A stretch of DNA of 64,000 bases. Source: Olleya namhaensis. Its GTDB lineage: Bacteria > Bacteroidota > Bacteroidia > Flavobacteriales > Flavobacteriaceae. A model generated the notes under the pieces. That model saw nothing but the letters and a program-made list of their open reading frames with translations. It was not told the origin of the DNA and did not search any database. A program made the translations under genes and the position numbers. Positions 1-64,000 of this stretch are shown piece by piece (within the stretch, counting starts at the first letter, position 1; the number at the start of each line of letters is the position of its first letter). The DNA is taken from positions 248,001-312,000 of the forward strand of contig NZ_FORM01000002.1 of NCBI RefSeq assembly GCF_900114005.1. Direction: 5' to 3'.

Positions 1-72
1 GATGTTCCTGCTTTTTGGAGAGGTTATGATTATTATCCAGGTGATGAAGCTATAATTAATTTAGGACTATAA
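1..72 (+). CDS. C-terminal end of an unidentified protein (partial)
   Basis: An open frame enters from the left edge and ends at a TAA at 70-72, giving 23 residues that end in INLGL. It is rich in aromatic residues (FWRGYDYY). The gene runs convergently into the prenyl synthase gene, whose stop codon begins at the next base, so the two share no intergenic space. Too little is visible to assign a family. Calling it coding rests on the open frame and on the tight abutment only. Confidence 0.5.
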   Translation, partial: DVPAFWRGYDYYPGDEAIINLGL

Positions 73-1050
73 CTACTTTTTTCTTTCAATAACATAATTA
101 ACCATCAACTCAAGCGAATCTCTATATTCCGATTTTGGAAATCCATTTAGCAAGACTAAAGCTTCTTCTTGAAAAGATTTCATTTTTGAAACCGCATAAT
201 CCAAACCGCCATTTTGTTTTACAAAATCGATAACTTGATTGACGCGTTTTCTGTCTTTGTTGTGGTTTTTAATCGAATTGATTACCCACTTTTTATCTTT
301 TTTAGAACAGTTACTTAGAACATAAATTAAAGGTAAGGTCATTTTTTGCTCTTTAATATCTATCCCTGTAGGCTTACCAATACTTTGTGTACCATAATCA
401 AACAAGTCATCTTTAATTTGAAAAGCCATTCCGATAAGCTCTCCAAATTTACGCATACTTTCTACCTCAACAGAATTAGGCTTTACTGAGGCTGCTCCAA
501 GACTACAACATGCCGCTATAAGCGTTGCTGTTTTCTGTCTAATAATTTCGTAATAAATATCTTCTGTTATATCTAGCTTTCTTGCTTTTTCTATTTGAAG
601 TAATTCCCCTTCACTCATTTCCCTTACTGCAATAGAAATAATTTTAAGCAAATCAAAATCGTTATTATCAATAGAAAGCAACAACCCTTTAGACAACAAA
701 AAATCACCTATCAGGACAGCTATTTTATTTTTCCATAGAGCATTGATGGAGAAAAACCCACGACGTTTATTACTGTCATCTACTACATCATCATGGACTA
801 AAGTCGCAGTATGTATTAGCTCTATTACCGAGGCGCCACGATAGGTACGCTCACTTACCTCTCCGTTAGATACCATTTTAGCTACTAAAAAGACAAACAT
901 TGGACGCATTTGCTTCCCTTTACGGTTAACAATATAGTACGTTATCCTATTTAAGAGTGCTACTTTTGAAGACATAGCCAGCCTAAACTTCTTCTCAAAA
1001 AGATCCATTTCAAAAGCAATAGGCTGTTTTATCTGTTCTGTTATCTTCAA
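73..1050 (-). CDS. Polyprenyl diphosphate synthase (trans-type)
   Basis: 325 residues. It carries both aspartate-rich motifs of trans-isoprenyl diphosphate synthases: DDVVD at about 87-91 (FARM, preceded by LIHTATLVH) and KDDLFD at about 213-218 (SARM). The GKQMRP segment near residue 45 is the usual IPP-binding KxxRP-type region. The family condenses isopentenyl diphosphate units onto an allylic primer in the cytoplasm. In Flavobacteriaceae the long-chain member normally makes the menaquinone side chain, which is inferred here and would fit menG at 49.8 kb. Product chain length cannot be read from the sequence. It stands alone: the left neighbour is convergent, and 162 bp separate its start from the divergent T9SS gene. 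Confidence 0.9.
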   Translation of the reverse strand: MKITEQIKQPIAFEMDLFEKKFRLAMSSKVALLNRITYYIVNRKGKQMRPMFVFLVAKMVSNGEVSERTYRGASVIELIHTATLVHDDVVDDSNKRRGFFSINALWKNKIAVLIGDFLLSKGLLLSIDNNDFDLLKIISIAVREMSEGELLQIEKARKLDITEDIYYEIIRQKTATLIAACCSLGAASVKPNSVEVESMRKFGELIGMAFQIKDDLFDYGTQSIGKPTGIDIKEQKMTLPLIYVLSNCSKKDKKWVINSIKNHNKDRKRVNQVIDFVKQNGGLDYAVSKMKSFQEEALVLLNGFPKSEYRDSLELMVNYVIERKK

Positions 1051-1212
1051 AATTTAGATCTAATTTTTAGTGATACCAAAAATACAAATAAACTTATAGA
1101 CCCTAATATTAATAATTCGTAATTATTCTATAAAAATTATAATATTTAAAAAAAAAAATTACCTTTATGGTACTATTATTCAACTAACAATCAACGCTGT
1201 AATCTTTTACTT

Positions 1213-2376
1213 ATGAAAAAAACTACATTTTTATTTTTATTTTTATTTCTTACCACATCATTTGCATTTAGTCAAGTTTTAATTGACGAAAATTTTGATG
1301 CCGGCTTAAGCACACCAACTGGTTGGTCTAACACTGACCTTGCTAATGGTGGTGTTTGGTCTTTTGCTAATAGCGGTGAAGCTCCAGGTTTTGGGGCAGC
1401 AAACACTGTTTTATATGACGAAGGTTTCTCTGGAAGCTATCCTATTTTTGATAGTGATGCTATAGGTAATGATAGCGAACCTGAAGATGCTTATTTAGAA
1501 AGCCCAACTTTTGATGCTTCTGCATTAACTGATGTACAATTAACATTTAATCATGTTATTCGTGCTGAATTTGCTGGTAATGGTTTTGTTGAAGTGTTTG
1601 ATGGTACAGCTTGGGTACAAGTCGTATTGTTTAACAGCACAAACAATACTAGTGGAGCCAACGAACTTGATTTTGGTTTTAAATCTTATAATGTATCTGC
1701 ACAATTAGCAGGTGTAAGTAATGCAAAAGTAAGATTTAGATGGGTTGGAGATTATTCATATTTTTGGGCTTTTGATAATGTAAAAGTATTTTCTTGTACA
1801 GAAACTACTGCTCCAACTGCTGCAACTGCAACTACTCCTGCTAATGGTGCCACAAATGTTGCTATTGATGTTACAGGTACAACACCGTTAATTACTCCTT
1901 TTAATTGGACTGCTGGACCATCTGCTACCGTTTTCAACTTATCTTTAGGTACAGATACTGCAGGAACGGATATTGGTACTATAGATGGTGCTACTAATGG
2001 AAACGGCATTACTTTTAACTGGGCTTATGACACGACATACTATTGGTCTGTAGAGTCATTTAATTGCTTTGGGTCTACTGTTAGTGCTGTTTGGTCATTT
2101 ACTACAGAAGCAGACCCTGCTTTATCTGCAGCAAGCTTTGAAGCTACTACTTTTAGTCTTTATCCTAACCCAGCTAAAAGCAGTATTAGTATTAAATCTA
2201 AATCACAACTTACGTCTATTGAAATTTTTAATCAACTAGGGCAACGTGTTATGCAAGTTGAAGCTGACAGTATGATTGAAAACACAATCAATATAAATGA
2301 TTTAAAAAGCGGAATTTATTTCATGAAAATCTTTGCTGGAAATCAAGAAAAAACAATGAAATTTATTAAAGAATAA
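1213..2376 (+). CDS. Secreted T9SS cargo protein with C-terminal sorting domain
   Basis: 387 residues. Residues 1-20 are a Sec signal peptide (MKK, a Phe/Leu-rich core, then SFAFSQ). Residues ~22-195 resemble the beta-sandwich 'choice-of-anchor'/cleaved-adhesin type (NFDAG...GWSN at the start, WAFDNVKVF at the end). Residues ~200-300 look like a fibronectin-III-like module (TPANGATNV...YYWSV...VWSFTT). The last ~75 residues (FSLYPNPAKSSISIKS...GIYFMKI...KFIKE) are a classic type A T9SS sorting domain. The protein is therefore expected to cross the outer membrane through the type IX system and end up on the surface or released. Its ligand or activity is unknown. A strong terminator follows the gene. 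Confidence 0.9.
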   Translation: MKKTTFLFLFLFLTTSFAFSQVLIDENFDAGLSTPTGWSNTDLANGGVWSFANSGEAPGFGAANTVLYDEGFSGSYPIFDSDAIGNDSEPEDAYLESPTFDASALTDVQLTFNHVIRAEFAGNGFVEVFDGTAWVQVVLFNSTNNTSGANELDFGFKSYNVSAQLAGVSNAKVRFRWVGDYSYFWAFDNVKVFSCTETTAPTAATATTPANGATNVAIDVTGTTPLITPFNWTAGPSATVFNLSLGTDTAGTDIGTIDGATNGNGITFNWAYDTTYYWSVESFNCFGSTVSAVWSFTTEADPALSAASFEATTFSLYPNPAKSSISIKSKSQLTSIEIFNQLGQRVMQVEADSMIENTININDLKSGIYFMKIFAGNQEKTMKFIKE

Positions 2377-2390
2377 ACTTTACACCAATC

Positions 2391-2430
2391 AAAAAAAGCG
2401 ACTTTCAATTAATTGAAAGTCGCTTTTTTT
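2391..2430. terminator. Bidirectional intrinsic terminator
   Basis: A perfect inverted repeat (AAAAAAGCGACTTTCAATT and its complement) with an A-run on the left and a T-run on the right lies between the convergent T9SS cargo gene and rlmN. It can terminate both. Confidence 0.9.
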
Positions 2431-2452
2431 ATGCTTATTATTTAATAATAAA

Positions 2453-3493
2453 CTATTCTTTATTAGCTAACTGTCCACATGCTGCATCAATATCCTTACC
2501 TCTACTACGTCTTACAGTTACAGTAATATTATTATCTTCTAACACGTTTTTATACATGTCTATGGCTTCTGATTTAGCTTGTTGGAACTCTCCGTCATCA
2601 ATCGGGTTATACTCTATAATATTAACCTTACTTGGTGCAAACTTACAAAACTGTACTAATGCATCTACATCCTTACGTTTATCGTTTATGCCTTCCCAAA
2701 CAACATACTCATAAGTAATACGATTCTTAGTTTTTTGGTACCAATACACCAACGCTTCTCTAAGATCTGCTAACGGGAATGTTGCATTAAATGGCATTAT
2801 GGATGTTCTTACTTCGTCAATTGCAGAGTGAAGTGATACTGCTAATTTAAACTTAACATTATCATCTGCCATTTTTTTAATCATTTTTGGCACACCTGAA
2901 GTAGAGACTACAATACGTTTTGGTGACATAGCTAAACCTTCGGGAGATGTAATTTTCTCGATAGCTTTAAGTACGTTATTATAGTTCATCAATGGTTCTC
3001 CCATCCCCATAAACACAATATTACTTAATGGTCTATCAAAGTACAATCTACTTTCTCTGTCTATGGCTACTACTTGATCATAAATCTCGTCAGGGTTAAG
3101 GTTACGCATACGTTTTAATCGTGATGTTGCGCAAAATTTACAGTCTAAACTACATCCTACTTGACTAGACACACAGGCTGTGGTTCTGGTTTTTGTTGGT
3201 ATTAAAACAGACTCGACAATTAAATCATCATGTAATCGTACTGCATTTTTTACTGTACCATCGCTACTACGCTGCATAACGTCCACTTTGATATGGTTTA
3301 TAACAAAGTTATCTTCTAACATTTGACGCGTCTCTTTAGAGAGGTTTGTCATATCCTCAAAGGTATGGGCGCCTTTGCTCCATAACCATTCGTAAACTTG
3401 ATTACCTCTAAAGGCTTTATCTCCTTCTTTTTCAAAGAATTCTCTAAGTTGCTCTTTAGTTAATGCGCGTATGTCTTTTTTCTTGATGTCCAT
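2453..3493 (-). CDS. rlmN: Dual-specificity RNA methyltransferase RlmN
   Basis: 346 residues, the usual family size. The radical-SAM motif is C114-x3-C118-x2-C121 (CSLDCKFCATSR). The second catalytic cysteine is in the C-terminal AACGQL (C339), and GMGEPLMNY is the SAM-binding glycine-rich segment. Known members methylate C2 of A2503 in 23S rRNA and of A37 in some tRNAs, using the C-terminal cysteine as a transient methyl carrier. All catalytic residues are present, so it should be active. The 239-bp upstream gap contains a dispersed repeat (3576-3670). Confidence 0.97.
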   Translation of the reverse strand: MDIKKKDIRALTKEQLREFFEKEGDKAFRGNQVYEWLWSKGAHTFEDMTNLSKETRQMLEDNFVINHIKVDVMQRSSDGTVKNAVRLHDDLIVESVLIPTKTRTTACVSSQVGCSLDCKFCATSRLKRMRNLNPDEIYDQVVAIDRESRLYFDRPLSNIVFMGMGEPLMNYNNVLKAIEKITSPEGLAMSPKRIVVSTSGVPKMIKKMADDNVKFKLAVSLHSAIDEVRTSIMPFNATFPLADLREALVYWYQKTKNRITYEYVVWEGINDKRKDVDALVQFCKFAPSKVNIIEYNPIDDGEFQQAKSEAIDMYKNVLEDNNITVTVRRSRGKDIDAACGQLANKE

Positions 3494-3575
3494 TGGATTG
3501 CAAAAATAGTGATTTTGAATGACGATTGACGACTGTTGATTTACTTTACTTTAATTTATAACAAACCTTTGGCTA

Positions 3576-3670
3576 GCGCATTAGCGATGGAGACATTTGT
3601 TGAAGCTCTTGCTTTTGCCTAATAAGCAAATGCAAAGCGACTGTCGAGAGCGCGACCCTTGGGTAATGCC
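3576..3670 (-). repeat. Dispersed intergenic element, copy 1 (diverged)
   Basis: Read on the minus strand it begins GGCATTACCCAAGGGTCGCG and ends CGCTAATGC. It has the same layout as the copies at 30421-30496 and 56192-56271: a GGCGTTACC..AAGGGTCG head, a variable middle, and a TAACGC-type tail that is the inverse of the head. It is the longest (95 bp) and most diverged copy. It lies immediately beyond the queA terminator, upstream of rlmN. Confidence 0.75.
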
Positions 3671-3675
3671 ATAAA

Positions 3676-3712
3676 AAAACCTCTTTTACTGATTACAGAC
3701 AAAAGAGGTTTT
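3676..3712 (-). terminator. Intrinsic terminator of queA
   Basis: AAAACCTCTTTT and its perfect complement AAAAGAGGTTTT flank a 13-nt loop. On the minus strand the hairpin is followed by a T-run, and it sits 21 bp beyond the queA stop codon. Confidence 0.88.
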
Positions 3713-3732
3713 AATTATTTATTTAGAAAGAA

Positions 3733-4782
3733 TTAGATGATTAACATCGCGTCTCCATAACTGTAAAATTTGTACTTTTCTTTTACTGCTTCTTCGTATG
3801 CTTTTTTCATAAAATCATGACCTGCAAAGGCAGATACCATCATCATTAATGTTGATTTTGGTGTATGAAAATTTGTGATCATGGCGTTAGCAATACTAAA
3901 ATCGTATGGAGGGAAGATAAATTTATTTGTCCATCCTTCAATTTCGTTTAACGTTCCGCTTGAAGATACTGAGCTTTCTATAGCACGCATTGCTGTTGTA
4001 CCTACTGCACAAATACGACGCTTTTCTTTTTTAGCATTATTGATAATCTCTACTGCTGGCGCTTCAATTTTAAGCTCTTCGCTATCCATTTTATGCTTTG
4101 AAAGATCTTCCACTTCAACAGGGTTAAAAGTCCCTAATCCAACGTGTAAAGTTACTTCTGCAAAGTCAACACCTTTTATCTCTAAACGCTTTAATAAATG
4201 TTTAGAAAAGTGTAATCCTGCTGTTGGAGCTGCTACTGCACCTTCCTCTTTTGCATAGATTGTTTGGTAACGTTCTTCGTCTTCCGGCTCTACCTCTCTT
4301 TTGATATATTTTGGTAATGGCGTTTCTCCTAAAAGTTGTAGTTTTTTTCTAAACTCTTCATAAGATCCATCGTATAAAAAACGTAATGTACGTCCTCTAG
4401 ATGTTGTATTATCTATTACTTCTGCAACTAACGTTTCGTCATCACCAAAGTATAATTTGTTACCAATACGTATTTTACGTGCTGGATCTACTAATACATC
4501 CCACAGACGTTGTTCTTTATTTAACTCACGTAATAAAAACACTTCAATTCTAGCTCCTGTTTTTTCTTTGTTACCAAATAAACGTGCTGGAAATACTTTG
4601 GTGTTATTAAGAATCATCACATCCTTTTCATCAAAATACTCGATCAAATCTTTAAACATTTTATGTTCAATGGTTTGCTCTTTACGGTTTAATACCATTA
4701 AACGAGACTCGTCTCTGTTTTCAGCAGGATATTCTGCTAATAATTCATCTGGTAAGTCAAAATGGAAGTGTGATAATTTCAT
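3733..4782 (-). CDS. queA: tRNA S-adenosylmethionine ribosyltransferase-isomerase QueA
   Basis: 349 residues, full length. Family signatures are visible throughout: [26 protein letters not shown] at the N terminus, [26 protein letters not shown], and THVGLGTF-like [11 protein letters not shown]. The enzyme transfers and isomerises the ribosyl group of SAM to preQ1 in tRNA, giving epoxyqueuosine at the wobble position. No other queuosine genes are nearby. It is monocistronic, with its own terminator at 3676-3712; an 86-bp gap precedes it, downstream of aroA. Confidence 0.96.
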
Positions 4783-4868
4783 TTATTAATATAGTTGTTA
4801 AGTTAACAAGACTGCAAATATACAATCTGGAGATAGGCCTTGTCAAGTAAATGGGCAATTATTATTTA

Positions 4869-6101
4869 TTAAACGCTAAAAATGAACCCTAAAGCAGCCA
4901 AATCGTCCCAAAACGTTGGGTAAGATTTTGATACTACTTTTGAATCTTCAATAATTATTGGCACTTTTAAGGCCAATGGTGCAAATGCCATAGCCATTCT
5001 GTGGTCATTATATGTTGCTATTGTAATATTTTGCTGTCTATTAGTTACTTTTTTTAATGTCAAACTGTTATCTGTAATAGCGACTTGACCTCCTAATTTT
5101 TCGATTTCGGTTTTTAAGGCTACTAAACGGTCGGTTTCTTTAATTTTTAAAGTATGTAATCCTGTTAAATGACACTCTAATCCTAAACCAAATGCGGTTA
5201 CCGAAATAGTTTGTGCAATATCTGGCGCGTTTTTTAAATCGAAATTAATTTGAGTATCCAAAGTAACTTCTTCCACTTTTTGAAGCGTAACACTATTGTC
5301 TTTAAATGTTGTTGTCACACCAAAAGACTTGTAAATTGTCGCTAAAGCGGAATCACCTTGCAGGCTATTTTGTTTGTAAGAAGACAACGTAATACTTGTC
5401 CCAATAGCAGACATAGCAGCAATACTATAAAAATACGACGCTGATGACCAATCACTTTCTACGGTTAACTGTTGTGCATTAACTTCTGATTGTTTTTTAG
5501 GTGCTATAGTAATTAGATTGCCTTCAAATTTAGTTTTTACACCAATCTCTTCTAACAAACTAAGTGTCATTTTAATATACGGTACAGATGTAATTTCTCC
5601 GTCAAGTGTTAGCTCTATTCCGTTTTCTAATTTTGGAGCAATTAATAGTAAGGCAGAAATATATTGACTACTAACATTTGCTTTTAGCGTTACCTTATTT
5701 TTAGTAAGCTTTTTTCCTTTGATTAATAATGGCGGAAATCCTTGATTTTCTTTATAACTTATATCTGCGCCTAATTGATTTAATGCATCTACAAGAATTG
5801 CTATCGGACGCTCCTTCATGCGTTTAGAACCCGTCAACTCAATATCCCTACCGTCTTGCGTAGAAAAATATGCGGTTAAAAAACGCATCGCTGTCCCTGC
5901 ATGATGTATATCTATAATGTTGTCCCGTGATGCCAATGCTTTTGACATTAACACAGAGTCATCACTATTTGACACATTAGTTATTTTTATTTCTGGATAT
6001 AAGGCTTGTAACAACAATAATCTATTAGACTCGCTTTTTGAACCTGTTATTTGGATAGTAGAAGCTTTATGTATTGTTGATTTATTAAGGTGTAAATTCA
6101 T
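4869..6101 (-). CDS. aroA: 3-phosphoshikimate 1-carboxyvinyltransferase (EPSP synthase)
   Basis: 410 residues, slightly shorter than the ~427 of E. coli AroA. Recognisable family segments are GSKSESNRLLLLQAL (phosphate-binding N terminus), HHAGTAMRFLTAY (residues 67-78), the LKIKETDRLVALKTEIEKLG segment and YNDHRMAMAFA near the C terminus. It catalyses the shikimate-pathway step joining PEP to shikimate-3-phosphate, feeding chorismate to the aromatic operon at 14.8-18.7 kb. In the AGTAMRP loop the residue corresponding to Pro101 of E. coli is Phe (F74), and the Asn before AGT is His. I believe such changes are common in Bacteroidetes, but have not checked this. Confidence 0.95.
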   Translation of the reverse strand: MNLHLNKSTIHKASTIQITGSKSESNRLLLLQALYPEIKITNVSNSDDSVLMSKALASRDNIIDIHHAGTAMRFLTAYFSTQDGRDIELTGSKRMKERPIAILVDALNQLGADISYKENQGFPPLLIKGKKLTKNKVTLKANVSSQYISALLLIAPKLENGIELTLDGEITSVPYIKMTLSLLEEIGVKTKFEGNLITIAPKKQSEVNAQQLTVESDWSSASYFYSIAAMSAIGTSITLSSYKQNSLQGDSALATIYKSFGVTTTFKDNSVTLQKVEEVTLDTQINFDLKNAPDIAQTISVTAFGLGLECHLTGLHTLKIKETDRLVALKTEIEKLGGQVAITDNSLTLKKVTNRQQNITIATYNDHRMAMAFAPLALKVPIIIEDSKVVSKSYPTFWDDLAALGFIFSV

Positions 6102-6114
6102 GTAAATACTAACT

Positions 6115-6131
6115 TTTTGCTTACGCAGAAA
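6115..6131. repeat. Short palindromic element (TTTCTGCGTAAGCAAAA type)
   Basis: This imperfect palindrome lies in the 40-bp gap between aroA and the pyrophosphohydrolase gene. It resembles the TTTCCGCG..AAGCG elements at 20712, 20748, 33216 and 26311 and probably belongs to one family of small flavobacterial repeats. Confidence 0.45.
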
Positions 6132-6141
6132 TGACTAAACT

Positions 6142-6468
6142 TTATTTTAATTTTTGATTGTTGTGATGTCTATCGTGATCACGTTTTGTTTTTATATCTA
6201 ACTTTTTATCAAATGCCTCTTGCAAATCTATTCCTGTTTGGTTTGCTAAACATAAAACTACAAACATAACGTCTGCAAGCTCTTCTCCTAAATCTTTATT
6301 TTTATCAGATTCCTTTTCGCTTTGCTCTCCGTAACGCCTTGCAATAATACGCGCAACTTCTCCAACCTCCTCTGTTAACTGAGCCATATTAGTTAACTCG
6401 TTAAAATAACGCACTCCATGGTTTTTTATCCAGTTATCTACTTCTAATTGTGCATTTTTAATATCCAT
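6142..6468 (-). CDS. MazG-like nucleotide pyrophosphohydrolase
   Basis: 108 residues, all-alpha. The MazG/dUTPase-like metal motif is visible as EEVGEVARIIARR (about 33-45) and ELADVMFVVLCLAN (about 62-75), giving the E-x2-E...E-x2-D arrangement that binds Mg2+. Small single-domain members hydrolyse (d)NTPs to the monophosphate and are thought to clear damaged nucleotides; the substrate here is unknown. Its start lies 1 bp from the stop codon of the upstream DUF3857 gene, so the two are probably co-transcribed. A functional link between them is not evident. Confidence 0.85.
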   Translation of the reverse strand: MDIKNAQLEVDNWIKNHGVRYFNELTNMAQLTEEVGEVARIIARRYGEQSEKESDKNKDLGEELADVMFVVLCLANQTGIDLQEAFDKKLDIKTKRDHDRHHNNQKLK

Positions 6469-6469
6469 T

Positions 6470-8479
6470 TTATTGTTTTTTAAGCACTATTTTCTCAGCC
6501 TTTTTATCTGTCATAATTTTATAAAACTCTTTAAAATTAGTATAATCAGACGGTAATATATAGGTGTTATTAATCTCCAAATTTACAACTATTTGAATTT
6601 TATCGCCAATTTGTTTTGTAAGATAAGAAAAAGTTAATGCATCGGTATTAAAGTTAATTGCTTCGCTTTCTGGCAAAGACTCTAATTGATAGCCTTCCGG
6701 TATGTCTATGTTAACAATATATTTATCTGAAAGCGGACACACAAAGTCTACTGGATACGCTCTAGAATCTTGTGTAAAAGGATTTTCTTCATTAGTTAAA
6801 AACAATAAAGGCGAAATGTAAAGATTACCCGCTATATCTTCTACCGCTCCATCCAAAGTAAAATTATATGATTGCATTATTGGTTTATACACGTTATTAA
6901 CGTTTTTAACTTCCAAATCTGAGACTACAAGCCCTGCATTTCCTTTTTCTATAATTTGTACTAAAGACTCATTGGTTAATCCTGCTTTATTATTTCTATA
7001 ACTAAGGGCCTGATATGCTGTCAAAGCCTTTCTTAACTTACCTTCCATTGATAAATCCGCATTGATTTGTACACTGGCAGACACAATATTCTTAGATTGC
7101 ACTGATGGGCTTAAACTAATCCAAGTCGAACTTCCATCTTCTCTAATTAATCTTCCTTGCCAATTAATCACATATTCTGGAATAATGTTAGGTTTTGTAA
7201 AACGACTAGAAGCATCCAAAAGCAACACACTATCTTGTGCCTCTACTGCGCAAATCACATAATTAAATCCTGAACGTGTTGGAAAAAGTGGCACCCCATT
7301 ATCTTTTGTACTTACTAAAACTGGATTAGCATTTACACCTGCATATCTTAGCATTGCTACCAACATCAAATTGATATCCGCTACATTTCCTGTTCCTTCT
7401 TTAAATGCTTTTTTAACCCCATTTTCGGCAATAAAACCAATGTAATCGTTAAACTTAACTTTACTTTTAACTAGGTTGAAAATTAATAGAATTTTTTCAT
7501 CATCAGAGGTTGCCTTTGCAATTGCAGCATCCACTGCCTCTTCAAAATATCTTTTTTTATTAAGTTGCCCACCAAAATCCTCATCATTATAAATTGTTTC
7601 CGTCACTCGCTCCCAACTAGTAGCCACACTTTTTATTTTTAAATCCGGACCTCTATAAAACGCGTATTCAAAAGCAATTAGTGCTCTATAATTATTCAAG
7701 TTATCTATAAACGGTTCTTCTTTTAATGCTGGAATATCTTCCATGTAAACACTTACTACATTCTCTTTAAAAGCAAGGTTTGATTCTGAAAATTTGGTAG
7801 TTGAAGTTTTAACTACGGTTCTTTGTTTTGTTAGAATTTTTTCATCACGTACTTTTTGTGATTCATTTATTTTGGGTAAAAAAGAAGATTTTGGATTGAC
7901 TACCTTATTATAATTATAAAATTCAGGAGTTATAATATCTACTTCAATTTGATTGATAGGAATTTGATACTGCAAAACAACATCTTCTATACTTAAGAAA
8001 GGTGACTTTATTGAGTATTCAAACTCTATTACACACCCTTCACTTAATCCTGGCATAGTAAAAGTACAAGACGTATAATATTTACTTGTTCTTTTCTCAA
8101 AAATATTCTCATTTCTAAGCTTGTCTTTTTGTATCTCGCCATCTACAAGCGTATAAGTATACCCTTTTAGTCCTTCAATTTTTTGTTGACTAGTATTACT
8201 AACATCATACAAGCTTATCTTTTTTATGGCCCAATCATAGCCTTCCTTATTGTATATCTTTATACGCTCATGATATCTTGTCTCTTGCGTAAAACCGTCT
8301 TCATTATTAAAAGGAAAACTAGTATATTGTTTTTTAAACAACACTACTGCATTTGCCTCAGGATGATTTGGGTGACTGGTTTCTTTTAATTCTTCTTTAC
8401 TGATTTTTCCAAATTTAAAATTTTGTGATTGTCCTACAACGGACATAAACATAAACGCAAGGATGATTAATTTTTTCAT
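6470..8479 (-). CDS. Secreted DUF3857/transglutaminase-fold protein, catalytically dead (paralog 1)
   Basis: 669 residues with a signal peptide (MKKLIILAFMFMSVVGQSQ). Residues ~60-250 match the DUF3857 type and ~320-425 a transglutaminase-like fold. Compared with the intact relative at 10683-12587, the catalytic GYGDCKGL is replaced by GTGNVADI (the Cys position is V366) and the His of GNHAIL is Tyr (FNYVI, Y407); only the Asp position is kept (LLLDAS). I infer a non-enzymatic, perhaps substrate-binding or structural, periplasmic protein. It is about the same length as, and collinear with, the neighbour at 8669-10678. The first ~55 codons of the two genes are almost identical in DNA, while the rest has diverged widely. 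Confidence 0.85.
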   Translation of the reverse strand: MKKLIILAFMFMSVVGQSQNFKFGKISKEELKETSHPNHPEANAVVLFKKQYTSFPFNNEDGFTQETRYHERIKIYNKEGYDWAIKKISLYDVSNTSQQKIEGLKGYTYTLVDGEIQKDKLRNENIFEKRTSKYYTSCTFTMPGLSEGCVIEFEYSIKSPFLSIEDVVLQYQIPINQIEVDIITPEFYNYNKVVNPKSSFLPKINESQKVRDEKILTKQRTVVKTSTTKFSESNLAFKENVVSVYMEDIPALKEEPFIDNLNNYRALIAFEYAFYRGPDLKIKSVATSWERVTETIYNDEDFGGQLNKKRYFEEAVDAAIAKATSDDEKILLIFNLVKSKVKFNDYIGFIAENGVKKAFKEGTGNVADINLMLVAMLRYAGVNANPVLVSTKDNGVPLFPTRSGFNYVICAVEAQDSVLLLDASSRFTKPNIIPEYVINWQGRLIREDGSSTWISLSPSVQSKNIVSASVQINADLSMEGKLRKALTAYQALSYRNNKAGLTNESLVQIIEKGNAGLVVSDLEVKNVNNVYKPIMQSYNFTLDGAVEDIAGNLYISPLLFLTNEENPFTQDSRAYPVDFVCPLSDKYIVNIDIPEGYQLESLPESEAINFNTDALTFSYLTKQIGDKIQIVVNLEINNTYILPSDYTNFKEFYKIMTDKKAEKIVLKKQ

Positions 8480-8483
8480 TTAT

Positions 8484-8598
8484 TTAGTTAGTAGTGGTTA
8501 ATACTATTTTTGATTTATCGTGTTTAATAATAGCGAATCTAAATTTTCTAAAAGCACTATAATCTTCTTTAGAAAACTGCCCTTTATTTATAATAATT
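8484..8598 (-). pseudogene. Duplicated 3' fragment of the DUF3857 transglutaminase gene
   Basis: On the minus strand this 115-bp stretch encodes the last ~38 codons of the gene at 10683-12587 (INKGQFSKEDYSAFRKFR...KIVLTTTN, stop), still in frame, with only a handful of base changes. It has no start and no upstream body: sequence similarity stops abruptly at about 8598, and 8599-8668 is unrelated. It is the left-over end of a tandem duplication unit that carried the 3' end of the upstream gene together with the following paralog. Confidence 0.9.
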
Positions 8599-8668
8599 AT
8601 GACACCTAAAGACTATTAATAGGTTTTTTGATGATGTCTACTTAAAACAATCAATGACAACGTCAGTC

Positions 8669-10678
8669 CTATATTTTTTTTAGCACTATTTTTTCTAAGT
8701 TTTTTTCAACCATAAATTGATAAAAACTTTTAAAATCTGAGTAAGACTCAGGCAAAATAATCGTTTTGATTATCTCTAAATTTTTAGATAATTGGATAGT
8801 ATTACCCGTTTGCTTTATTAAATATGAAAAACTAGCGGATGTATCATTAAAATTTAGTTTAGTACTTTCTGGGAGTGACTCAACCTTATACCCCTCCGGT
8901 ATTATAATAGTGACGGTTTGCTTTTCTGATGTAGGATATATAAAATCTATAGGATAACCTCTAACATCTTGAGTAAAAGGATTTTCTTCTTTATTTAAAA
9001 ATAATAGTGGTGAGACATAAATATTATCTCCTATTTTTTCAGCTGCTTCCTCAAAAGTAAAATCATACGTTTCTGATACAGGTTTAGTTTTTGATTTCAC
9101 GTTTTTTGTATCCAACTCAATTACAACAAGTCCGGGGTTTTCTCTTTCCTTATATGCTATCAAATCCTCTTTACTTTTATTATAAAAGTTTTTTCTGTAA
9201 TTATAGGCCTGATAATTAGTAAAAAACTGTCTTATTTTCCCTTTAGCAGAAAGGTTTTCATCCAAATTAATACTTATTGACACTACTTTTTTTGAAGTGC
9301 TTTTTGGATTTAAACTAACCCATGTAGAGGTCCCATCTTCTCTGATTAATCGTCCTTGCCAATTAATAGCCTTTACAGGTAAGATATTAGGCTTTGTATG
9401 CTGCTCTGTAGCATCTAAAAGCAGTAATTGATCCTGAGTTTCGACAGCGCAAACAACATAGTTAAATCCAGTTCTAGTTGGAAATAATGGCACACCATTA
9501 TTTCTTGTACTTAACAGTACTGGATTAGCTTTTATTTTAGCATATCTCAACATAGCAATTAGCATTAAATTAATATCTGCTGTATTACCAGAACCATCTT
9601 TATATGCGTTTTTAACACCATTTTCTGAGGTATAACCTATAAAATCATTTTTCTTAATTTTAGTTTTTACAAAGTCAAAAATTAGTTGAATTTTCTCTGA
9701 GTCTGTAGCCACAGTTTTAATCAAGTTGTTAACATCGTCTTCAAAATAATTACTTTTACTAAGCTGCCCACCAAAATCTTCATTATTATAAATATTGCTA
9801 ATTACTTTATCCCAATTAGTAGCATAATTTTTTATTGTTCCATCTGGCCCTTTATAAAAAGCATATTCAAATGCCACCTTAGCTCTGTAATTATCTATAT
9901 TATCTGTAAATGGCTCGTCGACCAAAGCTGGTAAATCTTCCATATATATTTTGACTACATTCTCTTTAAAAACAAAACTAGAGCTATTAACCGTTGATTT
10001 TGGAACATAAAAACCTGTTCTTACTTTACTTACTACCGTTTCTTTTCTATCTTTTTTTGACTCTTCAATTTTTGGCAAAAAAGAAGCTCTCGGGCTAACA
10101 AACTTATTGTAGTTGAAATATTCAGGGGTTATAATATCTATCTCAATTTTTTTAATAGGAATATCATATTGCAAAACAACATCGTCTATTGATAAAAAAG
10201 TAGATTTTACTTTGTACTCAAATTCTATAATGCAACCCTCTGCCAAACCAGGCATTGTAAAAGTCTTAGAACTCCAATATTTATTATTATCTTCTTTGAA
10301 AATATTTTCATTTTTGAGCTTACTTTTTTCAATTTTACCATTTACAAGTTTATAAGTATAACCTTTTAGACCAATTAAATTTTGACTCATAGAACTGTTC
10401 TCGTTATATAACTCAATTCTTTTCGTAGCCCAATCATAACCTTCTTTATTATAAATTTTTATACGCTCATAATATTCAGTTTCTTGTTCAAATCCATTTT
10501 CTTCTGAAAAAGGAAAACTTGTATATTGTTTTTTAAACAACACTACTGCATTTGCCTCAGGATAATTTGGGTGACTGGTTTCTTTTAATTCTTCTTTACT
10601 GATTTTTCCAAATTTAAAATTTTGTGATTGTCCTACAACGGACATAAACATAAACGCAAGGATGATTAATTTTTTCAT
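8669..10678 (-). CDS. Secreted DUF3857/transglutaminase-fold protein, catalytically dead (paralog 2)
   Basis: 669 residues, same architecture and signal peptide as paralog 1 (6470-8479). The active-site Cys position is Thr (GSGNTADI), the His position is Tyr (FNYVVCAV), and the Asp-containing strand LLLDAT is kept. The protein bodies of the two paralogs are clearly homologous but well diverged, whereas the signal peptide and first ~35 mature residues differ by a single residue. The gene begins 4 bp after the stop codon of the active-type relative, so all three are probably one transcription unit. Its role is unknown; export to the periplasm is expected. Confidence 0.85.
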   Translation of the reverse strand: MKKLIILAFMFMSVVGQSQNFKFGKISKEELKETSHPNYPEANAVVLFKKQYTSFPFSEENGFEQETEYYERIKIYNKEGYDWATKRIELYNENSSMSQNLIGLKGYTYKLVNGKIEKSKLKNENIFKEDNNKYWSSKTFTMPGLAEGCIIEFEYKVKSTFLSIDDVVLQYDIPIKKIEIDIITPEYFNYNKFVSPRASFLPKIEESKKDRKETVVSKVRTGFYVPKSTVNSSSFVFKENVVKIYMEDLPALVDEPFTDNIDNYRAKVAFEYAFYKGPDGTIKNYATNWDKVISNIYNNEDFGGQLSKSNYFEDDVNNLIKTVATDSEKIQLIFDFVKTKIKKNDFIGYTSENGVKNAYKDGSGNTADINLMLIAMLRYAKIKANPVLLSTRNNGVPLFPTRTGFNYVVCAVETQDQLLLLDATEQHTKPNILPVKAINWQGRLIREDGTSTWVSLNPKSTSKKVVSISINLDENLSAKGKIRQFFTNYQAYNYRKNFYNKSKEDLIAYKERENPGLVVIELDTKNVKSKTKPVSETYDFTFEEAAEKIGDNIYVSPLLFLNKEENPFTQDVRGYPIDFIYPTSEKQTVTIIIPEGYKVESLPESTKLNFNDTSASFSYLIKQTGNTIQLSKNLEIIKTIILPESYSDFKSFYQFMVEKNLEKIVLKKI

Positions 10679-10682
10679 TTAT

Positions 10683-12587
10683 TTAATTAGTAGTGGTTAA
10701 TACTATTTTTGATTTATCGTGTTTAACAATAGCGAGTCTAAATTTTCTAAAAGCACTATAATCTTCTTTAGAAAACTGACCTTTATTTATAATAATTTTT
10801 CTTTTGAATACTAAATTTTTGTCATCTGTTTGTTTTATTGAATAGTGATATTCTCCAAACTTATTTTTTATTACTACATCGTCCTGTAATGCTTCTACTT
10901 TAACATTCTCTGGTAACGTAATTTGATATTGATCTTCGTCCACAAAACCTCTATCAATCTCAAAAGGCAATTTTCTGTTTTTATATCTTGGCGGTGCTGT
11001 TTTAAATTTATTAAAAAAGTTAGGTTGCATTAACCACCTATCTCCAGCTTTAGTTACATACTTGTCTACTTGTAGGTCTAAATCTTCTTTAAAAACAATA
11101 TTATCTTTATCATTGTTAAAAAGCATATTATTTACTTGTAGGTTATTTATATCCGAAAAATTATCCTTGTAATATAGCTTGTTTTCTTTTTCTGTTTGGA
11201 CTTCAATACGTCTGTATTTATCGTATTGCGTCCCTTTAGAAGTAATATTTAACTTGGCTTTAAACCCTCCTAAACTATCTAATATAATATTGGAGTTAAT
11301 TACCTGACTGTTTTCATTTGTGCTGTATACTTTTGTATGAACTATTTCACCTCCGGATGGCGTAACAATTAAAACGTCTCTGTCATCTGTAAAGTTAGCA
11401 TTGTAACCAAAAGGCGTGGACTGGCTAGTGCACTCTAAAGTGATATAACCATTGTTGTCGGGTATTGACAGTATTGCATGATTACCTTGTAAAGATGAAA
11501 ACGATGCATCTATACTCCGCACATCTTGTCCTCCATAAACAATTGTATAAAAAGAGGTAACTCCAACCTCATCCAAAAGCGCTTTTGTATAATTGGATAA
11601 CCCTTTACAATCTCCATATCCTAATCTATCCACATCACTTGCAAGCATAGGCTTCCAACCTCCAATCCCGACTTGCACACTTATATAACGTGTTTTATTT
11701 TGCATAAACTGATATACAATCTTAGCCTTTTCTAAATCTGTTTTTGCATTTTGGGTAAGTGCTTTAATTTCTACCTTAACAATTTCTGGAAGTTCTTGAG
11801 TACCATCAATTAGCTTATCACTCATCCATTTACCAAAATCACTCCAACTATTATTATCCCCTTCAACACCTAGCATACTAAATTGTTTAAGCGCAAATTT
11901 AACGGAAGGTGCCACGCTATAAAACGACGGGCTATAAGCCTCTCTTTTTATCGCTGATAGATTATTGGCTTGATAATTATAGTCGGACATTTTTTCAATT
12001 TTAAACGCTTCTAAGTTGCTGGCTTTAAAATCTAAAGGTATGTCTGTTTGATTTTGTATTTTATACGATGCTTTTTCTACACTTAAGTAATAGTCATCAA
12101 TAGGAAACCACTGAGGTATAAAAGCAGTATTAGAGGATATCACTTCTAAATTAAACACTACAGTGTATGGATAAGACACAGGTGTGTAGTCGATATAACG
12201 CGCTCTGTTATCTGTAAAAATAGATACACCGTCAGCAACACTAACATCTATAAAATCTTTTTTCTTGAACTTTTTAATTTCTTTTCCAAAAGCATTAAAA
12301 ACTACTGCCTCTAATGTTTTGATGGACTTTGACTGATCATAATATACGACCGCTCCAACATGTCTTTGACCTCTTTCGTTTAAAACAGTAACAACGCGTT
12401 GCTCTGTAATAACTATTTTATCCCTTGCTTCAATACTGACATCTATTGTACTAGATCGTACTATAGCATTTGCGTTTGATTGTAAATCAGGGTTTAAAAC
12501 TATAGCTTGGTAACTATCTTGAGAAAATACGTTGACTGAAAAGAAAAGCATACATAGTATACTTTTTAAGAATGTGTTTGTAGGCAT
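10683..12587 (-). CDS. Secreted DUF3857 protein with intact transglutaminase-like site
   Basis: 634 residues, with a signal peptide ending near FSQ (residue 23). Residues ~30-220 are the DUF3857-type beta-rich domain and ~275-400 a transglutaminase-like domain. A Cys/His pair is present: RLGYGDCKGLSNYTKALL (C327) and LQGNHAILSI (H370); the third position reads LECTS, with Glu385 where Asp is usual. These proteins are common in Bacteroidetes. Related folds act as peptidases or amide-bond enzymes, but no substrate is established that I know of. It is the first gene of a three-gene tandem array and probably the ancestor of the duplicated 3' fragment at 8484-8598. Confidence 0.87.
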   Translation of the reverse strand: MPTNTFLKSILCMLFFSVNVFSQDSYQAIVLNPDLQSNANAIVRSSTIDVSIEARDKIVITEQRVVTVLNERGQRHVGAVVYYDQSKSIKTLEAVVFNAFGKEIKKFKKKDFIDVSVADGVSIFTDNRARYIDYTPVSYPYTVVFNLEVISSNTAFIPQWFPIDDYYLSVEKASYKIQNQTDIPLDFKASNLEAFKIEKMSDYNYQANNLSAIKREAYSPSFYSVAPSVKFALKQFSMLGVEGDNNSWSDFGKWMSDKLIDGTQELPEIVKVEIKALTQNAKTDLEKAKIVYQFMQNKTRYISVQVGIGGWKPMLASDVDRLGYGDCKGLSNYTKALLDEVGVTSFYTIVYGGQDVRSIDASFSSLQGNHAILSIPDNNGYITLECTSQSTPFGYNANFTDDRDVLIVTPSGGEIVHTKVYSTNENSQVINSNIILDSLGGFKAKLNITSKGTQYDKYRRIEVQTEKENKLYYKDNFSDINNLQVNNMLFNNDKDNIVFKEDLDLQVDKYVTKAGDRWLMQPNFFNKFKTAPPRYKNRKLPFEIDRGFVDEDQYQITLPENVKVEALQDDVVIKNKFGEYHYSIKQTDDKNLVFKRKIIINKGQFSKEDYSAFRKFRLAIVKHDKSKIVLTTTN

Positions 12588-12729
12588 TACATCTAATTAG
12601 CCAACAATATAGACATATTATGATAAAAACGAAAACTGTTCGGTACTAATTAAAACAAAAACAGTAATAAATATCCTACATTTTAATTTATTCAACAAAA
12701 ACAGGAACTATGCATGAAAAATCAGAAGA

Positions 12730-13182
12730 TTACGCTTTATTTTTAGAGTCCATAATTATTGTCACTGGACCGTCATTTACCAGTTCGACTTTCATGTCTG
12801 CACCAAATTGACCGGTTTGAACGGGCTTCCCTAAAACTAATTGTATTGATTTAACAAACGCCTCATACAATGGTATTGCCACATCAGGTCTTGCTGCTTT
12901 TATATAACTTGGCCTGTTACCTTTTTTTGTGCTTGCGTGTAGTGTAAATTGACTAACAACAATAATATCACCTTTGGAGTCTATAAGCGATAAATTCATG
13001 ACTTGATTATCATCATTAAAAATACGACAATTAGCAATTTTATTGACCAACCATTTAATGTCTTCTTCCGTATCCTCTGCAACAATACCAAGTAAAACCA
13101 GTAATCCAATATCAATATTAGCTACCTTTTTATCTTCAATGGTAACGCTAGCTTTACTAACACGCTGGATAACTGCTTTCAT
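12730..13182 (-). CDS. dtd: D-aminoacyl-tRNA deacylase Dtd
   Basis: 150 residues, the standard size. Conserved motifs are the SQFTLHA strand (residues ~77-83) and the NDGPVTI motif near the C terminus, which form the active site across the dimer interface and carry the cross-subunit Gly-cisPro that rejects L-aminoacyl groups. The enzyme hydrolyses D-aminoacyl-tRNAs and Gly-tRNAAla. The start codon directly abuts the rsgA stop codon (no gap), so the two genes form an operon. Confidence 0.96.
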   Translation of the reverse strand: MKAVIQRVSKASVTIEDKKVANIDIGLLVLLGIVAEDTEEDIKWLVNKIANCRIFNDDNQVMNLSLIDSKGDIIVVSQFTLHASTKKGNRPSYIKAARPDVAIPLYEAFVKSIQLVLGKPVQTGQFGADMKVELVNDGPVTIIMDSKNKA

Positions 13183-14133
13183 TTATTCTTTTTCCCAAAT
13201 ATCGGTTCTGTAATGTTCATCATCCCCTTCAATAAGTTGCACATAACTTTTGTATCGTGATGCTGCAATTTCATCTTTTTCTAATGCCTCTTTAACCGCA
13301 CATTTAGGTTCTTCTATATGCAAACAGTTATTAAATTTACAGTCTTGTTTTAAAGCAAAAAATTCGGGATAATAATCTCCAATTTCTTCCTTTTCCATAT
13401 CGACTATTCCAAACCCTTTTATACCGGGCGTGTCAATAATTCGTGCATCAAAACTTAAATCAAACATCTCTGCAAATGTTGTGGTGTGTTGACCTTGCAT
13501 ATGTTGTGATGATATTGCTTTTGTTTTTAGATCCAAAGTAGGCTCTATTGCATTAACTAATGTAGATTTTCCAACACCAGAATGTCCTGTAAACATACTA
13601 ACCTTGCCCTCCATTAGCGCCTTAACTTGGTCTAGATTTTTTCCGGTCTTCGCCGAAATACCAATACACTCATAACCAATATGTCTGTATACATGAGCCA
13701 GGTATCTAACCTCATCCAAAGTATCTTGATCATAAGTATCAATTTTATTAAATAACAAAACTGCTTTTATATCATAAGCTTCCGCAGTAACTAAAAAGCG
13801 ATCAATAAAACTTGTAAATGTTGGTGGATTGTCTATCGTGACCAATAAAAAGACTAAATCAATATTTGAAGCAATTATATGCGTTTGCTTAGACAGGTTT
13901 ACAGACTTACGCACAATATAGTTTTGTCTATCGTGAATTTTGTCAATAACCCCTGTTTCTTTATCTGATTTTGTATCCAATTCAAAGTCTACAAAATCTC
14001 CAACCGCAATTGGATTTGTACTTTTAATACCTTTAAGTCTAAACTTACCTTTTATTCTGCACTCGTAAGTTTGACCTAATTCGGTCTTTACTGTGTACCA
14101 GCTTCCTGTAGATTTATATACGCGTCCTGTCAT
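13183..14133 (-). CDS. rsgA: Ribosome small-subunit biogenesis GTPase RsgA
   Basis: 316 residues when started at 14133 (MTGRVYKSTGSWYTV), the start preferred because it matches the family N terminus; an in-frame ATG at 14172 would add 13 hydrophobic residues with no family counterpart. An N-terminal OB fold is followed by a circularly permuted GTPase: G4 NKID precedes G1 GHSGVGKST and G3 DTPG. A zinc-binding C-terminal cluster CKFNNCLHIEEPKC is present. RsgA binds the 30S subunit late in assembly and hydrolyses GTP to release RbfA. It is co-transcribed with dtd. Confidence 0.96.
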   Translation of the reverse strand: MTGRVYKSTGSWYTVKTELGQTYECRIKGKFRLKGIKSTNPIAVGDFVDFELDTKSDKETGVIDKIHDRQNYIVRKSVNLSKQTHIIASNIDLVFLLVTIDNPPTFTSFIDRFLVTAEAYDIKAVLLFNKIDTYDQDTLDEVRYLAHVYRHIGYECIGISAKTGKNLDQVKALMEGKVSMFTGHSGVGKSTLVNAIEPTLDLKTKAISSQHMQGQHTTTFAEMFDLSFDARIIDTPGIKGFGIVDMEKEEIGDYYPEFFALKQDCKFNNCLHIEEPKCAVKEALEKDEIAASRYKSYVQLIEGDDEHYRTDIWEKE

Positions 14134-14246
14134 TATTACAAATATGAAAATTATTATGGTCTCAACCAACAAAAATCAGTATCAAATGGCATCCTTGGTC
14201 TGTTTATTTTTTTTATTAACTTCGTATCTTAATCTAAACACATATT

Positions 14247-14726
14247 ATGAAAAAAAACTATTTATTTATCGCTTTAGCCATAGTTGGCTTTATTTCTTTC
14301 TCTTTTATTACTAAATCTGACAATAGAGTTCAGGTAGAGTATAAAGTTGTAACTGTTGTAGAATCTATAGTACCTAATGGCTTAGGTCGTTCTAGAATGA
14401 TATCTGCAAATGAGACTAAAGATTACAAAGAATATACAACTGTGCGCTCTGACGATAAAGATTCTGATGAAAAAAACAAATCTAAAAGAAGTGAAATCAG
14501 AGTTAAAAATTATGACGAAACTAAGCTATTAAACTTTTATAATTTAGGTGGAATTAGATTTCAAAATATAGCTGCTAACGATGCTGTTATGACTTCAAAA
14601 GTTAACGACATGGTTGCCCAAGGATGGGAATTAGCCTTTATTAATACTGGTGTTGAAAGTGAAGGAGGAAAAGGTGATGGTAAAGGTATTTTTATTACAA
14701 GATATACGTTTAAACGAACACTTTAA
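14247..14726 (+). CDS. Small exported/membrane-anchored protein, DUF4177-like C terminus
   Basis: 159 residues. Residues 1-22 are a signal peptide or anchor (KKNYLFIALAIVGFISFSF). The body is charged and Lys/Asp-rich (DDKDSDEKNKSKRSE). The end, DMVAQGWELAFINTG...GIFITRYTFKR, together with an N-terminal EYKVV strand, resembles the small DUF4177-type 'YKvv...GWEL' fold. Function is unknown. It is divergent from rsgA and ends 6 bp before a bidirectional terminator. The tract TAACTTCG about 30 bp upstream is a near-match to the -7 box. Confidence 0.7.
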   Translation: MKKNYLFIALAIVGFISFSFITKSDNRVQVEYKVVTVVESIVPNGLGRSRMISANETKDYKEYTTVRSDDKDSDEKNKSKRSEIRVKNYDETKLLNFYNLGGIRFQNIAANDAVMTSKVNDMVAQGWELAFINTGVESEGGKGDGKGIFITRYTFKRTL

Positions 14727-14732
14727 AACACA

Positions 14733-14766
14733 AAAAAGCCTCTTAAATTTAAGAGGCTTTTTTTTT
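14733..14766. terminator. Bidirectional intrinsic terminator
   Basis: AAAAAGCCTCTTAAA and its perfect complement TTTAAGAGGCTTTTT, with A- and T-runs on the two sides, lie between the convergent small exported protein gene and the DAHP synthase gene. Confidence 0.92.
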
Positions 14767-14782
14767 ATATTCAAAACTAAAA

Positions 14783-15865
14783 TTATCCTTTTATAATTTT
14801 TTCTTGATGATTAATAGACTCTTGATGAATAGCCTTAAACATTTTTAAGATAAACTCTTCACTTAGACCTTTAGACTCACCTTCTAAAACCATTTTTCCT
14901 AAAATCTCGTTCCAACGTTTACTTTGTAAAACTGCAACGTTTTTCTGTTTTTTAAGACCTCCTATTCCATCAGCAATTTTCATACGTTTACCTAAAGCTT
15001 CGATAATCTGATTATCCACAACATCAATTTGCGCTCTTAGGTTAGTTAATTCCTGATTGTATTCTGCTTCTGGATCAGATTCTTTTCTAATCTTTAAATC
15101 TACCATCATTTGAATTAAAGATGCAGGTGTTACTTGCTGTGCCGCATCACTCCATGCATTATCAGGATCTGTATGAGTTTCAATCATTAAACCATCAAAA
15201 TTTAAATCTAATGCAGTTTGAGAAACATCAAAAACCATATCACGTTTTCCAGTAATATGCGATGGATCGTTTATTAATGGTAAATCTGGAAATCTGTTTT
15301 GAAACTCAATAGCAATTTGCCATTCTGGAATGTTTCTATACTTCGTTTTTTCGTAAGTAGAAAACCCTCTATGGATTGCTCCTAAGTTTTTAATACCCGC
15401 AGTATATAATCTTTCAATACCACCTAACCATAAGGCTAAATCTGGATTTACTGGATTTTTAACTAATACAATTTTATCTGTTCCTGCCAATGCATCTGCT
15501 AATTCTTGCATGATAAATGGACTAACTGTAGATCGTGCTCCAATCCAAAGTAAGTCAACATCATTTTCTATAGCTAATTTTACGTGTGCCGCATTAGCAA
15601 CTTCTGTACAGGTTTTCATACCTGTTTCTTCTTTTACTTTTTTAAGCCAATTCAAACCTAAAGCACCAACACCTTCAAACATTCCTGGTCTAGTACGTGG
15701 TTTCCATATACCTGCTCTAAAATAGCTAACATCCGTATCTTTTAGCTCGTGCGCTATTTTTAATACTTGCTCTTCTGTCTCTGCACTACATGGTCCAGCG
15801 ATTACTAATGGATGATCTAACTTCATGTCATCCAACCAGTTTCTCATTTCTTTTTTGTTTTCCAT
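14783..15865 (-). CDS. Bifunctional DAHP synthase / chorismate mutase
   Basis: 360 residues. Residues 1-~255 are a class I-beta DAHP synthase barrel: AGPCSAET (20s), GIWKPRTRPGMFEG, VKNPVNPDLALWLGGIERL, LINDPSHITGKRD and MIETHTDPDNAWSDAAQQV. Residues ~265-355 form an AroQ-type chorismate mutase helix bundle (LRAQIDVVDNQIIEALGKRM...LSEEFILKMFKAIHQESINHQ). It therefore supplies both the entry step of the shikimate pathway and the branch to prephenate; in such fusions the mutase domain often serves for feedback by chorismate or prephenate (known of the family). It is the last gene of the pheA operon, 44 bp after tyrA. Confidence 0.95.
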   Translation of the reverse strand: MENKKEMRNWLDDMKLDHPLVIAGPCSAETEEQVLKIAHELKDTDVSYFRAGIWKPRTRPGMFEGVGALGLNWLKKVKEETGMKTCTEVANAAHVKLAIENDVDLLWIGARSTVSPFIMQELADALAGTDKIVLVKNPVNPDLALWLGGIERLYTAGIKNLGAIHRGFSTYEKTKYRNIPEWQIAIEFQNRFPDLPLINDPSHITGKRDMVFDVSQTALDLNFDGLMIETHTDPDNAWSDAAQQVTPASLIQMMVDLKIRKESDPEAEYNQELTNLRAQIDVVDNQIIEALGKRMKIADGIGGLKKQKNVAVLQSKRWNEILGKMVLEGESKGLSEEFILKMFKAIHQESINHQEKIIKG

Positions 15866-15882
15866 AATCTTCTTATCTAATC

Positions 15883-15898
15883 CTATAAAATTTTATAG
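15883..15898. repeat. 16-bp perfect palindrome between tyrA and DAHP synthase
   Basis: CTATAAAATTTTATAG is a perfect AT-rich palindrome in the 44-bp gap between tyrA and the DAHP synthase gene. It could be a binding site or a chance AT-rich palindrome. Confidence 0.3.
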
Positions 15899-15909
15899 AA
15901 TGTTACTAT

Positions 15910-16764
15910 TTATTGTATTCCGTTTAATATTTGTTTGATGTAATTGGTGTCTTTCATTTCGTTAAAGACACCTTCAAAATCATCGTTTTCTATAAGGTTT
16001 TTAAACTGTGTTAAATTAGCGATGTAATCCTCTAATGTTTCGACTACATTAGTTTTATTCTGTTTAAAAATAGGAGTCCACATAGCGGGACTACTTTTTG
16101 CTAATCTTACTGTACTTTCAAATCCCGAACCCGCCATATCAAAAATATCACGCTCGTTTTTTTCTTTTTCAATGACCGTTTTCCCTAACATAAATGCACT
16201 AATATGTGATAAATGCGACACATAAGCAATATGTTTATCATGAGATTCTGGATTCATATAACGCATACGCATTCCTATTTCCGTAAACAAACCGACTGCT
16301 TTTTCTTGTAGCTTGAAGGCTGTTTTTTCTACTTCGCAAATAATATTTGTCTTTTGATTAAACAAATCTCTGATTGCTGCTTTTGGTCCTGAAAACTCAG
16401 TTCCTGCAATAGGATGCATTGCTAAAAAATTGCGTCGTCTTGGATGGTTCGCTACCACTTTGCAGATATCAGACTTAGTCGAACCAACATCAGCAACTAA
16501 CGTAAAATCTGATATTTTATCAAGCACATCGGGCAAAACACTAACAGAAGCATCCACAGGAATAGCTAATACTACTAAATCTGCCTTATCTAAATCTTCA
16601 AAAGTGGCTTTATGATCAATAACACCAAGCTCTAAAGCTTGATTTATGTGGTCTTCGGATTTATCAATACCATAAACTTTAACTTCAGGACGTTTATTTT
16701 TTATGTCCAAAGCCAAGCTACCGCCAATTAATCCAACACCAATTATGTATATATTTTGTATCAT
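15910..16764 (-). CDS. tyrA: Prephenate dehydrogenase
   Basis: 284 residues from the ATG at 16764. This start gives MIQNIYIIGVGLIGGSLAL, with the Rossmann GxGxxGG at residues 8-14, and overlaps the preceding aminotransferase stop by ATGA; an upstream in-frame start would add 14 residues of no family character. Also visible are the conserved HPIAGTEFSGP segment and SHLSHISAFML. The enzyme oxidatively decarboxylates prephenate to 4-hydroxyphenylpyruvate for tyrosine synthesis. There is no fused mutase: that activity is on the downstream gene. It is the third gene of the attenuator-controlled operon. Confidence 0.94.
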   Translation of the reverse strand: MIQNIYIIGVGLIGGSLALDIKNKRPEVKVYGIDKSEDHINQALELGVIDHKATFEDLDKADLVVLAIPVDASVSVLPDVLDKISDFTLVADVGSTKSDICKVVANHPRRRNFLAMHPIAGTEFSGPKAAIRDLFNQKTNIICEVEKTAFKLQEKAVGLFTEIGMRMRYMNPESHDKHIAYVSHLSHISAFMLGKTVIEKEKNERDIFDMAGSGFESTVRLAKSSPAMWTPIFKQNKTNVVETLEDYIANLTQFKNLIENDDFEGVFNEMKDTNYIKQILNGIQ

Positions 16765-17900
16765 ACTCTTGCTATTGCTTCTTCTATTTGTTCTACTGTT
16801 GCACATAACGAAAATCTTACATACCCTTCGCCTTGTGTTCCAAAAACTGTCCCTGGTGTTATAAATAGACTTTTATCGTGTAACAAAGTATCTATAAATG
16901 TTTCTGATTTGTAACCTTCTGGTGCTTTTGCCCAAACAAATAAACCTGAAGCTTCTTTATCATAGGTACAGTTTAATTTATCTGCTAACTGCCAAACTAA
17001 TTCACGACGTGTTGTGTATACCGTATTTAAACTATCAAACCACTCTTGCGGACTATTTAATGCAGCTATTGCTCCTTTTTGAATCCCGTAAAACATACCA
17101 GAATCCATATTACTTTTTACTTTTAAAATTGCATTTATATGTTCTGGACTTCCTAAAACCATTCCAATTCTCCAACCAGCCATATTAAAAGTTTTACTTA
17201 GAGAATTTAGCTCCAAACAAACATCCTTTGCACCTTCAACATTTAAAATACTTAATGGATTATTATTTAAAATAAAACTATAAGGATTATCATTTACTAG
17301 TAAAATATCATGCTTTTTAGCAAAATCGACTAACTTTTTCAAATCCGTTTTAGACGCTTTAGCACCTGTTGGCATATGCGGATAACTGGTCCACATAATC
17401 TTAACGTTACTTAAATCTAAGGTTTCAATCTCCTCTAAATTAGGCAACCAATTATTGCTTTGATCTAAATTATAAGTGATAGGATTAGCTTGCACTAATT
17501 TAGTCACAGCTGCATACGTTGGATATCCTGGATTAGGAATTAATACGCTATCACCTTCATTTAAAAAAGCCATAGATATATGCATAATTCCCTCTTTGCT
17601 TCCCATTAATGGTAACACTTCTGCATCTGGATTAATTGATACGTTATAATGTGCTTTATAAAAATCCGCAATAGCTTGCCTAAACTCTGGTAAGCCTTGA
17701 TAACTTTGATACTTATGCGCATTAGCATCTAACAAACCTGCTGTTAACGCTGCAACAACTTGTTTTGATGGTTGTAAATCTGGGCTTCCAATTCCTAAAT
17801 TAATGATAGGTTTTCCTGCTGCTTTTAAAGCATTGACCTCCTTTAATTTTTTAGAAAAGTAGTATTCCTCTACACTATGTAATCTATTAGCTACTTTCAT
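16761..17900 (-). CDS. Class I/II PLP aminotransferase (aromatic operon)
   Basis: 379 residues with fold-type I landmarks: GIGSPDLQPS near the N terminus, NPGYPTY, DNPYSFIL (PLP-binding Asp/Tyr region) and NSLSKTFNMAGWRIGM with the Schiff-base Lys. Its place between pheA and tyrA argues that it transaminates phenylpyruvate and 4-hydroxyphenylpyruvate to Phe and Tyr, but specificity cannot be read from sequence. It is translationally coupled on both sides: TAATG with pheA upstream and ATGA with tyrA downstream. Confidence 0.9.
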   Translation of the reverse strand: MKVANRLHSVEEYYFSKKLKEVNALKAAGKPIINLGIGSPDLQPSKQVVAALTAGLLDANAHKYQSYQGLPEFRQAIADFYKAHYNVSINPDAEVLPLMGSKEGIMHISMAFLNEGDSVLIPNPGYPTYAAVTKLVQANPITYNLDQSNNWLPNLEEIETLDLSNVKIMWTSYPHMPTGAKASKTDLKKLVDFAKKHDILLVNDNPYSFILNNNPLSILNVEGAKDVCLELNSLSKTFNMAGWRIGMVLGSPEHINAILKVKSNMDSGMFYGIQKGAIAALNSPQEWFDSLNTVYTTRRELVWQLADKLNCTYDKEASGLFVWAKAPEGYKSETFIDTLLHDKSLFITPGTVFGTQGEGYVRFSLCATVEQIEEAIARV

Positions 17901-18727
17901 TATATTTTCGCATTTTTATATTGACCAATAACCTTAAAATGTGTGGCCATAATATCCATTATAGATTTGGCTTTTTTAAAATCTTGATAATCCTGAAATG
18001 TAACATCTACAAAAAAGGCATATTTCCAAGGAGTTTCAATTATTGGTAAAGACTGTATTTTTGTTAAGTTTAATTTGCAATCACTCATAACATTCAAAAT
18101 GGTTGCTAAACTTCCTCTTTTATGATCTAATTCAAATTTGATAGATGCTTTATTTATTTCCGCTTCAGCGATTTCAGAATTATCTTCTTTTACAATAACA
18201 AAACGGGTTTCGTTATGCTTAATCGTCTGAATACTTTTTGCTAAAATATCTAACTCAAATATCTCTGCAGCTAAAGCACTAGCAATAGCCCCAGTATTTT
18301 TTAATTGTTTTTTATGGATACGCTCCGCAACCTCAGCAGTATCCTTATCTTCTATAAGTTTAATATGAGGATATTGTTTAAAAAAGGCTTTACATTGTAA
18401 CAACGCCATAGGATGAGAATACACTTCTGTAATGTCCTCTATCTTTTGATTGGGAAGCGCCATTAAATTATGCTGAATATCCAAATAATACTCGCCAACA
18501 ATGTGCAAATTATTAGCATCTATTAATGCGTAATTAGGAATAATAGAACCTGCAATTGAATTCTCAATAGCCATTATAGCTGCATCCGTCTCCTTTTTAA
18601 GAACACTATCTACCGTTTGATCAAAAGACATAAATGGCGCTATACTAACAGGAGTCTTAAAATAATTTTGAGACACAATGTGATGAAACGATCCTTTTAT
18701 ACCTTGTATGGCTACTGATTTTATCAA
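17900..18727 (-). CDS. pheA: Prephenate dehydratase with ACT domain
   Basis: 275 residues. The catalytic domain (~1-180) shows AIQGIKGSFHHIV, AIMAIENSIAGSI and the essential TRF motif in HNETRFVIVKE. A C-terminal ACT domain (~193-275; GSLATILNVMSDCKLNLTKIQSLP) is the usual Phe-sensing module, which gives allosteric inhibition in characterised relatives. It is monofunctional, without a mutase. First structural gene of the operon pheA-aminotransferase-tyrA-DAHPS/CM; transcription must pass the leader terminator at 18785-18820 to reach it. Confidence 0.95.
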   Translation of the reverse strand: MIKSVAIQGIKGSFHHIVSQNYFKTPVSIAPFMSFDQTVDSVLKKETDAAIMAIENSIAGSIIPNYALIDANNLHIVGEYYLDIQHNLMALPNQKIEDITEVYSHPMALLQCKAFFKQYPHIKLIEDKDTAEVAERIHKKQLKNTGAIASALAAEIFELDILAKSIQTIKHNETRFVIVKEDNSEIAEAEINKASIKFELDHKRGSLATILNVMSDCKLNLTKIQSLPIIETPWKYAFFVDVTFQDYQDFKKAKSIMDIMATHFKVIGQYKNAKI

Positions 18728-18784
18728 ATTATTATTTATTTACTGATTTACCTCATTCTTTTTTTACACAATCATGACCTATAA

Positions 18785-18820
18785 AAACAAAAAAAGTCTC
18801 GATATATATCGAGACTTTTT
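18785..18820 (-). terminator. Attenuator terminator of the pheA operon
   Basis: The perfect palindrome AAAAAGTCTCGATATATATCGAGACTTTTT lies at 18791-18820. On the minus strand it is followed by TTTTTTTGTTTTT. It sits between the leader peptide gene and pheA, i.e. in the transcribed leader of the operon it would block, and not at an operon end. Its 5' arm (GTCTCG, 18810-18815) can pair instead with CGAGAC in the leader (18854-18859). Confidence 0.9.
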
Positions 18821-18859
18821 AAAAAATATATGTTGTAAAATTACATATACAGTGTCTCG
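18810..18859 (-). promoter_or_regulatory. Antiterminator of the pheA-operon attenuator
   Basis: Read in the RNA sense, CGAGAC (18859-18854) pairs with GTCTCG (18815-18810). Inside it TATATGT pairs with ACATATA, giving a two-part stem that uses up the 5' arm of the terminator. The two structures are therefore mutually exclusive. The 5' part overlaps the end of the leader peptide frame. A further pairing of ACATAT (leader codons 7-8) with ATATGT could free the terminator when the ribosome does not stall. Confidence 0.8.
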
Positions 18860-18918
18860 TTCCTTTTGTTAAAAAAGAAATAATACCAGCTGAAATATGT
18901 AGTGTTTATTGTGCTCAT
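18841..18918 (-). CDS. Aromatic-rich leader peptide of the pheA operon attenuator
   Basis: A 25-codon frame (ATG at 18918-18916, TAA at 18843-18841) contains the run YFSWYYFFF at codons 8-16. In total it has 4 Tyr, 4 Phe and 1 Trp, so 9 of 25 residues are aromatic. It ends 20 bp before a strong terminator that precedes pheA. This is the organisation of classical trp/phe-type attenuators: a ribosome stalled for lack of charged tRNA-Phe or tRNA-Tyr over codons 8-16 would leave the antiterminator free to form. The frame is too short for normal gene callers. Translation has not been shown; the composition and placement make chance unlikely. Confidence 0.85.
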   Translation of the reverse strand: MSTINTTYFSWYYFFFNKRNETLYM

Positions 18919-18934
18919 GTTTGTAATAATACTG

Positions 18935-18965
18935 CTAAAGTAAATAATAAAATGATATAACAAAA
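18935..18965 (-). promoter_or_regulatory. Promoter of the pheA-operon leader
   Basis: On the minus strand, TTTTG (18965-18961), an 18-bp spacer and TACTTTAG (18942-18935) match the Bacteroidetes TTTG/TAnnTTTG promoter in all but one position. The predicted transcript starts shortly before the leader-peptide ATG. The rest of the 341-bp gap up to gldA holds only the divergent gldA -7 box. Confidence 0.65.
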
Positions 18966-19044
18966 CACTAAGCATCTATTTTTGTGCTTTTTAGTAAAGA
19001 TTTAAAGATTTATTAATAATGTGTGGTTTAAATTACAGAATGTC

Positions 19045-19052
19045 TATTTTTG
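19045..19052 (+). promoter_or_regulatory. -7 box upstream of gldA
   Basis: TATTTTTG fits TAnnTTTG and lies 16 bp before the gldA ATG. No clear -33 TTTG was found at the expected distance. Confidence 0.5.
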
Positions 19053-19068
19053 AGTAAACATTACAAGT

Positions 19069-19962
19069 ATGTCTATTAAAGTTGAAAACATCACTAAAGT
19101 TTACGGCTCACAGAAAGCTTTAAATAATATTTCTTTTGAAATCGATCGTCCCGAAATTGTTGGTTTTTTAGGGCCTAATGGTGCCGGAAAGTCTACAATG
19201 ATGAAGATTTTAACCACATATATTAGTCCTACCGAAGGTGAAGCGGCTGTTAATGGCCACGATATTTTAACAGACACCAAAAACGTACAGAAAAGTGTAG
19301 GCTATTTACCTGAGCATAATCCTTTGTATTTAGAACAATATGTACGAGAGTACCTAAGCTTTAATGCCAGCGTCTATAATGTTGACAAAACACGTATTGA
19401 AGAGGTTATTAAATTAACAGGATTAACACCAGAAGCACATAAAACTATTGGACAACTAAGTAAAGGATACAGACAACGTGTTGGCCTAGCAAATGCTTTA
19501 CTGCACAATCCAGAGGTTTTAATTTTAGACGAACCCACAACCGGCTTAGATCCAAATCAATTAATTGATATCAGAAACCTAATTAAAAATTTAGGAAAAG
19601 ACAAAACTGTATTTTTATCAACACATATTATGCAAGAAGTAGAAGCTATGTGTGATCGTGTGATTATTATTAATAAAGGTGAAATTGTTGCCAATAAAAA
19701 ACTAAAAGACTTACGCGATGGACAAGCACAAATTGTTGTTGTCGAGTTTGACTACAGAGTAGAAGATGCTTTTTTACTTAGATTACCAAATGCTAAAAAG
19801 GTGAAAAATACACATGATTTTATTTACGAAATCACTTTTGAAACCTCTGAAGATATGCGCAGTAACGTGTTTGATTTTGCACATGATAACGAACTTAAGA
19901 TTCTTCAGCTTAATCAGAAAAACGCGAGTTTAGAAACTTTATTTCAAGAGCTAACTAGTTAA
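19069..19962 (+). CDS. gldA: Gliding-motility ABC transporter ATP-binding subunit GldA
   Basis: 297 residues. Walker A GPNGAGKST (about 36-44), signature LSKGYRQRVGLANAL, Walker B VLILDEPTTGLDP and H-loop THIMQEVEAMCDRV are all present. The N-terminal sequence (VENITKVYGSQKALNNISFEI...GFLGPNGAGKSTMMKILTTY) is of the GldA type described in Flavobacterium, where it energises the GldFG membrane components linked to gliding. gldF and gldG are not in this window, so the assignment rests on sequence resemblance. It is transcribed alone and converges on the GIN-domain gene with only 1 bp between stop codons. Confidence 0.85.
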   Translation: MSIKVENITKVYGSQKALNNISFEIDRPEIVGFLGPNGAGKSTMMKILTTYISPTEGEAAVNGHDILTDTKNVQKSVGYLPEHNPLYLEQYVREYLSFNASVYNVDKTRIEEVIKLTGLTPEAHKTIGQLSKGYRQRVGLANALLHNPEVLILDEPTTGLDPNQLIDIRNLIKNLGKDKTVFLSTHIMQEVEAMCDRVIIINKGEIVANKKLKDLRDGQAQIVVVEFDYRVEDAFLLRLPNAKKVKNTHDFIYEITFETSEDMRSNVFDFAHDNELKILQLNQKNASLETLFQELTS

Positions 19963-19963
19963 G

Positions 19964-20707
19964 TTACTCAAAAATTACTCGTCCATCAAATAGTTCTGAT
20001 TTTGTAACTGTTGATGGTGTATTTACAGCTATAACATCTCCTGTACTAACCAAATTAGCTATTAAGCTAACCTGAGGATTAACTATAATATCATTACTTC
20101 CTCTGTGGTAAATGGTAACATTTTGTGCTATTAAATTACGACCTTCAAAACGACCATCTCCAGATGCGTGATTTATATTTAAATTTTCAGTCGTTCCAGA
20201 AATGATATTTGTAGTTACATTATTAATTACCACTGATAAATTAGTACAAGTAACTTCTAAATTAAAATTACCCACATTATAGTATTCTCCATTATAATCT
20301 TCTGACAACAACCTTAATTCAGGGAAGTTTAGCATACCAATACTATTTACATCAAAAGCACTGCTATTTCTTATTTCAATTAGATTTGGTGTCGTAACAT
20401 AAACTTTAGTAACACCGTAATCTCTTGTCAAATTACATCCGTTGTTATCTTTTAAAATTAATTGTCCATTCTCAACATAAACTTGTGTGTCATTCAGCAA
20501 GTTTTCGCCTGTTTCTAAAACCACCTTTTGAGTTAATCCTTGTTCAACAAACAACTCTACATTTTGGTAAACTAATATTTTAGTAAACAAATCAACTTCA
20601 ATGTCCTGCTGAATGATATCTCCTGCACTTTGAAAACAATCTGGAGCATTTTCCGAATTGCACCCTAACAGAAAAACTGTAGTTAAAATAAGTAATATTT
20701 TTTTCAT
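19964..20707 (-). CDS. Lipoprotein with GIN (DUF2807) head domain
   Basis: 247 residues. A lipoprotein signal peptide (KKILLILTTVFLLGC, lipobox LLGC) is followed by a repetitive beta-rich body typical of the putative auto-transporter-like 'head GIN' domain: short strands such as LFVEQGLTQKVVLETGENLL, VYVTTPNLIEIRNSSA, LNINHASGDGRFEG and VIAVNTPSTVT. It is probably anchored in the outer or inner membrane, facing the periplasm or surface. The function of the family is unknown. It lies downstream of the outer-membrane deacylase gene, separated by two small palindromic repeats. Confidence 0.85.
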   Translation of the reverse strand: MKKILLILTTVFLLGCNSENAPDCFQSAGDIIQQDIEVDLFTKILVYQNVELFVEQGLTQKVVLETGENLLNDTQVYVENGQLILKDNNGCNLTRDYGVTKVYVTTPNLIEIRNSSAFDVNSIGMLNFPELRLLSEDYNGEYYNVGNFNLEVTCTNLSVVINNVTTNIISGTTENLNINHASGDGRFEGRNLIAQNVTIYHRGSNDIIVNPQVSLIANLVSTGDVIAVNTPSTVTKSELFDGRVIFE

Positions 20708-20711
20708 ATAA

Positions 20712-20767
20712 TTTCCGCGTAAGCGGTATGTTTTAAATTTTAAAAAGTTTCCGCGTCAAGCGCGAAA
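20712..20767. repeat. Pair of short palindromic elements
   Basis: Two related palindromes, TTTCCGCGTAAGCGG (about 20712-20727) and TTTCCGCGTCAAGCGCGAAA (20748-20767), occupy the 67-bp gap between the GIN-domain lipoprotein and the deacylase gene. They match the element at 33216-33232 and the copy inside coding sequence at 26311-26325. Confidence 0.7.
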
Positions 20768-20774
20768 TAACAAA

Positions 20775-21866
20775 TTACAGACGTATTCCAATTCCAAATT
20801 CAACTGCCTCTGCTTTTGCACCATGTGACTTTAAGGTTAATGCACCGTACATTTTATTTCCAAAATAACGTTTTAAACCTATTCTATTATAAACACGTCC
20901 TTCAAAATCAAAAGGATAATACACATAGTAACCTAACTGGGTTATTAATGATGTTTTACTAATAAACAATTCGTGTCCTACAAATACTCCAACTCGTTTA
21001 TAATCCTCATCTCCTGACACATTATCTTCCGGAAAAGCAACAGATTTATATCTAATATGAGTTTTCAAAAAATTAGAGAAAAATACATCTGTACCTGCTT
21101 GAATCGCACTTTTATGATTTAAACGTTTATCCGCATAAGCAGAAACCACATAAAATGCATACTGCCCCGAATTAATAATATCGCTCTCGTTAACTCCTGT
21201 TCTTAAAGCAAAGTTATACTTTACTTTCTCTGTAAATGCTTCGTCTACATGCTCGATAAATTCCGTGGTGTTTTCTGAATCAAAAATATAATTTACTCCT
21301 AAATTAAAAGCGATACTATTTATAGAACTGTTAGGTGCCTTTACGTTAGCATTGGAATAATGTATTAAAGTCAAACCCGTTTGCAACCCAAAACCTTTAA
21401 ATAGGTTTTCCTTTTTATAATTAAGCATTAAATAAGTACTACTTAATATGGCTGTACCAAAAGCGTTGTTACGGTAATTATCTACTTTGTCATATGGATT
21501 AGTATTATATGCTAAACCCTGACCAATCCTAAACATTAAGTTACGATTGAAAAAGTAAAAATTATAGTGCGCATAAACACCAAAATTATTTCCTAAAGTT
21601 TCGTTTTTTAAATCTTGATAAATAACTGAAGCCCCATAATCTGGGTAGTTAAATCTACTTTCCCAAGTTTTTTTACCAAATGTTTTTTGATTATAACTTA
21701 AAATAAATCCTGTAGGATGCCCTTTTATTAAATGTGAAATATCACTATTATGCTCCGCTATGTTTCCATAAAAAAGGTTAAGATCTAATGTAAACGGATT
21801 TTTTTCTTCTTGAGCCAAAGCAAACACTCCAAAAATCAAGAGTAAACAACTAAAATAATACTTCAT
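20775..21866 (-). CDS. Outer-membrane acyloxyacyl hydrolase (PagL-like lipid A deacylase)
   Basis: 363 residues with a Sec signal peptide (MKYYFSCLLLIFGVFALAQ). The body is a series of alternating amphipathic strands ending in Leu, consistent with a beta-barrel. LTLIHYSNANVKAPNSSIN contains the H-x-S-N pattern in which His and Ser form the catalytic pair of PagL, which removes the 3-O acyl chain from lipid A. It is longer than PagL (~150-180 residues), so the barrel is probably larger or has an additional domain. The assignment is by motif and overall character; true substrate is unknown. Confidence 0.75.
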   Translation of the reverse strand: MKYYFSCLLLIFGVFALAQEEKNPFTLDLNLFYGNIAEHNSDISHLIKGHPTGFILSYNQKTFGKKTWESRFNYPDYGASVIYQDLKNETLGNNFGVYAHYNFYFFNRNLMFRIGQGLAYNTNPYDKVDNYRNNAFGTAILSSTYLMLNYKKENLFKGFGLQTGLTLIHYSNANVKAPNSSINSIAFNLGVNYIFDSENTTEFIEHVDEAFTEKVKYNFALRTGVNESDIINSGQYAFYVVSAYADKRLNHKSAIQAGTDVFFSNFLKTHIRYKSVAFPEDNVSGDEDYKRVGVFVGHELFISKTSLITQLGYYVYYPFDFEGRVYNRIGLKRYFGNKMYGALTLKSHGAKAEAVEFGIGIRL

Positions 21867-21936
21867 TTAAATACTGAAAGTTAGGGCACAAAAGTAACTA
21901 ATTTAAATAAAGTGTAGCGTAGTTATTACAGAATTA

Positions 21937-22815
21937 CTATTCGAATAAACTTGAAGACAAGTAACGATCGCCACGGTCACAAATAATAGCAACAACAACA
22001 CCTTCATCTAAGGTTTCAATTAATTTTAAAGCAGTCGCTACAGAGCCACCACTACTCATACCTGCAAGAATACCTTCTTCCTTTGCCAAACGTCTTGTCA
22101 TAGCAATAGCTTCGTCCTGACTAACTTCTACTATTTGATCAACTTTAGAGGCATCAAAAATACTTGGCACGTAATCTGGAGACCATTTTCTTATTCCTGG
22201 TATCCTAGAACCATCCATTGGTTGTGCACCAATAATCTGGATATTACTGTTTTTTTCTTTTAGATATGTAGAGTTACCCATTATGGTTCCTGTGGTTCCC
22301 ATTGCTGAGACAAAATGAGTTATTGTCCCGTTGGTATCTCTCCAAATTTCAGGCCCTGTGGTTTTATAATGTGCTTTCCAATTGTCATTATTTTCAAATT
22401 GATTTAATAATAAATACCCTTTTTGGTCTCTCATATTAAAAGCAACATCTCTAGCACCTTCTATTCCCTTATCTGCACTTGTCAATACTACCTCTGCACC
22501 ATAAGCACGCATTGTTTTAACACGTTCTATTGTTGCATTTTCTGGCATTACCAAAGAGATATTAATCCCAAATAAACTTGCAACATAAGCTAGTGCAATA
22601 CCTGTATTACCACTTGTAGCTTCTACGATATGTCCCCCTTTTTTTATGTCACCTCGTTTTACAGCTTCGGCAATCATATTATAAGCAGGTCTGTCTTTTA
22701 CACTTCCGCCAGGGTTATTACCTTCTAGTTTTAGAAATAATTTGACGTTAGGCTTAGAAACTAAATTTGTAGACTCTACTAACGGTGTATTTCCTATTTG
22801 CTTTAAAACACTCAT
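21937..22815 (-). CDS. cysM: Cysteine synthase CysM
   Basis: 292 residues, fold-type II PLP enzyme. Visible are NPGGSVKDRPAYNMI with the Schiff-base Lys, EATSGNTGIALAY (substrate/phosphate loop), SAMGTTGTIMG and the AGMSSGGSVATALK phosphate-binding segment. It makes cysteine from O-acetylserine and sulfide. The shortish length and SVKDRPAYNMI resemble the CysM/CysK2 branch. It is the last gene of the cysE-cysM pair (3-bp gap), directly after the sulfate/sulfite reduction genes, and would use the sulfide they produce. Confidence 0.95.
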   Translation of the reverse strand: MSVLKQIGNTPLVESTNLVSKPNVKLFLKLEGNNPGGSVKDRPAYNMIAEAVKRGDIKKGGHIVEATSGNTGIALAYVASLFGINISLVMPENATIERVKTMRAYGAEVVLTSADKGIEGARDVAFNMRDQKGYLLLNQFENNDNWKAHYKTTGPEIWRDTNGTITHFVSAMGTTGTIMGNSTYLKEKNSNIQIIGAQPMDGSRIPGIRKWSPDYVPSIFDASKVDQIVEVSQDEAIAMTRRLAKEEGILAGMSSGGSVATALKLIETLDEGVVVAIICDRGDRYLSSSLFE

Positions 22816-22818
22816 AAC

Positions 22819-23556
22819 TTATCTATTAGTTATTTTTATATCTGACTTGTAAGTAACCAATGCATTCTCCGGTATAGACTTTGTAATCCAAACATTGGCA
22901 CCAATTATACACCCTTTTCCAATAACAACATCACCACCTAATATGGTCGCATTAGCATAAATAGTTACGTTATCATGTATTGTTGGATGTCGTTTTGTGT
23001 TTTTCAATGCTTTTTCTACAGTTATACCACCTAAAGTTACCCCTTGGTAAATAATAACATTATTATGTATAACAGCAGTTTCTCCGATTACAACTCCCGT
23101 TGCATGATCTATAAAAAATGAGGCTCCAATAGTTGCTCCAGGATGAATATCTGTACCTGTTATACCATGTGCATATTCCGAAATCATTCTTGGTAAAATA
23201 GGGATTTCTAATAGCCATAATATATGACTTATACGATACATGGCAATCGCATAAAATCCCGGATACGCTAAGTACACTTCTTTTACACTTTTTGCTGCAG
23301 GATCACTATTATAAGCTGCTTCTGCATCTAATTGCAATTTAGATTTTAAGGTTTTTATATCCGTTTTAAACTGCCCCCATTTTGTATTACAAACACCGCA
23401 ATCTAGTGCTTTTGACACATAAAAAAAGTCTGCCTTTAAATCTTCTAAAAGCTGTTCTTGATTATCTGAAACTTCTAAAGCACAATAAAACAATTCTTTT
23501 GCTAAATCTTCTACCTTTTCTTTAAACCTAAATGGAATTTGCAATTCTTTTTGCAT
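22819..23556 (-). CDS. cysE: Serine O-acetyltransferase (EpsC/CysE type)
   Basis: 245 residues. A helical N-terminal half is followed by a left-handed beta-helix of hexapeptide repeats from about residue 135 (HPGATIGASFFIDHATGVVIGETAVIHNNVIIYQGVTLGG...ILGGDVVIGKGCIIGANVWI). The catalytic HATGVVIGETA segment is intact. It acetylates serine with acetyl-CoA to give O-acetylserine for cysM, whose start is 3 bp downstream. The longer N-terminal region is of the EpsC-like type common in Bacteroidetes. It is preceded by a long-armed inverted repeat at 23567-23622. Confidence 0.93.
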   Translation of the reverse strand: MQKELQIPFRFKEKVEDLAKELFYCALEVSDNQEQLLEDLKADFFYVSKALDCGVCNTKWGQFKTDIKTLKSKLQLDAEAAYNSDPAAKSVKEVYLAYPGFYAIAMYRISHILWLLEIPILPRMISEYAHGITGTDIHPGATIGASFFIDHATGVVIGETAVIHNNVIIYQGVTLGGITVEKALKNTKRHPTIHDNVTIYANATILGGDVVIGKGCIIGANVWITKSIPENALVTYKSDIKITNR

Positions 23557-23566
23557 ACTATATTAT

Positions 23567-23622
23567 TTAATACTTTTAGCTACTACTCTACATTAATAAT
23601 GGGCACTGGCTAAAAGTATTAA
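23567..23622. repeat. 14-bp perfect inverted repeat upstream of cysE
   Basis: TTAATACTTTTAGC (23567-23580) and its exact complement (23609-23622) are separated by 28 bp and fill the 80-bp gap between the ferredoxin-NADP reductase gene and cysE. There is no T-run typical of a terminator on the minus strand. It may be an mRNA hairpin that separates expression of the two parts of the cluster, or a protein site. Confidence 0.6.
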
Positions 23623-23636
23623 TAACGTCATGTTTA

Positions 23637-24686
23637 TCAAACTATAGCTTTTACCACTGCTTTTGGAGACTCCTTACGTGTTCCATCAAACCCATCTACA
23701 CCACTTACAGTTGTATATTTTAAAACAAATTTCTTGCCAGGATTTAATATTTTATAAGCCGATTGGCACATTAATGTTGCTTCATGAAAACCACATAAAA
23801 TCAACTTTAATTTACCTTCGTAGGTATTAACATCTCCTATAGCAAATATACCATCTATATTAGTTTGGTAATCAACCGTGTTTACTTTTATCGCATTTTT
23901 TTCGATTTCTAGACCCCAATTACCAATTGGCCCTAATTTTGGCGATAGCCCAAAAAGCGGAATAAAATAATCAGTATCCAAAGTGGTTGCTTCTCCATCC
24001 TTTGAAACCGTAATACCCGTAATATGATCATCTCCATGCAATGCAGTAACTTCAGCCGGCGTGATTAAATTTATTTTATTTAACAATTTTAATTCCTGAA
24101 CTTTTTCAACAGAATCTAATGCCCCTCTAAACTCATTTCGTCTATGTACTAAAGTAACACTTGACGCGACATCTGCTAAAAAGATTGCCCAATCTAAAGC
24201 AGAATCTCCACCACCAGCAATAATTACTTTTTTATCTCTATAAACTTCAGGATCTTTAATAAAATAATTAACCCCTTTATCCTCGTACTGCTCTATATTT
24301 TCTAATTTAGGTTTTCTTGGTTCAAAACTACCTAAACCACCAGCGATAGCTACAATTGGCGCATGGTGTTTTGTCCCCTTATTTGTAGTTACAATAAAAC
24401 TACCATCCTCTTGTTTATCTATTGTTTCTGCACGTTCTCCTAAAGTAAACCCTGGCTCAAACTGCTTACCTTGCTCCAATAGATTACCCGTTAAATCTCC
24501 TGCCAAAATCTCTGGAAAACCAGGAATATCATAAATTGGTTTTTTAGGATATAACTCAGAACATTGTCCTCCAGGTTGTGGTAATGCATCAATTAAATGG
24601 CACTTTAATTTTAACAATCCCGCTTCAAAAACGGTAAATAAACCTGTTGGTCCAGCTCCTATTATTAATATATCTGTTTTAATCAT
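23637..24686 (-). CDS. Ferredoxin--NADP reductase (thioredoxin-reductase-like, type 2)
   Basis: 349 residues with two Rossmann motifs: ILIIGAGPTGLFTVFEAG (FAD, residues ~5-22) and VIIAGGGDSALDWAIFLA (NADPH). The characteristic PGGQCSELYPKKPIYDIPGFPEI and IDGIFAIGDVNTYEGKLKLILCGFHEA segments are present. The redox CxxC of true thioredoxin reductases is absent, which points to the YumC-type ferredoxin-NADP reductase. Position within the sulfite reductase cluster suggests that it recharges the ferredoxin that feeds the reductase at 26079 (inference). Its start lies 1 bp from the stop of the siroheme gene. Confidence 0.88.
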   Translation of the reverse strand: MIKTDILIIGAGPTGLFTVFEAGLLKLKCHLIDALPQPGGQCSELYPKKPIYDIPGFPEILAGDLTGNLLEQGKQFEPGFTLGERAETIDKQEDGSFIVTTNKGTKHHAPIVAIAGGLGSFEPRKPKLENIEQYEDKGVNYFIKDPEVYRDKKVIIAGGGDSALDWAIFLADVASSVTLVHRRNEFRGALDSVEKVQELKLLNKINLITPAEVTALHGDDHITGITVSKDGEATTLDTDYFIPLFGLSPKLGPIGNWGLEIEKNAIKVNTVDYQTNIDGIFAIGDVNTYEGKLKLILCGFHEATLMCQSAYKILNPGKKFVLKYTTVSGVDGFDGTRKESPKAVVKAIV

Positions 24687-24687
24687 A

Positions 24688-25269
24688 CTATTTTATTTTT
24701 TCTACTAAGCCTTTAGTAAATTCATTTAATTTTTCGACTTTTTGTTCAAAATCTCCTTTTATAGTTTTTCTATATTCGTTTAGATTTTTTACTAAATCAT
24801 CAATATTTTCTGGTATCACGTCTTCAAAAAACTGACGTAATCGCTTTGCTGTGGTTGGCGACTTCCCGTTGGTAGAGATAGCAACCTTTACATTACCTTT
24901 AGTCACAATACCACCCATATAAAAATCACAATATGGCGGATTATCAGCCACGTTAACTAACTTACTTTGTGCGCGACAAGCATTATAAACCTGAACATTA
25001 ACCTCGGGTAAATCTGTAGTTGCAACAACCATATGTTTACCTTCTAAATAAGAATCGTTATACGTATCAATTATCCTTGTAACATTTCCTGTGTCGGCTA
25101 TTTTTATAGTGCCTTCTCTAAACATGGGAGACACCATAGTAACATTAGCATCTGGACTTGACTTTAACAAAAACGTTAGTTTTTCTTCAGCAACAAAACC
25201 GCCTCCAATAATCAAAACTTCTAAGTTTTTAACTTTTAAAAATACTGGATATAGATTATTTCTTTCCAT
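24688..25269 (-). CDS. Precorrin-2 dehydrogenase / sirohydrochlorin ferrochelatase
   Basis: 193 residues corresponding to the N-terminal (CysG-B/Met8p-like) half of siroheme synthase. Rossmann-type NAD site VLIIGGGFVAEEKLTFLLKSSPDANVTMVSP, then NVADNPPYCDFYMGGIVTKGNVKVAISTNGKSPTTAKRLR, the family hallmark with the DF..P/IV and S-T-N-G-KSP region. It oxidises precorrin-2 and inserts iron to form siroheme for the sulfite reductase two genes upstream. It is separate from the methyltransferase (cobA), 5 bp upstream, which E. coli CysG fuses. Confidence 0.92.
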   Translation of the reverse strand: MERNNLYPVFLKVKNLEVLIIGGGFVAEEKLTFLLKSSPDANVTMVSPMFREGTIKIADTGNVTRIIDTYNDSYLEGKHMVVATTDLPEVNVQVYNACRAQSKLVNVADNPPYCDFYMGGIVTKGNVKVAISTNGKSPTTAKRLRQFFEDVIPENIDDLVKNLNEYRKTIKGDFEQKVEKLNEFTKGLVEKIK

Positions 25270-25274
25270 AATTA

Positions 25275-26057
25275 TTATGCGATTGCACGTTGCTTGATTC
25301 GACTAGCTTGATTTGCTTTTTCGTACATCGTATCTAAATTAACACGTTGATTAACCACCTCTCCAATAATTATAATTGCTGGAGACGACAATTGCTTTTC
25401 TGCAACAATAGCTTCAATAGTACTGATCTTACCAATCCCTACTTTTTCATCCTCTCGGGTGCCATTCTGAATAACCGCAATTGCTGTATCTGCCTTACCT
25501 TCCGAAGTAAAAATGGAAACAATTTCTGACAGCTTCCCCATACCCATTAATACAACCACGGTTGCTGTAGATTGTGCTGCTAATGCAATATCTGACGAAA
25601 TTTCGTGAGATTTTGTCGTCCCTGTAATTACCCAAAAACTTTCTGAAGCATTTCGCTTTGTAAGCGGAATACCTTGATAAGCTGGCACTGCAGAAGACGA
25701 AGAGATACCAGAAACCACTGCTACTTCAATTGCATATTCCTTAGCATATTCCAACTCCTCTGCACCACGACCAAAAATAAATGGATCTCCACCTTTTAAT
25801 CTAACCACATGATTACCTCTTAAAGCGCGCACCACAATTAATTCGTTAATTTGATTTTGCTGGTAAGCATAACAACCTTTACGTTTACCCACAAAAATAA
25901 GTTCTGCCTTTTTTGAAGCATACTCCAATAGTGCTTTATTAACCAAAGCATCATACATTATAACATCGGCAGACTGTATAGCCTTTATTGCTTTTAATGT
26001 AATTAATTCTGGATCTCCTGGCCCTGCGCCAACAACTGTTAATCTTGGATTTATCAT
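25275..26057 (-). CDS. cobA: Uroporphyrinogen-III C-methyltransferase
   Basis: 260 residues. SUMT signatures: LTVVGAGPGDPELITLKAIKAIQSADVIMYDALVN at the N terminus, VVRLKGGDPFIFGRGAEEL, and GISSSSAVPAYQGIPLTKR. It transfers two methyl groups from SAM to uroporphyrinogen III, making precorrin-2, the siroheme precursor. It is placed between the sulfite reductase (21 bp upstream) and the dehydrogenase/ferrochelatase gene, so all the siroheme-specific steps are encoded with their client enzyme. Start ATG at 26057 gives the canonical N terminus. Confidence 0.96.
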   Translation of the reverse strand: MINPRLTVVGAGPGDPELITLKAIKAIQSADVIMYDALVNKALLEYASKKAELIFVGKRKGCYAYQQNQINELIVVRALRGNHVVRLKGGDPFIFGRGAEELEYAKEYAIEVAVVSGISSSSAVPAYQGIPLTKRNASESFWVITGTTKSHEISSDIALAAQSTATVVVLMGMGKLSEIVSIFTSEGKADTAIAVIQNGTREDEKVGIGKISTIEAIVAEKQLSSPAIIIIGEVVNQRVNLDTMYEKANQASRIKQRAIA

Positions 26058-26078
26058 GAGTACGTGATTTTAATATTA

Positions 26079-28169
26079 TTAAACGGTTGTGATTGCTTGT
26101 TCTCTAAATGTTCTTACTTTCTCCAAAAACTGCGTTGCATTTTGGATATATCGAGAAGCAAACGCTTCCGTTGGAGGAAACACTTTTATTTGGTAGATTA
26201 AATCTGAAAAAGAAACTCCTAAGTCTATTTTATTTGAGGCCACAAACAACTCGTCAAACTGACTTACAATACCAGCTTGTGTATTTGTTTTTATGTTTTC
26301 AGAAATTAATATCGCTTTCGCGGAATTAACCATAGATCGGTACGCTTCGTAGATAGCACCCGAGTAAACTTTGTCATTAAAGGATTGTTGCGCTTCTGCA
26401 ATTTTTTCATCACTTTCAAGAAACAATGTTGCAATTAAATCAATAACAACACCTGCACACTCTCCCACACCAATAGCTTTAACATAAGCTTCTTCGGTTC
26501 CCCAATCAATAAAATCTTCTTGTGTTAGGTTGTCAACATCAGATAAATCTGTAAGTAATTGATAAAAATACTTTTCGCCTTGTTGTTTATAATATTCAGA
26601 AAACACAAGCCCGTTAGCATTAGCTTCAAAATCGTTTAAAATACGACGCAACGCTTCTGGACCTCTTCTACTTGGCACTTTTACAACCTTATCTGCAAAA
26701 TAAGCATTACCATCTCCAAGATTTGCACCACCTAAAAGCACTTGTAATGCAGGAGCAACCAGCTTATCTTTTGTACGAATAGACATCCCTTGAAAACCAA
26801 TATTTGCCATATTGTGTTGTCCACAAGCATTCATACACCCACTAATTTTAATCACTAAATCTTGATTAGATAAGTATTGAGGATATTCTGCTTTTATAAC
26901 ACGTTCCAATTCTTCCGCTATTCCCGTACTACTAGCAATACCTAAATTACAGGTATCAGTACCAGGACAAGCTGTAATATCTACAGCTTTATTATAACCG
27001 GCTTCCGTAAACCCTAATTTTTTTAATTCAGTATAAAAAAATGGAAGCAACTCTGCTTTCACAAACGGAATTAAGATGTTTTGTCTTAATGATAAACGGA
27101 TTTCTCCAGCAGCATACTGCTCCACTAAATCTGCTAATAATCTTGCTTTATCTGTGTAAAAATCGCCTAATAACACTTTAATACCAATAGCAAAATAACC
27201 GTTTTGCTTTTGTGGTATTACATTAGTCGCTTGCCATAAATTATAAGTTTCAGTATCCTCAATAGTTATAACCGGAGCTTTAACTGAGACCGGTATTGAA
27301 GCTGAATAATTGGCTTCATCAATAGTAACCGTCTTAAATTCTATTGCATTTTGTTCTTCTTCAACTAAAATTTTAAACGCTTCTAAACCAATATCTTTTA
27401 TTAAGAATTTTAATCTTGCTTTCGCACGACTTTTACGTTCGCCATAACGATCAAAAACTCTTAAAACACCTTCCATTAATGGAATGATTTTGTCTGAAGC
27501 TAAAAAGGTATAAAACAAATCTGCGTGTCTTGGCTGAGACCCCAGTCCACCACCAAGCATTACTTTAAATCCTTTAACACCGTTTTCAATCTTAGCAATA
27601 AATCCTAAATCGTGCATGTATGATAAACCAGTATCTTCATCTGTACCAGAAAAAGACACTTTAAACTTACGTCCCATTTCTTGACAGATTGGGTTTCGTA
27701 AAAAGAATTTAAAAACAGCATCCGCATAAGGAGACACATCAAAAGGCTCGTTACGATCTATCCCTGCAGTTTCACTAGCTGTTACATTTCTTACCGCATT
27801 ACCACAAGCTTCCCTTAGTGTGACATTATCACGCTCTAATTCTGCCCAAAGTTCTGGCGTACGTTGTAAATCTACATAATGGATTTGGATGTCTTGACGT
27901 GTAGTAATGTGCAACCTACTTCTAGAATACTCATCAGACACCTCGGCAATACGACGCAATTGGTTACTTAACACTTTCCCGTAAGGTAGTTTTATTCTAA
28001 TCATTTGTACGCCTTCCTGACGCTGACCGTAAACCCCACGTGCTAAACGTAAACTTCTAAATTTTTCTTCATCAATTTTCCCGTTATTAAACAGCTCAAT
28101 CTTATTGGCTAATTCAACAATATCCTTTTGTACTAAAGGGTTTTCAATTTCTGTTCTAAAACTTTGCAT
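26079..28169 (-). CDS. Siroheme/[4Fe-4S] nitrite-sulfite reductase with C-terminal helical extension
   Basis: 696 residues. Two ferredoxin-like half-domains (e.g. GVYGQRQEGVQMIRIKLPYG and GYFAIGIKVLLGDF) are followed by cluster and siroheme ligands TACPGTDTCNLG (C401, C407) and SGCMNACGQH (C445, C449). The hemoprotein core ends near 545. About 140 extra, mostly helical residues follow (~560-696, YEAYRSMVNSAKAIL), resembling a HEPN-type bundle and absent from CysI. Neighbours (cysH, siroheme synthesis, ferredoxin reductase, cysE/M) indicate sulfite as substrate and ferredoxin as donor (inference). A candidate Rrf2 operator precedes it at 28181-28209. Confidence 0.9.
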   Translation of the reverse strand: MQSFRTEIENPLVQKDIVELANKIELFNNGKIDEEKFRSLRLARGVYGQRQEGVQMIRIKLPYGKVLSNQLRRIAEVSDEYSRSRLHITTRQDIQIHYVDLQRTPELWAELERDNVTLREACGNAVRNVTASETAGIDRNEPFDVSPYADAVFKFFLRNPICQEMGRKFKVSFSGTDEDTGLSYMHDLGFIAKIENGVKGFKVMLGGGLGSQPRHADLFYTFLASDKIIPLMEGVLRVFDRYGERKSRAKARLKFLIKDIGLEAFKILVEEEQNAIEFKTVTIDEANYSASIPVSVKAPVITIEDTETYNLWQATNVIPQKQNGYFAIGIKVLLGDFYTDKARLLADLVEQYAAGEIRLSLRQNILIPFVKAELLPFFYTELKKLGFTEAGYNKAVDITACPGTDTCNLGIASSTGIAEELERVIKAEYPQYLSNQDLVIKISGCMNACGQHNMANIGFQGMSIRTKDKLVAPALQVLLGGANLGDGNAYFADKVVKVPSRRGPEALRRILNDFEANANGLVFSEYYKQQGEKYFYQLLTDLSDVDNLTQEDFIDWGTEEAYVKAIGVGECAGVVIDLIATLFLESDEKIAEAQQSFNDKVYSGAIYEAYRSMVNSAKAILISENIKTNTQAGIVSQFDELFVASNKIDLGVSFSDLIYQIKVFPPTEAFASRYIQNATQFLEKVRTFREQAITTV
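26311..26325. repeat. Short palindromic element inside the sulfite reductase coding region
   Basis: TTCCGCGAAAGCGAT (minus strand) is the same core as the intergenic element at 33216-33232, here translated as part of NSAKAI in the C-terminal extension. It may be a captured repeat or convergence on a common motif. Confidence 0.4.
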
Positions 28170-28180
28170 TATCTTATATA

Positions 28181-28209
28181 TAATCCCTATAGACTTTGTA
28201 GGGTAATTA
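28181..28209. promoter_or_regulatory. Candidate Rrf2 operator upstream of sulfite reductase
   Basis: TAATCCCTATAGACTTTGTA followed by GGGTAATTA places CCCTA and TAGGG arms around a 9-bp centre, 12-40 bp before the reductase start. The same arrangement recurs upstream of cysH (28889-28915), agreeing at nearly all positions including the CTATAGA centre. Confidence 0.7.
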
Positions 28210-28248
28210 GAATTGATTTATAAAATTATTTTATTTATAGTTATTTAA

Positions 28249-28869
28249 CTACTGTAAATGGATACCACACTCTCTATTTTGCAAAGCCTTTATAGGATCA
28301 AAATAGTCACTGTTTTTTGGCAAATTATTCTTGATAAGGTAATTGTCCAAATCAGCATCAGTACACCAATAAAAAGGACTAATTTTTAAAATCCCATCTT
28401 TACTGTAACTTAAAATATCTTTTTTACTTCTTAATTCTGTTTGTCTCACTCTAATATTAGTAAACCACAAATCAGGATTAGTTTCTTTTAAAGCTCTTCT
28501 AAATGGTTCCAATTTAACTAATTCAGAAAACGCCTCGTGGTTATCATCCTCAACACTCGGCACACCAATTGTAGCATCTATTTCCGCTTTACTTTTAACA
28601 GATTGATACTTTTTTATATTCAACTGGTAGGTTTTAATAAGATCTTCCGCATGAGCATAAGTACTTGGTTGATTATATAACGTATCACACCAAATTACTT
28701 TTATATCCTTATCGTGCTTAGACATTTTACTTAAGAGAATAGCAGAATAGACACCAAAACTTGTAGTCACAATTCTATTATCTGACAACCCCAAAGCCCA
28801 TTCAATAATTTGATCTGGTGTTTGATGTCTTAATTCTTTATTTATTTTATTTATATCCAATTCTATCAT
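28249..28869 (-). CDS. cysH: Phosphoadenylyl-sulfate reductase family protein (CysH)
   Basis: 206 residues, somewhat shorter than typical (~230-245). An adenine-nucleotide alpha-hydrolase fold is followed by the catalytic tail RECGIHLQ, with the nucleophilic Cys of CysH near the C terminus. The double-Cys and CxxC ligands of [4Fe-4S] APS reductases are missing, so a PAPS-type, cluster-free enzyme working with thioredoxin is expected. It reduces activated sulfate to sulfite for the next gene. ATP sulfurylase and APS kinase genes, which often sit beside it, are absent here. Promoter and operator lie at 28889-28950. Confidence 0.85.
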   Translation of the reverse strand: MIELDINKINKELRHQTPDQIIEWALGLSDNRIVTTSFGVYSAILLSKMSKHDKDIKVIWCDTLYNQPSTYAHAEDLIKTYQLNIKKYQSVKSKAEIDATIGVPSVEDDNHEAFSELVKLEPFRRALKETNPDLWFTNIRVRQTELRSKKDILSYSKDGILKISPFYWCTDADLDNYLIKNNLPKNSDYFDPIKALQNRECGIHLQ

Positions 28870-28888
28870 TACATTCCAACATTTTACT

Positions 28889-28915
28889 ATTACCCTATAG
28901 ATTTAGTAGGGTAAT
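28889..28915. promoter_or_regulatory. Candidate Rrf2 operator upstream of cysH
   Basis: ATTACCCTATAGATTTAGTA followed by GGGTAAT has arms ATTACCCTA/TAGGGTAAT, a 9-bp perfect inverted repeat. It lies just downstream of the -7 box (28920-28927), where a bound repressor would cover the start of transcription, and 77 bp from the Rrf2 regulator gene. Confidence 0.75.
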
Positions 28916-28919
28916 AGTG

Positions 28920-28950
28920 CAAACCTATAAATTTATATGTTATAAATCAA
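28920..28950 (-). promoter_or_regulatory. cysH promoter
   Basis: Minus strand: TTG (28950-28948), a 20-bp spacer and TAGGTTTG (28927-28920), a full match to TAnnTTTG. The predicted start falls within the 28889-28915 operator. Confidence 0.55.
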
Positions 28951-28991
28951 GAATAATAGTTAAAAAAATAGGGGTGATTATTGAGAATCTG

Positions 28992-29402
28992 CTAATTAGA
29001 TAAATCCGCTAATGTCGTATTTCTAAAAATCTCTAATGTACTATCACGTACTTTAAGCATAATTTTATTGACTGCACAAATATCCTCATCTGGACAATCT
29101 TGACATTTTTCGTAAAAGTTTAAACTTACGCAAGGCACCATGGCTATTGGACCTTCCAAGACTCTCATAACTTCCGTCATAGGAATATCTTTTGGGTTTT
29201 TCAATAAATAATAACCACCACCTTTGCCTTTTTTAGAACCTAAAAAACCACTTTTACGAAGCGATAATAAAATCGTTTCTAAAAATTTTAAAGAAATATT
29301 TTCGCTTTCAGATATTGTAGCAATTCTAACAGGCACATGTGTATCCTGTCTTGCTAGAAAAGTAAGCGCCTTAATTCCGTATTTTGTTTTTTTAGAAAGC
29401 AT
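28992..29402 (-). CDS. Rrf2-family transcriptional regulator with four cysteines
   Basis: 136 residues. A winged-helix N terminus (KKTKYGIKALTFLAR...ISESENISLKFLETILLSLRKSGFLGSKKGKGGGYYL) is of the Rrf2/IscR/CymR type. The C-terminal half has C91, C100, C103 and C109 (C-x8-C-x2-C-x5-C), more cysteines than CymR and spaced differently from the three of IscR, so a metal or Fe-S cluster could be sensed. It sits between metF and cysH on the same strand. By analogy with CymR and from the adjacent repeated operators, I infer that it represses the sulfite/sulfate assimilation genes. It may be co-transcribed with metF (26-bp gap). Confidence 0.88.
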   Translation of the reverse strand: MLSKKTKYGIKALTFLARQDTHVPVRIATISESENISLKFLETILLSLRKSGFLGSKKGKGGGYYLLKNPKDIPMTEVMRVLEGPIAMVPCVSLNFYEKCQDCPDEDICAVNKIMLKVRDSTLEIFRNTTLADLSN

Positions 29403-29428
29403 GATACAAAAGTAAGCGTTTTTTATTA

Positions 29429-30385
29429 TTAAAAAACAGCTTCTGCGATTGCTTTTATATTATCACTTTTTCCCATCGAATAGTAATGTAGCATCGGTAA
29501 TCCTGCTTTTTTAAGCTCTAAAGATTGCTGTATACACCACTCAATACCAACCTGCCTAACCTCAACATTTGTTTTACATTTAATAATACTTTTAATTAAC
29601 GCTTCTGGTAAATCCACATGAAAACGATGCGGAATAACATTTAACTGTTTTAAAGTAGATATTGGTTTTAATCCCGGGATAATCGGGACCGTAATCCCCT
29701 CACTCCTACATTTGTCTACAAACTGAAAGTACTTTTCGTTATCAAAAAACATTTGTGTGACCACATATTCAGCGCCATTTTTAATCTTCTTTTTCAAAAA
29801 ATGAATATCACTATCCAAACTCGGTGCCTCCATATGTTTTTCAGGATACGCACCAACTCCAACGCAAAAATCTGTGGCACTACAATTAAGTAATTGATCA
29901 TCTAAATAATTAGCCTTATTAAGCGCTGCTATTTGTTTTACCAAATCACTAGCATAGGCATGGCCCTCTTTTTCTGGCGTAAAATAGGTTTCGGTTTTAA
30001 CCGCATCACCACGTAACGCCATAACATTGTCAATATTTAAAAAATCCAAATCAATCAAAAAATTCTCAGTATCCTCTTTAGTAAAACCACCACATAAAAT
30101 ATGCGGAATAGCATCCACATTATATTTATTCTGGATAGCAGCACAAATACCAACCGTGCCCGGACGCTTTTTAACCACCTGTTTTTTAAGCAAACCATCA
30201 CCCAAATCCTTATAAACATATTCCTCACGGTGATACGTCACATCAATAAAAGGCGGATTAAAGGCCATTAATGGATCAATATTATCAAAAATCTTCTGTA
30301 TGTGTTGCCCTTTTAAAGGTGGTAAAATCTCGAAAGAAAATTGCGTTTTCCCTTCACCTCTACTTATATGTTCTGTTACTTTCAT
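29429..30385 (-). CDS. metF: Methylenetetrahydrofolate reductase
   Basis: 318 residues, TIM-barrel family. N-terminal FSFEILPPLKG holds the conserved Glu; VMALRGD, the YVVTQMFFDNEKYFQFVDKCR segment and PIIPGLKPIST are typical. It reduces 5,10-methylene-THF to 5-methyl-THF using FAD, supplying the methyl donor to the split methionine synthase immediately upstream. A 112-bp gap to that gene contains repeat copy 2. Confidence 0.96.
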   Translation of the reverse strand: MKVTEHISRGEGKTQFSFEILPPLKGQHIQKIFDNIDPLMAFNPPFIDVTYHREEYVYKDLGDGLLKKQVVKKRPGTVGICAAIQNKYNVDAIPHILCGGFTKEDTENFLIDLDFLNIDNVMALRGDAVKTETYFTPEKEGHAYASDLVKQIAALNKANYLDDQLLNCSATDFCVGVGAYPEKHMEAPSLDSDIHFLKKKIKNGAEYVVTQMFFDNEKYFQFVDKCRSEGITVPIIPGLKPISTLKQLNVIPHRFHVDLPEALIKSIIKCKTNVEVRQVGIEWCIQQSLELKKAGLPMLHYYSMGKSDNIKAIAEAVF

Positions 30386-30420
30386 TTTGTGCCTAAAATT
30401 ATTTCAGTACTATTTTTTTT

Positions 30421-30496
30421 GGCGTTACCGCAAGGGTCGCGCTTTCACTACTCGCTCTCTGCGAGGAGCTCAGACAAACCGTTCAATCACTAACGC
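30421..30496 (+). repeat. Dispersed intergenic element, copy 2
   Basis: It begins GGCGTTACCGCAAGGGTCGC and ends CACTAACGC. Head and tail are inverted relatives (GGCGTTA/TAACGC). It ends 1 bp from the stop codon of the metH C-terminal gene and lies between two genes of the same operon, so it must be transcribed and is possibly folded in the mRNA. Confidence 0.8.
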
Positions 30497-30497
30497 A

Positions 30498-33209
30498 CTA
30501 ATCCGCTAAATTTGGGTTTAGCCATTTGGTTGCTTCTGCTTTACTAATGCCTCTGCGTTTTGCATAATCATTTAATTGATCTTCTTTTATTTTTCCTAAG
30601 CCAAAATACTTAGCCTCTGGATTTCCAAAATAGTAACCACTTACACTAGCTGCAGGCCACATGGCTAGACTCTCTGTTAATTGCACACCAATATTTTCTT
30701 CAACCTTTAACAGCTTCCAAATGGTTTGCTTTTCTAGATGATCTGGACAAGCAGGATAGCCAGGTGCTGGCCTAATGCCCTTATAATTTTCTTTAATCAA
30801 ATCTTGATTAGTAAGACTTTCGTCTTGTGCATACCCCCAATGGTTGGTTCTAACTTCTTTATGCAAATATTCGGCGAAAGCCTCCGCTAAACGATCAGCT
30901 AATGCTTTTATCATAATCGAATTATAGTCATCGTTATCATCCTCAAACTGCTTAGCTAATGCTGCAGTTCCAAATCCAGTAGATACACAAAAAGCGCCCA
31001 TATAATCTTGGATTCCGGTGTCTTTTGGTGCAATAAAATCTGCTAATGCATGATTAGGCACACCGTCTCTTTTCTTCAATTGTTGACGTAAGGTTAAGAA
31101 GGTTAGTTGGTCCTCCTGATTATGAGATACTGAAACAAGTTCAGCATCACGTCCTTTGAGAGTAACCTCAATATCATCATCGTTTACAGTATTTGCAGGA
31201 AATAATCCAAAAACAGCTTTAGCTTTTAATAACTTTTGATCAAAAATTTTCTGTAATAATTCTTGAGCATCAGCAAACAAATCCGTTGCTTGTTCTCCAA
31301 CAATAGTATCCGTTAAAATATCAGGATATTTACCATGTAAATCCCAACTTCTAAAAAACGGGGACCAATCTATAAACGACTCTAATTTAGTAATATCAAA
31401 ATCTTCAATGATCTCGATGCCCAATTGCTTAGGTTTTACAATAGTGGTGGTATTCCAATCGATTGGAAACTTTCTTTTCCTAGCGTCTTCAATGGTGATA
31501 TAGTCCTTTTGTTTTGTTCTATTTAAAAACTGCTCTCTAAACTTATCATACTCCGTTCTAATCTGTTCTTTATAAACAACATTATTTTTGTTTAACAGCT
31601 CGCCAACCACAGTTACTGCTCTAGATGCATCATTAATATGCACAACGGTATCTTTATAATGTGGTGCAATCTTAACAGAAGTATGCGCTTTGGACGTTGT
31701 TGCACCTCCAATAATTAACGGAATATCTAAATTATTTTTCTCCATTTCTTTAGAGATATAAACCATCTCATCCAACGATGGTGTTATTAATCCACTTAAA
31801 CCAATAATATCCACTTGCTCTCTAATAGCAGTTTCTATTATTTTTTCTGGCGGAACCATAACGCCTAGATCCACAATCTCATAATTGTTACAACCCAAAA
31901 CAACACTCACTATATTTTTTCCAATATCGTGCACATCTCCTTTTACCGTTGCCATTAAAATTTTACCAGCAAACTCCTGTTTTCCGTCTTTTTCTGCTTC
32001 TATAAAAGGTTGCAAATAAGCAACTGCTTTTTTCATTACTCTAGCCGATTTTACAACTTGTGGTAAAAACATTTTTCCGCTACCAAACAAATCTCCAACA
32101 ACACTCATTCCAATCATTAAATTACCTTCAATAACTTCAATTGGTCTTTTAGCAATTAGCCTTGCTTCTTCAACATCTTCAATAATAAAGGCATCAATCC
32201 CTTTAACTAACGCATGTGTAATTCGTTTTTGAAGTGGTTCGCTTCTCCATTCCTGAACAGCCACATCGGCTGCTTTATAATTATCTTTAACCGTTTCTGC
32301 ATAATCCAATAAGCGCTCTGTAGCATCGTCACGTCTATCAAACAAAACATCTTCCACACACTGTAACAAGGCTTTATCAATTTCGTCATAAATCTCAAGC
32401 ATCGTTGGATTTACAATTCCCATATTCATCCCATTTTTAATGGCGTGATATAAAAATGAAGAATGCATGGCTTCGCGCACTGTATTGTTTCCTCTAAAAG
32501 AAAACGACACATTACTAACACCTCCAGACACATTAGCATAAGGTAAATTTTCTCGAATCCATTTTGTGGCATTAAAAAAATCTAATGCATTTTTTCTATG
32601 TTCTTCCATTCCTGTTGCTACAGGAAAAATATTAGGATCAAAAATAATGTCCTGCGGAGGAAACCCCACGGTATTGACTAAAACGTCGTAAGACCGTTTA
32701 CAAATTTCAATTCTACGCTCATAAGTATCTGCCTGACCATCTTCGTCAAAAGCCATAACAATTACAGCTGCTCCATAACGTTTAACTAATTTAGCCTGAT
32801 GTATAAAATTAGCTTCACCTTCTTTTAAACTTATAGAATTAACAACTGATTTACCCTGGACCACCTTTAAGCCGGCTTCAATAATTTCCCATTTAGAGCT
32901 ATCAATCATTATAGGGATTCTGGAAATATCAGGTTCTGAAGCAATCAGGTTTAAAAAGGTGGTCATGGCATAAACCCCATCCAACATCCCTTCGTCCATG
33001 TTGACATCTAAAATTTGCGCGCCACCATCTACTTGGTCTCTTGCAACCTCTAAAGCTTCGTTATATTTTTCTTCTTTAATTAATCTTAAAAACTTACGAG
33101 ACCCAGTAACATTAGTACGTTCTCCTACGTTTATAAAATTACTTTCCGGCGTTACAATTAAGGGTTCTAACCCAGAAAGTGTTAAATATTTATTGGTGCT
33201 TTTTTTCAT
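30498..33209 (-). CDS. metH: Cobalamin-dependent methionine synthase, pterin/B12/activation part
   Basis: 903 residues. Order: methyl-THF (pterin-binding) domain (~1-290; [27 protein letters not shown]), cobalamin cap and binding domain (~330-570; [32 protein letters not shown] carries the DxHxxG cobalt-ligand motif), and the C-terminal SAM-dependent reactivation domain (~590-890; [12 protein letters not shown]). The homocysteine-binding N-terminal module of E. coli MetH is encoded separately by the next gene upstream (33289-34290). Together they re-form the full enzyme. The upstream 79-bp gap contains a small palindromic repeat. Confidence 0.96.
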
Positions 33210-33215
33210 GTTTAG

Positions 33216-33232
33216 TTTCCGCGAAAGCGATA
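33216..33232. repeat. Short palindromic element between the two metH genes
   Basis: TTTCCGCGAAAGCGATA lies 7 bp upstream of the ATG of the larger metH gene. Same family as the elements at 20712-20767 and 26311-26325. Confidence 0.6.
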
Positions 33233-33288
33233 ATTTACAGGTGTGTTTAAACTATTTTATCAGAAGTAAAAATGTCAACTTGATTATA

Positions 33289-34290
33289 TTAAACAGCAAC
33301 ATCTGTTTGCCTTGGTTTATAGTTTTTAGAAACCTCAGCAATGGCGTTAATATGTTCTGGATTTGTACCACAGCAACCGCCAATAATATTAATTAGACCG
33401 TCTTTTAAGTATGCTTCAATTAAAGCCTGCATCTGTTTGGGTGTTTGATCATACTCGCCAAAAGCATTGGGTAATCCTGCATTTGGATGTGCCGATGTAT
33501 AAAACTCGGTTTGATTAGACAACCGCTTTAAATAAGGTTGCAACTGTTCTGCTCCAAGTGCGCAATTAAAACCAACACTTAACAACGGAATATGAGATAC
33601 CGAAGCCAAAAAAGCTTCTACTGTTTGTCCTGATAATGTGCGCCCAGAAGCGTCTGTTATAGTACCAGACACCATAATTGGAATATCTATATTGCGATCT
33701 TCCTTGACTTCTTCTATAGCAAATAATGCCGCTTTAGCATTTAGAGTATCAAAAATAGTTTCGACTAAAAGCAAATCTACACCGCCATCAATTAAAGCTT
33801 CTACTTGTTGTTTGTAAGCCACCCGTAATTGATCAAAAGTTACCGCACGATATTCTGGTCTATTAACATCAGGGCTTAAACTTGCTGTACGATTTGTTGG
33901 ACCAATACTACCTGCAACAAAACGTGGTTTATCTGGGTTTTTATTAGTGAACTCCGTTGCGACATATTTAGCAATTACAGCAGACTCATAATTAAGTTCA
34001 TAGACTAAATTTTCCATATCATAATCCGCCATAGCTATTGTTGTACCAGAAAATGTATTGGTTTCTACTATATCCGCTCCCGCTTCAAAATACTTACGGT
34101 GTATATCTGCGATAGCATTAGGTTGTGTTAATGACAGCAAATCATTATTTCCTTTTAAGGAAGACGGATAATCCTTAAAACGTTCTCCTCTAAAATCTTC
34201 TTCAGAAAAATTATAACGTTGTAACATAGTTCCCATCGCGCCATCTAAGACTAAAATTCGTTTCTGTATTTCTTTATAAATATCTGCCAT
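33289..34290 (-). CDS. Homocysteine S-methyltransferase module of split methionine synthase
   Basis: 333 residues equal to the first domain of Met[13 protein letters not shown] at the N terminus, [17 protein letters not shown] (zinc-ligand Cys) and the paired-Cys [12 protein letters not shown] near the C terminus give the three zinc ligands that activate homocysteine. It lacks pterin and B12 domains, which lie on the adjacent gene. It could also accept other methyl donors, but adjacency to the complementary MetH part argues for a two-subunit methionine synthase. It abuts the rhodanese gene (10-bp gap). Confidence 0.94.
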
Positions 34291-34300
34291 ACCCTATATT

Positions 34301-34591
34301 TTAAAGATAAGATTGAACGTTTTGCCAAGGACCACCATTAATGACATCTACCCCATAATCCGCCAAAAGATCTTTAGCCCTTTCGCTTCTTGCACCACTT
34401 CTGCAACATGTAATAATGGGTTTTTGCAGTGCTTTTACATGCTCAATTTCGTCTTCTAAATCATCCAAAACAATATGCAAGGACTGCTTAACATGACCTT
34501 CATTATATTCTACTTCAGTTCTGACATCTAATATTACAGCACCTTTGTCTAAGTATTCTTGGATGTGTTTAAATTCTGGGTTACTACTCAT
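34301..34591 (-). CDS. Single-domain rhodanese-like protein
   Basis: 96 residues forming one rhodanese domain: GAVILDVRTEVEYNEGHVKQSLHI and the active-site loop ITCCRSGARSERA with the sulfane-carrying Cys followed by R-S-G-A-R. Such proteins hold or transfer persulfide sulfur. Located between the two methionine branches (metZ-like and metH), it probably handles sulfide or persulfide during assimilation, though the partner is unknown. There is no signal peptide, so it is cytoplasmic. Confidence 0.9.
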   Translation of the reverse strand: MSSNPEFKHIQEYLDKGAVILDVRTEVEYNEGHVKQSLHIVLDDLEDEIEHVKALQKPIITCCRSGARSERAKDLLADYGVDVINGGPWQNVQSYL

Positions 34592-34608
34592 AATTTATAT
34601 GTTTTATT

Positions 34609-35775
34609 TTAAAAAGCTAAAGCTTGTTTTAAATCGTTAATAATATCTTCAGGGTGCTCCAACCCTACTGAAATACGTACCAAACCACCGGTTATACCTG
34701 TTTGCAGTCTTTCCTCTTCTGTTAATTTTGCATGTGTGGTCGATGCTGGGTGTGTAACTATAGTTCTGGTATCACCTAAATTTGCTGACAATGACAATAG
34801 TTTTATACTGTTTAAAAACTGTCGTCCTGCATCAATACCGCCTTTAACTTCAAATGCAACAACACTTCCACCTGCTTTCATTTGCTTTTTAGCCAACTGA
34901 TGCTGCGGGTGTGATTTTAAAAAGGGATATTTTACAAGATTTACTTTATTGTGACTTTCTAAAAACACGGCTACTTTTAAAGCATTATCACAATGTCTGT
35001 CCAATCTTACTGCTAACGTCTCTAAACTTTTAGATAACACCCAAGCATTAAATGGTGATAATGCTGGTCCTGTGTTTCTTGAAAACAAATACACTTGCTT
35101 AATTAACTTAGCATTACCAACAGTTATACCGCCCAACACACGACCTTGACCATCTATTAATTTTGTAGCAGAGTGAATTACTAAATCTGCTCCAAATTGT
35201 ATTGGTTGCTGTAAATAAGGTGTCGCAAAACAGTTATCAATAATTAAAATAAGGTTGTGCTTTTTGGCAATGCTTCCTAAAGCTTCTAAATCCAAAATAT
35301 CTACCGCTGGATTTGTTGGACTTTCGGCATAAATAATTTTTGTATTAGGTTGAATTAAACGTTCTATGCTTTCAATTTCATCTATTTTAAAATAACTAGT
35401 GCTAATATTCCATTTAGGCAAAATATTTTTAAACATGGTTTGAGTAGAACCAAAAACACTTCTGCAAGACAGTATATGATCTCCTGCATTTAGTAACGCT
35501 GCCAAGGTAGAAAACACAGCAGACATACCTGAAGCAAATGCATAACCATTTTCCGCGCCTTCCATTTTACATATTTTATCTATAAATTCCGATGTATTTG
35601 GGTTAGAATAGCGACTGTAAATATTACGCACTTTCTGATCTGCAAAAGAAGCGCGCATATCCTCAGCATCTTCAAAAACATAACTAGACGTTAAATATAA
35701 TGGCGTAGAATGCTCTAAATACTGACTGCGCTCCGTCTGTGTTCTAATAGCTTCGGTTTCAAAATGGTGTTTCAT
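34609..35775 (-). CDS. metZ: Trans-sulfuration PLP enzyme, O-succinylhomoserine sulfhydrylase-like (MetZ)
   Basis: 388 residues of the Cys/Met-metabolism PLP family. YSRYSNPNTSEF (PLP phosphate contact on the partner subunit), FASGMSAVFSTLAALL, and HSATKLIDGQGRVLGG with the Schiff-base Lys; the DGQGR sequence after Lys is characteristic of MetZ. It would make homocysteine from an activated homoserine and sulfide. It coexists with a MetY-type enzyme (36876-38168), so two direct sulfhydrylation enzymes appear in one cluster; whether one instead acts as a cystathionine gamma-synthase cannot be told. Confidence 0.87.
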   Translation of the reverse strand: MKHHFETEAIRTQTERSQYLEHSTPLYLTSSYVFEDAEDMRASFADQKVRNIYSRYSNPNTSEFIDKICKMEGAENGYAFASGMSAVFSTLAALLNAGDHILSCRSVFGSTQTMFKNILPKWNISTSYFKIDEIESIERLIQPNTKIIYAESPTNPAVDILDLEALGSIAKKHNLILIIDNCFATPYLQQPIQFGADLVIHSATKLIDGQGRVLGGITVGNAKLIKQVYLFSRNTGPALSPFNAWVLSKSLETLAVRLDRHCDNALKVAVFLESHNKVNLVKYPFLKSHPQHQLAKKQMKAGGSVVAFEVKGGIDAGRQFLNSIKLLSLSANLGDTRTIVTHPASTTHAKLTEEERLQTGITGGLVRISVGLEHPEDIINDLKQALAF

Positions 35776-35777
35776 AT

Positions 35778-36782
35778 TTATATTGCTTTTTTTAATACAG
35801 CATCGCTTGTGTTTTCAATTTTAAACACGGGTGTTAATAATTTTGATAATTGCTCAAATTCGATTAAAAAAGCATCGTGACCATGTATGGATTTTATTTC
35901 GCCAATAGTCACATTTTGTTTTACAGATTTTAGGTCAATAAACGTTTCCCAGTTTTCTTCAGCCTTAAAAAACAAATCACTATTAATAGTTATGATATGT
36001 ACCGTCCCACTAATTCTAGAAGCAACCTCCTTAAAAGCTAGTCTGTTTCTGGTTATGTCTATAGTTTTTAAAACTTGGTTCATTAATTTATAGGCAGATA
36101 AATTAAATCGCTTATTTAGGTTGTCTCCATGATAATTAAGCCAACTTTCCACCTTAAAAAGGGATTCTGAGTTTTGATTACGATCAAATTTTTTGGATAA
36201 CGACTCTGGTGTACGATATAAAGTCATAGCATGCATCCTTGCATCCTCTAAAGGCTTGCTTGAATTATTTAAAATAGCATCTTGAATATGGCAATTAGCA
36301 ATTAACCAATCTGTTACTTTCCAATCTGTAGCTATAGGAATAATATGCGTTGCTAAGTCTGGTTTTAACACAGCTAGCTCCCAAGCAATACCACCACCTA
36401 CTGAACCTCCAATAATAGCAAACAACTTATTTATTAATAAATGCTGTAAGCCTAAGGCGAATAGCTGCGCTATATTACGTGCCGAAAAATCTTTATAATT
36501 ATGAATCAGATTTGCGGGATTAGCATCAAACCCATTACCTGGAATATTAAAAGCCAAAATGGTATAATGCAATGTATCTATACACTTATTATCTCCAATT
36601 AAATCAGACCACCAACCATCACTTCCAGTAACATTACTATTACCAGTTAACGCATGATTAACCAAAATAATGGGCGCCGTATGTAATGGCTTACCAAAAA
36701 CTTGATACGACAAATTAATATTGGTTACTGTTCCGTTTTGAGTAACAAAATCAGGTATATCTATGTGTTTTAACTGACTCAT
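35778..36782 (-). CDS. metX: Homoserine O-acyltransferase-like alpha/beta hydrolase (MetX type)
   Basis: 334 residues, alpha/beta-hydrolase fold. NHALTGNSNV (oxyanion region), nucleophile elbow GGSVGGGIAWELA (family norm GGSMGGMQ) and the C-terminal HGHDAFLIE with catalytic His. This matches homoserine O-acetyltransferase, which activates homoserine for sulfhydrylation. The Met-Gln after the nucleophile motif are altered to Gly-Ile-type residues, so the acyl donor is uncertain. It is 2 bp from the metZ-like gene and co-transcribed with it. Confidence 0.85.
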   Translation of the reverse strand: MSQLKHIDIPDFVTQNGTVTNINLSYQVFGKPLHTAPIILVNHALTGNSNVTGSDGWWSDLIGDNKCIDTLHYTILAFNIPGNGFDANPANLIHNYKDFSARNIAQLFALGLQHLLINKLFAIIGGSVGGGIAWELAVLKPDLATHIIPIATDWKVTDWLIANCHIQDAILNNSSKPLEDARMHAMTLYRTPESLSKKFDRNQNSESLFKVESWLNYHGDNLNKRFNLSAYKLMNQVLKTIDITRNRLAFKEVASRISGTVHIITINSDLFFKAEENWETFIDLKSVKQNVTIGEIKSIHGHDAFLIEFEQLSKLLTPVFKIENTSDAVLKKAI

Positions 36783-36801
36783 GGTATTGTGTTAGAAATA
36801 G

Positions 36802-36839
36802 GTTTCACGCTTTAAAATGGCAACTAAAAAGCGTGAAAC
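36802..36839. repeat. 12-bp inverted repeat between metY and metX
   Basis: GTTTCACGCTTT (36802-36813) and its complement AAAGCGTGAAAC (36828-36839) are separated by 14 bp in the 93-bp gap between metY and the metX-like gene. No T-run follows on the minus strand, so a processing or stabilising hairpin is likelier than a terminator. Confidence 0.6.
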
Positions 36840-36875
36840 TATATTTCGGGTTAAACAACTAAAATTATTTTATAC

Positions 36876-38168
36876 TTATGCTAAAACTGTTTTTTTAACT
36901 ACTGCAAACGCTTCTTTTAAATCGGCTTTTAAATCGTCAATATTCTCAATACCCACAGATAGTCTAATTAAATCTTTTGTAACACCTGTAGCATGTTGCG
37001 CCTCATCACTAAGTTGTTGATGCGTTGTACTTGCTGGATGAATAATTAATGATTTTGTATCTCCAATATTTGCTAATAATGAAAACAGTTTAGTAGTATC
37101 AGCTATTTTTTTAGCAGATTCAAAACCACCATCAACTCCAAACGTTACAACACCACTTTGTCCTTTTGGCAAATACTTTTTAGCTAAAGCATTGTATTTA
37201 CTAGTTTGTAATCCTGGATAGTTTACCCAAGTTACCTCTGGTTGTTCTTGTAACCATTTTGCCAATTCTAATGCATTTTGAGAATGCTTTAAAATCCTTA
37301 GTTCTAAAGTTTCTAATCCTTGAATAATCTGAAACGCATTAAAAGGGCTTAATGCACCACCATAATCACGTAAACCTTCAATTCTCACTTTTGCTATAAA
37401 TGCTGCTGCACCAATAACATCACTATAAACCAAACCATGATAACCTGCAGAAGGTTCTGTAAATTCTGGAAATTTTCCATTAGTCCAATCAAATGTTCCT
37501 GCATCTACTATAATTCCTCCTAATGAAGTCCCGTTACCTGTAATATACTTTGTTAAGGAGTGAATGACGATGTTTGCGCCATACGCGATAGGATTTAACA
37601 AGTAAGGTGTCGCAACTGTATTATCTACAATTAATGGTACTTTATGCGCTTTTGCTTGTTTTGATATGGCTTCTAAATCTAATACATCCAATTTTGGATT
37701 CCCTAAAGACTCTACAAATACAGCTCTTGTGTTTTCTTGTACTGCTTTACTAAAATTTTCTGGATCTGACGGATCCACAAAAGTGGTTGTAATACCGTGT
37801 CTTGGTAAGGTTACACTTAATAAGTTATAAGTCCCACCGTACAAACTACTAGAGGCAACAATATGATCTCCTGCTTTTAATAGCGTTAATAATGTTGTAG
37901 AAATTGCTGCTGTACCTGACGCTGTTGCGACTGCCGCAATACCACCTTCTAGCGCCGCAATACGTTGCTCTAAAACATCGTTTGTAGGATTGTTTAATCG
38001 TGTGTAAATAAACCCAGGGACGGATAAGTTAAAACGTCCTGCTGCATCATCAGAATCGTCAAAAACGTATGATGTTGTTTGATAAATTGGAACCGCTCTT
38101 GTCCCTCCTGTTTTTGTTGTGTCGTGACCTGCGTGTAATGCTTGTGTTGCAAATTTTTGTGTACTCAT
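36876..38168 (-). CDS. metY: O-acetylhomoserine sulfhydrylase (MetY)
   Basis: 430 residues, the size expected for MetY (longer than MetB/MetZ). FATQALHAGHDTTKTGGTRAVPIYQTTSYVF at the N terminus, YTRLNNPTNDVLEQRIAALEGG, and HSLTKYITGNGTSLGGIIVD with the Schiff-base Lys; the inserted region after it (TFDWTNGKFPEFTEPSAGYHGL) is typical of MetY. It makes homocysteine from O-acetylhomoserine and sulfide. It is the first gene after the SAM-I riboswitch, consistent with SAM repressing the methionine pathway. Confidence 0.95.
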   Translation of the reverse strand: MSTQKFATQALHAGHDTTKTGGTRAVPIYQTTSYVFDDSDDAAGRFNLSVPGFIYTRLNNPTNDVLEQRIAALEGGIAAVATASGTAAISTTLLTLLKAGDHIVASSSLYGGTYNLLSVTLPRHGITTTFVDPSDPENFSKAVQENTRAVFVESLGNPKLDVLDLEAISKQAKAHKVPLIVDNTVATPYLLNPIAYGANIVIHSLTKYITGNGTSLGGIIVDAGTFDWTNGKFPEFTEPSAGYHGLVYSDVIGAAAFIAKVRIEGLRDYGGALSPFNAFQIIQGLETLELRILKHSQNALELAKWLQEQPEVTWVNYPGLQTSKYNALAKKYLPKGQSGVVTFGVDGGFESAKKIADTTKLFSLLANIGDTKSLIIHPASTTHQQLSDEAQHATGVTKDLIRLSVGIENIDDLKADLKEAFAVVKKTVLA

Positions 38169-38262
38169 TTTTCTAAGTTTTTCGAGTTAAATAAATTAAA
38201 CCAAAAGTCAAATAAGTCTCTTTGTGAGACATACATAATAGAAAAATGTTAAAAAGAAAATA

Positions 38263-38284
38263 CTAATTACAGATGGGTAATTAG
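38263..38284 (-). terminator. Expression-platform terminator of the SAM-I riboswitch
   Basis: On the minus strand CTAATTAC-CCATCT-GTAATTAG is a perfect 8-bp hairpin followed by TATTTTCTTTTT. It begins 7 nt after the 3' strand of aptamer helix P1, the standard place for a transcription-off platform. The stem is AU-rich, so its strength is uncertain. Confidence 0.65.
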
Positions 38285-38290
38285 ATTTGA

Positions 38291-38409
38291 GTTATCTATC
38301 CAATGTTTCGATTAATGAATCGAAAATTAAGTAGAATTTAGCACCTTCTTAGTAAGTCTAAGGGTTGCTAAGGCTTCAGCGAGTCTATCTCTCCACCTTT
38401 CTTGATAAC
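38291..38409 (-). ncRNA. SAM-I (S-box) riboswitch upstream of metY
   Basis: The minus strand reads GTTATC AAGAAAGGTGGAGAG, GCTGAAGCCTTAGCAACC and AAGGTGCTAAATTC, the S-box core in its proper order, then a perfect P4 hairpin (TTTCGATT/AATCGAAA) and the closing GATAAC that pairs with the initial GTTATC (P1). It is 122 bp from the metY start, with a candidate terminator in between. Binding of S-adenosylmethionine is expected to switch the downstream metY-metX-metZ-rhodanese-metH-metF genes off. Confidence 0.93.
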
Positions 38410-38573
38410 ATTTCAGTAAGTTTTTGAACTTTGTGAATACAAATATTGCAAAATATATTGTTTACAAACAAACAAAACAGAATATTTTTCCGAATAATTA
38501 ACAAATAATTAATTAAACAGAAAATAATTCTTAATAATGCGATTTAAACAGAATAAAAAACTAACAAAAACAA

Positions 38574-38609
38574 GTATGGCAAGTTTGAAAAAGATCAAAC
38601 CTGCCATAC
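38574..38609 (-). terminator. Intrinsic terminator of ppc
   Basis: GTATGGCAGGTTTG and its near-complement (one mismatch) form a 14-bp stem around 8 nt. On the minus strand it is followed by TTGTTTTTGTTAGTTTTTT, and it lies 34 bp beyond the ppc stop. The remainder of the 474-bp gap (38410-38573) holds only AT-rich sequence, presumably the metY promoter; I could not fix a -7 box there. Confidence 0.8.
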
Positions 38610-38642
38610 ACCCTTAGTAAAAAAAATAATTTTTTAGGAAAT

Positions 38643-41222
38643 TTAAGCCGAATTACGACTCGCGTTTATATTTCCAAACAACGATCGTGTTACTAGTTTT
38701 TCATAAACTGCAATAAGTGCTGTGTCTTTTACTTCTACTTTTTCTAATTCTTGAATTTGTTTTAAAGCAAATTGCTGAATAGTTAGAAGTGGCAATACAA
38801 TAGATTCTCTGACCTTAATAGACGCTTTCCCTGATGGTTCTTCCTCCATTAACTCCGTGTAACCCGTAAGCTTTAAAATTAAGCGTTTTGTAGTAACGTA
38901 TTCCGTATGGATAACATTCCAAAAAGCACCATATTCTGGATCATCACTCATGTATTTAGTCAAATCAAAAAACGACTTTGATAAAGACATCATACTATTT
39001 TCTATTAGTGTTTTAAAGAAACTAGACGTTTTAAATAAGTTTTGCGCTTTTTCAAATTCGCCTGCATCTTCATAATGCTTTAAAGCAGTACCAACACCAA
39101 AAAACCCTGGTACATTCTGTTTTAATTGACTCCAAGATCCTACAAATGGTATGGCTCTTAAATCTTCAAACACCAAACCTTCTGCTTTACCACGTTTGGA
39201 TGGTCTACTTCCAATATTAGTTTTAGCATAGTACTTTAAAGTACTCATATGTTCTAAATATGATATAAACTTGGGATGGTTTTTAAAATCTACATAAGCT
39301 TGGTAACTCAGTTTTGCTAAATTATCCATCACCACTCTATTTTCTGGTAACATACGCAAATCCGTATCGCTTAAACTATTGTAAATACCAGAACTGATTA
39401 ATTGCTCTAAATTATATTGTGACGAATCTAACGTTCCAAAATTAGAACTAATAGTCTGTCCTTGAATAGTTAATTGCACTTCTTTATCCTCAATAGTTGG
39501 TCCTAAAGATGCATAAAAATTATGTGTTTTACCTCCACCTCTTGCTGGCGGTCCACCACGACCATCAAAAAATATTACTGTAATATCATATTTTCTAGAA
39601 ATAGCAGTCAAACGCTCTTTAGCTTTATAAATAGCCCAGTTAGCCATTAAATACCCACCATCTTTAGTTCCATCACTAAACCCTAGCATAATGGTTTGTT
39701 TATTTCCTCTAGCTTTTAAATGTTTGGCATAAGCAGGATTAGTATACAACTCTTCCATAACTAGATGTGCATTTTCTAAATCTGTAATAGTTTCAAAAAG
39801 CGGACCGACATCTACGGTTAAATCATCTTGAAAAGCAACCAATTTTAGCATAGCAAATAACTGCATAACATGCAACGTTGTTTGATTATTACTTATAATA
39901 TATCGGTTTGCTGCCAACTCTCCATTAGTCTCTTGGATGGACTTTAAAGCCTTTATGGTATTAAGTGCTTTAAGCGTTTCTTCGTCTTTAATTAAAGACA
40001 AGTCTACTGTACCTTTTACCTCAGATAGTAGTTTTACTTGCTCTTTCTCTGATAAATCATGATAATTAGCAGGTATATCTTTACTTCCATTTTCTATCAT
40101 ACTATTTATCATAGACGTAAATATGGAGTGATGTACTCTACTATCTTGACGTATATCTAAACTTGAAAAATGAAATCCAAACAGATGTAATTTGTTTAAC
40201 AAACTAGTAATCTCAGTAACATATAGCGACTGATGCTTGTCAATAATGATTTGCTTGATTTCTTTTAATTCTGAAACAAAACCGTCTAAAGTTAAAGTCG
40301 ATTTTTCGTTAAGAATCTTTTTATATAACTCAGTTTCGATTTTAGAAATACGCTCCTCAACACCTTGAAAAGTTAGTTTACGCTTTAACTTCCTAACATC
40401 TTTATGGTAGTTTTTAATAATAGTTTCGTGTAACCTTGTTGCCACTTTTACTGTTATTTCCGGCGTTACAAATGGGTTACCATCTCTATCTCCTCCTGGC
40501 CAAAATCCAATATTAATAATCTCGTTATCTATATGCTGACCATCAAAAATATTTTGCTGGATGTAGTCGTAAATTGTTCCGAAGGATTCATAAAAAACAT
40601 TTTCTAAATACCATATCAAGCTAACCGCTTCATCATAAGGCGTTGGCTTTTCATGTTTAAAAAATGGTGTTTTTCCTAACTGTGCCAATAAATCATTGAT
40701 TCTTAATAAATCATTTTGCTTTATAGCTTCTGTAAGATCCGTAATAATACCTAAAACTGCTCCAGGATAAAACTGTGTTGGATGCGCTGTTAGTACAATA
40801 CGTACTTTAAACTCTTCTAAATACTGACGTAATTTATCTAGCTTCCCTTCCGCAGCAGCGCTCTCTTTTAAACTACGAAGCGTACCTATCCCTTCCATAT
40901 TATTAACAATAGGAAATGCTGCATCTTCAATAGCATCAAATAACACGACTTGACGTTCTATATATTGAATAAACCTAAATAATAAATCTATTTTGGATGA
41001 ATCCGAACGTCTAGCTTGATATTTTTTAAAAAAAGTATCGACAATCACGGTAGGGTTATCTCCACTATCAAATCCTTTTTTACAAGTCTCATGAAACAAA
41101 GGAAGTAAGACTCCTGTTTTTGTAATTGTATCAAAAGGAAGCGTCATAAAAATACCATTGTATATTTGATATTTTGACAATACATTTTGATTAAAACGTG
41201 TTAATTTAGGTTGTAAAGACAT
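38643..41222 (-). CDS. ppc: Phosphoenolpyruvate carboxylase
   Basis: 859 residues. Key segments: VLTAHPTQFYPGAVLG (catalytic His), GFWPGGDRDGNPFVTPE, LGFSDGTKDGGYLMANWA (Lys), FFDGRGGPPARGGGKTH (the GRGG loop, where the usual G-R of GRGGxxGRGG is P-A-R), and a short C-terminal NIN..SRNSA end in place of the canonical RNTG. It carboxylates PEP to oxaloacetate as an anaplerotic reaction. It stands alone with its own terminator; the 352-bp upstream gap is shared with divergent metK and carries that gene's promoter and riboswitch. Confidence 0.95.
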   Translation of the reverse strand: MSLQPKLTRFNQNVLSKYQIYNGIFMTLPFDTITKTGVLLPLFHETCKKGFDSGDNPTVIVDTFFKKYQARRSDSSKIDLLFRFIQYIERQVVLFDAIEDAAFPIVNNMEGIGTLRSLKESAAAEGKLDKLRQYLEEFKVRIVLTAHPTQFYPGAVLGIITDLTEAIKQNDLLRINDLLAQLGKTPFFKHEKPTPYDEAVSLIWYLENVFYESFGTIYDYIQQNIFDGQHIDNEIINIGFWPGGDRDGNPFVTPEITVKVATRLHETIIKNYHKDVRKLKRKLTFQGVEERISKIETELYKKILNEKSTLTLDGFVSELKEIKQIIIDKHQSLYVTEITSLLNKLHLFGFHFSSLDIRQDSRVHHSIFTSMINSMIENGSKDIPANYHDLSEKEQVKLLSEVKGTVDLSLIKDEETLKALNTIKALKSIQETNGELAANRYIISNNQTTLHVMQLFAMLKLVAFQDDLTVDVGPLFETITDLENAHLVMEELYTNPAYAKHLKARGNKQTIMLGFSDGTKDGGYLMANWAIYKAKERLTAISRKYDITVIFFDGRGGPPARGGGKTHNFYASLGPTIEDKEVQLTIQGQTISSNFGTLDSSQYNLEQLISSGIYNSLSDTDLRMLPENRVVMDNLAKLSYQAYVDFKNHPKFISYLEHMSTLKYYAKTNIGSRPSKRGKAEGLVFEDLRAIPFVGSWSQLKQNVPGFFGVGTALKHYEDAGEFEKAQNLFKTSSFFKTLIENSMMSLSKSFFDLTKYMSDDPEYGAFWNVIHTEYVTTKRLILKLTGYTELMEEEPSGKASIKVRESIVLPLLTIQQFALKQIQELEKVEVKDTALIAVYEKLVTRSLFGNINASRNSA

Positions 41223-41444
41223 AACGCTATTTAAGTTTATTTAATTTATAAAGTTAAGCAACAATCGTTTACTATATAATTTTAGCCAAAGATTTTGCGA
41301 ATTATAATACTATATCGTTTACTTAATACGAAATGTATAATTTAACCTCTGTTTTTTGATTTTTACTAAATCTGAAATAATAATTTGAATTGATCAATTA
41401 ACTATTTTTAACTTTAGTAACCTTTATAACTTACTTTATTTTGC

Positions 41445-41452
41445 TACTTTTG
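41445..41452 (+). promoter_or_regulatory. -7 box of metK
   Basis: TACTTTTG matches TAnnTTTG and lies 16 bp before the SAM-II aptamer, so the transcript would start essentially at the riboswitch. No clear -33 box was seen. Confidence 0.55.
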
Positions 41453-41467
41453 CACCTCAATAAATTT

Positions 41468-41520
41468 AGAGGACGGATTTGACTGATTGCAACCTCATTA
41501 AAAAATGCTAAAGGCAGTGT
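41468..41520 (+). ncRNA. SAM-II-type riboswitch upstream of metK
   Basis: AGAGG pairs with CCTC around a loop containing GGATTTGACTGATTGCAA, followed by AAAAAATGCTAAAGGCAGT. The conserved SAM-II blocks GAUUU..., UUGCAA and GCUAAA-AGG appear in the right order, and ACTG of the loop can pair with CAGT to form the pseudoknot. It lies between the -7 box and metK. The 3' element is 55 bp from the metK start, so direct ribosome-site masking, as in alphaproteobacterial examples, is not obvious here. Confidence 0.78.
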
Positions 41521-41574
41521 AAACTTCCTTAGACGCTTTCGTCAAATCTATTATATACATTTTAAAAAACAAAT

Positions 41575-42831
41575 ATGGCGTATTTATTTACATCAGAGAG
41601 TGTGTCTGAAGGACACCCAGACAAAGTAGCAGATCAAATTAGTGATGCTTTAATAGATAATTTTTTAGCATTTGACCAAGACAGTAAGGTTGCTTGCGAA
41701 ACTTTAGTAACTACAGGTCAAGTTGTATTAGCTGGAGAGGTTAAATCAAACACGTATTTAGACGTACAAAAAATAGCAAGAGATACCATTAATAAGATTG
41801 GATATACTAAAAGTGAGTATATGTTTGACGGTAATTCTTGTGGTGTGTTTAGCGCAATACATGAACAGTCAGCTGACATTAATCGTGGTGTTGACAGAGC
41901 TAGTAAAGAAGAGCAAGGTGCAGGTGACCAAGGAATGATGTTTGGTTATGCTACTCGTGAAACTGAAAACTTTATGCCTTTAGCATTAGACTTATCTCAT
42001 AAAATTTTAATTGAATTAGCGGAGTTACGTCGTGAAAACAAAGACATCACTTACTTAAGACCTGACTCTAAAAGTCAAGTAACTATTGAGTATAGTGATG
42101 ATAATACACCACAACGTATTGAAGCTATTGTAGTGTCTACACAACATGACGATTTTGATGCTGTAGATGACGTGATGTTATCTAAAATTAGAAAAGACAT
42201 TGTTGAGATATTAATACCAAGGGTAGTTGCTAAATTACCAGAAACTATCCAAGCGTTATTTAATGACGACATCAAATACCATATTAACCCAACAGGAAAA
42301 TTTGTTATTGGTGGACCTCATGGAGATACAGGATTAACAGGTCGTAAGATTATTGTTGATACTTACGGAGGAAAAGGAGCCCATGGTGGTGGTGCTTTTT
42401 CAGGAAAAGATCCAAGTAAGGTAGATAGAAGTGCTGCTTATGCGACAAGACATATTGCTAAAAACCTAGTTGCAGCAGGTGTTGCTGACGAAGTTTTAGT
42501 ACAGGTATCTTATGCTATTGGTGTAGTAGAACCAATGGGGATTTTTGTTGATACTTATGGTACATGTCCTTTTAATATGACAGATGGCGAAATTGCTCAA
42601 AAAATATCTAAGATATTTGACATGCGTCCATCAGCTATTGAAGACCGTTTAAAATTACGTAATCCAATGTACAGCGAAACTGCTGCATACGGACATATGG
42701 GTAGAAAAAACGAAACCGTATCTAAAACATTTTCAAGACCAAACGGAGGAGACATCACTTTAGATGTTGAATTATTTACTTGGGAAAAACTAGACTACGT
42801 AGATAAAGTAAAAGCTGAGTTTGGATTATAA
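41575..42831 (+). CDS. metK: S-adenosylmethionine synthetase
   Basis: 418 residues. [22 protein letters not shown] at the N terminus, [12 protein letters not shown] (methionine loop), [21 protein letters not shown] and [19 protein letters not shown] are the MetK signatures. It forms SAM from methionine and ATP and is thus the sensor-relevant end of the 22-38 kb sulfur/methionine cluster. It is preceded by the SAM-II riboswitch and followed by a terminator, so it is monocistronic and under feedback by its own product. Confidence 0.98.
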
Positions 42832-42849
42832 TAACCAACTTACTGATAT

Positions 42850-42887
42850 AAAAAAAGCCTCTCAAAATATTTGAGAGGCTTTTTTTA
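42850..42887. terminator. Bidirectional intrinsic terminator
   Basis: AAAAAAGCCTCTCAAA and its complement with A- and T-runs lie between convergent metK and rsmG. Confidence 0.92.
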
Positions 42888-42891
42888 TGTA

Positions 42892-43524
42892 TTAGTTTGC
42901 TTTCCACTTTATAGGTAAATGCACCACTTTTTTAGTTTCAAAAAATTCTTCTTCATAAAAATCTGAAATATCAAAAATCTTAGCGGTTTGATAATTTTGT
43001 AACTCTTCCGTTAAATCACCACCTTTTAAATATAGGATTCCATTTTTCAAATCGTTTTGTTGTGCCTTAGCTACTTTACCTTTTATCCAATGTACAAAGG
43101 TTGGCATTGCTGCAACCGCACGACTAATAATAAAGTCGTAAGTTTCTTTAATATCCTCAACTCTAGAGTGTGTTACTTTTACATTTTGAAGCTCAAGACC
43201 CGCCATAACTTCACGTACCACATTTAGTTTTTTGTTAATACTGTCTACTAAATGAAACTCGCATTCTGGATACAATATAGCCAATGGTATTCCAGGAAAA
43301 CCACCACCAGTACCAACGTCCATAAGAGAACTTCCTGCTTTAAAATCAACAATTTTAGCAATCGCTAAACTGTGTAATACGTGACGTAAATACAGCTCGT
43401 CAATATCCTTTCTAGAAACCACATTTATTTTAAGGTTCCAATCTTGATACAAAGCTTCAAGCTTAGTAAATTGTTCTATTTGTAAAGGTGTTAAATCAGG
43501 AAAATACTTTAAAATCAGCTCCAT
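42892..43524 (-). CDS. rsmG: 16S rRNA (guanine-527-N7)-methyltransferase RsmG
   Basis: 210 residues. LMDVGTGGGFPGIPLAILYP is the SAM-binding motif I of RsmG (GidB), and the N-terminal LYQDWNLKINVVSRKDIDELYLRHVLHSLAI and C-terminal FETKKVVHLPIKW are family-typical. It methylates N7 of G527 in 16S rRNA. Single gene, convergent with metK and divergent from the desaturase. Confidence 0.96.
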   Translation of the reverse strand: MELILKYFPDLTPLQIEQFTKLEALYQDWNLKINVVSRKDIDELYLRHVLHSLAIAKIVDFKAGSSLMDVGTGGGFPGIPLAILYPECEFHLVDSINKKLNVVREVMAGLELQNVKVTHSRVEDIKETYDFIISRAVAAMPTFVHWIKGKVAKAQQNDLKNGILYLKGGDLTEELQNYQTAKIFDISDFYEEEFFETKKVVHLPIKWKAN

Positions 43525-43596
43525 AGTCGTTTATAATTTTTGGCAAAAATATGCATTTTAACACTAAAAAGGGAGGTTCTGTTTTGCTTAATTAAT

Positions 43597-43604
43597 TATC
43601 TTTG
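43597..43604 (+). promoter_or_regulatory. -7 box of the desaturase gene
   Basis: TATCTTTG (TAnnTTTG) lies 55 bp before the ATG at 43660. Its position inside any longer reading frame from 43540 supports the later start. Confidence 0.55.
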
Positions 43605-43659
43605 TAATAAATATTATTTAGCGATTTTTTTCGTTAAGATAAAAAAGAATACTATTACG

Positions 43660-44754
43660 ATGACAAAACAAACAGTAACGTTCTCTCGAACAGACTCTGC
43701 AAAATTTTTTAAAACACTTAACAAACGTGTTAATAATTATTTTAAAGAAAACAAGATTAAAAAAACAGGTAACTGGAAATTATATATTAAAACAGTAGTA
43801 ATGTTTACATTATTACTAGGTCCCTTAGTATTGTTATTAACGGTTGACTTACCAACTTGGCTACAAATTATATCTGTTATGGTTATAGGTATTGGTATGG
43901 CTGGTGTAGGTATGAATGTTATGCATGATGCCAATCACGGATCCTTTTCTAGTAAAAAATGGGTAAACCGCTTAATGGGAAGTAGCATACACATTTTAGC
44001 TGGTAATGATTATAACTGGAAAGTGCAACACAATGTGTTACACCACACTTACACTAACATTGAAGGGCACGATGAAGATATTGACGCTGGAAGAATCATA
44101 CGTTTCTCTAAGCATTCTAAATGGTTAAAAATTCACCAATACCAAAAATATTATGCCTTTTTACTTTACGGTTTATTAACTGTAAATTGGGCTATCACTA
44201 CAGATTTTAAGCAAACTTACATTTACTTAAAAAGAAAATTATCTTATGGAGATTTCCCTAAGCCTGCAACCCAATGGACTAAATTAATTATTGGTAAAAT
44301 CTTATACTACACTATTTGGGTAGTCCTACCTTTATCATTAGGCTATGCTTGGTGGCAAGTATTAATTGGCTTTTTGATCATGCATTATACTGCAGGAATC
44401 ATTTTAAGCGTTGTCTTTCAATTAGCACACGTTATGCCTAACACGGACATGCCTTTACCTGACGAAAACGGTAACATGAAAAACACGTGGGCCATTCACC
44501 AGTTATTTACAACGTCTAACTTTTCGCCTAAAAATTGGTTAGTAGAATTTTACACAGGTGGATTAAACAGACAGGTAGAACACCATTTATTTGCACATAT
44601 TAGTCATGTACATTACAAAAACATTGCTAAAATAGTAAAAGATACAGCGCATGAATTTAGCTTACCATACAACGAGTATAACACGATGTGGAAAGCTATT
44701 GGAGAGCATTACCAACAACTAAAAATGTTAGGACAAAACCCTAACATAGCGTAA
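43660..44754 (+). CDS. Membrane fatty acid desaturase (front-end/acyl-CoA type)
   Basis: 364 residues from ATG 43660, chosen because the promoter box at 43597 would otherwise be inside the gene and because an upstream extension looks non-coding. Three histidine boxes: H89DANH, H124NVLHH and QVEHH (305-309). The Gln at the start of the third box is the mark of front-end and linoleoyl-CoA-type desaturases. Transmembrane stretches lie around 43-85 and 205-270. No cytochrome b5 domain is fused, so an external electron donor is required. It likely introduces double bonds into membrane acyl chains; regiospecificity is unknown. Confidence 0.9.
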   Translation: MTKQTVTFSRTDSAKFFKTLNKRVNNYFKENKIKKTGNWKLYIKTVVMFTLLLGPLVLLLTVDLPTWLQIISVMVIGIGMAGVGMNVMHDANHGSFSSKKWVNRLMGSSIHILAGNDYNWKVQHNVLHHTYTNIEGHDEDIDAGRIIRFSKHSKWLKIHQYQKYYAFLLYGLLTVNWAITTDFKQTYIYLKRKLSYGDFPKPATQWTKLIIGKILYYTIWVVLPLSLGYAWWQVLIGFLIMHYTAGIILSVVFQLAHVMPNTDMPLPDENGNMKNTWAIHQLFTTSNFSPKNWLVEFYTGGLNRQVEHHLFAHISHVHYKNIAKIVKDTAHEFSLPYNEYNTMWKAIGEHYQQLKMLGQNPNIA

Positions 44755-44784
44755 TTAATTTTTGCACAACATAACAACACACAA

Positions 44785-45975
44785 ATGAACCAACCACTTT
44801 CTGACCGTATTTTAAACATGTCTACCTCTGCCACTTTAGCTATGGCAGCAAAAGCAAGAGAACTTAGAGGTGAAGGCAAAGACATTATTGGATTAAGTTT
44901 AGGAGAACCAGACTTTAATACACCGGACTTTATTAAAGATGCTGGTATCCAAGCTATAAACGACAATTATAATTCATACTCTCCAGTGGATGGTTATGTA
45001 GAATTAAAAGAAGCGGTTATTACCAAGTTTAAACGTGATAATAACTTAACCTATACGTTACCACAAGTAGTTGTGTCTACAGGAGCTAAACAAAGTTTAG
45101 CAAATATAGCTGCTGTTATGTTAAACAAAGGAGACGAGGTTATTTTACCATGCCCTTACTGGGTTAGTTACTCTGATATTGTTAAACTTAGTGAAGGTGT
45201 CCCTGTTGAAGTTAAAACAAGTATTGATACAGACTTTAAAATGACGCCTGCACAGTTAGAAACAGCTATTACACCAAAAACAAAAATGGTTTGGTTTAGT
45301 AGTCCTTGTAACCCAAGTGGATCATTATATAGCAAAGCAGAATTAGAAGCTTTGGCGGTTGTTTTAAGACAACATCCAAATATTTATGTAGTCTCTGACG
45401 AGATTTACGAGCACATCAATTATACAGGTAAAGCACACGCAAGCATGGCTGGTATTGATGGTATGTTTAACAATACTATTACAGTAAACGGAGTCTCTAA
45501 AGCATTTGCTATGACTGGATGGCGTATTGGTTACATAGGTGCCCCAGATTGGATTGCACGTGCGTGTAACAAAATGCAAGGTCAAATTACTAGTGGTGCA
45601 AACTGTATTGCACAACGTGCAGTAATTACAGCTTTAAATGCAGATCCTAGTGTTGTAAAGTTTATGATTGACGAGTTTAAAGTACGTCGTGATTTAGTTC
45701 TTGATTTACTTAGTAACATTGAAGGTTTTCAAACTAACACACCAGAAGGTGCTTTTTACGTATTTCCAGATGTGTCTTACTTTTTTGGAAAAACATTAAG
45801 AGGAAAAACAATTAATAACGCAACCGACTTTTCTTTATATTTACTAGAAGAAGCTTTAGTAGCAACCGTAACTGGTGATGCTTTCGGAAATTCTAATTGT
45901 ATCAGAATAAGTTATGCGGCTTCACAAAAAGAAATTATTGAAGCTATTAAGCGTATCAAAGAAGTGGTAAGCTAA
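44785..45975 (+). CDS. Class I aminotransferase, aspartate aminotransferase type
   Basis: 396 residues. SLGEPDFNTPDFIKDAGIQAI, CPYWVSYSDIVKLSEG, SSPCNPSGSLYSKAEL, SDEIYEHINYTG and NGVSKAFAMTGWRIGYIGAP with the PLP Lys are typical of subgroup Ib/gamma aspartate aminotransferases. It interconverts aspartate and oxaloacetate (linked metabolically to ppc and homoserine supply). Related enzymes can use prephenate or aromatic substrates, so specificity is inferred. It starts 30 bp after the desaturase stop and may share its transcript; a terminator follows. Confidence 0.9.
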   Translation: MNQPLSDRILNMSTSATLAMAAKARELRGEGKDIIGLSLGEPDFNTPDFIKDAGIQAINDNYNSYSPVDGYVELKEAVITKFKRDNNLTYTLPQVVVSTGAKQSLANIAAVMLNKGDEVILPCPYWVSYSDIVKLSEGVPVEVKTSIDTDFKMTPAQLETAITPKTKMVWFSSPCNPSGSLYSKAELEALAVVLRQHPNIYVVSDEIYEHINYTGKAHASMAGIDGMFNNTITVNGVSKAFAMTGWRIGYIGAPDWIARACNKMQGQITSGANCIAQRAVITALNADPSVVKFMIDEFKVRRDLVLDLLSNIEGFQTNTPEGAFYVFPDVSYFFGKTLRGKTINNATDFSLYLLEEALVATVTGDAFGNSNCIRISYAASQKEIIEAIKRIKEVVS

Positions 45976-45996
45976 CTAGCAACCCTATAAATTATT

Positions 45997-46026
45997 AAAA
46001 GCTTCACTTAGGTGAAGCTTTTTTTT
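45997..46026. terminator. Bidirectional intrinsic terminator
   Basis: AAAAGCTTCAC and GTGAAGCTTTT with flanking A/T runs lie between the aminotransferase gene and the convergent 88-codon gene. Confidence 0.88.
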
Positions 46027-46291
46027 ACATATAATATATTAGCGTTCCAATTAAAATCAGCATCACAACTGACAAAACTACGACTTGTTTAGTACGCCTT
46101 AATTTTTGCTCTTGCTGCAGTTTCTTGCGTAACATTAGAATCTTTTGCTCTGTGATCTTCGGTAAATTATATTCTGTCTTCTCTGTAGAATTAGTAACAA
46201 AACTAAAAGACTTCTCTTTACGTTTTGCCATCATACTTCTATTACTTTTTAACGACTGGTTTGCAGCCATCATTGCGCCTTCTCCTCCCAT
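46025..46291 (-). CDS. Small protein with one C-terminal membrane segment
   Basis: 88 residues: a polar, Lys-rich N-terminal half starting MGGEGAMMAANQSLKSNRS, a charged helix (KILMLRKKLQQEQKLRRTKQ) and a terminal hydrophobic segment VVVLSVVMLILIGTLIYYM, so probably tail-anchored in the inner membrane with the N terminus in the cytoplasm. I recognise it as a type that recurs in Flavobacteriaceae but has no established role. It starts 180 bp beyond the small gene at 46472 and ends at a shared terminator. Confidence 0.75.
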   Translation of the reverse strand: MGGEGAMMAANQSLKSNRSMMAKRKEKSFSFVTNSTEKTEYNLPKITEQKILMLRKKLQQEQKLRRTKQVVVLSVVMLILIGTLIYYM

Positions 46292-46386
46292 GATTTCTAA
46301 ATTTTAGTCTGAATGACTTCAGAAATTAAACATTAATAATCCGTGGACAGTTGAAGTTAATTCAACTACCTTAAAATTATTCCATA

Positions 46387-46423
46387 AAAAAAAGCTGCTT
46401 TACATATAAGTAGCAGCTTTTTG
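46387..46423 (-). terminator. Intrinsic terminator
   Basis: AAAAAGCTGCT...AGCAGCTTTTT; on the minus strand the stem is followed by TTTTTTTTATGG. It lies ~50 bp beyond the 82-codon gene at 46472-46720, which it would terminate. Confidence 0.8.
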
Positions 46424-46471
46424 ATAAATGTTACATTTCTTTATAAAGAAAATAACAAAAGACTAATAAAA

Positions 46472-46720
46472 TTAAGTAGCAATTAATACTAACATAACCG
46501 CAAACAATGCCACTTTAATTAGTGTCGCAGTGGCACAACAAGTTCTATTATAAGACCAACTTTTTAATTGTTGCCTTCTGTTAAACAGAGATTTTGATTT
46601 GAAATTTCTATAATTTGAAATAACAATAGACTTGTAATTTGTATTTAAGATACCTGAATAATTATTAAAAGAAATAACTGAGTCTGGTTCTAATGATTGT
46701 GTGTTGATTGATAATTCCAT
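46472..46720 (-). CDS. Possible small membrane protein
   Basis: 82 residues ending in a hydrophobic segment (TATLIKVALFAVMLVLIAT), with a Ser/Asn/Tyr-rich N terminus. I recognise no family. Support comes from its own terminator downstream (46387-46423) and from the fact that the 46.4-46.8 kb region is otherwise empty. The frame could still be accidental. Confidence 0.45.
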   Translation of the reverse strand: MELSINTQSLEPDSVISFNNYSGILNTNYKSIVISNYRNFKSKSLFNRRQQLKSWSYNRTCCATATLIKVALFAVMLVLIAT

Positions 46721-46813
46721 GATTGATTGATGTATTGGTTATATAATAAAGACGAGGTAGTCTTTAAAATGTTACAGTACAACATTAAAATACATGGAAG
46801 TAATTAATTTGTA

Positions 46814-48319
46814 TTATCTGTTTCGCCAGAAGAAAGGCGTCAATAAAATAAGCACCGTAAACAACTCTAATCTACCAATTAGCATTAAAAACGCAGACCA
46901 CCACTTACCTATTGCAGGTAATGATGCGTAGTTATTTACTGGACCAAATTGCCCTAAAGCAGGTCCAACGTTACCTAAGCTAGAAGCCGCAATACCTATA
47001 GAGGATTCAAAATTAATACCCATCATAGAAAAACCAAGAGCACCGATAATAAAAGAGATCATATATAAAATAAAGAATCCTAATATATTAAATACAATTT
47101 CTTTGGAAATTGCCCTTTTGTTATATCTAACAGGTACTATAGCATTAGGGTGTAACGTTCTTTTAAATTCTAAAAACCCATTTTTAATTAAGACCATGTG
47201 GCGCACTACTTTTACACCTCCAGCAGTACTTCCTGCTGACCCGCCTAAAAACATCAACCCAAAGAAAAGCACAACTAAAAATGGTGTCCACAGTGTATAA
47301 TCTGCGGTAACAAATCCAGTGGTTGTTATTACTGATATTACTTGAAATAAAGCATGTCTAAAAGCACTCTCTCCACGTCCCCAAACCATTGGATGGTCTA
47401 TAGACGATAATGATAAATCTGCTCTGAAATAAATAATTAAAGCTGATACAATAGTAAAAATAGCCACAAACATGAAGTACAATTTAAACTCCTCGTCCTG
47501 GATTACCTTTTGCACTTTTCCTTTAAAAGCAAAATAACTTAAGACAAAATTTGACCCTGCCAAAAACATAAAAAAGATAATAATATACTGTATAATAGGC
47601 TTATTATTCCAATAGGCAACACTGGCATTTTTTGTAGAAAACCCACCAGTAGACAAAGTACACATCGAGTGATTTACAGCATCAAAAAAGCTCATTCCTG
47701 CTACCTTAAGTAATATAGTTTCGGCAGCTGTATATCCAAAATAGATTAACCACAGACGCTTAGCTGTATCTGTAATTCGTGGATGTAATTTATCTGCACT
47801 CGGACCAGGTGCTTCTGCAGCAAATAACTGCATCCCTCCAATACCTAATAATGGAAGTATGGCTACTGCCAACACAATAATACCCATACCACCAATCCAG
47901 TGCGTTAAACTCCTCCAAAACAATACCCCTTTTGGAACAATCTCAATGTCATTTAAAATGGAAGCTCCCGTAGTTGTAAAACCAGACATGGTTTCAAAAA
48001 AAGCATTTGTAAAACTTGGAATAGCTCCTGTAGCTAAATATGGAATAGCACCTGATAGTGACATTACAATCCACCCAAAGGACACTACAATATAACCCTC
48101 ACGTTTGTTTAACTCTTTGTTATGGTCCCGATGATTAAACATCCCTAAAAGACCAAAAAGTAACACTCCAAAACCAGATAAAAACAGATTTAATGTTACC
48201 CCATCTTCATAGATAAGACTGACTAATGCTGACAACAAAATAAAGCCACCATTAAACACCAATAACAATCCGAAAAAATAAAATATTATTTTGTAGTTAA
48301 GACGTAAACGTTTTCTCAT
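46814..48319 (-). CDS. trkH: Potassium uptake channel subunit TrkH/KtrB
   Basis: 501 residues with about ten hydrophobic segments. Repeated P-loop selectivity regions are visible, e.g. SGFTTTGASIL, CTLSTGGFSTKN, ITTTGFVTADY and SSLGNVGPALG, each centred on the conserved Gly of a TrkH filter. It forms the membrane pore for K+ uptake, gated by the cytoplasmic TrkA protein encoded just upstream, with which it overlaps by one base (TAATG). Confidence 0.94.
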   Translation of the reverse strand: MRKRLRLNYKIIFYFFGLLLVFNGGFILLSALVSLIYEDGVTLNLFLSGFGVLLFGLLGMFNHRDHNKELNKREGYIVVSFGWIVMSLSGAIPYLATGAIPSFTNAFFETMSGFTTTGASILNDIEIVPKGVLFWRSLTHWIGGMGIIVLAVAILPLLGIGGMQLFAAEAPGPSADKLHPRITDTAKRLWLIYFGYTAAETILLKVAGMSFFDAVNHSMCTLSTGGFSTKNASVAYWNNKPIIQYIIIFFMFLAGSNFVLSYFAFKGKVQKVIQDEEFKLYFMFVAIFTIVSALIIYFRADLSLSSIDHPMVWGRGESAFRHALFQVISVITTTGFVTADYTLWTPFLVVLFFGLMFLGGSAGSTAGGVKVVRHMVLIKNGFLEFKRTLHPNAIVPVRYNKRAISKEIVFNILGFFILYMISFIIGALGFSMMGINFESSIGIAASSLGNVGPALGQFGPVNNYASLPAIGKWWSAFLMLIGRLELFTVLILLTPFFWRNR

Positions 48320-49668
48320 TATAAAAATAATTTTTCAACCTCTTTTATAGATCTTGGTAAACAACATACCACGATATAATCGCCTTCTTCGATCCTAAAA
48401 CCTCCTAAAGCTATTAAACCTTCACCGTGTCTAATTACACCGCCTACAATAGCTGATCTAGGAAACTTAACGTCTTTTATTAATTTATTACAAATCTTAG
48501 AACTAGACTTGACCTTAAACTCTAACAACTCTGCATTCATGTTGTTAAGTTTAGTCATTGCAACAACATCACCTTTACGGATATATCTAAAAATGTTATT
48601 TGCTGCAAGTAGTTTTTTATTTATAAGTGTATCAATACCTATAGATTGAGACAATTCAAAATAGTCCATATTCTCAACCAAAGCAATAGTTTTCTTTACA
48701 CCTTTAGACTTAGCCATCAAACAAGACATGATGTTAGTCTCTGAATTACCAGTTACAGAAATAAAAGCATCCATATCGCTAATATTTTCTTCTTCTAATA
48801 ATTCTACATTTCTACCATCACCATTTATCACCAGTACTTTTGGCAAATCATCTGCTACATCAAAAGCAACATCTTTATTATTTTCTATTAATTTAACATT
48901 AAAACCATTAGCAGATAAGTCTCTTGCTGTTTTAAAACCAATTTTACTTCCTCCTAAAATCATAACATCCTTTACAGGAGTATTGGCTTTACCGGTCATT
49001 CTGCATAACTCTTCTCCTCCACCTGCACACGTAATAAATACGGCATTATCACCTTCTCTAAACTCAGTATCTCCTCTAGGAATAATTGTATACTGTGTTC
49101 CAAAACGTTGAATTGCAATGGGCACAAAATGTATTTCAGAAAATAACTCGGCTGCTTCTTTGACTGTTTTTCCAACAAAACCTGCGGTTCTTGAAAGCTT
49201 TAAGCTTACCATGGTTAATGCACCATCTTCAAACTCATAACTATCTTTAAAAGCCGATTGATTTAAAAGTAACTCAATCTCTGATGCTGCTAAACTTTCT
49301 GGAGAAATCAATTCATCAATACCAAATCTAGTAAACCCTACCTCATCTTTATGTTTAATAAACTCGGTATTAGAGATTCTTGCAATGGTACGTTTTGCTC
49401 CTAGTTGTTTGGCCAAAACACAAACTGTAATATTTGTTGTTTCGGATGCTGTAACACCAATTAAAAGATCTGCGCGGTCAATTTTTGCCTCTTTTAAAAT
49501 AGCAATTGACGTCGCATCACCTTTTATGACTTTGATATCTAAATGGTTATCCGCGTAAGACAAACTGTCTCTATCCGTATCAATAAGTGTAATTTCTTGA
49601 GACTCGTAAGACAATAATTTTGCTAAATGAAATCCAACTTCACCAGCTCCAGCAATAATTATTTTCAT
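48319..49668 (-). CDS. trkA: Potassium transporter regulatory subunit TrkA
   Basis: 449 residues with two RCK modules. The first begins MKIIIAGAGEVGFHLAKLLSYESQEITLIDTD (Rossmann GxGxxG, residues 6-11, then the acidic ribose-binding residue); the second begins at ~230 VMILGGSKIGFKTARDLSANGFNVKLIEN. Each is followed by a TrkA-C-like beta domain. It binds NAD(H)/nucleotides and gates TrkH, encoded directly downstream with one-base overlap. The two-gene operon is typical of Trk systems. Confidence 0.95.
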   Translation of the reverse strand: MKIIIAGAGEVGFHLAKLLSYESQEITLIDTDRDSLSYADNHLDIKVIKGDATSIAILKEAKIDRADLLIGVTASETTNITVCVLAKQLGAKRTIARISNTEFIKHKDEVGFTRFGIDELISPESLAASEIELLLNQSAFKDSYEFEDGALTMVSLKLSRTAGFVGKTVKEAAELFSEIHFVPIAIQRFGTQYTIIPRGDTEFREGDNAVFITCAGGGEELCRMTGKANTPVKDVMILGGSKIGFKTARDLSANGFNVKLIENNKDVAFDVADDLPKVLVINGDGRNVELLEEENISDMDAFISVTGNSETNIMSCLMAKSKGVKKTIALVENMDYFELSQSIGIDTLINKKLLAANNIFRYIRKGDVVAMTKLNNMNAELLEFKVKSSSKICNKLIKDVKFPRSAIVGGVIRHGEGLIALGGFRIEEGDYIVVCCLPRSIKEVEKLFL

Positions 49669-49764
49669 ATTTATTTAATAATGGGAATGCAAAGATAATT
49701 AATTTAAATATTTAAGGGTCAATTATTTATTCTTTTGAAGTTTTATAGACTATTCTGAATGCAT

Positions 49765-49772
49765 TATCTTTG
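49765..49772 (+). promoter_or_regulatory. -7 box of menG-porT
   Basis: TATCTTTG matches TAnnTTTG. The expected transcript start (~49779) leaves fewer than ten bases before the preferred TTG start at 49787, so the mRNA would be nearly leaderless. Confidence 0.55.
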
Positions 49773-49786
49773 TAAAAAAATTGATT

Positions 49787-50515
49787 TTGACGAAAATAAA
49801 TCCTTACAAAAATAGTGACTTAGGCAAAAAAGAACAAGTTGCTAAAATGTTTGACACCATTTCTGGAGAGTATGATGGCTTAAACCGTGTAATATCATTT
49901 GGTATTGATATTAAATGGCGAAAAAAAGTTGTTGAAATAGTCAAAGCTAGCAATCCTAAAAATGTCCTTGATATTGCAACCGGAACCGGTGATTTAGCAA
50001 TTAACCTAGCAGAAACTAGTGCCGAAAAAATTATAGGTTTAGACATTAGTAGCGGAATGCTAGAGGTTGGAAAACAAAAAATTAAAGCCAAGCAATTAGA
50101 TCAAAAAATTGACATGGTTATTGGTGATTCCGAGAACATGCCTTTTGACGACAATAGTTTTGATGCCATAACAGTAGCATTTGGAGTCCGTAATTTTGAA
50201 ACTTTAGAAAACGGATTAAAAGACATTTTACGCGTATTAAAACCGGGTGGTGTTTTTGTTATTTTAGAAACATCTGTACCTACTAAGTTTCCTTTTAAAC
50301 AAGGCTACCAGTTTCATTCTAAAGTAATTTTACCTACTGTTGGAAAACTTTTTTCTAAGGACAAAACAGCTTACAAATACTTAAGCGAAAGTGCTAATGC
50401 TTTTCCTTACGGAGAAAAGTTGAACAATATTTTACGTAATATTGGGTTTATTAATGTTACAGATATGCCTCAAACATTTGGTGTAGCTACAATTTACAAA
50501 GCATCAAAACAATAA
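49787..50515 (+). CDS. menG: Demethylmenaquinone methyltransferase
   Basis: 242 residues when started at TTG 49787 ([23 protein letters not shown]); another in-frame TTG at 49781 would add two residues. No ATG is available at the N terminus. Motifs are [17 protein letters not shown] (SAM site), [30 protein letters not shown]-type region and [15 protein letters not shown]. It C-methylates demethylmenaquinone in the last step of menaquinone synthesis (UbiE family). The stop overlaps the porT start by one base, an arrangement seen in other flavobacteria. Confidence 0.92.
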
Positions 50516-51240
50516 TGAATACAAGATACACCTACCTATTACTGTTTACTTTATTATTTACAACAGTGTCTCAAGCACAACTTTTTTCGAAAGAAAAAAT
50601 TAAAAACCTTGAATCTGTAGACAAAGCTAGAATAAGCTGGGGTTATTACTTAGGATTTAATAATCTGGATTTTAAGTTTGATTACAATAGTAATATTGGA
50701 GACATTCAAACAGAACGCACTACGGGTTTTAATGTTGGACTTTTAGGAAACTTACGTATTAATGAGTATTTAGATTTACGTCTAGAGCCAGGTTTAGTAA
50801 TTGCACAACGTAATTTAATGTATCAAGAAAATTATTTCGCAGATTTTGATGACGAAGTAAATGACTCTGACCTTTTACGTGAGGTAAAATCGACTTATGT
50901 CTATTTTCCTTTACTATTAAAAATATCTACAAAGCGTGTCAATAACTTTAAGCCGTTTGTTTTAGCAGGTGTCTCTACAGCGATTAACTTATCTAGTAAC
51001 GAGAAAAACCCTGACGACAATTCTGCTGGAGATTTTAGAATGGTAAAAAATATGCAGTTTTTTGAAATTGGTTTTGGTATAGATTTTTACTTAGATCGTT
51101 TTAAATTTACACCATCAATTAGAGGTGTATTTGCCATGAAAGACGAACTTATTAGAGACAGAGACCCTAATAGTCCTTGGACAGGTAACATTAGTCAAAT
51201 GCAAACACGTGGCGTTTTTATTAACTTTACAGTGCAGTAA
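50515..51240 (+). CDS. porT: Type IX secretion system outer-membrane protein PorT/SprT
   Basis: 241 residues. Signal peptide (YTYLLLFTLLFTTVSQAQ) followed by ~8 amphipathic beta-strands ending in aromatic residues (GVFINFTVQ), consistent with a small outer-membrane barrel. The sequence character and its location directly after ubiE/menG match SprT/PorT, which is needed for T9SS secretion and gliding. Consistent with T9SS cargo at 1213-2376. Translationally coupled to menG (TAATG). Confidence 0.85.
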   Translation: MNTRYTYLLLFTLLFTTVSQAQLFSKEKIKNLESVDKARISWGYYLGFNNLDFKFDYNSNIGDIQTERTTGFNVGLLGNLRINEYLDLRLEPGLVIAQRNLMYQENYFADFDDEVNDSDLLREVKSTYVYFPLLLKISTKRVNNFKPFVLAGVSTAINLSSNEKNPDDNSAGDFRMVKNMQFFEIGFGIDFYLDRFKFTPSIRGVFAMKDELIRDRDPNSPWTGNISQMQTRGVFINFTVQ

Positions 51241-51253
51241 AGACAACTTACAC

Positions 51254-51574
51254 TTAGTCAATTATAGTACTAAAAATGTGCATTGCTATTTGGTAATAGC
51301 AATAAGCAATTGGAATATTAGCTAATATTATTAAGATACTAATTCTCAAATCTTTTTGTGCGTCATCTTCAGAATATTTTAAGAGTAATCCAATCAATAA
51401 AATACTATTTAAAATAAAAGCCCCAAATAGGAAGACCATACCTAGCAACATAAAAAGAGTGTTTTCTGTCAGGTAAAAAAACAACAAAATAAGCGACCCA
51501 AACAAAAAGGACAATATAGCTACTAATCTGCTTGTTTTAATAATTCCTGTTTCATCTTTTAATGCTTTCATCAC
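51254..51574 (-). CDS. Small integral membrane protein (three segments)
   Basis: 106 residues (a second ATG one codon later is equally possible). Three hydrophobic stretches: about 16-37, 40-65 and 79-102. There is no recognisable family motif. It is 12 bp downstream of the rRNA methyltransferase gene on the same strand and probably co-transcribed with it. Confidence 0.7.
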   Translation of the reverse strand: MMKALKDETGIIKTSRLVAILSFLFGSLILLFFYLTENTLFMLLGMVFLFGAFILNSILLIGLLLKYSEDDAQKDLRISILIILANIPIAYCYYQIAMHIFSTIID

Positions 51575-51585
51575 AAATTATAAGA

Positions 51586-52299
51586 CTATCCTCTTCTAAA
51601 TTCACTTAATAAAATTGCTCCTGCAGTAGCGACGTTTAAACTTTCGGTTGCTTGAAGCGCTCCAAATCTTGGGATACTGATCTTATCAGTAACACAAACC
51701 TCAATAGCTTTGGATATTCCGTTGGCCTCATTTCCTAAAACTAAAACACCTGATTTAGGCATCTTAGATTTATACACATCTTTACCTTCCATAAAGGCTC
51801 CAAACACAGGTAAATCTACTTTTTGTAAATAGGATTCAAGATCCACATAATGTATTGCGACCCTTGTTAAAGACCCCATTGTAGCTTGTACTACTTTTGG
51901 ATTATAGCAATCCACTGTTTCTTGACTACACACCAATTGATCAACTCCAAACCAATCGCATAATCTAATAATAGTTCCTAAATTACCGGGATCACGTACA
52001 CTATCTAATGCTAAAATTAAACCGTCAGATTGTAAGCTTAAGTCTTCTGGTATTTTAAAAACAGCCAATGCTTTGTTAGGTGTGGTTAAACAACTTATTT
52101 TTTTTAAATCGTTTTCAGATATAATAACCTCTTGATCCACATCAAAAGTTTCGGTTGTAAATAAATCTACCAATTTAAAAGTAGAATTTAAAAACTCCTC
52201 AATAACCTTTCTGCCTTCAGCAATAAACAAACCGTCTTGTTGTCTATATTTTTTTTGCTTTAAACGCGTTATATTTTTAATTTGATTTTTAGAAATCAC
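51586..52299 (-). CDS. SpoU/TrmH-family RNA 2'-O-methyltransferase
   Basis: 237 residues. An N-terminal substrate-binding region (KNQIKNITRLKQKKYRQQDGLFIAEGRKVIEEF) is followed by SPOUT-fold motifs: DSVRDPGNLGTIIRLCDWFG (motif 1), VLVLGNEANGIS (motif 2) and ISIPRFGALQATESLNVATAGAILLSEF (motif 3), which together build the trefoil knot and SAM site. The family 2'-O-methylates rRNA or tRNA; the target nucleotide here is not identifiable. Confidence 0.92.
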   Translation of the reverse strand: MISKNQIKNITRLKQKKYRQQDGLFIAEGRKVIEEFLNSTFKLVDLFTTETFDVDQEVIISENDLKKISCLTTPNKALAVFKIPEDLSLQSDGLILALDSVRDPGNLGTIIRLCDWFGVDQLVCSQETVDCYNPKVVQATMGSLTRVAIHYVDLESYLQKVDLPVFGAFMEGKDVYKSKMPKSGVLVLGNEANGISKAIEVCVTDKISIPRFGALQATESLNVATAGAILLSEFRRG

Positions 52300-52370
52300 A
52301 ATTTTGAAAATTTTTATAAAGAAAATGAAAAAAATGCAGTTACCATTTGTGTGTTTCTATTTATTTAAAA

Positions 52371-52400
52371 TTTGTTTGTACAATAAATAGTGTATTTTTG
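52371..52400 (+). promoter_or_regulatory. tamL promoter
   Basis: TTTG (52371-52374), an 18-bp spacer and TATTTTTG (52393-52400) form a complete Bacteroidetes promoter match, 63 bp before the start codon. Confidence 0.65.
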
Positions 52401-52462
52401 AATGTGATGTAAATATTAGGCATCAAAATTGTAATAAACGTTAGAATTAGTAAACATTTCCT

Positions 52463-55000
52463 TTGAAAAATTTTCAGTTTAAAATAGTCGGTTTATTAGC
52501 TTTTACAATGCTACTTAGTGGGTGTGACTCAGTAAAACGCGTTGCAGAAAACCAACATCTTTTAACAAAAAACACGTTAACTATAAACGACAAAAAAGTA
52601 ACTAACGATACAATATCCAACTTGCTGTATCAAAAACCAAACAGCAGGTTGCCTATCCCTTACACAAACATTCCGCTTAAGCTATATTTTTACAATACAG
52701 CACGTCCCAATATGGATTCTATATTAAATGAAAAATACTATAGCAATCCCGAGAAAATGGCACGTAAATCACGTTTTTTATCTAGAAAACAATTAGATAA
52801 AAGAATAGAGTCTAAATCTAATTTTAATAAATGGATCAAACGCAGTGGTGAAGCGCCAGTAATTATTGACACGTCATTAACTAGTAAATCAATTACACGC
52901 ATCCAAAACTATTATAAAGTTAATGGTTGGTTTGATGCTAAAGCAGAATTTAAAGTCAATAAAGGGGATGATAAAAAAGCTACAATAGATTATATTATAG
53001 ATACAGGAGAAGCTTATATATTAGACACTATTTACTCCAAAATAGGATCTCCGGAAGTAGAAAAAATTTACAACCAACACAAAAACAAAAGCTTAATAAA
53101 AACAGGAGAACAATACCGTCTATCTAAAGTTTATAACGAAGAAGATAGAATTGTGGAGTTGATGCGTGATAATGGTGTGTATCATTTTAGTAAAGATTAT
53201 GTCAAGTTTGAAGCAGACAATAATTTTGGTAATAATAAAATGAATATTGAAACCATTATTGAAGACCGCATTATTAGAGAAGACGAAATTACTAGAACAG
53301 AAAAGTTTAAAATCTACAAGGTAAAAGATGTTAATATTTACACCAACAACTCTTTTAAAGACAGAAACTCGACCATAAACGATACTACTGTTTTTGACGG
53401 TTATAACATCTATAGTATTGGAAAACTTAACTACAAACCAAAAGCATTAACCAACGCTGTGTTTATAACACCAAACACAGTATTTAGGGATAAAAACAGA
53501 CCTTTAACATCTAGAAAAATTAGTGATTTACGCACCTTTAAATACCCTAACATATCATACGTAGAAAATCAAGACACTACACTAACAGCAAACATCTACT
53601 TAACACCATTAAAAAAGTTTGAATTAGAGTTTAGTGCAGAAGCCTTACAAAGCAATATTCAAACCATCGGATTTTCAGCAAACCCAAGCCTATTAATTAG
53701 AAATATATTTAATGCTGCTGAAACATTAGAAATATCGGGTTTTGCATCTATAGGAGCTTCAAAAGACTCCAACAGCTCCACTGACAAGTTTTTTGATATT
53801 AACGAGATCGGAGCAAACTTAAAACTAACTATCCCAAGGTTATTTTCACCTTTTAACACAGAAAAAATAATCCCTAAATTCATGTTTCCTAGAACCAGCT
53901 TAACAGTTGCAGCCTCTAGTCAAACCAATATAGGGCTAGATAAACAGACCTTTACAGGCTCGTTTAATTACCGTTGGTATCCAAATAAAAAGGTAACCAA
54001 TAAATTAGATTTATTTAATATTCAATTTGTAAAAAACTTAAATATTGCCAATTATTTTAATGTTTATGAAAACTCATACAACTCTTTAAATACAATTGCC
54101 CAAACTAGTGGTTTTATAACCTCATCAGAGAGTTTAAGCATACCTGCTGGTGCAGATAGTTTTCTAAACCTTATTGATAATGGTACTTATAACAGCGTCT
54201 TGTCTGAGGACGATTTAGATACAGCTAATGCCATTAGCGAAAGAAAACAAAGACTAACGGAAGACAACCTTATATTCGCAACCAATTTTAGTTACGTTAA
54301 AAACAATAGAGACGACTTAACAGACGAAGACTTCTCTATATTTAGGACACGTGTAGAATTAGCAGGAAACCTATTTTCTGCAACCTCAAAAATATTAGGC
54401 CTAGAAAAAAACGCCAATGGTAAGTACGAGATGTTTAATGTCGCATTCTCACAATACATAAAAACAGAATTAGATTATATTAAACACTGGAGCTTAGGCT
54501 ACAAAAACGTATTAGCCATACGCACCTTTTTTGGTATTGCAATACCTTATGGAAACTCCACCAACATCCCCTTCTCTAAAAGTTTCTTTGCTGGAGGAGC
54601 AAATGATAACAGAGCTTGGACTGCCTATAGTCTTGGACCAGGAAGTTTAACTACAACTGACGAGTTTAATGAAGCCAATCTAAAAATAGCATTAAGCGCA
54701 GAGCAACGCTTCAATTTATTTGGTGCTTTTAATGGTGCTATATTTATTGATGCTGGAAATATCTGGAATGTCCTTGATGACATTAACCAAGAAGATGCTA
54801 CATTTTCTGGTTTTAAATCTTTAAAAGATATCGCAGTCGGTTCTGGTTTTGGTATCCGTTACGACTTTAGCTTTTTTGTACTGCGTGGTGATATTGGTTT
54901 TAAAACATACGACCCATCCTACCCAACAGGTAGCCGATGGTTTAATGACTACAACTTTGGTAACGCTGTTTACAACATCGGAATCAACTATCCTTTCTAA
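52463..55000 (+). CDS. tamL: Lipoprotein BamA/TamA-family outer-membrane protein (TamL type)
   Basis: 845 residues from a TTG start (no ATG precedes the signal peptide). The lipobox LLSGC at 17-21 makes it a lipoprotein, which is unusual for an Omp85 member but characteristic of the Bacteroidetes TamL. Residues ~25-430 are POTRA-like; the C-terminal ~350 residues form the barrel, with FFAGGANDNRAWTAYSLGPG as the L6-type segment and ending YNIGINYPF. TamL is thought to work with TamB in outer-membrane assembly. No tamB gene is adjacent; fba follows. Confidence 0.88.
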   Translation: MKNFQFKIVGLLAFTMLLSGCDSVKRVAENQHLLTKNTLTINDKKVTNDTISNLLYQKPNSRLPIPYTNIPLKLYFYNTARPNMDSILNEKYYSNPEKMARKSRFLSRKQLDKRIESKSNFNKWIKRSGEAPVIIDTSLTSKSITRIQNYYKVNGWFDAKAEFKVNKGDDKKATIDYIIDTGEAYILDTIYSKIGSPEVEKIYNQHKNKSLIKTGEQYRLSKVYNEEDRIVELMRDNGVYHFSKDYVKFEADNNFGNNKMNIETIIEDRIIREDEITRTEKFKIYKVKDVNIYTNNSFKDRNSTINDTTVFDGYNIYSIGKLNYKPKALTNAVFITPNTVFRDKNRPLTSRKISDLRTFKYPNISYVENQDTTLTANIYLTPLKKFELEFSAEALQSNIQTIGFSANPSLLIRNIFNAAETLEISGFASIGASKDSNSSTDKFFDINEIGANLKLTIPRLFSPFNTEKIIPKFMFPRTSLTVAASSQTNIGLDKQTFTGSFNYRWYPNKKVTNKLDLFNIQFVKNLNIANYFNVYENSYNSLNTIAQTSGFITSSESLSIPAGADSFLNLIDNGTYNSVLSEDDLDTANAISERKQRLTEDNLIFATNFSYVKNNRDDLTDEDFSIFRTRVELAGNLFSATSKILGLEKNANGKYEMFNVAFSQYIKTELDYIKHWSLGYKNVLAIRTFFGIAIPYGNSTNIPFSKSFFAGGANDNRAWTAYSLGPGSLTTTDEFNEANLKIALSAEQRFNLFGAFNGAIFIDAGNIWNVLDDINQEDATFSGFKSLKDIAVGSGFGIRYDFSFFVLRGDIGFKTYDPSYPTGSRWFNDYNFGNAVYNIGINYPF

Positions 55001-55074
55001 TAAAAACAGACCAATTACCGACAACGTTTGCGTGCTTTTTTGACTAAAAATGAATAAAACATATCATTTTTTGT

Positions 55075-55082
55075 TACTTTTG
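55075..55082 (+). promoter_or_regulatory. -7 box of fba
   Basis: TACTTTTG matches TAnnTTTG, 32 bp before the fba ATG. Confidence 0.5.
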
Positions 55083-55114
55083 GTACTATTCAAATTCAAC
55101 TAAAAAAAAACAAA

Positions 55115-56182
55115 ATGGCTCACAATATCAAACCAGGAGTTGCTACTGGAAAAGAAGTACAAGAAATTTTCAAATTAGCAAAAGAAAAAGGTTTTGCATT
55201 ACCAGCAGTAAACGTAGTTGGTTCTAATACCATAAACGGTGTTTTAGAAACAGCAGCAGCTTTAAACGCTCCTGTTATTATACAGTTTTCAAATGGAGGT
55301 GGTGTATTTAACGCAGGAAAAGGATTAAGTAACGACGGTCAAAAAGCTGCAATTGCAGGAAGTATAGCTGGTGCCAAACACGTACATTTAATGGCAGAAG
55401 CTTATGGCGTGCCAGTAATATTACATACGGACCATTGTGCAAAAAAATTATTACCTTGGATAGACGGATTATTGGATGCTAGTGAGCAACATTTTAAAGA
55501 AACAGGAAAACCATTATACAGCTCGCACATGATTGATTTAAGTGAAGAACCACTTGAAGAAAACATAGAAATCTGTAAAACATACCTTGCCAGAATGAGC
55601 AAAATGGGTATGACTTTAGAAATAGAATTAGGTATTACAGGAGGTGAAGAAGATGGTGTAGATAATAGTGATGTAGACGAGTCTAAATTATACACACAAC
55701 CAGAAGAAGTAGCGTATGCATATGAAGAGTTAAGCAAAGTAAGCGACCAATTTACAATTGCAGCAGCTTTTGGAAACGTACACGGTGTTTACAAGCCAGG
55801 AAACGTAAAACTTACGCCAAAAATATTAAAAAATTCTCAAGAGTTTTTATCTAAAAAATACAACTTACCACATAACCATATCGACTTTGTTTTCCATGGT
55901 GGATCAGGATCTACTCTAGAAGAAATCAGAGAAGCAATAGGTTACGGTGTTATAAAAATGAACATTGACACAGACATGCAATATGCATTTATGACTGGAG
56001 TTAGAGATTATATGGCAGACAAAACAGACTATTTACAGTCTCAAATAGGTAGCCCAGACGGTCCAGAATCTCCAAACAAAAAATACTACGACCCAAGAAA
56101 ATGGTTAAGAGAAGGAGAAATTACATTTGTAGAGCGTCTTAAAAAAGCATTCGAAGATTTAAATAACGTCAATACACTATAA
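55115..56182 (+). CDS. fbaA: Class II fructose-bisphosphate aldolase
   Basis: 355 residues. Zn-dependent class II features: HTDHCAKKLLPWIDG (metal and catalytic residues), ELGITGGEEDGVDNS, AAAFGNVHGVYKPGNVKL (second metal His), FVFHGGSGS and KMNIDTDMQYAF. It cleaves fructose-1,6-bisphosphate in glycolysis and runs in reverse in gluconeogenesis. Monocistronic, with its terminator at 56296-56343; a dispersed repeat lies between stop codon and terminator. Confidence 0.97.
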   Translation: MAHNIKPGVATGKEVQEIFKLAKEKGFALPAVNVVGSNTINGVLETAAALNAPVIIQFSNGGGVFNAGKGLSNDGQKAAIAGSIAGAKHVHLMAEAYGVPVILHTDHCAKKLLPWIDGLLDASEQHFKETGKPLYSSHMIDLSEEPLEENIEICKTYLARMSKMGMTLEIELGITGGEEDGVDNSDVDESKLYTQPEEVAYAYEELSKVSDQFTIAAAFGNVHGVYKPGNVKLTPKILKNSQEFLSKKYNLPHNHIDFVFHGGSGSTLEEIREAIGYGVIKMNIDTDMQYAFMTGVRDYMADKTDYLQSQIGSPDGPESPNKKYYDPRKWLREGEITFVERLKKAFEDLNNVNTL

Positions 56183-56191
56183 TTTTATTTT

Positions 56192-56271
56192 GGCGTTACC
56201 CAAGGGTCGGGCTTTCCGTTATATCTTTTTTGAAAAAAGACAAAAAAGGATGCCTCTACAATCCCTAACGC
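56192..56271 (+). repeat. Dispersed intergenic element, copy 3
   Basis: It begins GGCGTTACCCAAGGGTCGGG and ends CCCTAACGC, with an internal palindrome (ATCTTTTTTG...CAAAAAAGGAT). It starts 10 bp after the fba stop and ends before the fba terminator. Together with copies 1 and 2 it defines the family: conserved head, variable middle, inverted tail. Confidence 0.85.
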
Positions 56272-56295
56272 GTGCCAACATAATTACATAAAATA

Positions 56296-56343
56296 AAATT
56301 CCGTTTAAACTGATTAACCACAGCACTTAAACGGGATTTTTTT
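56296..56343 (+). terminator. Intrinsic terminator of fba
   Basis: AAAATTCCGTTTAA and TTAAACGGGATTTT (one G-T pair) are followed by TTTTTTT on the plus strand. Confidence 0.8.
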
Positions 56344-56383
56344 ATACCTCAAAAGTAACAACAAACAGATAGCGACTACTATT

Positions 56384-56415
56384 TTTGAGTTTGATTAATA
56401 AAAACAGTAATTTTG
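56384..56415 (+). promoter_or_regulatory. accD promoter
   Basis: TTTG (56384-56387), a 20-bp spacer and TAATTTTG (56408-56415) match the Bacteroidetes promoter; the accD ATG is 88 bp downstream. This fills the end of the 321-bp fba-accD gap. Confidence 0.55.
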
Positions 56416-56503
56416 TACGCTTGTGTAAAGCAAACTAAAACTAATAAAAGCATAGACTTTTAGAAAACATCTAAAAATCTTAATCCCAAAATAGTAAATC
56501 AAT

Positions 56504-57361
56504 ATGGCTTGGTTTAAAAGAAAAGAAAAAGGAATAACAACCGAAACCGCAGAGAAAAAAGACATCCCAAAAGGGTTGTGGTATAAATCTCCAACTGGTA
56601 AAATAGTAGACTCTAAAGAGCTTGAAAAAAACTTTTACGTAAGCCCAGAAGATGGTTACCACGTAAGAATTGGAAGTAAAGAATACTTTGAAATCCTCTT
56701 TGACGACAATAAATTTAAAGAGCTAGACGAAAATCTAACCTCTAAAGACCCTTTAAAATTTGAGGATACTAAAAAATATCCAGACCGTTTAAAAGCTGCC
56801 GAAGAGAAAACAAACCTTAAAGATGCTGTACGTTGTGCAGTAGGAAAATCTAAAGGAAAAGATTTGGTAATCGCTTGTATGGACTTTGCCTTTATTGGTG
56901 GATCAATGGGTAGTGTTGTAGGAGAAAAAATTGCACGAGCTGCAGAATATTCTTTAAAAAAGAAATTGCCTTTAATGATTATTTCTAAATCAGGAGGCGC
57001 ACGTATGATGGAAGCTGCATTATCTTTAATGCAATTAGCTAAAACATCTGCAAGACTAGGACAATTAGCTGATGCTGGAATCCCTTACATATCATTATGT
57101 ACAGATCCAACAACAGGTGGTACAACAGCTTCTTTTGCAATGCTAGGTGATATTACAATTGCAGAGCCAGGTGCATTAATAGGATTTGCAGGACCACGTG
57201 TAGTGCGTGACACTACAGGACAAGAATTACCAGAAGGTTTTCAAACCTCAGAATTTTTGTTAGAACATGGTTTCTTAGATTTTATTACACATCGTAAAGA
57301 ACTAAAAAACAAAGTCAATTTATATATAGACCTGATTACAAATCAGCCTCTAAGAGCATAA
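56504..57361 (+). CDS. accD: Acetyl-CoA carboxylase carboxyltransferase beta subunit, without zinc ribbon
   Basis: 285 residues. The carboxyltransferase core is intact: [79 protein letters not shown] and [17 protein letters not shown]. The N-terminal C4 zinc ribbon of E. coli AccD is recognisable in outline ([10 protein letters not shown]...[11 protein letters not shown]) but all four Cys positions are S29, G32, S47 and D50, so no zinc can be bound. It pairs with AccA (not here) to make malonyl-CoA. Terminator at 57365-57398. Confidence 0.94.
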
Positions 57362-57364
57362 AAC

Positions 57365-57398
57365 AAAAAAAACCTTACTTTTCAGTAAGGTTTTTTTT
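57365..57398. terminator. Bidirectional intrinsic terminator
   Basis: AAAACCTTACT...AGTAAGGTTTT with long A- and T-runs lies between accD and the convergent deformylase gene. Confidence 0.92.
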
Positions 57399-57401
57399 AT
57401 G

Positions 57402-58025
57402 TCAATTAGCATCTCTAATCTCCTTATCTAAATGATCCAGAAAAAGGATACCATATAAATGGTCTATCTCATGCTGGAAAATTACAGCAGTAAAATCTGT
57501 AATTGTTTCTACAACATGCTTGGCTTCCATAGTATCATACTCAATAGTAATTGATTTAGACCTAGAATTTAAAACCTCAGCTCGATCTGGTATAGACAAA
57601 CAACCCTCACGTCGTGTCTGCTTAATATCAGAATAGTTAGTAATTATAGGGTTTAAATAAACTTCAAAAGGCGCCTCGTCTTTATCAAAACGTTGTACCC
57701 AAATAATGTTTTTAAGTATCCCAACTTGTGGTGCAGCAATACCAACACCCATAGACATACTATCTCTAACTGTAGCAAAAAGGCGGTCTGTAAATTGTTT
57801 CAAAACAAGATCGTTAACATCCGGTTTAACATAAGCACTTTTAGAACGTAATAAAATAGAGTCTTGTGTATTATTTATTTTAAACACACGCATCGGCTCT
57901 AAAGCCTTACCATTCATTATCATACCTACTTGCTTACTTGAAAAGTTTTTAGTTACTTTGGTTTTACTAGTACCACAGCTAGTTACTAGTAGTAATATGA
58001 CTATAAGATTAATACAATTTTTCAT
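57402..58025 (-). CDS. Peptide deformylase-like lipoprotein
   Basis: 207 residues. The N terminus is a lipoprotein signal peptide (NCINLIVILLLVTSC, lipobox VTSC, Cys17). All three deformylase motifs follow: GVGIAAPQVG, EGCLSIP and FQHEIDHLYGILFLDH, i.e. the complete Cys/His/His metal site and catalytic Glu. So the fold and active site look functional, but the protein would sit outside the cytoplasm, away from ribosomes. A cytoplasmic def is presumably elsewhere. It may deformylate exported formyl-peptides or act as a metallopeptidase (speculation). Convergent with accD, divergent from rpsO. Confidence 0.87.
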   Translation of the reverse strand: MKNCINLIVILLLVTSCGTSKTKVTKNFSSKQVGMIMNGKALEPMRVFKINNTQDSILLRSKSAYVKPDVNDLVLKQFTDRLFATVRDSMSMGVGIAAPQVGILKNIIWVQRFDKDEAPFEVYLNPIITNYSDIKQTRREGCLSIPDRAEVLNSRSKSITIEYDTMEAKHVVETITDFTAVIFQHEIDHLYGILFLDHLDKEIRDAN

Positions 58026-58085
58026 TTTAAAAAATAGAGTTTACAATTTTCACTAATTTACACCTTTTATATAGTAAGCGGATTG

Positions 58086-58115
58086 TTTGTTATTTAATAA
58101 AAATAACTATATTTG
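58086..58115 (+). promoter_or_regulatory. rpsO promoter
   Basis: TTTG (58086-58089), an 18-bp spacer and TATATTTG (58108-58115): a complete consensus promoter 54 bp before the rpsO ATG. Confidence 0.7.
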
Positions 58116-58169
58116 CACCTCGAAAGATAAACTTTCGTATACATAACAATCATTTACAATAATATTAGA

Positions 58170-58439
58170 ATGTACATCACAAAAGAAGCAAAAGCAGAGA
58201 TTTTTGCAAAACACGGTAAAGACGCTAAAGATACTGGATCTGCAGAAGGTCAAATAGCATTATTCACAGCTAGAATTTCACACTTAACTGAGCACTTAAA
58301 ACAAAATCGTAAAGATTATAACACAGAGCGTTCTTTAGTAATGTTAGTAGGTAAAAGAAGAAGCTTACTTGATTACTTAATTAAGAAAGATGTCTTAAGA
58401 TATCGTGCAATAGTAAAAGAATTAGGATTAAGAAAATAA
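58170..58439 (+). CDS. rpsO: 30S ribosomal protein S15
   Basis: 89 residues, exact family length. TGSAEGQIALFTARISHLTEHLKQNRKDYNTERSLVMLVGKRRSLLDYLIKKD is the S15 signature covering the 16S rRNA three-way-junction contacts. S15 is a primary binder of the 30S platform. rpsO-pnp order is the same as in E. coli; here a terminator separates them, so read-through or a second promoter must serve pnp. Confidence 0.98.
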   Translation: MYITKEAKAEIFAKHGKDAKDTGSAEGQIALFTARISHLTEHLKQNRKDYNTERSLVMLVGKRRSLLDYLIKKDVLRYRAIVKELGLRK

Positions 58440-58453
58440 TCTCAATACAAAGA

Positions 58454-58477
58454 CCACGCTTTTTAGCGTGGTTTTTT
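58454..58477 (+). terminator. Intrinsic terminator of rpsO
   Basis: CCACGCT-TTTT-AGCGTGG followed by TTTTTT, 14 bp after the rpsO stop. A small hairpin AACTCG...CGAGTT (58488-58506) follows in the pnp leader; its role is unknown. Confidence 0.85.
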
Positions 58478-58625
58478 GATATAAAACAACTCGATTACAA
58501 CGAGTTAATTAATAAGAAGCTAGGTCTAAATAAACTTTAGGTCTATCGGTTTTTCATTGGTCATTACAACTACTACTACACTACCACAACACAACGACCA
58601 TTGTTTAATTAGAATTAAAAAATTT

Positions 58626-60866
58626 ATGATTCCAAAAGTATTTAAAGAGGTCATTGACCTTGGTGATGGAAGAGAAATCTCTATCGAAACAGGAAAACTG
58701 GCTAAACAAGCGCACGGTAGCGTTGTTGTACAGTCAGGAAAATGTATGATGTTATGTACGGTTGTTTCAAACTACAAACAATCTCCAGTAGACTTTTTAC
58801 CATTAACGGTAGATTACCGCGAAAAGTTTGCAGCAGCAGGTCGTTATCCAGGTGGTTTCTTCAAAAGAGAAGCAAGACCTAGTGATGGTGAGGTATTAAC
58901 TATGCGTTTAGTGGATCGTGTTTTACGTCCATTATTCCCAAAGGATTACCACTCTGAAGTACAGGTAATGATCCAATTAATGTCTCATGACGAAAACGTT
59001 ATGCCAGACGCAATGGCTGGTTTAGCAGCATCTGCAGCTATCCAGTTATCAGATTTCCCGTTTGAATGCCCTATCTCTGAAGCAAGAGTTGGACGTATCA
59101 ACGGAGAATTTGTAATCAACCCAACAAGAGCACAATTAGCAGAATCTGATATCGATATGATGATTGGAGCTTCAGCTGATTCTGTAATGATGGTTGAAGG
59201 TGAAATGGATGAAATTTCTGAAGAAGAAATGGCAGATGCAATTAAATTTGCCCATGAAGCTATTAAAGTACAATGTGCTGCTCAAGTAAAATTAGCAGAA
59301 GCTTTTGGTAAAAAAGAAACACGTGAGTACGAAGGAGAAAGAGAAGATGAAGCTTTAGAGAAGAAAGTTTACGATATGGCATACGATAAAGTATATGCTA
59401 TAGCAAAAGCTGGATCTGCTAAACATGAAAGAACAGCTGCATTTGCTGAAATTAAAGACGGAATTAAAGCTACTTTTTCTGAAGAAGAATTAGCAGATTT
59501 CGGAGATTTAGTTTCAAAATATTATAGCAAAGCAGAGAAATCTGCAATTAGAAACTTAACTTTAGATGAAGGTTTACGTTTAGATGGTCGTAAGACTGAC
59601 GAGATTAGACCTATCTGGTGTGAGGTAGATTACTTACCATCTACACACGGATCGTCAATTTTCTCTCGTGGAGAAACTCAAGCATTAGCTACAGTTACTT
59701 TAGGAACATCAAGAGACGCAAACAAAATAGATATGCCATCTTACGAAGGTGAGGAGAATTTCTATTTACACTATAACTTCCCTCCTTTTTGTACTGGTGA
59801 AGCTAGACCACTAAGAGGAACTTCAAGAAGAGAAGTTGGTCACGGTAACTTAGCACAACGTGGTTTAAAAGGAATGATTCCTGCAGATTGCCCTTACACA
59901 GTAAGAGTTGTATCTGAAGTATTAGAATCTAACGGTTCGTCTTCTATGGCAACTGTATGTGCAGGTACTATGGCATTAATGGACGCTGGTGTGCAAATGA
60001 CAAGACCTGTTTCTGGTATTGCAATGGGATTAATTTCTGATGCAGAATCTGGAAAATACGCTGTTTTATCTGATATTTTAGGAGATGAAGATCACTTAGG
60101 TGATATGGATTTTAAAGTAACTGGTACTTCAGAAGGTATTACTGCTTGTCAAATGGATATTAAAGTAAAAGGATTATCATATGAGATTTTAGTGAATGCA
60201 CTAAAACAAGCTCGTGACGGTCGTTTACATATCTTAGGCAAATTAACGGATACTATCCAAGCACCTAATGCTGATGTTAAGGAACATGCTCCTACAATGG
60301 TTACAAGACGTGTACCAAACGAATTTATTGGTGCGTTAATTGGACCTGGAGGAAAAGTAATCCAAGAAATGCAAAAAGAAACTGAGACAACTATCGTTAT
60401 TAACGAAGATCCAGTAACTGAAGAAGGTATCGTAGAAATATTAGGAGTTGGTAAAAAAGGTATTGATGCTGTTATGGCAAAAATTGATGCTATTTTATTC
60501 AAACCTACCGTTGGAAGCGTATACGAAGTAAAAGTGATCAAAATGTTAGATTTTGGAGCTGTTGTTGAGTATATGGATGCACCAGGAAACGAAGTGTTAT
60601 TGCACGTAAGTGAATTAGCATGGGAACGTACAGAAAATGTTTCTGACGTTGTAAATATGGGTGACGTTTTTGATGTGAAGTATTTCGGACTTGATCCAAG
60701 AACTCGTAAAGAAAAAGTGTCTAGAAAAGCAATCTTGCCTAAACCAGAAGGTTATGTAGCAAGACCACCAAGAGATGACAAACGTTCTGGTGGACGTGAT
60801 AATAGAGGTTCTCGTGACAACAGAGGTCGTGATGACAGAAAACCAAGAGAAGAGAAAAAAGATTAA
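58626..60866 (+). CDS. pnp: Polyribonucleotide nucleotidyltransferase (PNPase)
   Basis: 746 residues from ATG 58626 ([25 protein letters not shown]), which matches the family start; 23 extra codons upstream in frame are Thr-rich and unrelated. Two RNase PH domains flank a helical linker. The second contains [14 protein letters not shown] and [16 protein letters not shown] (catalytic Asp residues). KH domain with [11 protein letters not shown]1 domain ([22 protein letters not shown]), and a basic Arg/Gly/Asp-rich tail (~710-746) likely to contact RNA. It degrades mRNA 3'-5' by phosphorolysis. Confidence 0.97.
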
Positions 60867-60891
60867 TTCTTTTTAAACTTTATATATTAAG

Positions 60892-60922
60892 AAAGCCCAA
60901 CAGTTATGTTGGGCTTTTTTTA
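60892..60922 (+). terminator. Intrinsic terminator of pnp
   Basis: AAAGCCCAAC-AGTTAT-GTTGGGCTTT followed by TTTTT, 26 bp after the pnp stop. Confidence 0.92.
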
Positions 60923-61064
60923 TGCAGTTATTTTAACTAATCATTTTTATTTACACCTGGCTTTCAAATTATAAAATTTTCTTAAAAGTGACAAACAAAA
61001 CATCCAAACCTTGATATATAGCGTAACTCTAGTAGTTTTTAATTTATAAAATCCCTAAAAATTT

Positions 61065-62489
61065 ATGGCTACTAAAATTACCAACCTTACCAAAAATAAA
61101 TCACTAAACCCAAGATTAAGCAATCGCATTAATGGCTTCTTTCAGAGTAAAGGAATTACAGGAAGCCCACAAAATAGATTAGTCTTATTAAGCACCTTCT
61201 TATTTATAGCTTTAGGCGTCTATTTTTTCTATGTATTTCATAAAGACTTCGAAGCTTTTAACAACACGCAACTAAACACAACATTAGGGTTTACTTTTAT
61301 AATAGCAGCCACTAGCCTATTTGCATACAAAATTCTGTTTTTTATATTCACTGGATACAACTACTTTAAGTACAAACCAATCACGTCTGTTACAGATAAA
61401 GAGTTACCAACCGTAACGGTTATAGTACCTGCTTACAACGAAGGAAAACAAGTTTGGGATACACTAATGAGTTTAGCAAAAAGTGATTATCCAGAACACA
61501 AATTACAATTACTAGCTATAGACGATGGAAGTTTAGACGACACCTGGACATGGATACTAGATGCTAAACAAAAACTAGGAGATCGTTTAGAAATTTTTAA
61601 ACAACCTAAAAATCAAGGCAAGCGTCAAGCATTATATCGCGGGTTTAATCTTGGAACAGGAGATATCTTTGTTACTGTAGATAGCGACTCAATAGTTACG
61701 CCTGATACTTTAAGAAATTTAGTGAGTCCTTTTATAAAAGATGACAAATGTGGTGCTGTAGCAGGTAATATTAGAGTATTAAATAATAAAAATGAAATGC
61801 TTCCAAAAATGTTGGATGTTAGTTTTGTAATGAGTTTTGAGTTTGTAAGATCTGCAGAGAGTAATTTAAACTCAGTATTATGCACTCCCGGAGCATTAGC
61901 TGCATACAGACGTCAGGCGGTATTTAACTGTTTGCCGGAATGGATCAATCAAAAATTTATGGGACAACCTTCAGACATTGGAGAAGATCGCGCCTTAACA
62001 AACATGATACTAAAACAAGGCGAACATGTGCTATTTCAAAGTAATGCAGTAGCTTATACAAATGTCCCTGAAGAATATTTAGGGTTATATAAAATGTTTA
62101 TCCGTTGGGGACGAAGCAATGTTAGAGAGAGTTTAGAAATGGCTAAATATGTATTTACAAATTTTAGAGAAGGAAATAAAACAGGTACGCGATTATTGTT
62201 TTTTAGCCAGTTTTCAAAATTAGTAATGAGCTATCCTATGGTTTTATTTATGTTGTTTTTTGTCTTAGTACATCCGCTCTTATTTATTGGTTCTACTCTG
62301 GTAAGCATTTTAATACTATCTACTTTTTCATTATTGTTTTTTACTAATCAACATAAAACTTACCAAGGCTTTTGGGCTTACTCGTATAGCATCTTATATA
62401 CCTTTGGATTATTCTGGATTACACCTTATGCCATAGCCACAGCTAGCAGAAGCGGTTGGCTAACGCGTGATTTAGTTAATGAAAAATAA
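61065..62489 (+). CDS. Membrane family 2 glycosyltransferase (processive synthase-like)
   Basis: 474 residues. Two N-terminal transmembrane segments (~42-60, 75-97), a GT-A domain (VTVIVPAYNEGKQVWDTL, AIDDGSLDDTW, VDSDSIV metal motif, GEDRALTNMIL acceptor base region, and RWGRS in place of QxxRW), then three or four C-terminal membrane segments. This is the layout of hyaluronan/chitin/NodC-type synthases, which polymerise and export a polysaccharide. Product unknown; no partner genes are adjacent. The Q of QxxRW reads as KMFIRWGRS. Confidence 0.85.
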   Translation: MATKITNLTKNKSLNPRLSNRINGFFQSKGITGSPQNRLVLLSTFLFIALGVYFFYVFHKDFEAFNNTQLNTTLGFTFIIAATSLFAYKILFFIFTGYNYFKYKPITSVTDKELPTVTVIVPAYNEGKQVWDTLMSLAKSDYPEHKLQLLAIDDGSLDDTWTWILDAKQKLGDRLEIFKQPKNQGKRQALYRGFNLGTGDIFVTVDSDSIVTPDTLRNLVSPFIKDDKCGAVAGNIRVLNNKNEMLPKMLDVSFVMSFEFVRSAESNLNSVLCTPGALAAYRRQAVFNCLPEWINQKFMGQPSDIGEDRALTNMILKQGEHVLFQSNAVAYTNVPEEYLGLYKMFIRWGRSNVRESLEMAKYVFTNFREGNKTGTRLLFFSQFSKLVMSYPMVLFMLFFVLVHPLLFIGSTLVSILILSTFSLLFFTNQHKTYQGFWAYSYSILYTFGLFWITPYAIATASRSGWLTRDLVNEK

Positions 62490-62505
62490 ATGTTTTATAT
62501 ATAAA

Positions 62506-62574
62506 AAAACGGATTAATTACAGGCGTGTCATTTATTTATAAAAATCAACAACACCTTATATTTAATCCGTTTT
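62506..62574. terminator. Long-loop inverted repeat between convergent genes
   Basis: AAACGGATTAA (62507-62517) and its complement TTAATCCGTTT (62563-62573) are separated by 45 bp, with A- and T-runs outside. Likely a bidirectional terminator for the glycosyltransferase and the gene at 62603, though the large loop weakens it. Confidence 0.5.
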
Positions 62575-62602
62575 AAATTTAAAAAATCTAATTAGAACAA
62601 AA

Positions 62603-63601
62603 CTAATCTTCTAAATAATCAATTTCAAAATGTCTAGTTTCAATTTTATTAGCTTCAAATTTTTGCTTTAAATTTTTTGATATTCTTATAAAATATTTAC
62701 CATCAGATTTGTCATAATCATTATCAATTATTTTTTGCCCATATGCTGCGCATTTATCTGGCTGATCTAAATAATAATATATTTTAGCAAGATTAAAATA
62801 ACTTGCATACCTTACTTTTCTCATTTTCTTTTTCTTCCCTTGGTAATTATCTACGACATTTTCAAAATACAGAATAATAGGTTCTAACTCTTTTTCCAAT
62901 TCACCAATTGGCTCATCATACTCCATATTATCAATAATCTCTTTCAGTTTGTCAAAATTTTCATGATGTTTAGCAAATTCAGGATGCTTTTTAGAACCTA
63001 GAATCCAGAAAAAATCGTACTTATTAATGAAAGGAACAAACCCAAAAGTCGCATTCAAATAACCTCTAGCATTACTTATAATAGTGCTTTTATGCGCACT
63101 ATTATATTTACTTCTCAGGTTATTCTTATTATTATTGTAATAATCACTTGCCTGTTTGTAAGTTGTATAATCTTTACTTTCAAAAACCTCTTTTTCAGAA
63201 TAATTCTTAGTTTTAGCAGCTCCGGATATAATATTATTAACCATCATTGTTCCTGTAGATGTATAATTGGCGGTTACATTGTAGGTATAAGTAGTAGAGG
63301 TTACATTTCCTTCTTTATCCTTTTTTTCATGTTTTTCTTTATTTACGTTTACATCTTCCACCTGGGTACCGTGATAGGCAAAATCAATATCTAAGGTTCC
63401 TCCTTCAGATTCTCTTTTATATCCTGATATAGTCAGGCCAGAGACATTTGAAGAATACGTTCGGTTTTCCTTTTCCAAAATAGGATTAGAAGGCAAACTA
63501 ACATAAGAGACATTAACTTTTTCTCTATCTAAATTAGTGCTTTGAGACAAAGACAAGGTTGTAAATAAAAATAATAATGGCACTAAAAAATGGGATTTCA
63601 T
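62603..63601 (-). CDS. Exported protein of unknown function with TPR-like C terminus
   Basis: 332 residues from ATG 63601, chosen because it begins the signal peptide MKSHFLVPLLFLFTTLSLSQ; an ATG at 63610 adds three residues. Residues ~60-140 are strand-rich (TYTYNVTANYTSTGTMMV), the middle is Asn/Tyr/Lys-rich, and ~245-300 is helical with a TPR-like repeat (YASYFNLAKIYYYLDQPDKCAAYGQKII). Lacks a sorting domain or lipobox, so it is expected in the periplasm. I do not recognise the family. Confidence 0.75.
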   Translation of the reverse strand: MKSHFLVPLLFLFTTLSLSQSTNLDREKVNVSYVSLPSNPILEKENRTYSSNVSGLTISGYKRESEGGTLDIDFAYHGTQVEDVNVNKEKHEKKDKEGNVTSTTYTYNVTANYTSTGTMMVNNIISGAAKTKNYSEKEVFESKDYTTYKQASDYYNNNKNNLRSKYNSAHKSTIISNARGYLNATFGFVPFINKYDFFWILGSKKHPEFAKHHENFDKLKEIIDNMEYDEPIGELEKELEPIILYFENVVDNYQGKKKKMRKVRYASYFNLAKIYYYLDQPDKCAAYGQKIIDNDYDKSDGKYFIRISKNLKQKFEANKIETRHFEIDYLED

Positions 63602-63773
63602 ATTAAACATTTTAATTAAAATTGGTTGAAAATTGGTTGAAAATTATTTTAGGATGCTCAATATAAGAGAAGTATTTCAATAAAAAGAAATCCAAACATT
63701 AAAAAAAAAATCTTTAATCAACGCAACCTTTTTAAAATATAGAGACTATAGGTAAACCTCTAAACCACTACTA

Positions 63774-64000
63774 ATGAAAAACGCTATTAAACTATTATCG
63801 ATATTTATACTATTACTTTCTTTCTTGTCCTGCGAAAACGAACCTATTGGAGGACTAAATATTAATGCAGAAGAAGTAATTGCGGTACACTCTGAGCTAT
63901 ACAACAACCTAGCTAGAATGACAGATGATCCAGAAGAAGAATTACCTGTAACCTGTGTAGATTTTAACTATCCTATAACCATGTATGCATTTGATGCTGA
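63774..64000 (+). CDS. Lipoprotein, N-terminal part (runs off the window)
   Basis: ATG at 63774; the frame stays open to the right edge (75 codons). A lipoprotein signal peptide (NAIKLLSIFILLLSFLSC, lipobox FLSC) is followed by an acidic mature region (TDDPEEELPVTCVDFNYPIT). Function cannot be told from this part. Confidence 0.85.
   Translation, partial: MKNAIKLLSIFILLLSFLSCENEPIGGLNINAEEVIAVHSELYNNLARMTDDPEEELPVTCVDFNYPITMYAFDA

Follow-up and report, generated by a model that had tools for sequence, protein, structure and literature searches.

The pheA operon and its leader

The window, which is the whole 64,000-nucleotide stretch of Olleya namhaensis DNA analysed here, carries on its minus strand a run of four genes of phenylalanine and tyrosine synthesis. 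The first is pheA, encoding prephenate dehydratase (positions 17900 to 18727; PF00800), whose TTG start was assigned from an alignment of starts. Many relatives likewise have TTG at this site (18727 in the window), and others have ATG. Next come a class I/II aminotransferase gene (16761 to 17900; PF00155), tyrA for prephenate dehydrogenase (15910 to 16806; PF02153/PF20463), the true start of which is probably near 16761, and a gene for a DAHP synthase fused to a chorismate mutase (14783 to 15865; PF00793 and PF01817). The initial annotation, made from the letters alone, had read these genes as a pheA-aminotransferase-tyrA-DAHP synthase operon, and the Pfam domains bear out each gene.

Upstream of pheA and on the same strand, a predicted promoter of the Bacteroidetes −33/−7 type (18935 to 18964) consists of TTTG at 18964-18961, an 18-nt spacer and TACTTTAG at 18942-18935. 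It is followed by a leader peptide ORF of 25 codons (18841 to 18918; ATG at 18918, TAA at 18841) with the sequence MSTINTTYFSWYYFFFNKRNETLYM. The predicted stall site is its Tyr-Tyr-Phe-Phe-Phe codon run (18871 to 18885), at whose positions nearly all relatives carry Phe or Tyr; the final aromatic codon ends at 18871. The terminator AAAAAGTCTCGATATATATCGAGACTTTTT (18820-18791) comprises 13 bp, a 4-nt loop and a subsequent T-run. Promoter, frame and terminator thus lie on the minus strand as the initial annotation had placed them.

The transcript can be divided into four regions. Region 1 (TACATAT, 18895 to 18901) pairs with ATATGTA at 18848-18842, within region 2 (18842 to 18859). The initial annotation had described this 1:2 hairpin as ACATAT/ATATGT; the pairing is present, but it is 7 bp long rather than 6. 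Region 2 also contains the antiterminator stretches CGAGAC (18859-18854) and TATATGT (18849-18843). Their partners lie in region 3 (18808 to 18833), which is made up of ACATATA (18833-18827) and the 5′ arm of the terminator (18820-18808, including GTCTCG at 18815-18810). Region 4 (18785 to 18803) holds the 3′ arm of the terminator (18803-18791) and the U-run. Region 3 can therefore pair with region 2 or with region 4, and both helices show compensatory changes; the antiterminator proposed in the initial annotation is present and covaries in relatives. Computed energies were −14.9 kcal/mol for the terminator, −10.2 kcal/mol for the antiterminator and −12.4 kcal/mol for the 1:2 hairpin, and the minimum-energy fold of the whole leader combines 1:2 with 3:4.

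Conservation and codon use of the leader

We analyzed the conservation of the leader across Flavobacteriaceae. pheA was detected in 178 of 199 genomes, and upstream DNA was examined for 110 of them, all from different genera except for a second genome from the window's own genus. In 109 of the 110 loci, pheA is preceded by a short aromatic ORF and, after it, a terminator; at the lone exception (L105/L162), pheA lacks the other operon genes within the 7 kb fetched. An ORF with at least 30% aromatic residues occurred in 97% of these 109 relatives, compared with 2.4% of shuffled upstream sequences. A second collection of 80 named relatives, including Flavobacterium, Tenacibaculum, Psychroserpens, Maribacter, Winogradskyella, Kordia and Gelidibacter, yielded an aromatic leader in every case (80/80, with the ORFs of L233 and L238 assigned by hand). 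A −7 element matching TAnnTT[A/T/C]G lay no more than 38 nt from the leader ATG in 168 of 189 relatives, as against 4% of shuffles, and across the 189 loci it was mostly 10-20 nt upstream of the ATG. Because the −7 element is so close to the ATG, the untranslated 5′ part of the leader would be very short. A Shine-Dalgarno-like motif before the leader ATG was found in only 1 of the 189 loci.

The pattern of nucleotide change in the leader follows its reading frame. Differences between nearest-neighbour leaders at codon positions 1, 2 and 3 numbered 168, 266 and 326, respectively. Among single changes, 164 were synonymous and 191 nonsynonymous, which corresponds to 46% synonymous compared with 17% expected by chance, with transition bias uncorrected. 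The last five codons accounted for 51 synonymous changes, and 39 of their 48 amino-acid changes were exchanges between Phe and Tyr. Judged by this codon-level evolution, the leader frame is translated. Leader length (16-29 amino acids), the N-terminus and the position of the stop codon vary among relatives; the final codons encode Phe or Tyr in nearly all 163 distinct leaders, and the ending YFFF is highly conserved across most genera.

On average, a leader contains 5.3 Phe, 3.6 Tyr and 0.6 Trp. The window leader has a single Trp codon, and Trp is missing from 64 of the 163 distinct leaders. Since Trp is optional while Phe and Tyr interchange freely, Phe and Tyr rather than Trp are the likely signal. 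The initial annotation had counted Tyr, Phe and Trp among the stall codons; the Phe and Tyr codons are indeed conserved, whereas Trp is dispensable. The codon composition suggests that Phe and Tyr, the two end products of the operon, are most likely what the sensor reads. Counting back from the end of the aromatic run, the third codon, a Phe codon, is TTC in 127 leaders and TTT in 9, and the neighbouring Phe codons are mostly TTT; this preference perhaps serves to break up a long U-run.

Outside the family, an aromatic leader and terminator directly preceded pheA in 21 of 40 loci from other families of the order and class, representing 15 of 23 families. By our automatic criteria, such a pair was absent directly before pheA in the remaining 19 loci, of which six carry a different type of PheA and two carry the leader before a new first gene. 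The latter are two genomes of family f8 (L280 and L281), in which DAHP synthase comes first in the cluster and pheA fourth, with two intervening genes that look like aroB and aroA; here, an aromatic leader beginning MLITAAIYFTFFYFYF and its terminator precede DAHP synthase instead of pheA. The six loci with a different PheA (KIAFLGP type) belong to family f2 and have no leader, and in both f2 loci whose surroundings were examined, pheA lies outside such an operon. The comparison speaks for an ancient device, spread through the class, that tracks the head of the operon. Three loci (L131, L152 and L154) appear to have two aromatic leaders in tandem before pheA, each with its own terminator, an arrangement that suggests doubled attenuators.

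The initial annotation had proposed aligning relatives to look for conservation of the frame, its aromatic codons and the alternative stems. All of these, including the three stems with their compensatory changes, proved to be conserved in the family and beyond.

Alternative helices, ribosome spacing and proposed mechanism

To assess covariation, 63 sequences were aligned with MAFFT without reference to structure. In the core of the antiterminator (2:3), 94.2% of cells were paired and 26 were double-changed; in the terminator (3:4), 98.8% were paired and 27 were double-changed. For neither helix did any of 500 shuffles score as high, and shifting the partner by one base lowered pairing to 37-61%. 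Single positions change jointly on all three strands, for example from G-C-G to A-T-A. As kinship inflates such shuffle tests, we built a PheA tree and took path-disjoint leaf pairs. Among pairs with differing terminator arms, pairing was better with a sequence's own arms in 10 and with swapped arms in 1, and 2 were tied (10 of 11 informative pairs, sign test p = 0.006). About ten of the 109 loci, such as L034 and L087, show weak pairing between regions 2 and 3.

For the 1:2 hairpin, complementarity of own compared with permuted partners gave z = 16, a value uncorrected for kinship. Its arms read ATTATACATAT/GTATGTATAAT in an Algibacter-like group, AATAACCGT/ATGGTTATT in Flavobacterium and AACGGTTTT/GGGACTGTT in a Maribacter-like group, so that the hairpin changes as a unit across clades. 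Outside the family, the loci with leader and terminator have arm sequences (GACCGCTC/GAGCGGTC and AAATCCCGCTC/GAGCGGGATTT) unlike those of Flavobacteriaceae, yet these remain complementary to region 2, and 0 of 10,000 permutations did as well. By the measure of covariation, the alternative helices are real.

We then considered where region 2 lies relative to the aromatic codons. By the textbook footprint, a ribosome decoding the final aromatic codon in the A site shields some 10 nt further downstream. In 146 of 189 loci, region 2 begins 9-11 nt past the final aromatic codon (11 nt in the window), and given this footprint, a waiting ribosome would leave region 2 just free, while an advancing one would cover it. 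Measured from the stop codon, region 2 falls anywhere between −26 and +6 nt, apart from a single outlier. The spacing of region 2 is, in our view, the strongest sequence-level argument that ribosome stalling may act as the switch. In several loci (L028, L040, L179, L180, L185, L186, L211, L213 and others) the stop codon follows the aromatic run immediately and precedes region 2, yet the spacing between region 2 and the aromatic codons is retained.

The locus thus combines the features of attenuators of the trp/phe/his type: a run of end-product codons in a short ORF and an intrinsic terminator before the first gene, as seen in sequence and covariation; an exclusive antiterminator and a 1:2 hairpin, as seen in pairing and covariation; and the spacing of the stall codons. 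Very probably, it controls transcription by ribosome-mediated attenuation of the trp/phe type, with charged tRNA-Phe and tRNA-Tyr as the species sensed. From the parts, the conservation of codons and helices and the geometry, we infer stalling, termination and the physiological signal as follows. RNA synthesis would begin just upstream of the leader ORF, onto which a ribosome loads. With ample Phe and Tyr, the ribosome would reach the stop codon and occupy region 2, allowing regions 3 and 4 to form the terminator, and RNA polymerase would halt near 18785. When Phe or Tyr is scarce, the ribosome would pause on the aromatic codons, its leading edge stopping just before region 2; the freed region 2 would pair with region 3 and block the terminator, and pheA, the aminotransferase gene, tyrA and the DAHP synthase gene would be transcribed. 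In a leader that is untranslated, the 1:2 hairpin would sequester region 2, which would make termination the default.

Other explanations account for part of these observations. The conserved YFFF ending in most genera would suit a nascent peptide that, like TnaC, senses free Phe or Tyr and arrests the ribosome, as opposed to sensing tRNA codon by codon. Arrest peptides keep exact residues, however, whereas here Phe and Tyr swap and the N-terminus, length and stop vary as described above; moreover, arrest at high amino-acid levels would flip a biosynthetic operon in the wrong direction. We therefore consider this reading very unlikely. Still smaller is the probability that the hairpin acts on translation by hiding the pheA start, with the transcripts not being terminated. 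In many relatives the hairpin does end 5-10 nt before pheA, and some translational effect is possible there for that reason, but the gap between hairpin and pheA varies between 5 and 411 nt (median 26), a U-run (median 9 nt) follows as intrinsic terminators need, and in the f8 genomes the hairpin precedes a different gene.

The choice between terminator and antiterminator could also be set by another factor, be it an RNA-binding protein, T-box-like tRNA binding or a riboswitch, with the ORF being incidental; alternative helices by themselves are no proof of control by a ribosome. Against this stand the conservation of Phe and Tyr at the codon level and the placement of region 2 by the aromatic codons instead of the stop, and no Rfam riboswitch or T-box reached its gathering score on the leader of the window or of 20 relatives, which leaves this explanation highly improbable. 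Chance would require a Phe/Tyr-rich frame and an ordinary terminator to have met in AT-rich DNA. An equally aromatic short ORF, taken alone, does arise in 1.3% of Markov shuffles of the window's upstream sequence, but conservation and covariation over about 190 loci refute coincidence, and we assign it a negligible probability. Attenuation by a ribosome at the Phe and Tyr codons is the reading we retain; since the device is kept in nearly all of the family and in many families of the class, we regard the attenuator as real.

Relation to known elements and implications

The E. coli pheA leader, pheL, encodes a Phe-rich peptide and uses 1:2/2:3/3:4 logic upstream of pheA. The present leader resembles it in these three respects. 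It differs in that its operon includes DAHP synthase alongside the genes of both the Phe and the Tyr branch, Tyr codons form part of the run, no Shine-Dalgarno motif is present and the start lies about 10-20 nt past the −7 element.

A covariance model built from the leader gave one strong match in the genome, at 85 bits, the next being at 43. Weaker matches, of at most about 43-47 bits, in this genome and across the class were ordinary 3′ terminators, not leaders, where examined. An Rfam scan of the leader, in the window and in 20 relatives, returned no family at gathering score; as all matches were sub-threshold, the leader is not a Bacteroid-trp element, a T-box or a riboswitch. The Bacteroid-trp leader (RF01692; Weinberg et al. 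2010, PMC2864571) is similar in having a short ORF with a run of product-amino-acid codons and a terminator in the same phylum, and differs in its Trp codons and trp genes. Membership in this family was rejected: the pheA leader reaches 24.2 bits where 49 are required, it has no run of Trp codons, and its operon serves the Phe/Tyr branch, not trp. The same genome contains a true RF01692 copy with the Trp leader MNTILNHTWWWNSRNSNFVN before trpE (C12:136559-136682, L111; 55 bits).

The initial annotation had known of no description of such a leader in Flavobacteriaceae. In the literature we searched, which covered few subscription journals, no paper was found on the leader peptide, its spread or its codon logic in Bacteroidetes, although Lopatovskaya et al. 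2010 (cited in PMC4833913) may treat it. The novelty is narrowed by RF01692, already known in Bacteroidetes, and by a putative attenuator before the pheA operon of B. thetaiotaomicron, given in 2005 in Table 7 of PMC1173090 after the Merino list of predictions. That attenuator matches the present one in operon type and class and is probably the same element; the table entry gives a predicted attenuator only, with no leader peptide, conservation or mechanism. In Flavobacterium psychrophilum, a transcription-start map led to the suspicion of leader-peptide attenuation for amino-acid operons that the main text leaves unnamed (PMC9723704); these clues concern the same family as the present leader and likewise amino-acid operons.

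We regard the element, on the comparative evidence, as an Rfam-unlisted and well-supported addition to the known trp/phe-type attenuators. We also lean, with little more than even confidence, towards a wider reading: an unnamed, class-wide family of Phe/Tyr attenuators in Bacteroidia that sense either amino acid from an ORF that lacks a Shine-Dalgarno motif and starts almost at the RNA's 5′ end, and in which the ribosome-edge spacing was kept while the helix sequences turned over. About 190 sequences are available for building an Rfam family, and the element suggests a mode of control for Phe and Tyr synthesis in a large class found in the environment and the gut.

Leader-peptide attenuation requires a ribosome that keeps pace with RNA polymerase. 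If true, a class-wide family would mean kinetic coupling between RNA polymerase and the first ribosome in Bacteroidota, a question on which the literature searched held no settled answer. A conserved attenuator with ribosome-edge spacing would indicate coupling at least at this locus, and offers a ready reporter with which to measure it. In Firmicutes, transcription reportedly runs ahead of translation, and attenuators of this type are reported to see less use; Bacteroidota are unmentioned there (PMC10953045).

Elsewhere in the window, Rfam matched a SAM riboswitch (38289-38411, minus strand), a SAM-II riboswitch (41463-41521, plus strand), a Flavo-1 RNA (56201-56280, minus strand) and an S15-Flavobacteria leader (58108-58172, plus strand).
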